Source: a virus. Taken from it: a stretch of 22,495 nt of DNA. The stretch is from IMG/VR virus record IMGVR_UViG_3300047323_000434, positions 1 through 22,495 of that record, one strand, 5' to 3'. Below, one piece after another: positions 1-22,495 of this stretch (the first letter of the stretch is position 1; the number at the start of each line of letters is the position of its first letter). The position numbers and the translations under genes were made by a program. The notes below the pieces were generated by a model, which worked only from the letters and a program-made list of their open reading frames with translations, searched no databases and was not told the origin of the DNA.

Positions 1-47
1 AGGCTGACCATGAGCGCGCACGCCCCTACAGCGATCTGCTCGGTCAC
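1..47 (-). CDS. Start of an unidentified early-operon gene (cut by window edge)
   Basis: A GTG codon overlaps the stop codon of the upstream coiled-coil gene in the 4-nt GTGA arrangement used repeatedly in this operon. A GGGAG Shine-Dalgarno-like stretch lies about 8 nt upstream. The frame is open to the edge and reads MTEQIAVGACALMVS. Too little is present to assign a family. The call rests on the coupling pattern and the ribosome-binding site. Confidence 0.5.
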   Translation of the reverse strand, partial: MTEQIAVGACALMVS

Positions 48-373
48 GAGGTGCTCCCCTCGCGGAGGTCGCGGAGTTCCCGGGCCTGCGCCTCGTTCGA
101 GGACTGCAAGGTGCGGCACTGCTGGTCCAGCGATGCCGAGGCCCGCCGCGCAAGGTGCAGCTGGCGGCGCAGTTCCGCGTCGCCCTGAACGGGCCGGGGC
201 TGCGGCAGCGGGGTGTCCGGGGTGTGGTCGCGGAGCCGGGTGATCTCGGCGGCCTGGCGGGTGATGGTCGACAGGCGTTCCGCGGCGAGCTTTACGGCCT
301 CGTCGCGTTCTTCGACGACCTGCTGATAGCGGGCGCGGAGGGCGGCGTATCGGGGGCGGGCAACGAACATCAC
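44..373 (-). CDS. Small coiled-coil protein, unknown function
   Basis: The 109-aa product is rich in Arg, Glu, Gln and Leu with few turn formers. Residues 8-50 (RYAALRARYQQVVEERDEAV onward) and 62-105 look like two long amphipathic helices split by a Pro-rich linker (TPDTPLPQPRP), so a coiled-coil dimer is likely. It starts at GTG, overlapping the exonuclease stop by 4 nt. An ATG one codon later (position 370) would give a 1-nt overlap and is equally possible. I recognise no family. Its place directly after the recombination genes suggests an accessory early role, which is inference. Confidence 0.7.
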   Translation of the reverse strand: MMFVARPRYAALRARYQQVVEERDEAVKLAAERLSTITRQAAEITRLRDHTPDTPLPQPRPVQGDAELRRQLHLARRASASLDQQCRTLQSSNEAQARELRDLREGSTS

Positions 374-1188
374 GCCTCACCGCCGACCGGGCGCAGCGGC
401 CACCGGCCGTCGATCACGGCCTCCGGATCGCGCTTCCCCTCAGGGGCCTTCGCCCGCAACCACTCCTGGAAGGAGGCCGCGTTGTCCCACGCCCACCGGG
501 CTTGCATCTGGTGCAGGTCCTCAACCGACACTCCGGCCAGCGAGTCGAAGCGCTGCGTCCGCATCTGGTGCACCCACACCGGACGTTCAGCCCGCGGCCG
601 GTGAGCGATCGCACCCATGCGGTACGCGGCCCGCGCCGACATCAGCGCGTCGTACTCCGCGCCGTGCGCTGCCTTCTCGTCCCAGCCGAGCCCGTACACC
701 TCGGCGGTGGTCCGCATCTGGTACGGGCCCTGTGTCTCGGAGACGCGGCGGCGGAACGGGGCGACCTGCTTGTCGAGGATCATCGTGTCGATGACCCGGG
801 TGAGGGGTTCGCGGCAGATGCCTTCGAGGCTGTCGCCGAGGTGGCGGCGGGATTCGCGGTCGAGGAGGTTGAGGTCGTAGCCGCCGATGTTGTGCCCGAC
901 CAGCGGGACCCCGCCGGCCACCACCTCGGCGACGGCCTTCGCGATCTCGGCCACGCCCTGCTCGGCGGCTTGGCCGTGTTCGGCGAGGTGCTCGTCCGTG
1001 AGGCCGTGGACGGCGATCGCTCCGGGTTCCTGCGCGATACCAGGGTTGAGCAGCCAGGTACGGGTGTCGGTGTCGAGTCCGCCGCCGACGAGGATGAGGG
1101 CGCAAGAGACGATGCGGGCAGTCTCGGGGTCCTTGTCGCTGCTCTCGAAGTCGAGGGCGGCCATGCGCTGGAGGTGCCAGGGGGTCAC
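370..1188 (-). CDS. DnaQ-like 3'-5' exonuclease (DEDDh type)
   Basis: The 272-aa protein shows the RNase H-fold exonuclease motifs in order: Exo I ALDFESS with Asp13 and Glu15; Exo II GHNIGGYDLNLL with Asp105; Exo III HGAEYDAL with His175 and Asp180. The His makes it the DEDDh subtype. Such enzymes remove nucleotides from DNA 3' ends using two metal ions; phage copies act in replication, repair or recombination. The C-terminal 75 residues (KAPEGKRDPEAVIDGRWPLR near the end) lie outside the core fold and may bind a partner. The start is GTG in a GTGA overlap with the annealing-protein gene. An internal Met9 would still keep Exo I intact. Family call is firm; the substrate is not known from sequence. 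Confidence 0.9.
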   Translation of the reverse strand: MTPWHLQRMAALDFESSDKDPETARIVSCALILVGGGLDTDTRTWLLNPGIAQEPGAIAVHGLTDEHLAEHGQAAEQGVAEIAKAVAEVVAGGVPLVGHNIGGYDLNLLDRESRRHLGDSLEGICREPLTRVIDTMILDKQVAPFRRRVSETQGPYQMRTTAEVYGLGWDEKAAHGAEYDALMSARAAYRMGAIAHRPRAERPVWVHQMRTQRFDSLAGVSVEDLHQMQARWAWDNAASFQEWLRAKAPEGKRDPEAVIDGRWPLRPVGGEA

Positions 1189-1973
1189 TGGTTGCCCCCC
1201 GCTGCGCGCTCCTTGCCGATGCGGACGACCATGGCGCCGATCTGCTCCTCGTCGCCCACCTCGTTCGTGACCAGCGCCCCCAACTGGCGTGTGCTGCCCA
1301 GCTCGTGGTGGATCTGCCGCAGCCGTCCAGCGCTCGTCTGCGGGTTGCAGATCTCGTCGAGGTAGGTGGCCGCCGGACGGATCGGGTTCTCGCCTCGCTC
1401 GACGTGCACGCTGTCCGGGTCCTTGTCGTGCGTCGGAGTGAGGCCGCCCGTCAGCAGCAGGACCCGCAGCGCCACGGACTGCGCCTTCGCGGTGCCCTTG
1501 TCAGCGGAATCGAGGGCCTCACCGCGGCTCTTCAGGAGCATCGGCAGGGTGTCGCCCTTCGGGCCCATGACCAGCCACGAGACGGTCGCGGTGCACTCGC
1601 GCATCTTGTTGCCCTTGGACGTGGTGGTGTCGCGGTGCTCCGCTTCCACGCCGACCGGGAAGATGTTGATGCCGTGCTTCAACGTGACCGGGCCGAACGT
1701 GTTGACGACGGTGTCCACGCCGCGGAAGTTGTAGCGGGTCCCTGCCGCGTTGTACTGCTCCGACTTGGAGATGGCGCGGACTTCCTTGCGGACGCGGAGC
1801 CACGCGATGTGGACCGGGACCATCTCGGGGTCGTCGTCGCCCGGCTCGTACCCGGCCATCGGGTCCGGCGCGGGGAACTGGTCGACGAACTCGGGCGGGA
1901 GCTGCAAGTCGTCGTGCTGCTCGTCGGTCAGGGTGCGGCCGGCGGCCGCGGCTGCGTTCTCTCGCAGGCCCAT
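1185..1973 (-). CDS. ERF-family single-strand annealing protein
   Basis: The 262-aa product carries the ERF recombinase signature: YNFRGVDTVVNTFGPVTLKH (residues 81-100), then a beta-rich stretch, then RGEALDSADKGTAKAQSVAL (150-169), matching the family's GE.xDSxDKxxxKAxSxAL block. ERF proteins form rings that coat and anneal complementary single-stranded DNA, for phage recombination and genome circularisation. The chosen ATG at 1973 overlaps the exonuclease stop by 1 nt (TGATG) and has an AAGGGGG ribosome-binding site 8 nt upstream; a longer in-frame version would run into the neighbour and has no such support. The acidic N-terminal 55 residues and the C-terminal helical region (205-258) lie outside the core. 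It probably works with the YqaJ exonuclease encoded just upstream. Confidence 0.9.
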   Translation of the reverse strand: MGLRENAAAAAGRTLTDEQHDDLQLPPEFVDQFPAPDPMAGYEPGDDDPEMVPVHIAWLRVRKEVRAISKSEQYNAAGTRYNFRGVDTVVNTFGPVTLKHGINIFPVGVEAEHRDTTTSKGNKMRECTATVSWLVMGPKGDTLPMLLKSRGEALDSADKGTAKAQSVALRVLLLTGGLTPTHDKDPDSVHVERGENPIRPAATYLDEICNPQTSAGRLRQIHHELGSTRQLGALVTNEVGDEEQIGAMVVRIGKERAAGGNQ

Positions 1974-3010
1974 CAGGAGTCCCCCTTGTACTGCTTGGCG
2001 ATGTCGATGCGTTCGGTCGGGTTCGGGGCGACGCACGCGGCGTAGGCGTCGGGGTAGTGCTCGGCCATGAGCTCCAGGTCGACCTTCGGGGCGGCGTTGC
2101 TGGGTTCCAGGGAGTAGGCGCGCTCGCCGCCGATGAGGGCGGACTGTGCGCTGCCGAGGGCGGCGATCATGCGGGCCTTCGCTGCGGCCTTCGCCTTCTT
2201 CGCCTTCGACTCGGCGCGCTGGTGGGTGCCGTAGTCGAGGAGCGCGTCGAGGGCGTCGTCGTGCCGGTCGACGTCCACCGCACCGGAGCGGGTGGGGTGC
2301 AGGCGGCGGAACATCTTGGCGACCGCTTCGCCGTCACCCGAAGGGGCGGGCGGCACCTCGGCCTGCACGTGCTCGGTCCAGAACTTGTCGACGGCGGTGG
2401 TGATGTCATCCATCACCTGCGTGTACTGGTCGGCGCGGATGACGCCCTGGTGGTACTCGTTGCCGCCGATCAGCACGGCGTAGTGCATGTGCTCGTAGCC
2501 GTTGACGATGATCTGCCACAGCACCTGTGCGGTGACGTCGTCCGGCGCCCCGGCATGCCACTGCGCGGCCTTGAACGCCGAGCGGGTCTTCACTTCGAGG
2601 GCACAGGGGGCCTGCTCGTCCTCGGACAGCGGGCACTCAGTGACACGGCGGTCGAGGGTCGTCATCCAGTGCGGGTGCGTCTCGTGGGCGACGAGGCCAA
2701 CGCGGCGGATGACGGAGCGGGACTGCATGGCCCAACGGCGGGCGATGTTCTCCTCGTTGACGGTGCCCCAGTAGGCGGGCTCGCCTGCGTCGTCGACGTC
2801 GTGGCCGAGCTTCTCGTAGTAGACCTTGATCGGGGGCTTCTGCTCGATGAGGCCGAGGATCGCGGGGACGTCGCTGGAGCCGATGCCGGAGCGGCGGGCG
2901 GTGAGCCAGGCGGCGCGGTCGGCGTCGGCGGGGAGGATGAGTCGGCCGGTCGGTGTGACCCGGCGGCCGGCGGCCGGGCTGGTGGGCCCGGCCGGGGCTG
3001 CGGTCGTCAT
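1973..3010 (-). CDS. YqaJ-type (lambda-exonuclease-like) viral exonuclease
   Basis: The 345-aa protein begins MTTAAPAGPT and contains the PD-(D/E)xK nuclease motifs of the YqaJ family: RRSGIGSSDVPAILGL (39-54), WGTVNEENIARRW (81-93, Glu87 a likely ligand), TTLDRRV with Asp120, LEVKT (138-142) with the catalytic Glu139 and Lys141, and AQVLWQI with Gln162. These enzymes digest one strand of duplex ends 5'-3', producing single strands for an annealing protein, here the adjacent ERF protein. Residues 255-300 form an Ala/Lys-rich helix (RAESKAKKAKAAAKARMIAA). The ATG at 3010 overlaps the upstream stop by 1 nt; 57 in-frame upstream codons are Pro/Arg/His-rich out-of-frame sequence of the neighbouring gene and were left out. 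Confidence 0.92.
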   Translation of the reverse strand: MTTAAPAGPTSPAAGRRVTPTGRLILPADADRAAWLTARRSGIGSSDVPAILGLIEQKPPIKVYYEKLGHDVDDAGEPAYWGTVNEENIARRWAMQSRSVIRRVGLVAHETHPHWMTTLDRRVTECPLSEDEQAPCALEVKTRSAFKAAQWHAGAPDDVTAQVLWQIIVNGYEHMHYAVLIGGNEYHQGVIRADQYTQVMDDITTAVDKFWTEHVQAEVPPAPSGDGEAVAKMFRRLHPTRSGAVDVDRHDDALDALLDYGTHQRAESKAKKAKAAAKARMIAALGSAQSALIGGERAYSLEPSNAAPKVDLELMAEHYPDAYAACVAPNPTERIDIAKQYKGDS

Positions 3011-3264
3011 CAGGCGGTGCCGCCCTTCGTGCAGTAGGTGTAGTAGCGGCGGTTCGGCGCCTCGTGGAGGACTAGGTGGCCGGCCGCGTGGAGGGCCGTG
3101 AGGTCGCGGCGCATCGTCACGCGGAGGATGTGGGTGGGCAGGTGCTTGCGGTAGAGGCGCTTGACCCGGCCGGTTGTCCACTCGCCGCGTTGGGTCTGGA
3201 TGGCGGCGAGGAGGAGAGCGCGCGCTTCCGCGCGGGCGACGGGAGCCTGCGCGGTGGTGCTCAC
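3010..3264 (-). CDS. Small winged-helix-like DNA-binding protein
   Basis: The 84-aa protein starts at GTG in a GTGA overlap with the upstream membrane-protein gene. Residues 12-80 look like a winged helix: a helix (ARALLLAAIQ), a short strand region (GEWTTGRVKRLYRKH), a basic recognition-type helix (TMRRDLTALHAAGHL) and a terminal hairpin (LVLHEAPNRRYYTY). The pattern is that of phage and transposon proteins that use a wHTH to bind DNA or control transcription. It may regulate the operon or assist the recombination proteins that follow; neither is shown by sequence. Confidence 0.7.
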   Translation of the reverse strand: MSTTAQAPVARAEARALLLAAIQTQRGEWTTGRVKRLYRKHLPTHILRVTMRRDLTALHAAGHLVLHEAPNRRYYTYCTKGGTA

Positions 3265-3446
3265 GGGCGGCCGTCCTTCCGGGTGGGTGCGGGTGCGAGT
3301 GCGATGCCGATGAGGCAGACCCCGGCCGCGGCGAGGGTCCCGGCGGCGGATGCGGCGGTCCCGGTGAAGGGGATTGCGGCGGCGATGCTGGTGATGGCGG
3401 CAGCGGTGGTGACGGTCGTCCAGTGGATGGCGAGGCGGAGGTTCAT
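3261..3446 (-). CDS. Small two-helix membrane protein
   Basis: The 61-aa product has two hydrophobic stretches, about residues 9-27 (TTVTTAAAITSIAAAI) and 34-51 (AAGTLAAAGVCLIGIALA), and a short charged tail (PTRKDGRP), predicting two membrane spans. Start and stop are both 4-nt ATGA/GTGA overlaps with neighbours, so it is translated as part of the early operon. I recognise no family. A membrane protein made early could act in superinfection exclusion or host takeover, but nothing in the sequence proves it. Confidence 0.65.
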   Translation of the reverse strand: MNLRLAIHWTTVTTAAAITSIAAAIPFTGTAASAAGTLAAAGVCLIGIALAPAPTRKDGRP

Positions 3447-4066
3447 GAGCGGTCACCGCTCTCGGTGACATCGGTCCAGCCGTCGTGTTCGCTCTCGCCG
3501 GTCGGGTCGACGAGGAGCAGACCGAGGGCCTCACGGTGTTCGTCGTCCAGGAGCAGCGCGACGGGCTGCCCGTCGTCGGTGAGGCAGCAGACGATCGTGT
3601 CGTCCGCGTCGCTTTCCGCGTGCCACACTTCGCGGTCCCAGCGGATGGTGAGCGGGTCTCCGCTTTGAGGAGTGGCCGTCGCCGACTGCGCGTCGGTGGC
3701 CTTCTCCCGGGTCTCCTCGTGGTCAGTCAGGAGCCACTGCACTTGCGCCAGGTCGCCCTTGCGGAGGGCCGCGACCCGGAGTCCGAGGACCAGTGACCGC
3801 AGCCGCTGGAGCTCCCCGGGGTACGCCTCGTCGTCCGGGGTCTGGTAGTCGGCGATCTCTTCCAGCACGGTGATCGCGCTGTTCCAGCCGTCGCCGTACC
3901 AGACGGGCCCGGTGAGGGCGGTGCAGGTGACGGGGATGGCGCGGAGACGACCGACAGCCTTGGCCAACACCTCGGTGCGGTAGGCGTCGAGCGCCTCGTC
4001 GAGCATGCTCTCCGGCAGCACACATGGTGTCCCGGCGTAGGCGTACAGCTTGTCGCGGGCAGTCAT
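3443..4066 (-). CDS. Early phage protein, unknown function; paralogue of next upstream gene
   Basis: The 207-aa acidic protein begins MTARDKLYAYAGTP. Near the N-terminus it has LDEALDAYRTEVLAKAVGRL, and it ends GWTDVTESGDRS. The gene directly upstream has the same paired landmarks (VDAHRTEVLREAE near its N-terminus, CWTDVTGTEAAR at its end), while the middles differ; the shared ends are also close at the DNA level (see repeats). The middle carries WYGDGWNSAITVLEEIADY and a C-terminal region (TIRWDREVWHAESDADDTIV) that looks beta-rich. No catalytic motif is visible. The start codon is ATG with ATGA coupling to the upstream stop. Function unknown. Confidence 0.75.
   Translation of the reverse strand: MTARDKLYAYAGTPCVLPESMLDEALDAYRTEVLAKAVGRLRAIPVTCTALTGPVWYGDGWNSAITVLEEIADYQTPDDEAYPGELQRLRSLVLGLRVAALRKGDLAQVQWLLTDHEETREKATDAQSATATPQSGDPLTIRWDREVWHAESDADDTIVCCLTDDGQPVALLLDDEHREALGLLLVDPTGESEHDGWTDVTESGDRS
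3463..3480. repeat. Short dispersed repeat, copy 1 (3' ends of paralogous genes)
   Basis: This 18-nt plus-strand segment (CGGTGACATCGGTCCAGC) encodes the WTDVT tail motif on the minus strand. It matches 4083-4100 at 17 of 18 positions. The pair marks the 3' ends of two adjacent genes. Confidence 0.75.
3969..3990. repeat. Short dispersed repeat, copy 1 (5' ends of paralogous genes)
   Basis: A 22-nt segment encoding the DAYRTEV motif on the minus strand. It matches 4454-4475 at 21 of 22 positions. With the 3' pair, it brackets divergent middle segments in two tandem genes. Confidence 0.75.
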
Positions 4067-4569
4067 CGGGCCGCCTCCGTCCCGGTGACGTCGGTCCAGC
4101 AAGCGGGCCACTCGTCCACCGGTTCGGCGTACGGCGTCCACGTCTTGTCGCCCTCGCCGCGGATCCATCCGAACGCCGCCAACTTCCCGGTGTCCGGATG
4201 GGTGGTCGTCGTGACGACGCGGAACAGGGTGATCAGTTCGGGCGCGGTGAAGCCTGTGGCGTCGTACGCATACGTGCGGCCGGGCTGGAAGAAGTCCGGG
4301 GCGCCAGCGGGTTCGTCGTTCCCGCTGGCCATGAGGCCGATCTCCCACTCGACGGTCCGGGCGCCAGCCGTACGGTCCAGCTGCTTGCGGGTGGTTCCGT
4401 CGCCCCAGAGCCGGGCGACGATCTCGCGCGCCTTGCCCTCGGCCTCGCGCAGTACCTCGGTGCGGTGGGCGTCGACCAGCTGCTCCGCATGGGCGACGTC
4501 GTGCAGGGTGGCGATTCCGCCCGTGCTGTCCTCGGACAGGGCGGCGATGATCTGACGGCGGGCACTCAT
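4063..4569 (-). CDS. Early phage protein, unknown function; paralogue of next downstream gene
   Basis: The 168-aa product starts MSARRQIIAALSED, has AEQLVDAHRTEVLREAEGKA (about residues 28-47) and ends CWTDVTGTEAAR. These end blocks are shared with the following gene; the central part, with FFQPGRTYAYDATGFTAPEL and TTHPDTGKLAAFGWIRGEGD, is its own and looks like a small beta-rich domain. Start is ATG in a 4-nt ATGA overlap. No enzyme motif is seen. A small modular protein that exchanges its middle between common ends is the best description I can give. Confidence 0.75.
   Translation of the reverse strand: MSARRQIIAALSEDSTGGIATLHDVAHAEQLVDAHRTEVLREAEGKAREIVARLWGDGTTRKQLDRTAGARTVEWEIGLMASGNDEPAGAPDFFQPGRTYAYDATGFTAPELITLFRVVTTTTHPDTGKLAAFGWIRGEGDKTWTPYAEPVDEWPACWTDVTGTEAAR
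4083..4100. repeat. Short dispersed repeat, copy 2 (3' ends of paralogous genes)
   Basis: Matches 3463-3480 at 17 of 18 positions, differing by one A/G change, and encodes the same WTDVT tail motif on the minus strand. Confidence 0.75.
4454..4475. repeat. Short dispersed repeat, copy 2 (5' ends of paralogous genes)
   Basis: Matches 3969-3990 at 21 of 22 positions and encodes the DAHRTEV block. It defines the upstream edge of the shared sequence. Confidence 0.75.
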
Positions 4570-5000
4570 GCCGACCGCCGATCCGACTGCTCCGGGAGCG
4601 GGTTCTTCGCGAGGTGCACACGCGTCGCCCGCATCGCCGGGTGCCGGATCTCCGACGCGCCCTTCGACCCGAACCGGAACAGGACCCGGGCCACCTCGCC
4701 GAGCTCGGCCAGCAGACGCCGTACATCCGACATGCGGACTTCGACCTGCGCGGTGTCCATCCCAGCGACGTCCTCGACCTGCTCGATGGCCGCGTCGAGT
4801 TCGCCCTCCCGTGCCACTCCGGTGACGACTGCGGCGAGTTCGTCGAGGGCGGCGATCACGTCGTCCCGGGTGTCCTCGTCGCCCCATCTGGCGACGAGCT
4901 GCACGAGGTCGTCAGTGCGGATCTGGTCGACGCGGAGGACACCGTGGAGGTGGTTGGCGCCGAGGCTGAACGACAGCCCGGGCTTCGAGGAGTGGTTCAC
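4566..5000 (-). CDS. Early phage protein, unknown function, helical
   Basis: The 144-aa protein starts at GTG (MNHSSKPGLSFSLGANHLHG) in a GTGA overlap with the preceding membrane-protein gene. The middle is a long acidic helical region (DDVIAALDELAAVVTGVARE through VRMSDVRRLLAELGEVARVL). It ends in a basic tail (RVHLAKNPLPEQSDRRSA), giving an acidic body with a cationic end. No family recognised. An in-frame extension to 5375 is Arg-rich out-of-frame sequence of the neighbouring gene and was dropped. Confidence 0.7.
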   Translation of the reverse strand: MNHSSKPGLSFSLGANHLHGVLRVDQIRTDDLVQLVARWGDEDTRDDVIAALDELAAVVTGVAREGELDAAIEQVEDVAGMDTAQVEVRMSDVRRLLAELGEVARVLFRFGSKGASEIRHPAMRATRVHLAKNPLPEQSDRRSA

Positions 5001-5260
5001 CGGAGTGCGCCCTTCGTCGGAGCGGTGAGGAGCATGAGGAGCGCGGCCGCCGACAGCGCGGCATCCCGCACCGTGGCCTTCGCGTTGACCAGCTCGACGA
5101 GCAGCCAGTCCGCAGCGCGGGACTCCAGCAACGGCCGGCAGTCCGGCCACGCGAAGTGGTCCGCGTCGACGAGCAGCACGAACGGGACGGTCGTGGCCGA
5201 GGCCATGGAGAGGCCGAGGGAGAGGAACGCGGCCCACTCGGCCGGGGTGGTGGTGTGCAT
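4997..5260 (-). CDS. Small membrane-associated protein
   Basis: The 87-aa product has a hydrophobic segment at about residues 10-31 (AAFLSLGLSMASATTVPFVL) and another near the C-terminus (ALSAAALLMLLTA, 66-79). Between them is a polar stretch (DADHFAWPDCRPLLESRAAD). It probably spans or dips into the membrane twice. Its ATG overlaps the upstream stop by 1 nt (TGATG). It is the second small membrane protein of the early operon, with no visible similarity to the one at 3.3 kb. Confidence 0.65.
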   Translation of the reverse strand: MHTTTPAEWAAFLSLGLSMASATTVPFVLLVDADHFAWPDCRPLLESRAADWLLVELVNAKATVRDAALSAAALLMLLTAPTKGALR

Positions 5261-6192
5261 CAGGCACCGCCCATCTCGGGTAGGTCCCGGCCGAGCCGCC
5301 AGTTGTGGTGGAGAGGCGAGTCGTGCGGGTCCTCCCGCAGCGCCTGCAACGGAGCGATCCGCTGGGTGATCGCATCCGGCGCCCCGGTCAGCGCCGCCCT
5401 GAGCTCCCGCATCTCCGAAGAGCCCGGGCCCACCGCAGGCACGACCGTGTCGTACGGGCCCGGCTCATCGGCCAGCGGGCAGTCCACGTCATGCGGCTCG
5501 CCACGGCCCGTGTCCGGGCACGTGCACCCGTCTTCGTCCTCGTTGACCAGGTCGTCCGGGTCCTCGCCCGTGAAATCGGGCGGGCACGTGCACGGGGCTC
5601 CGGACTGGTGGACGGCGGCGCAGTCCGGGTGGTGCTTGCGGATACGAGGCGGCTCCGATTCGGCGGGCTCGTCCTTGCTGGCGGCCTGCGACGGGGCAGC
5701 AGCCTCGGGGCCGAGCGCGTCCTCCAGATCGATCGTGTCGACCGCGCTCCAGCCCTTGTCGATGGCCCGCTCCACGAGGGAGTGGACATCAGCCCAGCGG
5801 TCGCGCTCCGCGTCCCGCCAGGCGACCCCGGCCGTCAGCTCCGAGATCTCGTCCCGGTTCGCGCGGAGGGCCTGCACCGCGTCGTCGAGCGCCTCGTTCG
5901 TCGAGTGCCGCTCCGCCAACAACTCCGCGACCTGGGAGCGCAGCTGTTCCAACTCGGTCCGGGGCGGCGGGAACGACGGCGCGCCCACCGGGACGGGCAG
6001 CGCGAACGCCGACCCGACGATCCCCAACTCCGCGAGATCCGCCAGCGACACCAGCACCTCATCCGGGACACCAGCCACCGAACCCGCCAGCGCATACCAG
6101 CCACGCCCGTCACGCGACACCGCACGCCGCGTCCAACACGAGCCATCCGCCGTGTTCACCACCAGCGGGTGATGCGACACCGGGGCGCTCAT
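5260..6192 (-). CDS. Coiled-coil protein with two CxC cysteine knuckles, unknown function
   Basis: The 310-aa protein begins MSAPVSHHPLVV. Residues 80-140 form a coiled coil (TELEQLRSQVAELLAERHST onward). An acidic linker leads to two Cys/His clusters: HHPDCAAVHQSGAPCTCPPD (187-206) and CTCPDTGRGEPHDVDCP (223-239). The Cys spacing (C191, C201, C203; C223, C225, C238) with nearby His residues suggests one or two bound zinc ions. Met15 of the longer frame was chosen as start because its ATG overlaps the upstream stop in the usual ATGA form. A protein- or nucleic-acid-binding adaptor is plausible; no family was recognised. Confidence 0.75.
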   Translation of the reverse strand: MSAPVSHHPLVVNTADGSCWTRRAVSRDGRGWYALAGSVAGVPDEVLVSLADLAELGIVGSAFALPVPVGAPSFPPPRTELEQLRSQVAELLAERHSTNEALDDAVQALRANRDEISELTAGVAWRDAERDRWADVHSLVERAIDKGWSAVDTIDLEDALGPEAAAPSQAASKDEPAESEPPRIRKHHPDCAAVHQSGAPCTCPPDFTGEDPDDLVNEDEDGCTCPDTGRGEPHDVDCPLADEPGPYDTVVPAVGPGSSEMRELRAALTGAPDAITQRIAPLQALREDPHDSPLHHNWRLGRDLPEMGGA

Positions 6193-6506
6193 GCCGCCAC
6201 CTGCGCAACCTGCGCCGCCGGGTACGACACCCACACGTCGACCGTCACGTCACGCCACACAGCGCGGACGCTGTCGCACATCCGGTGGTCACCGTTGCGC
6301 TCGAAGTCCGTCGTCCGGACAACGCCTCCGATCACCTCCGCGTACGCGGCGGCCACCGTCTCCCCGCTCGCGTCGGCCGCGAGGGTCGCGACGAGGGTGC
6401 CCGACTCTCCGATCGACCAGCTGACGGGCGGCAGTTCCGGGTGCTCGCGGAGCAGCTCGACGAGCGCCATCGCGGGGGCGAGTTGGGGGATAGAGTCACT
6501 GGTCAC
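6189..6506 (-). CDS. Conserved-looking small phage protein, unknown function
   Basis: The 105-aa protein starts at GTG (MTSDSIPQLAPAMALVELLR). A strong purine-rich ribosome-binding site (AAGGAAGAGG) precedes it, as expected for a gene that is not coupled to its upstream neighbour; the gap to the next gene is 95 nt. The sequence reads as an alpha/beta domain: a helix (LVELLREHPELP), strands (VSWSIGESGTLVATLA) and a Trp-containing end (VWRDVTVDVWVSY). No catalytic motif is visible. It heads the tightly overlapped part of the early operon. Confidence 0.75.
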   Translation of the reverse strand: MTSDSIPQLAPAMALVELLREHPELPPVSWSIGESGTLVATLAADASGETVAAAYAEVIGGVVRTTDFERNGDHRMCDSVRAVWRDVTVDVWVSYPAAQVAQVAA

Positions 6507-6601
6507 GGGGACCTCTTCCTTCTCTGGTTGGTGGGTCGCCGAGTCGTGGGGTCGTCCGGGCCTGGCAGTCGGGACGGCCCTTCGGCGTGTTCAGGGATTG
6601 A

Positions 6602-6793
6602 TCAGGCGGCGTCGGCCGCGGGCCGGACGTCTACTGCCGGCCGGGGCGCCGGGATCTCGCCGGCGGGGTTCGTCATGATCCGGCGGAGTGCCTCGACGAG
6701 TTCGTCAGTCGGCTCTGGAGCGAGTGCCACTCGGGCGCGGATCGCGGCGACGGTTGCGGGGCCGAGGATCGCGAGGCGCTCTTCGCGGGTCAT
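6602..6793 (-). CDS. Small helical protein, unknown function
   Basis: The 63-aa protein begins MTREERLAILGPATVAAIRA and has an Ala/Pro-rich tail. It is coupled to the HTH gene upstream by a 4-nt ATGA overlap, so the two are probably made together. It is predicted to be mostly helical over residues 1-42. No family assigned. Tight pairing with the HTH gene suggests a regulatory accessory, which is inference from position. Confidence 0.6.
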   Translation of the reverse strand: MTREERLAILGPATVAAIRARVALAPEPTDELVEALRRIMTNPAGEIPAPRPAVDVRPAADAA

Positions 6794-7014
6794 GCGGCGG
6801 CCTCGATGGCGACGCGCTTGATGACCGTGCGCAGGTCAACGTCATATGCCTCGGCGAGGCGCATGGCCGAGTTCAGGTCAGGCTGGGTCTCGCCGTTGAG
6901 GATCCGATAGACGGACGATTCGGTGATCCCGGTGCGGCGGAAGATGTCGGCTCGGGTGTTGTCGCCGTGGTGTGCGGCCACTTCGAGGACCTTGGCGATG
7001 TCCAGACGGAACAC
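6790..7014 (-). CDS. Small XRE-type HTH regulator (Cro-like, early operon)
   Basis: The 74-aa product is one helix-turn-helix domain: RADIFRRTGITESSVYRILN (residues 21-40) is the HTH pair, followed by GETQPDLNSAMRLAEAYDVD, typical of the XRE/Cro fold. It is the first gene of the leftward early operon, facing the probable repressor across the operator region, which is the position of a Cro-like antagonist. GTG at 7014 was chosen over the upstream start at 7116 because GGGAGGTGA lies just ahead of it. That ribosome-binding site contains a CTCCCT operator half-site (read on the plus strand), so protein binding could also affect expression. Cro-like role is inference; an excisionase role is less likely given the XRE-like form. 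Confidence 0.85.
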   Translation of the reverse strand: MFRLDIAKVLEVAAHHGDNTRADIFRRTGITESSVYRILNGETQPDLNSAMRLAEAYDVDLRTVIKRVAIEAAA

Positions 7015-7104
7015 GTAGTCACCTCCCTCGGTGGGCGGTTGGCAGGGGTTGTCGCTGGTAGCAGGGTGTTCCTTGCTCACGAGGGAGACTCTTTCACGAA
7101 ACAC

Positions 7105-7122
7105 CCTCCCTCGCAAGGGAGG
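7105..7122. promoter_or_regulatory. Immunity operator 1 (dyad CCTCCCT-N4-AGGGAGG)
   Basis: A perfect 7-bp inverted repeat with a 4-bp spacer (CGCA). It shares the exact core CTCCCT-N4-AGGGAG with the second dyad at 7241. It lies between the divergent HTH and repressor genes. On the minus strand a TACCTT hexamer (7134-7139), a possible -10 element, ends about 12 nt upstream, so protein bound here could block the early promoter. Half-sites AGGGAG (7082-7087) and CTCCCT (7023-7028) lie nearby. Confidence 0.75.
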
Positions 7123-7240
7123 AAATTGCCCGCAAGGTATGAATTTCCACTAGAACGCGCATTCGAATACAGGTGTGAGCTGTGTTAACGCAGGTCAGTG
7201 ACCTGATCGCGACTCTTGCGCGGGAGGGATTTTCTGGCTA

Positions 7241-7257
7241 CTCCCTAACTAGGGAGG
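7241..7257. promoter_or_regulatory. Immunity operator 2 (dyad CTCCCT-N4-AGGGAG)
   Basis: A perfect 6-bp inverted repeat with spacer AACT, 136 bp from operator 1 and with an identical core. It ends 15 nt before the repressor ATG, suiting autoregulation by the repressor or shut-off by the Cro-like protein. An extra GGGAGGGA stretch at 7222-7229 may be a weaker half-site. Confidence 0.7.
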
Positions 7258-7271
7258 TACAGTTCCGGGAC

Positions 7272-7718
7272 ATGACCGATGCGACCCCCACACGCGCGCA
7301 ACGATTCGCCGCCATCGTCGTGCCAGCTGCCGAACACGCCGGCTACACCGGCCACGGCGCCAAAGCGCGCTTCGCGCGGGACACCGGCATGACCGACAGC
7401 AGCGTCACCCGCCTGTGGCAAGGAACCGCCCTCCCCGAGGCGCGGTTCTACGAAGCCATCGCCACCGCAACAGGCATCGACCTCAGAACTCTCCTCGTGG
7501 AAGGTGGCGTTCTGTCGCCTGAATCCCTTCAGTCACTGTCCGAAACGGATCGATCGCAGGTAGGCTCTGGCCTCACGCCGGAGGAAGCGGCTGATCGACT
7601 AGGGATTCGGGACGAAGTGGGGCGCCAGCTTTTCTACGCAACCATCGAACGTCTCAAGCGTCTGCAAGACGACCACGCCGATCACGCTGAGCCCGGAGGG
7701 ACAGCGGCACAGATGTGA
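7272..7718 (+). CDS. Probable lysogeny repressor (HTH protein)
   Basis: The 148-aa protein starts MTDATPTRAQRFAA. The HTH lies at about residues 30-60 (GAKARFARDTGMTDSSVTRL), followed by GTALPEARFYEAIATATGID, a repressor-like N-terminal domain. The C-terminal half has LTPEEAADRLGIRDEVGRQL and an acidic/His tail and may mediate oligomerisation; it is too short for a LexA-like peptidase domain and no Ser-Lys dyad is evident. The gene is on the plus strand, opposite the early operon, behind two matching operators. ATG at 7272 was chosen because it begins the folded domain. No good ribosome-binding site precedes it, and an upstream in-frame start at 7182 would place the operator inside the gene. 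The repressor role is inferred from position. Confidence 0.8.
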   Translation: MTDATPTRAQRFAAIVVPAAEHAGYTGHGAKARFARDTGMTDSSVTRLWQGTALPEARFYEAIATATGIDLRTLLVEGGVLSPESLQSLSETDRSQVGSGLTPEEAADRLGIRDEVGRQLFYATIERLKRLQDDHADHAEPGGTAAQM

Positions 7719-7731
7719 GGCGAGGGTGCAT

Positions 7732-8280
7732 ATGAATCTCACGGGCGGCAGACAGGCCACAGGAACAGCAACTCTGGCGGCCGTCGGGGGACTTGCACTC
7801 ACCGTCCACGGACTCATGGGCGATAAGCCGCTGTGCTCTTTCAGCGGTGTCACCCTCGTCATGGTCGCGTTGACCGCCATCATCCTGACCATGATCCGGA
7901 AATGGGTCACCGACACCAGCGATGAACGACGTCTCCTCGCCGCAACCCAGCGTGAAGCCCAGGCCGAACGGAGCCGCTACCTCGCCGCGAAGGCGGCCCT
8001 CGTCAACGAACAAGCGCGCATGAGCAAGGACATAGCCGCGGAGCGCGCGGCACTCACCGCCCGGCTCAAGAGCGAACGTGATGCGATGCAAGCCGAGTTT
8101 GATGCGGCGCTCGGTGAAGTTTCGTCCGATGCGGTGAATATCGCGATGTCCTGGGTTCTTGCTGGAAAGTTCGCCCCGCCGCAGCCCCAGCAGGGCAACC
8201 TCATCCAGTTCCCTCACCAGCAGCCGCAAGGCCAGCCGCAGCGTGAGCGGTCGCGGGAGCACGGAGTCGTCCGGCCCTGA
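7732..8280 (+). CDS. Membrane protein with coiled-coil cytoplasmic domain
   Basis: The protein is about 182 aa (MNLTGGRQATGT). It has two predicted spans, near residues 12-30 (TLAAVGGLALTVHGLMG) and 37-56 (FSGVTLVMVALTAIILTMI), then a long coiled coil (DERRLLAATQREAQAERSRY through RLKSERDAMQAEFD) and a Gln/Pro-rich tail. It follows the repressor by 13 nt and is probably co-expressed in the lysogen, which fits a superinfection-exclusion or membrane-linked immunity role; that is inference. ATG at 7732 is preceded by GAGG; a GTG two codons earlier is possible. Its last 80 bp overlap the integrase gene, which runs the other way. Confidence 0.75.
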   Translation: MNLTGGRQATGTATLAAVGGLALTVHGLMGDKPLCSFSGVTLVMVALTAIILTMIRKWVTDTSDERRLLAATQREAQAERSRYLAAKAALVNEQARMSKDIAAERAALTARLKSERDAMQAEFDAALGEVSSDAVNIAMSWVLAGKFAPPQPQQGNLIQFPHQQPQGQPQRERSREHGVVRP

Positions 8281-9847
8281 ACCCCGGCTCACCGAAGAAC
8301 GCCAGCCGGATACGGCCGTCATCCAATGCGCGCCGGCCAGTCGACTTCACCTTGTGCAGACGCACCGTCACGATCTTCCGGATCACCTCGCGTTTCTGAT
8401 CCATCGTGAGCCCCGGCTCCGCAGGTTGGTCCGCAGTCTGGGGGCGTCCGTTCCATACGAGGTCGGGATCGTTCGACTCCAGCATCCGGAGCAGCAGTGG
8501 CGACACCCCCGTGAACGTCGTCAGCTTCTTCCGCTCCGTCTCCAGCTTCGGCTCCAGCCGCGACTCCATCGCCGCGAGCGAGCCCGCGGACAGTTTGAAC
8601 CGGCCGGTTTCCTTGTCGAATTCATGGGCCAGAGCGCGAGCTTCGGCGAGCTGCTCCTCGTAGGCGTTGATCAGCTTCTGTGTGGCGGCCGCCTTCTCCT
8701 TGACCTTGTCGTCCGCCGGTACCAGCGCAGCCCGCGCCGTCTTCTTATCGCTGAACCAGTCGAGGACCGCTTCCTCGACGTAGGCGTCGAGCACGGCCAT
8801 GACGATGGAGGTATCGAACTTCTCCTTGCAGACCAGCGTCGTCTTCCGCACGCCACTCGGAGCGAGGTAGCGCAAGACCGCGTGGTCGCCGCACTCGCCA
8901 CACAGAGCGACGTACGACAGCAGGTGCTTCGGTTCGGTGCCGCGTTGCGTCCGGCGGGCTGGGTCGGTGAGCTTGGCCGTGACCCGGTTGAACATGGCCC
9001 GGCCCTGCGGGGTGTCGAGTCCCTTGATCGGAGCCCACACGGCTGGGATGTACGTGGTCAGGTGAAGACGTTCACCCAGGTAGGCCCGGTTCAGCAGCAT
9101 CTGCCGGACCGCCTGCTCTTTCCACTCGCGACCGTCCGGGCGTGCCGCGTCCGTCTCGGAGCGCAGCCATCGCGTGAGGGCCCTGAGGGAGTGACCAGCG
9201 TCCATGCGCTCCAGGGCCTGGAGTACGTAGGTCCCGCGCACGGGATCTTCGGTCTGTCCCGTGCAGCGCTTGCGCCCGCTGACTGTCTGGTAGGTGCGGA
9301 TGTAGCCGTAGATGGCTTTGCCGTGCGGCATGCCTGCCTGGGCTTGGGAGTTGGTGGTGCGGATGTTCCGGTCGCGGATGCCTTCGGCCTCGTCTTCGGC
9401 ATCGATGGCGTGCATGGCCGTGGCCTTGCTGTCATCGCGTCGGCTGAGGTCGTAGATCTGGCCGTTGTAGCAGAGGAGGGTGCCGGTGTCCCGGCATGCT
9501 TTCCGGAAGCGGACGTAGGCTTCCAGGTCCCTGTAATAGCGGGATGCTTCGAAGGCGATCACGATGCGTCGCACGCCCCGGGGAGGGGGCTCCTCGGTCA
9601 TGGAGGCGATCAGAGCCTCGAAGTCGTCGCGGACCTTGCGGCCGTGGCGGCTGGCTGAGACGTCTGTGTCGTTGAACTCGCGGCGGATGCGCCAGTTGTG
9701 TCTGTTGCAGAGACCGCGCCCGTTGGCGAGTTGGTCTTCGACGGAGGCGCCGCTGCTTGTGGAGTCGTCGCTGTTGCGGCCGTAGAGCAGGGCTTCGAAG
9801 GTGACGCCGGGGATGACCAGGTGCAGGTATTCGGGCGCGTAGGGCAT
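8201..9847 (-). CDS. int: Large serine integrase
   Basis: The 548-aa site-specific recombinase integrates phage DNA by recombining attP with attB. The N-terminal resolvase domain (17-165) has LLYGRNSDDS with catalytic Ser26 and Arg24, VEDQL, and EASRYYRD with Arg103 and Arg106. The recombinase domain follows (about 170-295, including AGMPHGKAIYGYIRT and MLLNRAYLGE). A zinc-ribbon region has C316-GE-C319 and C340, but the usual fourth Cys is not seen. A coiled coil spans 380-445. An Ala/Gly-rich tail (about 527-548) is encoded in the part overlapping the convergent membrane-protein gene. ATG 9847 has no Shine-Dalgarno; TAACAT sits exactly 7-12 nt upstream, so the message may be leaderless. The candidate attP lies just upstream, as in phiC31-type phages. 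Confidence 0.95.
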   Translation of the reverse strand: MPYAPEYLHLVIPGVTFEALLYGRNSDDSTSSGASVEDQLANGRGLCNRHNWRIRREFNDTDVSASRHGRKVRDDFEALIASMTEEPPPRGVRRIVIAFEASRYYRDLEAYVRFRKACRDTGTLLCYNGQIYDLSRRDDSKATAMHAIDAEDEAEGIRDRNIRTTNSQAQAGMPHGKAIYGYIRTYQTVSGRKRCTGQTEDPVRGTYVLQALERMDAGHSLRALTRWLRSETDAARPDGREWKEQAVRQMLLNRAYLGERLHLTTYIPAVWAPIKGLDTPQGRAMFNRVTAKLTDPARRTQRGTEPKHLLSYVALCGECGDHAVLRYLAPSGVRKTTLVCKEKFDTSIVMAVLDAYVEEAVLDWFSDKKTARAALVPADDKVKEKAAATQKLINAYEEQLAEARALAHEFDKETGRFKLSAGSLAAMESRLEPKLETERKKLTTFTGVSPLLLRMLESNDPDLVWNGRPQTADQPAEPGLTMDQKREVIRKIVTVRLHKVKSTGRRALDDGRIRLAFFGEPGFRAGRLRAPATAHAAAGLAAAGEGTG

Positions 9848-9853
9848 GCGTCG

Positions 9854-9859
9854 ATGTTA
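9854..9859 (-). promoter_or_regulatory. Candidate -10 element (TAACAT) of a leaderless integrase transcript
   Basis: Read on the minus strand the hexamer is TAACAT, matching the actinobacterial TANNNT pattern. It occupies positions -12 to -7 if transcription starts at the A of the integrase ATG, and no ribosome-binding site is present. The -35 region would lie in the outer left arm of the attP palindrome and shows no clear consensus. Confidence 0.5.
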
Positions 9860-9870
9860 GCGAAGTCTTG

Positions 9871-9916
9871 CCATCCCTAAATAGGCTTGTGGAGCCACAA
9901 AGTGGTTTAGGGGTGG
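9871..9916. other. Candidate attP site (46-bp imperfect palindrome)
   Basis: Two 22-nt arms flank a central AG dinucleotide at 9893-9894; 16 of 22 positions are complementary between arms. Matches fall in three blocks: 6 bp next to the centre (CTTGTGG-type, TTGTGG/CCACAA), 7 bp further out (CCCTAAA/TTTAGGG) and 3 bp at the ends. The five unmatched positions beside the inner block would be where the arms differ. Size, symmetry, a non-palindromic central dinucleotide and position 24 bp from the integrase start fit a large-serine-integrase attP. No attB is in the window, so the crossover point is inferred. Confidence 0.75.
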
Positions 9917-10149
9917 TTATTTGTTGGGTCCGGCTGGTCCGGCGGGGTGGCGTCGCAGACCTCGTCGACGAGCTCCAGCGTCTCGTAGAGGCGGATGCGT
10001 AGCTGTTCGACGATCAGGATCAGGGACGCCGGCTCCAGCTGCGCAAGGTCCTCGGCCCGGAAGGTTTCCAGGTCGCGACGTGCGTAGTCGATCTGGGCCT
10101 TCTGGATGTCGGTCAGGCGCGCTGGTGGGCGTGGGGGGTCTTCGTGCAT
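9907..10149 (-). CDS. Small helical protein beside attP, unknown function
   Basis: The 80-aa protein begins MHEDPPRPPARLTDIQKAQI. Residues 12-66 form a strongly helical stretch (DYARRDLETFRAEDLAQLEP, then LILIVEQLRIRLYETLELVD), and the tail is Pro/Asn-rich. ATG 10149 has an AGGTGA ribosome-binding site at good distance; a GTG four codons upstream (10161) is less well placed. Its TAA stop lies inside the right arm of attP but outside the likely crossover, so integration would not truncate it. It points toward the integrase on the same strand. No family recognised. Confidence 0.65.
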   Translation of the reverse strand: MHEDPPRPPARLTDIQKAQIDYARRDLETFRAEDLAQLEPASLILIVEQLRIRLYETLELVDEVCDATPPDQPDPTNNHP

Positions 10150-10275
10150 GGGGGCTTTCACCTGATGCTGGGCGCGGGATGGTGGGGGCGCGCCAGGGTG
10201 GGCGGCCGATGCATGGGTGGCACAGCTAATTGTGTGTTCAATATTTGCACACGCGCAATGACAGTTAACTCACAT

Positions 10276-10289
10276 CACTCGAACGAGTG
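10276..10289. promoter_or_regulatory. 14-bp palindrome CACTCG-AA-CGAGTG, possible operator
   Basis: A perfect 6-bp inverted repeat around AA, in an AT-richer gap (10150-10387) between a leftward gene and a rightward XRE gene. It is followed by TTTTATT on the plus strand, so a weak terminator is an alternative, but no rightward gene ends nearby. A control site for the divergent pair is more likely. Confidence 0.45.
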
Positions 10290-10336
10290 TTTTATTCGAA
10301 GTTGGTTGCGTTCTGGCCGGAACGCGATCTCGCAAA

Positions 10337-10354
10337 TGTACCAACGATGGTACA
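10337..10354. promoter_or_regulatory. 18-bp dyad TGTACCA-N4-TGGTACA, likely XRE operator
   Basis: A perfect 7-bp inverted repeat with spacer ACGA, ending 33 bp before the GTG of the small XRE gene. Size and symmetry suit a dimeric XRE repressor, so autoregulation is the simplest reading. A second inverted repeat (GCGTTC-N6-GAACGC, 10308-10325) lies just upstream. Confidence 0.6.
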
Positions 10355-10387
10355 GACAATGATCACGCCCGCCACCAGCGTGTATGC

Positions 10388-10621
10388 GTGCCCACCGATC
10401 CCCTGCCCGCCCGGGTACTCGCCCGCCGACAGGCCATCGGAGACCGCATCCGCGCCGCCCGGACTGAGCGGAAGCTCACACAGGAGAAGCTCGGCGAGGC
10501 GACGGGCCTGGACCGCAAGACAATCAACCGGATCGAGAACGGCGCGTACGCGACGCTCATCGACCACCTGATCCTCATCGCCGACGCCCTCGACACCCCG
10601 CTCGTCGACCTCGTGAGGTGA
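10388..10621 (+). CDS. Small XRE-family transcriptional regulator
   Basis: The 77-aa protein is essentially one Cro/C1-type HTH: AIGDRIRAARTERKLTQEKL (16-35), GEATGLDRKTINRIENGAYA (36-55), then IDHLILIADALDTPLVDLV. Gln32, Thr44 and the RIENG turn follow the family consensus closely. It starts at GTG with no visible ribosome-binding site; no better in-frame start exists. The gene is one of only four plus-strand genes in the window, preceded by two dyads and followed by a strong hairpin that begins at its stop codon, so it is probably its own transcription unit. It could control the genes of the island, the neighbouring leftward gene, or host targets. Confidence 0.85.
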   Translation: MPTDPLPARVLARRQAIGDRIRAARTERKLTQEKLGEATGLDRKTINRIENGAYATLIDHLILIADALDTPLVDLVR

Positions 10622-10659
10622 CCCGCCGCAAGCCCATCGGGAGCACTGCGGCGGGTCAC
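10618..10659 (+). terminator. Strong hairpin at the end of the XRE gene
   Basis: Perfect 13-bp arms (10618-10630 with 10647-10659, beginning GTGACCCGCCGCA) and a 16-nt loop. The left arm includes the TGA stop. There is no U-run, as is common for Streptomyces terminators. It may also act on leftward transcription leaving the DUF397 gene. Confidence 0.6.
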
Positions 10660-10741
10660 GACGGCCACCGCTGACAAGCGGCCGTCCTCATCCCACAGCC
10701 GGGCGTGGGGCGGTCCCGGCAGTGGAACGTCTTGCAAGGGG

Positions 10742-10939
10742 TCAGGCGCCGAGCGTCCCCGCCCTCACGCCCTGGAGGAACGCGCCCCAAGCGTCGCCCG
10801 AGGCGGCTGCGGCGGGAATGCCGCGGTCCTTGGTGTCACGGAAGAACGCCCCGCCGGTGGTCTTGGCGACCTCGACGCAGGCCCCGTTGCCGCCGGAGTA
10901 ACTGGACGTGGCCCAGGTGAGGTCGTCGGTGTTGTGCAT
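10742..10939 (-). CDS. DUF397 protein
   Basis: The 65-aa protein matches the DUF397 pattern: TWATSSYSGGNGACVEVAKT (residues 8-27), then FFRDTKDRGIP and a closing AAASGDAWGAFLQGVRAG. In actinobacteria these small proteins are usually encoded beside XRE regulators (WhiJ- and AbaA-like loci) and are thought to work with them in controlling development. ATG 10939 was chosen because it begins the conserved domain and has AAAGG upstream. Two XRE genes flank it here, at 10.4 kb (convergent) and 11.8-13.0 kb (same strand), though neither is directly coupled. Family identification is confident; molecular role is not. Confidence 0.9.
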   Translation of the reverse strand: MHNTDDLTWATSSYSGGNGACVEVAKTTGGAFFRDTKDRGIPAAAASGDAWGAFLQGVRAGTLGA

Positions 10940-10967
10940 GGTGCGCCTTTCAGTAGTTGTTCTTGAC

Positions 10968-11004
10968 GGGTGGCCGTCTGTCCCGTCGGACCAGACGGCC
11001 ACCC
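10968..11004 (-). terminator. Perfect 13-bp-stem hairpin, likely terminator
   Basis: Arms GGGTGGCCGTCTG and CAGACGGCCACCC around an 11-nt loop, with no U-run. It stands between the two-gene Cys-rich operon (11110-11648) and the DUF397 gene on the same strand, where it would separate the two units. Confidence 0.6.
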
Positions 11005-11046
11005 ACCCGCGGCGTCACGGTCTACCCAGCGCGCGCCGCGGGTTCA

Positions 11047-11079
11047 CCGCTGCCGTTTGGCAACACAGGTCGGCAGCGG
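11047..11079 (-). terminator. Second hairpin in the same gap (9-bp stem)
   Basis: Arms CCGCTGCCG and CGGCAGCGG with a 15-nt loop, 31 nt past the stop of the gene at 11110. With the hairpin at 10968 it makes a tandem pair after this operon. It could instead be a regulatory structure ahead of the DUF397 gene. Confidence 0.45.
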
Positions 11080-11109
11080 AGTCTTCAGTGGGGTAGAGAC
11101 CGGGGGTCG

Positions 11110-11307
11110 TTATGACCACGTGCTCCCGGACGTGTCCGTGAGGCTGCGGCGGCCGTTGAAGCGGTCGACGTGCTTGCCGGCGTGACCGGGCCGGAGTGTG
11201 CAGCGGCCCGCCTTGCGCGGGTTCCGTGCCCAGCAGTAGCCCGCCGCCCGCCCGGCTGCGCGGGACTTCTCCTCATTGTCCGGGAACGCCGGCTTCCGCC
11301 CGCTCAT
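11110..11307 (-). CDS. Small Cys/His basic protein, unknown function
   Basis: The 65-aa protein begins MSGRKPAFPDNEEKSRAAGR. It contains YCWARNPRKAGRCTLRPGHA then GKHVDRFNGRR: two Cys and two His in a C-x11-C-x5-H-x3-H-like arrangement that could bind one zinc ion. The protein is strongly basic, which would suit nucleic-acid binding. It overlaps the upstream gene by 4 nt (ATGA), so the two are translated together. No family name assigned. Confidence 0.65.
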   Translation of the reverse strand: MSGRKPAFPDNEEKSRAAGRAAGYCWARNPRKAGRCTLRPGHAGKHVDRFNGRRSLTDTSGSTWS

Positions 11308-11648
11308 GCGGCTGCCCTGCCCTGCTTGGCGAGCTGCTGGAGCGCGTGCCCCTGGTCGCAGCCCGGGGCGGAGTCCTTGCATGTGTGGCAGTCCTGGGTG
11401 TGGTCCAGGAGGGCCCGATACGCGGCGCGGCGGGTGCAGGCGCGGCAGCCGCGCGGGTACCAGGACACGGGCTCCCCGGCGCGGCTCGCGCTTTGCACGC
11501 CAAGGTCGACCGCGGTCGCGGGCGTGAGGGCGATACCGTCCCACACGCAGGCCATCCCGCGGACCTGGTGCTCAGACAGTCCGGCGACGCCAGGGATGGC
11601 TAACAGGTCGAGCACGCTGGCCTGGCTGGTGTGGGTTTCCGCTTGCAT
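11304..11648 (-). CDS. Cys-rich protein, probable zinc-binding, unknown function
   Basis: The 114-aa protein has a helical N-terminus (SVLDLLAIPGVAGLSEHQVR), then GMACVWDG with Cys34, and a Cys cluster GCRACTRRAAYRALLDHTQD (C68, C71) continuing CHTC (C87, C90) and C97. Two CxxC pairs suggest a structural zinc site. The architecture recalls unnamed Streptomyces proteins found near XRE regulators; I recall those often having CxWCG where this has CVWDG, so one ligand may be lost, but I cannot verify this here. ATG 11648 has GGAGG 8 nt upstream. It lies downstream of the XRE-TPR gene, behind a repeat-rich control region. Confidence 0.7.
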   Translation of the reverse strand: MQAETHTSQASVLDLLAIPGVAGLSEHQVRGMACVWDGIALTPATAVDLGVQSASRAGEPVSWYPRGCRACTRRAAYRALLDHTQDCHTCKDSAPGCDQGHALQQLAKQGRAAA

Positions 11649-11711
11649 GTCTCACGCCTCCGCGGTCACGGTGATCCGTCTCACATCCGGGACCGTAAGG
11701 CGCAGCAGAAA

Positions 11712-11742
11712 GCCGAGGGGGTACACCTCCTACCCCCTCGGC
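11712..11742 (-). terminator. Hairpin after the XRE-TPR gene, likely terminator
   Basis: Perfect 12-bp arms (GCCGAGGGGGTA / TACCCCCTCGGC) with a 7-nt loop; on the minus strand the stem is followed by TTTCT. It begins 30 nt past the stop of the XRE-TPR gene, in the right orientation to end its transcript. Because it contains one copy of a direct repeat, an operator role is also possible. Confidence 0.6.
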
Positions 11743-11765
11743 CACGGGTACAGTTCCTACCCCCT
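11719..11765. repeat. Direct repeat GGGTACA-NN-TCCTACCCCCT, two copies
   Basis: Copies at 11719-11738 and 11746-11765, start to start 27 bp, identical at all 18 fixed positions. Each also has GGGTA-N7-TACCC symmetry. They lie upstream of the Cys-rich operon (start 11648), where a TACGGT hexamer (11692-11697, minus strand) could be a -10 element. The layout suggests a pair of regulator sites, perhaps for the XRE-TPR protein. Confidence 0.6.
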
Positions 11766-11771
11766 ACGTGA

Positions 11772-13025
11772 TCACACGGGCACACCCAGTTCCCGCGCCA
11801 GCCCCAACGCGTCATCCCGGACCATCCGCGGCCCCGACTTCACCAGCTCCGGCAGCACCGACCGGGTGTGCAAGTTGTACTGGATCGTCTCCGGAGACTC
11901 ACGGAACGCCTTCCCCAGCAGCGACACCGCGGCCGTGCCCTCCCCAAGCATTCCGTGCGCCCGGGCCGACTCGATCAAGTGGTACGAGCGGCGCGTCGCC
12001 GATGGAATCTGGCCCAGGTCCAGCGCGTCCGCAACCTCCAGCGCCTTCGCGGGCTGCATCAGATCGTTGTGCATGGTGATCGCGTACCCGTTGACGATGC
12101 CCCGCCCGAAGACCAACCAGGGGTGCGCGTAGTCGTCACCGAGCTGGCGGGCAGCGTCGTCGGCCTTGTCCCAGTACCGCCACGCATCCCCCTGCTGGCC
12201 CGTCTTCGCGTACGACAGGGCCACCGCGAGATACAGCAGCCCGCGGCGGGCAATGTGTTCCGGGTCCTCTCTGTCCTGCAACAGGGCGGCGGCCTGCTCG
12301 GCGAGGTCGACGCGCGCCTCCGCGGCTTCTCCGGCGTCACGGTGGACGTGGTTCATGTACCAGGCGGCGGCCGCGATCGCGCGCGGGCTGTCCGCGTCCT
12401 GCGCAGCCGTCATGGCCCGGTCGCCGGTGAGGACGACGAGATCCGGCGCGGGCTGGAAGCTGAGGAACAGTTGAGCGAGGTGGTAGGTCTCCGCGAGCGA
12501 GACCAGCGCCCGCCGGCGCTCCGCCCCTTCAAGGGCGCGTGCCGCGTGCTGGGTGTCGGCGAGGAGGCTGGGCAGTAGGCCGACGATGCGGGTGCGGTTC
12601 CCCTCCACCGTCGTCCCGTGGTTGGTGCGGGGGTCGCTGTCGTGCCACAGCTTCCATGCGGTCCGCAGCCGGGCGGCGAGGATCTCCGCGGACTCCGGCT
12701 CGCGGTCGTCGGGGGCGAGCTGGTAGGTGGTGAGAGCACGCTTCACGGTCGGCAGGGCGCCGTGCTCCGCCTTCGTGTAGGTGGCGGCTGCGAGGCGTTC
12801 TTCGCCGGTGAGTTCGGCGAGGTCTTCGATGCCGAGGACGTGCGCGAGCCTGAGTAGTTTCGGGAGGCGGGGCATTCCGATGCGGCCTGTCTCGATGGCT
12901 TTGACCCACTCGGCGGACTGGTCCATGAGGCCTGCGACGACGGCGCGGGTTTTCCCGGTGCGTAGGCGGGCGTGTTGGACGCGCTGGCCAAAGGTAGGGG
13001 GTGCGGTGTCGGTGTGCTCGGGCAT
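11772..13025 (-). CDS. XRE regulator with TPR-like C-terminal domain
   Basis: The 417-aa protein has an N-terminal HTH (FGQRVQHARLRTGKTRAVVA, then MDQSAEWVKAIETGRIGMPR; residues 12-68) and a long helical C-terminal region (about 100-410) with TPR-like repeats, for example LLYLAVALSYAKTGQQGDAW and RRSYHLIESARAHGMLGEGT. This is the XRE-TPR architecture of Streptomyces developmental and antibiotic regulators, where the TPR part usually binds a protein or peptide signal. ATG 13025 has GGAG at suitable distance. A dyad CGTTCTGA-N9-TCAGAACG sits directly upstream, a likely self-binding site. It ends 30 nt before a hairpin and is followed by the Cys-rich operon. The gene looks host-derived in type. 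Confidence 0.9.
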   Translation of the reverse strand: MPEHTDTAPPTFGQRVQHARLRTGKTRAVVAGLMDQSAEWVKAIETGRIGMPRLPKLLRLAHVLGIEDLAELTGEERLAAATYTKAEHGALPTVKRALTTYQLAPDDREPESAEILAARLRTAWKLWHDSDPRTNHGTTVEGNRTRIVGLLPSLLADTQHAARALEGAERRRALVSLAETYHLAQLFLSFQPAPDLVVLTGDRAMTAAQDADSPRAIAAAAWYMNHVHRDAGEAAEARVDLAEQAAALLQDREDPEHIARRGLLYLAVALSYAKTGQQGDAWRYWDKADDAARQLGDDYAHPWLVFGRGIVNGYAITMHNDLMQPAKALEVADALDLGQIPSATRRSYHLIESARAHGMLGEGTAAVSLLGKAFRESPETIQYNLHTRSVLPELVKSGPRMVRDDALGLARELGVPV

Positions 13026-13034
13026 ACTGGACTC

Positions 13035-13059
13035 CGTTCTGACCTAGACACTCAGAACG
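13035..13059. promoter_or_regulatory. Dyad CGTTCTGA-N9-TCAGAACG, likely operator of the XRE-TPR gene
   Basis: A perfect 8-bp inverted repeat 10 bp upstream of the XRE-TPR start codon, in the 139-bp gap to the divergent 59-aa gene. A second symmetric element, TCCCCC-N7-GGGGGA (13064-13082), follows. Autoregulation is the likeliest reading. Confidence 0.55.
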
Positions 13060-13093
13060 CTACTCCCCCTCCGCGTGGGGGATATGGCGGTTG

Positions 13094-13130
13094 CGCCCCC
13101 TGTTCGGCCTGCGGGCCTGTTCAGGGGGCG
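13094..13130. repeat. 9-bp inverted repeat in a divergent gap
   Basis: Arms CGCCCCCTG and CAGGGGGCG with a 19-nt loop that holds a further small GGCC/GGCC symmetry. It lies between the divergent XRE-TPR gene and the 59-aa gene. No gene ends here, so an operator is more likely than a terminator. Confidence 0.45.
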
Positions 13131-13152
13131 TGCCTATGTCCGCAGTGGCCCG

Positions 13153-13158
13153 TAGGCT
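13153..13158 (+). promoter_or_regulatory. Candidate -10 element (TAGGCT) of a leaderless gene
   Basis: TAGGCT fits TANNNT and occupies exactly -12 to -7 relative to the ATG at 13165, while no Shine-Dalgarno lies before that ATG. This geometry is known from leaderless Streptomyces transcripts; the -35 is not evident. Confidence 0.5.
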
Positions 13159-13164
13159 TGTCTC

Positions 13165-13344
13165 ATGTCCCCCACCCCTCTGCCTAGCGGCGCTGTGCGG
13201 CCTGCTGCGGTCGTGAATGAGGACATCCGCGCCCTGTGGCCGCGCGCGCGGGCGGAGCTCACCGCGGAGGAACGCGAGGCGTACGAGCGGCTGTTGGTGG
13301 AGTGGGCGGCCGCGGTCCGGGCCGAGGTCGTCGAGGCCGCGTAG
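13165..13344 (+). CDS. Short acidic helical protein (59 aa), probably leaderless
   Basis: The frame reads MSPTPLPSGAVRPAAVVNED and continues IRALWPRARAELTAEEREAY then ERLLVEWAAAVRAEVVEAA. The N-terminal part is Pro-rich; the remainder is one or two amphipathic helices rich in Glu, Arg and Ala. The pattern resembles short hypothetical proteins common in Streptomyces. Support comes from the -10 element at the correct leaderless distance, strong third-position GC use, and two hairpins just after the stop, the second a canonical terminator. It is divergent from the XRE-TPR gene. Function unknown. Confidence 0.7.
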   Translation: MSPTPLPSGAVRPAAVVNEDIRALWPRARAELTAEEREAYERLLVEWAAAVRAEVVEAA

Positions 13345-13356
13345 AACTTCGCTGAA

Positions 13357-13374
13357 CTCCCCAGCCGTGGGGAG
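13357..13374 (+). terminator. Small hairpin CTCCCCA-N4-TGGGGAG after the 59-aa gene
   Basis: Perfect 7-bp arms and a 4-nt loop (GCCG), starting 13 nt past the stop codon and followed by AAAT. It may be a first, weaker terminator or a binding site. Confidence 0.4.
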
Positions 13375-13441
13375 AAATCCCGGCGCCCCTCCGCTACCGT
13401 CGGGGTGCTGACGTTGCACCGTGGCCGGTCCGTACAGCAGT

Positions 13442-13470
13442 GCCCCCGGGGTGGTGCCCGGGGGCTTTTT
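13442..13470 (+). terminator. Intrinsic terminator with U-run
   Basis: A 9-bp GC stem (GCCCCCGGG / CCCGGGGGC), a 6-nt loop and five T residues on the plus strand: a textbook rho-independent terminator for transcription coming from the 59-aa gene. Its last base touches the stop codon of the convergent collagen-like gene, and the stem may also stop the late transcript arriving from the right. Confidence 0.9.
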
Positions 13471-14111
13471 CACAGGTACTTGCGGCGCGGGTCGAGGCCT
13501 GCGGCGAGTGGGGTCGGGGTGCTGCTGCTGCCCGGATCGGGGGCGCCATCGCGGCGGCACACCAGCGCATCCGGGTCGTACGAGGGCGCCTGAAGGCTGT
13601 ATCCGTCCGGGCAGGTCTGCCCATCCTGCCCGTCACGTCCGTTCGTCCCGTCCTGCCCCGCAGGTCCAGCCGGTCCCTGCGCGCCCTGGGCTCCTGTGGG
13701 TCCGACAGGACCGGCCGGACCGACCGCTCCGGGACTGCCCGCGGACCCCGTCGCGCCCGCCTTCCCCGGAGACCCGGACGGCCCCGGAGAACCCGCCGGG
13801 CCCTGCGGCCCAGGGATCGGCACCGGGACCTCCGTTCGTGCGGGCAGATTGTCCACAGCCTTCGTCGGGTCCGGAGCCACCGGAGTCCCACCCCGCGCCT
13901 GCACCTGCGCCCGCAGCGCCCGCACATCCCCCGCCAGCGTGGACACCGCATCGCCCCGCTTGTTCGCCTCAGCCGCGGCCGCCGCATAGTTGCGGTCCGA
14001 GGAGTCGATGCGATGCCACAACGCCCACGAGATCCCGAACAGGCAGAGGATCGCGCACAGGGTCGCGATACCCCGCCAGTGCAGGACGATCGTGCGCTCG
14101 GTCCGGGTCAT
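13470..14111 (-). CDS. Membrane-anchored collagen-like protein
   Basis: The 213-aa protein starts MTRTERTIVLHWRG. One hydrophobic span (about 12-32, IATLCAILCLFGISWALWH) is followed by a coiled-coil-like segment (NYAAAAAEANKRGDAVSTLA to about 72), a Pro-rich linker, and about 22 uninterrupted Gly-X-Y triplets (residues 101-166, starting GPQGPAGSPG and ending GRDGQDGQT). The C-terminal end has a pair of Cys (TCPDGYSLQAPSYDPDALVC). Trimeric collagen helices are expected from this repeat. It is the last gene of the late operon and is coupled to the TM/coiled-coil gene by ATGA. A membrane anchor is odd for a collagen-like virion fibre; a spanin-like or envelope role during lysis is an alternative, but unproven. 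Confidence 0.85.
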   Translation of the reverse strand: MTRTERTIVLHWRGIATLCAILCLFGISWALWHRIDSSDRNYAAAAAEANKRGDAVSTLAGDVRALRAQVQARGGTPVAPDPTKAVDNLPARTEVPVPIPGPQGPAGSPGPSGSPGKAGATGSAGSPGAVGPAGPVGPTGAQGAQGPAGPAGQDGTNGRDGQDGQTCPDGYSLQAPSYDPDALVCRRDGAPDPGSSSTPTPLAAGLDPRRKYL

Positions 14112-14380
14112 GGGATCGGTGTTCCTCCGAGTCGGATGATCTCTATCTCAAGGTGCGTGATTCTGATGAGGTCGACGCGGCGCTGCTCCTGCAACGCGAT
14201 GATCTGCGTGTCCCGATCGGCGAGCCGCTTCAGAAGACCGTCGCGTTCCTCTTGGACCTGGTCGATCTCCGAGTTGAAGCGCGACGTAGCGTTCTCGCCG
14301 CGCTTCCCCACGTACACCACCACCGAGCCGATCAGCCCAGCTACGCACGCGAGGACCGCGCCGATGGTGGTGGAATCCAA
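14108..14380 (-). CDS. Small TM/coiled-coil lysis-cassette protein
   Basis: The 90-aa protein (MDSTTIGAVLACVAGLIGSV) has one membrane span at residues 5-24 and a coiled coil over about 35-80 (NSEIDQVQEERDGLLKRLAD onward). It follows the holin and precedes the collagen-like gene. It starts at TTG, supported by a strong GGGAGG site 4 nt upstream. Single-span coiled-coil proteins in this place in actinophages are often called second holins or LysZ-like proteins; here the sequence supports only a membrane-anchored coiled coil. Confidence 0.8.
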   Translation of the reverse strand: MDSTTIGAVLACVAGLIGSVVVYVGKRGENATSRFNSEIDQVQEERDGLLKRLADRDTQIIALQEQRRVDLIRITHLEIEIIRLGGTPIP

Positions 14381-14409
14381 CAGACCTCCCAGCGCTTACG
14401 AGGGGCAGA

Positions 14410-14676
14410 TCAGACGCCCGAGGCGGTCGACGCGGAGTTCTTCGCACCGACGGAGCGCGCCACGATTCCCTTCACCAGGGACACCACGGCGGCGCCACCA
14501 GCCACGCCGACTGACTGCCAGAAACTGGCGTGCAGCATGTCGGCAGGGCCCGCGGCTATCTCCACGGACGCGGTGGCGCCGAGGAACGTCCAGATGACGC
14601 GCTCGGCGAGATCCTTTCCGTAGGTGGCCGCGGACTTCACCACGGTGTTCACATCGGGGAGAGAAGAGTCGGACAT
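14410..14676 (-). CDS. Holin (r1t-like family)
   Basis: The 88-aa protein contains KDLAERVIWTFLGATASVEI followed by AAGPADMLHASFWQSVGVAG and GAAVVSLVKGIVARSVGAKN, matching the layout of r1t-type phage holins: a polar N-terminus, two hydrophobic segments (about 27-45 and 52-72) and a charged C-terminal end. Holins make lesions in the cytoplasmic membrane that let the endolysin reach the wall. It directly follows the endolysin gene (20-nt gap) and has a GAAAGGA ribosome-binding site. Family call is by pattern. Confidence 0.85.
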   Translation of the reverse strand: MSDSSLPDVNTVVKSAATYGKDLAERVIWTFLGATASVEIAAGPADMLHASFWQSVGVAGGAAVVSLVKGIVARSVGAKNSASTASGV

Positions 14677-14696
14677 GGTCGTTTCCTTTCGATGGG

Positions 14697-15557
14697 TCAG
14701 ACGTTCGGAACGTGGAGCTTGGACCAGCTCGACGGACCGGGCATGCCGTCCGCGGCCGAGCCGGTGTAGCCGAGCTTCCGCTGCCAGGCCGCGTAGGAGC
14801 GCTCGTCACCAGGGCCCCAGACATCGGCGTGGGACGAGCTCGCGTAGTGGTTGCAGCCGACCGCGACGAGCCTCCGGTGCATCGCCGCGACGATCGGGGA
14901 CCTGTGGCCGGCCTTGAAGAACGACGTCCCCGGGAACGGCTCGTAGGTGGGCTTCTGCGCGGGCTTCGGCGCCTTGATGAACTCGGGCCACGAGCCCGGG
15001 TCGACGTGGCTGTTCTCGGGGACTTGGCTGTGCCCGTACCAGCCGCCTTCGGTCTCCCACACGTGCTCGCCGCGGTGCGGGGAGAAGTCCGTCGGGTGCC
15101 CCATGGGCCACGCCTGCGGGACGCCCCACGAGGTGACCCAGTTCTGTAGGGAGGACCAGCCCTTGCACGGAGTGTCGGCCAGCGTCGCGTAGACCTTGCC
15201 GTCGACCCGGCAGTACGGGAAGAACAGCGCTTCGACCTGGATCACGACCTTCCCCGCACGGTTCGTTCGCGTCCCGCCGGCCAAGTCGACGACGCTCTTG
15301 GACCGGGAGTCGGCCGGGTAGAACTGCGCGAACTCCCCCGTGAACGGCGACCACAGGATGTGCGGGGCCATGCCCACGCCACCACCGGTGAAGTAGGACT
15401 TGAGGTTGGCGAAGGGGACGAGATCCTGCGGCTTCGACGCGGTGGCGTTTTTGTCCCACGTGATGTGCGCGATCGCCTTCGCGGGGTACTGCGTGTCGCA
15501 TGCGGCGTGGCCGCCGACGTCGGCCCGTATCGCCCCGGGCATCCACAGTTCGGCCAT
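14697..15557 (-). CDS. Endolysin: amidase-like domain plus C-terminal peptidoglycan-binding domain
   Basis: The 286-aa enzyme has an N-terminal domain (about 1-195) with AIAHITWDKNATASK (His31) and WYGHSQVPENSHVDPGSW (His176, His184, Asp186), which fits the zinc-ligand pattern of N-acetylmuramoyl-L-alanine amidases (Amidase_2 type). After a Lys/Pro linker (KAPKPAQKPTYEPFPG) comes a wall-binding module (about 213-286: FKAGHRSPIVAAMHRRLVAV, ERSYAAWQRKLGYTGSAADG, PSSWSKL), the PGBD-like form common in Streptomyces phage lysins. ATG 15557 has an AAGGGAG site 7 nt upstream. It lacks a signal peptide, so release depends on the holin. Domain types are confident; the exact bond cut is inferred. Confidence 0.9.
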   Translation of the reverse strand: MAELWMPGAIRADVGGHAACDTQYPAKAIAHITWDKNATASKPQDLVPFANLKSYFTGGGVGMAPHILWSPFTGEFAQFYPADSRSKSVVDLAGGTRTNRAGKVVIQVEALFFPYCRVDGKVYATLADTPCKGWSSLQNWVTSWGVPQAWPMGHPTDFSPHRGEHVWETEGGWYGHSQVPENSHVDPGSWPEFIKAPKPAQKPTYEPFPGTSFFKAGHRSPIVAAMHRRLVAVGCNHYASSSHADVWGPGDERSYAAWQRKLGYTGSAADGMPGPSSWSKLHVPNV

Positions 15558-15584
15558 GGTCAGACTCCCTTGCTGTCGCTACAG

Positions 15585-15604
15585 GAGACGATACGGTTCG
15601 TCTC
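15585..15604. repeat. Hairpin GAGACGA-N6-TCGTCTC between tail and lysis genes
   Basis: A perfect 7-bp inverted repeat with a 6-nt loop in the 96-nt gap between the last small tail gene and the endolysin. No U-run follows on either strand. It may attenuate or protect the lysis part of the late transcript. Confidence 0.4.
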
Positions 15605-15653
15605 GCCAACTTGCCTGAGCAGTCCCGGTGTGGATCTCCTCAGAAACCACGGG

Positions 15654-15851
15654 CTATATGACGGTGATGACCTGCTCGTACTGCTGCGCGACCACACTGC
15701 CCACACCAGCCGTACCAGCAAGGAACGCCCTCACAGCGTTCACCACGTCGATCTCCTGCACGACGGGCGTCTCCTGATCGATCGCGGTGATATTCACCGA
15801 CACCACAGGCTGACCGCTCCCGTTTTTCCCAGTAATCACGTAAGTGGGCAC
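15654..15851 (-). CDS. Small tail-region protein, unknown function
   Basis: The 65-aa product (MPTYVITGKNGSGQPVVSVN) is beta-rich at the start and helical at the end (EIDVVNAVRAFLAGTAG). It starts at GTG with AAAGGAG 8 nt upstream. It sits between the small tail-tip gene and the lysis cassette, and is probably a minor structural or assembly protein; no family is recognised. Confidence 0.65.
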   Translation of the reverse strand: MPTYVITGKNGSGQPVVSVNITAIDQETPVVQEIDVVNAVRAFLAGTAGVGSVVAQQYEQVITVI

Positions 15852-15864
15852 AGTCCCAACTCCT

Positions 15865-16419
15865 TTAGGCGATGCGCTGGAGGCGCAGCCAACTGTCGGT
15901 ATAAAGAGTGGTGGCGGTCGCGGATGAGGTGCCTTGTGCCCAGTCCAGAGACACCGTCCCTGACGTCGGTCCGACGCGGATCGTTCCGTTGATGGTCACC
16001 ACCAGCGTTGCTCCAGCCCCGAGGGCGCCATGGACTCGGCCCGCCCCCAGATCGGCGGATTCCGTACGGATCAAATAGCCCGTCCCGCCCGACGTGTTAA
16101 GAGTGAGGGTCGGCGTTGCGTTGGAGCCCACGACGTTGTTACCGGCTCCCAGTGCCATCCATTCGCCGAGCGCTTGAGAAGGTGCGGTCACCTGCAACTT
16201 GAAATCGCCAGCGGTATCACCGTCGTATTTGAGCCAGCCGTCCATGATGTACACGGCATTTGCGTCGACAGAGAATTGCAGATGAGGATCAGCGGATGTT
16301 GTCGTCGTTGCCGAACGTTGGGTGTCCGCAGTTTTGCGGGCCACCTGCGGCAGCATCGACCGCAGCAGTGCGGCGGCGAGTCGCTGCCCTGCGAGGGGCG
16401 TGGGATAGGCCTCCGGCAT
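15865..16419 (-). CDS. Minor tail / receptor-binding-type protein
   Basis: The 184-aa protein starts MPEAYPTPLAGQRLAAALLR; a helical N-terminus (to about residue 30) leads into a beta-rich jelly-roll-like domain: DPHLQFSVDANAVYIMDGWL, YDGDTAGDFKLQVTAP, GTGYLIRTESADLG and a closing LDWAQGTSSATATTLYTDSW. Alternating hydrophobic/polar strands and the SWLRLQRIA end are typical of small phage tail-tip or adsorption proteins. It follows the 1107-aa tail gene by 10 nt, with an AAGGAGG site overlapping the upstream stop region. Tail-tip role is from context. Confidence 0.75.
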   Translation of the reverse strand: MPEAYPTPLAGQRLAAALLRSMLPQVARKTADTQRSATTTTSADPHLQFSVDANAVYIMDGWLKYDGDTAGDFKLQVTAPSQALGEWMALGAGNNVVGSNATPTLTLNTSGGTGYLIRTESADLGAGRVHGALGAGATLVVTINGTIRVGPTSGTVSLDWAQGTSSATATTLYTDSWLRLQRIA

Positions 16420-16429
16420 GACAGCCTCC

Positions 16430-19400
16430 TTACTCGGCGAGAATCGTCGGATAGGCGAGACGGACGTCTTCGCCAGCAGAATGGGCTTTTACGACGCCGT
16501 TTGTAGAGCGGGTCACCGTGAAATTCTGCGGGTTCAGCAGTTGGAAGACGGCGTGCGTGAACAGCACGGGCAGTGTGTTCGTGTTGGTGGCGTCGAGGAT
16601 CGAGCGGACGCCGACCGATCCGGCAGCCGTCTGTGAGGTGTCGGTGGCGGTCGCCTGCCAGATGGGCGGTTCGACTTGGCCGCGCGGCCACGCTTTGGCC
16701 CGAAGGGTGGACCCTTGCACCTGGAAGCGGAGGGTGAAATAGGCGCCCGCCGCGTGGGTTCCCGGAATGGGCACGGTGGCGAGATCGGTTTGGGCGCCGC
16801 CGGCACGCTTCTCCAGCACCAGTGTGAGCGTCTGATCTGGGTTGAAAGCGACGCGTGCGTTGTAGTGGTTGTTGACGTCGGTGGCGCGCGCGATGAGGTG
16901 TGTGTATTGCGGGCCGCCCGTGGCCAGAGCGCTCGTTGCCACATCCATTTGCAGGTCGATGTCCGCCGACGGGGACGGGACCATAGTGAAACGGTTCGAG
17001 TTGATGGCGCCCACGGAATGCACTGCCTCGGCGCCCTGGGTGAAGTAGTCGGACGCCGCGCCGCCCGATGTGGTCCACGCCTGTCCCGTGTCTGCGGATC
17101 CCCAGGTGTTCGCCTGGGTGCGAGTGAACGTGTCGAGGATCGCCGGGGTGATGGCGCCCGCCCGCATCACCTCGCCGCCCACGCGAATGTCGAAGGGGAA
17201 GTCATCGCCGCTGGTGTCGCTGGCGAGACGGAAAATGATCTCGTCGGCGTAGAGGACGTCCGTCACGGGCGGGAAGTTCGGCACCGTCGGGGCCAGGTTC
17301 GCGTAGACGGCGGACGCTGGAGGTGTGGCGGTGAGCTGGAAGAACGTCCACACGTTGGCGGTGACCGCCTGGTCGTTGGACGTGGTCGTCAGATACCCGT
17401 GGGAGACATCGAACCAGTTGATGTTCAAATCGACATTGCGACTCGTGGCGCACAGCAGCCACCCGGACAGCACGTACTGCTGGCCCACGGTCACGGCGAT
17501 CTGTTCTGAGCCCGCGTTCGGGAACTGCGAGACTCCGTCTGGGGTGATCCGCATCGACCACGAGCCGCCGAACGACGGTGTGCCAGGCGTGGCCACACGG
17601 GCAATGCTGGCACCCGAAGCCACCCAGTTGGCCAAGTCGGTTTCGAAGGAGCGGTTCGTGTTGAGCTGCCCGGACTGGACCCAGCCCGGGCCCGAGGTGG
17701 TGGCCACGGTGACGCTGGTCGTGGTCGCGTCGAGGTCGGCGGCGAGCTGACTGCCGTCTGTGTCGATCCGGGCTGTCGTGGTGTCGAGGTAGCCGATCGT
17801 GTTGTACGGGCTCGCGGGAGCACAGGTGACCGTGATCCGGTGCTGGAAATGGGTGATGCTCTCGGAGAACCCGAGGACGAGTTGGTCAATCGTGTCCCCA
17901 CCCAGCCACGCCGGCGGGTTGATGACCTGCACCCGGTCGCCCATCCGCAGTCCGAGGATCGCCCGCCGCATGTCCGGAGTGATCGACGCGTGCGCCAAGT
18001 TGACGCTGATCTGCGGGTAGCGGGCTTCGTCCACGGTGCCCAAGTGGACACGCCATGCGGCCTGGTCCAGCAGTGTCGGCGTGCCCGAGGTGGCCAAGTT
18101 CAGGGCGAGCGGGGAGTTCGCGTTGGGCCCATAGACTCCGACCCCGGTCGGAGGGGGCGCCGTCGACAGGGGCCCGGACGTCTCCTCGTAGGTGGCCGTC
18201 ACGCCGCCCACGCTGACGGTGACCCGGTTGGCGAGGTACCGGTCGTCCTCCACAGGGGTGGGGACCTGGGACAAGTTGAACCCGCTGTAGTTGAGCACCA
18301 AGGCCGGGTCCTGGTTGTACAGGCTGGCCCGGGTCCGGTAGCCGAGGCCGAGGGTCGCGAGGTTCTCGTACAGCAGCCCGTCGTCGGCGAGGACGGCCTC
18401 CTGCATCAAGGCGAGAGGGTTCTGCTTGCTCTGCGCGCCGAGGGCCACCGTGTCGTCGAGGTCGCCGACCCAGTCGAAAGGGATCCCGCTCTCGCCACAC
18501 AGCCGCTGAATGCGGCGCCCGGATGCCTCGCCGACCGGGTTGAGGCGCACCCCGAGCGCGCCTACTGCGGTGATCGTGTTCTCTACGGTGACGTGCCCGA
18601 TGGCGACTCCGGGCAGGAACTGGGTCCCGTTTGGGCCGACCGCGGACCGGCTGGCCGGGCCGAACTGGACCTTCGTCACCCTCGACAGCTGGGTCACGTT
18701 CGCCGTGTCGTTGACGGAATACGTGAGCCCCGTGTTGACGTCCGTGATCCGCACCGCGCGGGTGATTGCCGTCCCGGACTCCTGGAACTCCACGCTGATG
18801 TACATCTGACGGCCGCGCACGTCGAGGGTGTGCGGTAGCTCGATGCCGAGGAGGGACCCGTCGGCCGCGCACATGCGCAGGGTGAGGCTGGTGGAGGTCG
18901 CGGAGTAGTACAGCTCCCAGAACTGGGCACTGCCGGCGCTGTAGTCGACCTGGTCGATCGAGCAGATCACCTTGCCGTCCGACAGCCCAGCCGCCGGGAT
19001 GAACACCAGGAAGCGGACCTGCGTCGCGGTGGGGTCGGCGTATGCGGCAACGCCGCCGGACAGGTAGCTGGAGGTGAGGTCGGGGAGTGGGTCGGACGCG
19101 CCGAACCCGGAGTAGCTTGCCAGGGCCGGGGTGCCCGAGACGGTCATCGGGGAGCCGCTCGCCAGGGCCGACGCGATCGTCGTCGCATCCGATGGGTCCT
19201 CGCACGACCAGTACGCAACGACCTGCGGGCCGATCGGGTCCGTGACCGCGTTGTAGATCACGCTGCGTTCGGGAGCCGGGCCCTGCACGAGACGCTGCAA
19301 GAGCCCGTTCACGCTGACGTCGACCCACACGTCCGTGCCCGTCGGGTCCCACGACGCCGGCCAGCGCGGGATCTCCCCCTGGATGCGGTAGCTCTTGCCG

Positions 19401-19753
19401 CCCAACCCGTCCGGGACGGAGACCCTGATCGGCTGGTTGCGGCCGATAGTCCCGTACCAGACGCCCATGGGGTTCCTGGGGGTGAATCTTCCGTCCGGGT
19501 TCTTCAACGGCAGCGTAGCGTTGCCCTGTTCGGTCTGGTTGCCCTCGTCGCGAATGCCTTTGGTGAGGGTGATCTGTCCCTGGTCGTCGCGGACCATGAC
19601 GTACGAGGTGATGTCCACCCACGTTCCGTTGACGAGCAGCTCTACCGTCACGGGGGCGCCGGTCGAGGCTTCCCCGGACGCGCCGAGGGGACCGGCCGCG
19701 GTGCGCATACGCCGCTGCCAGCCCATCACATGCGCTGCGAGACCTCCAGGCAT
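16430..19753 (-). CDS. Tail hub/adhesin (minor tail protein with carbohydrate-binding-like modules)
   Basis: The 1107-aa protein starts MPGGLAAHVMGWQRRM. The N-terminal domain (about 30-170: VTVELLVNGTWVDITSYVMV, NPDGRFTPRNPMGVWYGTIG) resembles siphophage distal tail/hub starts. A LamG-like beta-sandwich follows (about 180-395: VVAYWSCEDPSDATT), then a hub-like part (395-670) with GESGIPFDWVGDL and MGDRVQVINPPAWLGGDTID. Two further modules come next: a CBM-like one (about 695-845, NTNRSFETDLANWVASGASI, GSWSMRITPDG) and a concanavalin-A-like one (about 870-1055, DTFTRTQANTWGSADTG). The last part is short. The whole looks like a tail-tip protein that binds cell-surface sugars. It is preceded by the distal tail gene with a 3-nt gap. 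A Shine-Dalgarno is weak; the start is placed by the reading frame. Confidence 0.85.
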   Translation of the reverse strand: MPGGLAAHVMGWQRRMRTAAGPLGASGEASTGAPVTVELLVNGTWVDITSYVMVRDDQGQITLTKGIRDEGNQTEQGNATLPLKNPDGRFTPRNPMGVWYGTIGRNQPIRVSVPDGLGGKSYRIQGEIPRWPASWDPTGTDVWVDVSVNGLLQRLVQGPAPERSVIYNAVTDPIGPQVVAYWSCEDPSDATTIASALASGSPMTVSGTPALASYSGFGASDPLPDLTSSYLSGGVAAYADPTATQVRFLVFIPAAGLSDGKVICSIDQVDYSAGSAQFWELYYSATSTSLTLRMCAADGSLLGIELPHTLDVRGRQMYISVEFQESGTAITRAVRITDVNTGLTYSVNDTANVTQLSRVTKVQFGPASRSAVGPNGTQFLPGVAIGHVTVENTITAVGALGVRLNPVGEASGRRIQRLCGESGIPFDWVGDLDDTVALGAQSKQNPLALMQEAVLADDGLLYENLATLGLGYRTRASLYNQDPALVLNYSGFNLSQVPTPVEDDRYLANRVTVSVGGVTATYEETSGPLSTAPPPTGVGVYGPNANSPLALNLATSGTPTLLDQAAWRVHLGTVDEARYPQISVNLAHASITPDMRRAILGLRMGDRVQVINPPAWLGGDTIDQLVLGFSESITHFQHRITVTCAPASPYNTIGYLDTTTARIDTDGSQLAADLDATTTSVTVATTSGPGWVQSGQLNTNRSFETDLANWVASGASIARVATPGTPSFGGSWSMRITPDGVSQFPNAGSEQIAVTVGQQYVLSGWLLCATSRNVDLNINWFDVSHGYLTTTSNDQAVTANVWTFFQLTATPPASAVYANLAPTVPNFPPVTDVLYADEIIFRLASDTSGDDFPFDIRVGGEVMRAGAITPAILDTFTRTQANTWGSADTGQAWTTSGGAASDYFTQGAEAVHSVGAINSNRFTMVPSPSADIDLQMDVATSALATGGPQYTHLIARATDVNNHYNARVAFNPDQTLTLVLEKRAGGAQTDLATVPIPGTHAAGAYFTLRFQVQGSTLRAKAWPRGQVEPPIWQATATDTSQTAAGSVGVRSILDATNTNTLPVLFTHAVFQLLNPQNFTVTRSTNGVVKAHSAGEDVRLAYPTILAE

Positions 19754-19756
19754 CGA

Positions 19757-20272
19757 TCACTCGTCCCAAACGATCCAGCACGTCATGTTGACCGCGGCGC
19801 CGAACGTCGCCCGCACTCGCAGAAACTTGGACACCGCGATGATGGGCCGCTCGTCCGGCATCCACTGGTACGTGTAGTTGATGTCCGTCGCCCCGGCGGT
19901 CGGCGGAACGAGGTTCGCGTCGAACGTGCGCGTGGCGGTGGTGGCGCCTTCCGTGGTGAAGGTGTAGCCCGTCAGCGCTGTGCCGAGCTGCACGAGGGAC
20001 GCCGGGGCATTCGGGTCCAACGGCTGCACACCCGCGGCGACGTGCGCCGTACCGACCGAAGCAGCCACGTCGGTCTGGATGAGCTCCACCTGCCCGGCCG
20101 ACCCCGGAACTCCGTCCAGGGTGAAGCCCCACGAAATGAGCTGCATCTGCCGCGTCGACGGCGGGGCGATCTGCAACATGGTCTTGATGACCGTGCCAGT
20201 TGTCACCTTCTGCTGGGCCGCCGTTGTCGGTGCAGGCCCGTTGAAGCACTTGTAGCGATGGATACTGATCAC
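19757..20272 (-). CDS. Tail protein after the tape measure gene (distal-tail-like)
   Basis: The protein is about 171 aa, read from GTG at 20272 (MISIHRYKCFNGPAPTTAAQ). It is beta-rich with a Thr/Ala-rich middle: KVTTGTVIKTMLQIAPPSTR, LISWGFTLDGVPGSAGQVEL and a C-terminal part with YTYQWMPDERPIIAVSKFLR and VRATFGAAVNMTCWIVWDE. Position between tape measure and hub fits a minor or distal tail component. The start is uncertain: GTG follows a GAGGGA site too closely, while a TTG at 20296 has no ribosome-binding site. Function from context. Confidence 0.7.
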   Translation of the reverse strand: MISIHRYKCFNGPAPTTAAQQKVTTGTVIKTMLQIAPPSTRQMQLISWGFTLDGVPGSAGQVELIQTDVAASVGTAHVAAGVQPLDPNAPASLVQLGTALTGYTFTTEGATTATRTFDANLVPPTAGATDINYTYQWMPDERPIIAVSKFLRVRATFGAAVNMTCWIVWDE

Positions 20273-20276
20273 TCCC

Positions 20277-22495
20277 TCATTCGGGTCGCCCTGCAAGGAC
20301 GAGTTGGACGTTGCCGCCGCGCACGCGAACGGCGCGGCGGATCATCATCAGAAGGAACTCGTCGGTCTCAGAGCCGCTCGACCGGATCTCCAGCACCGCG
20401 TGCGCCGGGCCACCGCCACCTCCAGCGGCCATGCGGCGCGAGTCCGGCCCCGACCACACCCGCGACCCCACCGGCAGATCCAGGAGCTCCGGCTCGTGCT
20501 CGCCCACCCACGTCAACCCGCCCCGCAGACCGCCCGACGCGGCCGCGCCGACGATCCCGCCCGAGGCTTTCTTCCCGATGGCCTTCGAGATGGACTTCTC
20601 CATGACCGACGCGAGATGCGACATGGCCTTTTCCAACTTGGCCTGCTGGCCCTTCAGGGAGTCGACCAACTTCTGCTGCGCCTTGATTGCCGCCCCGTAC
20701 ACCGCGTCCGCCGTGGTCGAGCCCGCGGACGAGGCAGCCTTCGCGATCTGGCCCTGAAGGGAGTTGATCGACGAGATCTCCGAACCCGAAGCCCCCAGCA
20801 GTGCGCCCGCAGTCTCCAGGCCGCCGCCGTTGACACCGGCCTCGCCGATCTGCTGGATCAGCCCCTTGTCGAGGCCCTTCGACTTCAGGCCCTTCAGGGC
20901 GTCGGCGAACGCGGTCGCCTTGTCCCTCGACTGGGTGAGGCCGCCCATGATCGAGGCGACCGTGATCGTGCTCCCGGACGCCCCCTGGGTGATGTTCGCC
21001 GACGACAGCACGTTGCTCTTCACGCTGTCCGACAGCTGCGAAGCCGAGTTCTTCAGGTCGTCCAGCTTGGACTTGGCCTTATCCAGCGACGCGCTGACGC
21101 TGTTGAGGTTCTTCTCGTACTTGATCAGGCTCTTGCCGACCGAGTTCAGCTCTTTCAGCAGGTGCGACTCCGTACGCCCCCGCGTCGCCGCCTTGATCTC
21201 CCCGCTCGCCTGGTTCAGCGCGGACACCAGACTGCTCAGATCGGACGGCGCGCCAAGGCTGTGCTCGAACGGGGTCCGCTGATACCCGGCCATCCGCCCG
21301 AACGCGGAGATACCGAACTGGCCCCGCAGGCTGCCCCTCGCATCCTTCTCCGCCTGCGACAGGCCGCCCTTCGCGAACTTGTCCAGCCGGTACCCGAACC
21401 GGTTGGCGACCTCGTCCAGGATCGCCATCGACCGCGGGCGCTTCGACGTGGCCAACGGGATGTACGCCTCGCCTCCGGTCTCCGGCTCGGCCCACAGGCG
21501 CATGGACGGCTGCGCAATCTCGGCCACGTGGTTCTCCACGCCGCCGTTCGCGTACGCCCGTCCGCGGAAGATGTTGCCGTTGGCGCTGCCGACCATGTCG
21601 TGGACACTCTTGCCGCCGGAGACGCTGTTGGAGGTCGAGTAGTTCGTCTTGATGTTGTGGAAAGTCCACGTCGTGGCGGTCTTACCGTTCAGCCGGCGCA
21701 GCGCTGCGGCGATGTTGTTGATCGCGGAGAGGGCGCCGCCCTTCGTGGAGACCGTGACCGACCCATTGGGCAGTCGTTTGACCTTCAGTCCGAACGACTC
21801 CAGCACCTGCTCGCCGCTCTTGGACAGCGTCTTGAGGGTGACGCTCTTCGCCCCGGGTGTCCGCTTCACCGCGGCGTTGAACGAGTTGAGGTCGTTCGTC
21901 GCGTCCTCGGTGTCCATCTTCACCCGGGCCGTCTTGTCCGGGATCCGCAGGATCTGATCGGCGAGTGCCTTCGCCTCGCCTTTACTCAGACCCATAGCCT
22001 GCGCCGACTTGATCAGCTCGGAACGGCCGCGGGCATAGATGGCGTTGGCGCCCTCCCACGAGTTGGTGCTCTCACGAGATGCCGCAGCGGCCGAGTCGGT
22101 CTTGTCCGCGAGGTCCTGCAACGCGCTGGCCGCGTTCCTGGCCTTCTCCGAGCCTAGGTTGAGGACCCCGTTCGTCATGCTCAGCGCGCCCGCGTTGTCC
22201 TTCGCCGCCTTCGACGCGGCATCGATGGCTCCCTCGAACCCGATCATCCCGCCCAAGCCCTGGCGCTGCACGTCATTCAGGGCCTGGATCGCACCGCGCA
22301 GCCCGTCAGCGCTGGCCTTCTGTGCCTCCAGCTTCGCCGCCGTGTCCTGAGCCGCCTGCCCGAACAGCCCCTGCGACTCAGCGGTGAGCTTCGCCTCCAA
22401 TGCCTGATCGGCCAAGGCGGACTTGTAGTCGTCGAGACTGCTCTTGAGCTCCTTGAAGTCCTTCGGCTTGAGCTTCTTCCCAACCGCCTCCAGGG
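20277..22495 (-). CDS. Tape measure protein (C-terminal 738 codons; 5' part outside window)
   Basis: The frame is open to the right edge, so the true start lies beyond it; 738 residues are visible. The protein is dominated by long helices rich in Ala, Lys, Gln and Asp (LEAKLTAESQGLFGQAAQDT, SALQDLADKTDSAAAASRES, SASLDKAKSKLDDLKNSASQ). It has a Gly/Ser-rich region with WAEPETGGEAYIPLATSKRP and a characteristic end, GGLTWVGEHEPELLDLPVGS then RVWSGPDSRRMA, seen in siphophage tape measure proteins. It sets tail length during assembly. It lies upstream of the tail-tip genes in the late operon, as expected. No membrane-span cluster is visible in the part shown. Confidence 0.9.
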   Translation of the reverse strand, partial: LEAVGKKLKPKDFKELKSSLDDYKSALADQALEAKLTAESQGLFGQAAQDTAAKLEAQKASADGLRGAIQALNDVQRQGLGGMIGFEGAIDAASKAAKDNAGALSMTNGVLNLGSEKARNAASALQDLADKTDSAAAASRESTNSWEGANAIYARGRSELIKSAQAMGLSKGEAKALADQILRIPDKTARVKMDTEDATNDLNSFNAAVKRTPGAKSVTLKTLSKSGEQVLESFGLKVKRLPNGSVTVSTKGGALSAINNIAAALRRLNGKTATTWTFHNIKTNYSTSNSVSGGKSVHDMVGSANGNIFRGRAYANGGVENHVAEIAQPSMRLWAEPETGGEAYIPLATSKRPRSMAILDEVANRFGYRLDKFAKGGLSQAEKDARGSLRGQFGISAFGRMAGYQRTPFEHSLGAPSDLSSLVSALNQASGEIKAATRGRTESHLLKELNSVGKSLIKYEKNLNSVSASLDKAKSKLDDLKNSASQLSDSVKSNVLSSANITQGASGSTITVASIMGGLTQSRDKATAFADALKGLKSKGLDKGLIQQIGEAGVNGGGLETAGALLGASGSEISSINSLQGQIAKAASSAGSTTADAVYGAAIKAQQKLVDSLKGQQAKLEKAMSHLASVMEKSISKAIGKKASGGIVGAAASGGLRGGLTWVGEHEPELLDLPVGSRVWSGPDSRRMAAGGGGGPAHAVLEIRSSGSETDEFLLMMIRRAVRVRGGNVQLVLAGRPE

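Follow-up and report, generated by a model that had tools for sequence, protein, structure and literature searches.

Which role does a block of regulatory genes play when it lies between the integrase and the lysis genes of a Streptomyces phage? The DNA analysed here is an IMG/VR virus record of 22,495 bp, which as a whole is referred to as the window. The preliminary description had placed a DUF397 protein, two XRE proteins, Cys-rich proteins and small proteins between an attP-like site and the lysis genes, and all of these reading frames were found to be open at the positions listed in Table 1. The same description had called the genes host-type. This holds in so far as several of them are related to chromosomal genes of Streptomyces, but the XRE-TPR regulator belongs to an established phage family (phrog_5823) and is not a stray.

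Table 1 Features of the regulatory block and its neighbours in the window.
Feature	Position	Strand	Evidence or remark
Large serine integrase	8201..9847	-	phrog_95 3.6e-46; Pfam Resolvase and Recombinase domains; adjoins block
attP-like inverted repeat	9871..9916		22-nt arms 9871-9892/9895-9916; 2-nt centre 9893-9894
p84, small predicted helical protein	9907..10161	-	
Operator-like dyad TGTACCA-ACGA-TGGTACA of small XRE gene	10337..10354		predicted
Small XRE regulator, 77 aa	10388..10621	+	HTH_3 1.3e-14; attP-side border of exchange slot
Hairpin	10618-10659		between units
DUF397 (BldB-paralogue type) protein, 65 aa	10742..10939	-	PF04149 9.9e-16, 58.1 bits vs cut-off 24
Hairpin, DUF397 gene / Cys-rich genes	10968..11004		18-nt arms, 89% complementary
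Cys-rich protein, 65 aa	11110..11307	-	start overlaps stop of preceding gene (11304-11648)
Cys-rich protein, 114 aa	11304..11648	-	
Hairpin, XRE-TPR / Cys-rich genes	11712..11742		12-nt perfect arms
XRE-TPR regulator, 417 aa	11772..13025	-	HTH_31 3.4e-10; phrog_5823 4.2e-101 over residues 9-416
Promoter-proximal dyad CGTTCTGA-GTGTCTAGG-TCAGAACG, 25 bp	13035..13059	-	overlaps -10-like TAGCGT (13057-13062)
Hairpin, divergent XRE-TPR and p59 genes	13094..13130		9-nt perfect arms
p59, small divergent gene	13165..13344	+	lysis-side border of exchange slot
Terminator-like hairpin and T run, 3' of p59	13442..13465	+	
Collagen-like minor tail protein	13470..14111	-	phrog_1806 2.7e-35; borders block

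Since the serine integrase is followed by an inverted repeat, the proposed attP near position 9893 fits, and this layout makes the repeat a putative attP. The proposed division of the block into several units separated by hairpins and dyads was also recovered (Table 1). The hairpins alone are little proof of it, since a scan for terminators and promoters yielded two terminator-like sites compared to 1.4 expected in shuffled sequences and no sigma-70-type promoter, with -10-like hexamers and hairpins present. That the genes of the XRE-TPR regulator, p59, the small XRE and the 114-aa protein are not chance reading frames follows from their dN/dS values, determined by the method of Nei and Gojobori: 0.10-0.22 for XRE-TPR (eight comparisons), indicating strong purifying selection, 0.31-0.41 for the small XRE (four), 0.41-0.49 for p59 (six) and 0.49-0.74 for the 114-aa protein (four).

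A near-identity DNA search of annotated phages returned only Chymera (two records), covering 2% of the window. At the limits used, p59 and the small XRE had no match in annotated phages, and relatives of the latter were found in Chymera and OnionKnight once only those loci were searched; among XRE-TPR-baited viral loci, 20 of 23 contained a match to the small XRE. The p59 relatives are 59-64 aa long and most share the upstream spacing. As the -10-like TAGGCT (13153-13158) of p59 lies only 6 nt before the ATG, the sequence suggests a leaderless transcript. Relatives of p84 were present in L014, L017, L018 and L019 and in near-copies of the window. In an alignment of ten sequences of the 114-aa protein, C34, C68, C71, H83, C87, C90 and C97 were invariant and resemble a metal site; its predicted fold (pLDDT 83.8) had no PDB match at E<=0.001. 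The 65-aa Cys-rich protein is 43% identical over 49 aa to a protein of phage OnionKnight, and both Cys-rich proteins are candidate metal-binding partners. The DUF397 protein is rare, being present in 4/23 viral loci, three of which are near-copies of the window, and in 2/13 phage records. For YLGVP-type proteins, a possible kinship with Prim-Pol found no support in Pfam.

For the comparison of related phages, loci were baited with the lysin and with a tail gene, and all 33 lysin-baited and 33 of the 53 tail-baited loci, mostly the longer ones, were read, 19 of them gene by gene; ten of these 66 had no lysin match. This resulted in 14 resolved p59-positive groups, in which near-copies of the window were counted once, and which comprise neither loci without p59 or with less than 4.4 kb beyond the lysin nor repeat copies of one contig. 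Loci with p59 or a p59-like gene in which the slot was not resolved (L219, L233, L236, L257, L263, L280 and L291) were left out. The small XRE was kept in 13 of the 14 groups, the contig of the remaining group ending first. Between the two border genes, we found an XRE-TPR regulator in ten groups (seven of the clade of the window, one of another clade and two divergent), another HTH protein in one and a GntR-type regulator in three, two of which with UTRA. The type of regulator thus differs among relatives whose lysis and tail genes are similar, and the border can be sharp: in L009, the XRE-TPR regulator is 98% identical to that of the window compared to 51% for the small XRE. Hence, the block is not present or absent as a whole, as had been proposed; p59 and the small XRE stay and the middle is exchanged. 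In this comparison, the genes did not behave as a fixed core for replication or immunity, but a regulator of some kind occupied all 14 resolved slots, and this points to a requirement of the phage more than to dispensable cargo.

Morons, or lysogenic-conversion genes, are located beside attP, carry their own transcription signals and vary in content at a fixed place. The block resembles them in its position between the lysis genes and the putative attP and in the variable content of its middle part, p59 and the small XRE being nearly constant; its -10-like hexamers and hairpins are candidates for transcription signals of its own. It differs from them in these constant flanking small genes and in containing regulators rather than toxins or enzymes. 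On balance, we lean towards reading the block as a slot of the lysogenic-conversion type, at the future prophage edge, in which regulatory cassettes are exchanged.

The XRE-TPR family comprised 21 records of 11 Streptomyces phages. Chymera, Ignacio, OnionKnight and SF3 carry its gene between lysis genes and integrase, and SF1 carries it after the lysis genes, in a stretch that contained no integrase as far as it was read. Chymera (gp24-gp28, NC_073457) shares with the window an XRE-TPR regulator of 68% identity at this place, the same promoter dyad and an opposing small XRE, but relatives of the DUF397, 114-aa and 65-aa Cys-rich proteins were not detected there and its integrase is of the tyrosine instead of the serine type. 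In OnionKnight (gp26-gp29, OQ938575), the gene order of the window recurs, with an XRE-TPR regulator, both Cys-rich proteins and a small XRE opposing them; its XRE-TPR regulator, however, is only 36% identical and its promoter is of another type.

The block had also been likened to a WhiJ/AbaA locus, an assignment that we rejected because the DUF5753 partner is missing. Like the WhiJ/BldB-paralogue and Scr1/Scr2 XRE-DUF397 loci, the window does encode a canonical DUF397 protein close to XRE genes. In WhiJ-type pairs, however, the XRE partner carries DUF5753 and is encoded on the same strand, whereas in the window no XRE gene on the same strand adjoins the DUF397 gene, the small XRE gene is convergent with it and the XRE-TPR regulator belongs to another family. 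Pfam found DUF5753 in neither the XRE-TPR regulator nor the small XRE, and the same library detected it in gp28 of phage Austintatious (3.6e-44), which forms a true pair with the unannotated DUF397 reading frame behind it. An AbaA-type HATPase had no match among the ten window proteins scanned; this absence alone is weak, since abaA accompanies no more than five of the ten S. venezuelae loci described in PMC10294661.

The XRE-TPR regulator could instead be the lysis-lysogeny sensor of the phage, comparable to RRNPP proteins such as AimR, with an HTH part and with a TPR part that binds a small ligand or a partner protein. Its AlphaFold model (pLDDT 86.5) consists of an HTH and a TPR-like helical superhelix with a low-confidence linker, the architecture of the DNA-binding members of this group (Rap, NprR, AimR), and its VIA-align matches include Rap, phage Rap, AimR and NprR, with Z scores of 13.9-16.5. 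Purifying selection and the regulator in every resolved slot point in the same direction. Unrelated eukaryotic TPR proteins, however, score as well or better, with Z up to 18.1, and the fold match is thus generic; by sequence, solved structures matched the HTH part only, plus weak stretches above E 0.5. Furthermore, a simple scan for secreted peptides (reading frames of 20-75 aa with a hydrophobic N-terminal stretch, positions 9840-13470) gave two hits, neither on the XRE-TPR strand, and yielded no candidate peptide gene, GntR-type regulators replace the protein in 3/14 groups, and many homologues reside in bacterial genomes. Taken together, we regard a sensor of this kind as rather unlikely.

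Two HTH proteins near an integrase might also be taken for plain phage immunity or transcription genes, with the small XRE or the XRE-TPR regulator as lysogeny repressor. At the motifs tested, however, each regulator has just one site in the phage, located at the promoter of its own gene, and none at early lytic promoters. Another repressor candidate is encoded at 7182-7718 (phrog_3949, 2.4e-17), divergent from the minus-strand genes leftward, and the type of slot regulator changes among relatives with similar lysis and tail genes, which makes this reading very improbable. Slightly less so, yet still improbable, is a superinfection-exclusion or toxin-antitoxin-like module aimed mainly at other phages. 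The layout of XRE and small proteins, the weak HipB-type matches and the variable content at a fixed place would agree with such a module, but the HipB-type matches are far below the cut-off (41.8 vs 71.65 bits for the small XRE), PADLOC matched only the small XRE, by generic HTH models, out of seven proteins submitted, and no toxin family was matched in NCBIfam or PADLOC. In addition, overexpression of DUF397 proteins caused no clear toxicity in S. coelicolor according to a passage in PMC10364602.

With regard to the exchange slot, the two regulators differ in their presumed operators. The dyad of the small XRE is the single site in the window at <=3 mismatches (0.16 expected) and varies with the recognition helix across relatives, in a comparison with one dyad per helix, from which dyads scoring <5 were excluded (L012/L215, L013, L017, L025, L233, L240, L257 and L291), and with Mantel tests uncorrected for relatedness. 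The small XREs of L240 and L257, which have the same helix and different weak best dyads, count against this coupling. At the XRE-TPR promoter, the 25-bp dyad is likewise the only window site at <=3 mismatches (0.07 expected). It precedes 17 XRE-TPR clusters, with exact arms in nine and variants in eight, and 27 of the 31 sites read, out of 36 found in the loci, lie upstream of an XRE-TPR gene, which in one case is a 26-aa stub and in another is truncated at the end of the locus; the other four (L166, L175, L178 and L179) have no such gene behind them. The same dyad occurs before proteins with different recognition helices and in more than one clade, it changes in front of a protein that keeps the same helix, and the spacing of its arms varies between 8 and 10 nt. 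Within the same loci, helix and operator are thus coupled for the small XRE but uncoupled for the XRE-TPR regulator.

Each of the two proteins probably controls its own transcript. Nevertheless, since unrelated helices stand behind the same 25-bp dyad and the small XRE shows normal coupling, we tentatively raise the possibility, itself doubtful, that the dyad is the address of a shared regulator other than the XRE-TPR protein behind it, and that phage and chromosomal cassettes answer one host signal. A role as RNA hairpin, prompted by the varying arm spacing and the ribosome-binding site that follows, is less likely, since the left arm of the dyad overlaps a -10-like TAnCGT, from which the transcript would start inside the dyad. 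A bulk host regulon was discarded, as the 16-base pattern at two mismatches gave mostly noise among the matches listed. If one factor reads the dyad, prophage cargo and resident cassettes would be joined in a single circuit, and the coupled and uncoupled operators of the same loci make this idea directly testable by binding assays.

Members of the XRE-TPR family were found in 53/150 Streptomyces genomes (E<=1e-50). In a tree of 64 rows, phage and chromosomal copies are mixed: at least 16 changes of the label 'chromosome' are required, and starred branches force 13 of them. Since a structural phage gene was undetected in 40/49 genome loci, as judged by homology to a small query set, many chromosomal copies may never have been part of a prophage. 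The predicted location at the prophage edge agrees with a tRNA scan of ten genome loci. The small XRE is followed by a tRNA gene at a distance of 0.3-0.5 kb in L043, L050 and L051 and of 2.4 kb in L046, and in L055 a tRNA gene follows the Cys-rich gene at 0.65 kb. In contrast, no tRNA gene was found in the prophage loci L034 and L040 of about 21 kb or downstream in L044, L045 and L057.

In our explanation, the slot is delimited towards the lysis genes by p59 and towards attP by the small XRE, which is presumably self-regulated. The self-contained cassette between them consists of the XRE-TPR regulator, two Cys-rich proteins and an orphan DUF397 protein and includes promoter-like signals and hairpins; in related phages, its place is taken by members of other XRE-TPR subfamilies, by another HTH protein or by regulators of the GntR type. 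The cassette would be transcribed in the lysogen, and the net effect would be lysogenic conversion through regulation. One conceivable route, by analogy to the hetero-oligomerisation of BldB with its paralogues mentioned in a passage of PMC10294661, would be that the phage DUF397 protein hetero-oligomerises with BldB-type proteins of the host. A role as cargo is opposed by the lack of an encoded effector or recognised host target in the block, and a link to development by the rarity of DUF397, the tie of the block to this process. The block is a plausible means for the phage to alter its host. Phage effects on Streptomyces physiology are described as little known in the paper by Samy (PMC11302927). 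Here, a defined slot in many phages, in which chromosome-related regulators are exchanged and which ends beside the attachment site, supplies a short list of genes for deletion and expression in laboratory strains.

All genes named in the preliminary description were found in the window, an IMG/VR virus record of 22,495 bp, and the transcription units are indeed set apart by hairpins. In minus-strand direction, lysin comes first, then a small protein, a collagen-like minor tail protein, p59 (opposite strand), the XRE-TPR regulator and two Cys-rich proteins whose genes overlap at their ends, followed by the DUF397 protein, the small XRE protein (opposite strand) and p84; the series closes with an attP-like inverted repeat and the serine integrase. 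The p59 gene leads into a hairpin carrying a T run, and its transcript may be leaderless, as is suggested by a -10-like hexamer located 6-7 nt ahead of the ATG in most distinct p59 sequences. The repressor-like HTH gene and its downstream neighbour likely constitute the immunity region. Purifying selection acts on XRE-TPR (dN/dS 0.10-0.22) and, less strongly, on the 114-aa Cys-rich protein, p59 and the small XRE.

Features of the regulator block and its surroundings
Feature	Position	Strand	Remarks
Repressor-like HTH protein	7182-7718	+	phrog_3949
Protein with weak coiled-coil-type match	7726-8280	+	converges with integrase gene and overlaps its end
Serine integrase			phrog_95
attP-like inverted repeat	9871-9916		putative attP by layout
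p84	9907-10161	-	
Small XRE	10388-10621	+	
DUF397 protein, 65 aa	10742-10939	-	
Cys-rich protein, 65 aa	11110-11307	-	
Cys-rich protein, 114 aa	11304-11648	-	
XRE-TPR, 417 aa	11772-13025	-	
Promoter dyad	13035-13059		CGTTCTGA-N9-TCAGAACG, before XRE-TPR
p59	13165-13344	+	
Collagen-like minor tail protein		-	phrog_1806

In order to avoid selection by the regulator, other genes served as baits: the lysin yielded 33 loci, the 1107-aa tail protein yielded 53 and the integrase 5, the last being outside the count. The region past the lysin was read in all 33 lysin loci and in 33 of the 53 tail loci; 19 of all these loci were read gene by gene, and 14 p59-positive groups were resolved. Seven groups carry the XRE-TPR clade of the window (the window group and loci L215, L218, L221, L228, L261 and L281), one the clade of phages Ignacio and OnionKnight (L214), two a divergent XRE-TPR (L232, L275), one an HTH protein of 405 aa whose TPR match is just a weak one (L216) and three a GntR-type regulator by Pfam (L217 and L240 with UTRA, L220 as a 90-aa GntR protein). 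The small XRE is present in 13 of the 14 groups; the L214 contig stops before that point. Judged by viral locus L009 versus the window (XRE-TPR 98%, small XRE 51% identical), the slot border can be sharp. The block is most likely a lysogenic-conversion-type slot, in which p59 and a putatively self-regulated small XRE form nearly constant flanks around an exchangeable regulator cassette. The leading alternative, that XRE-TPR is a sensor, is consistent with its combination of HTH and TPR, and since all 14 resolved slots hold a regulator, the phage may need one; this is the main argument against the lysogenic-conversion-type slot.

XRE-TPR was matched by tblastn in 21 annotated records representing 11 phages, all of them Streptomyces phages, with at least 80% of the query covered in each. 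Its place is between lysis genes and integrase in Chymera, Ignacio, OnionKnight and SF3; the SF1 copy comes after the lysis genes, and the stretch read there contains no integrase. XRE-TPR is a family established in phages, where it holds a fixed position. An IMG/VR scan with XRE-TPR gave 23 loci, in which tblastn detected p59 in 14, the small XRE in 20 (no match in L011, L024 and L027), the 114-aa Cys-rich protein in 11 and DUF397 in 4, three of the latter being near-copies of the window; gene absence is uninformative in L011 and L025, which stop and start, respectively, within XRE-TPR. The small XRE of L028 is located elsewhere on the locus, on the other strand.

As a control from the same loci, recognition helices of small XRE proteins were compared with operators: LDRKT(I/V)NRIE goes with TGTACCA-N4-TGGTACA, RDHRT(I/V)HRWE with TTTGCC-N6-GGCAAA, LDRPSVVRIE with TGTAGGC-N4-GCCTACA and IDVASYSRIE with ATTAGGGTTTACCCTAAT. 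Helix and operator distances gave a Mantel r of 0.47, reached by 1 of 20,000 permutations (14 helices, relatedness uncorrected, dyads scoring <5 excluded, among them two differing weak dyads of a single helix), and on this comparison the small XRE behaves as expected of a self-regulator. For XRE-TPR, r was -0.02, reached by 10,518 of 20,000 permutations (17 clusters, relatedness uncorrected), with operator variety limited by design, as these loci were gathered mostly via the dyad.

Within the window, the promoter dyad has no second site when up to 3 mismatches are allowed, and it occurs in 5 of 9 related phage records, once each, one record having 1 mismatch. Exact matches in IMG/VR comprised 17 stretches on 16 contigs, all with an XRE-TPR start, some cut by the locus end, 9-13 nt past the dyad. 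Exact arms were found once per genome in 16 of 295 Streptomyces genomes, each time preceding an XRE-TPR-like start (one interrupted, one cut by the locus end). With a longer pattern and as many as 2 mismatches, 27 of 246 genomes yielded 36 sites in total, against 2 for the reversed control; 27 of the 31 sites read precede XRE-TPR. Genes that follow the dyad or one of its variants (up to 6 mismatches) form 17 clusters under 60% identity, 9 with exact arms, with a mean N-terminal identity of 32% and helices as diverse as SAEWVKAIE, ARSTIAKVE, SPSMLSRII and TEAWVANVE. Promoter type tracks XRE-TPR clade in part: among 30 loci chosen by protein, 7 show the dyad or an evident variant, and each of these has the helix type of the window, while on visual inspection two further promoter types go with two further clades. 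These types are TACTCTGGC.. and TACCCTGGCAGTG(T/A)CGAGCTG.. (L027-L030, L053-L055, L057-L058, L100-L103, L110-L125), the latter sharing the AGTG(T/A)CGAG core that comes after the -10-like hexamer. Crossings occur in both directions: L024 has the window's helix, yet a changed dyad (CGTTTCGA/TCGAAACG); L021, L026 and L043 belong to the window's clade with a different promoter; L056 is of another clade, yet carries a close variant of the dyad. A bolder reading, in which a shared factor other than XRE-TPR itself would read the dyad, is possible but less likely than not.

The DUF397 protein of the window carries SSYSG and CVEVA, described as typical motifs of this domain (PMC10294661). In S. coelicolor, the tabulated XRE partners have DUF5753 (PMC10364602), and since no DUF5753 match was found in either XRE protein of the window, its DUF397 protein is, by domain content, an orphan. 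Phage Austintatious (L295, NC_048153), unlike the window, has a true pair, namely gp28 (5125-5934), an XRE protein with DUF5753, and, just past it, an unannotated DUF397 ORF where the record annotates an opposite-strand repressor. BldB is described to hetero-oligomerise with paralogues (PMC10294661), and by analogy the phage DUF397 protein may do likewise. No paper combining 'Streptomyces phage' and 'DUF397' was found among the open-licence PMC full texts searched.

A scan of bacterial genomes gave 29 XRE-TPR loci, 28 from Streptomyces and one from Nocardiopsis, and 53 of 150 Streptomyces genomes hold a family member at E<=1e-50. Homology to a limited set of queries revealed structural phage genes near 9 of 49 genome loci. 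In L046, L053 and L185, the collagen-like phage gene is the sole recognised structural gene beside XRE-TPR, a pattern that would fit a decayed prophage of which just the edge is left. A 64-row XRE-TPR tree, made by a quick method, has several long branches, and its divergent rows were picked by the dyad; it requires the label 'chromosome' to change at least 16 times, and starred branches force 13 of these changes. Among 10 genome loci scanned, tRNA genes lie 0.3-0.5 kb past the small XRE in L043, L050 and L051, 2.4 kb past it in L046, 0.65 kb past the Cys-rich gene in L055 and upstream of XRE-TPR in L044; none was detected in L034, L040, L045 and L057. The proposed location at the prophage edge gains support because tRNA genes follow the small XRE or Cys-rich gene in several genome loci; for this phage itself it is unproved.

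A protein with the pattern DAVRVP..YLGVP..WRVP is a common neighbour of XRE-TPR in bacterial-genome cassettes (downstream in L185, L187, L188, L193, L194 and L198), in some cases fused to or followed by a Cys-rich part. Those of L185, L188 and L193 matched no Pfam family at E<=0.1, and similar proteins were seen by eye in phage or prophage loci L019, L020, L026 and L034. Candidate methyltransferase/ATP-grasp genes of peptide natural products, recognised by eye, lie 1.1-1.5 kb beyond XRE-TPR in L188, L193 and L199.

Cargo beside attP is of a kind already known. Neither a slot in which Streptomyces-type regulators are exchanged between fixed small flanks nor a promoter dyad common to divergent regulators was met in the open-licence PMC full texts searched. 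In the lysogenic-conversion-type slot proposed here, the cassette would be transcribed in the lysogen and would act on host regulation.
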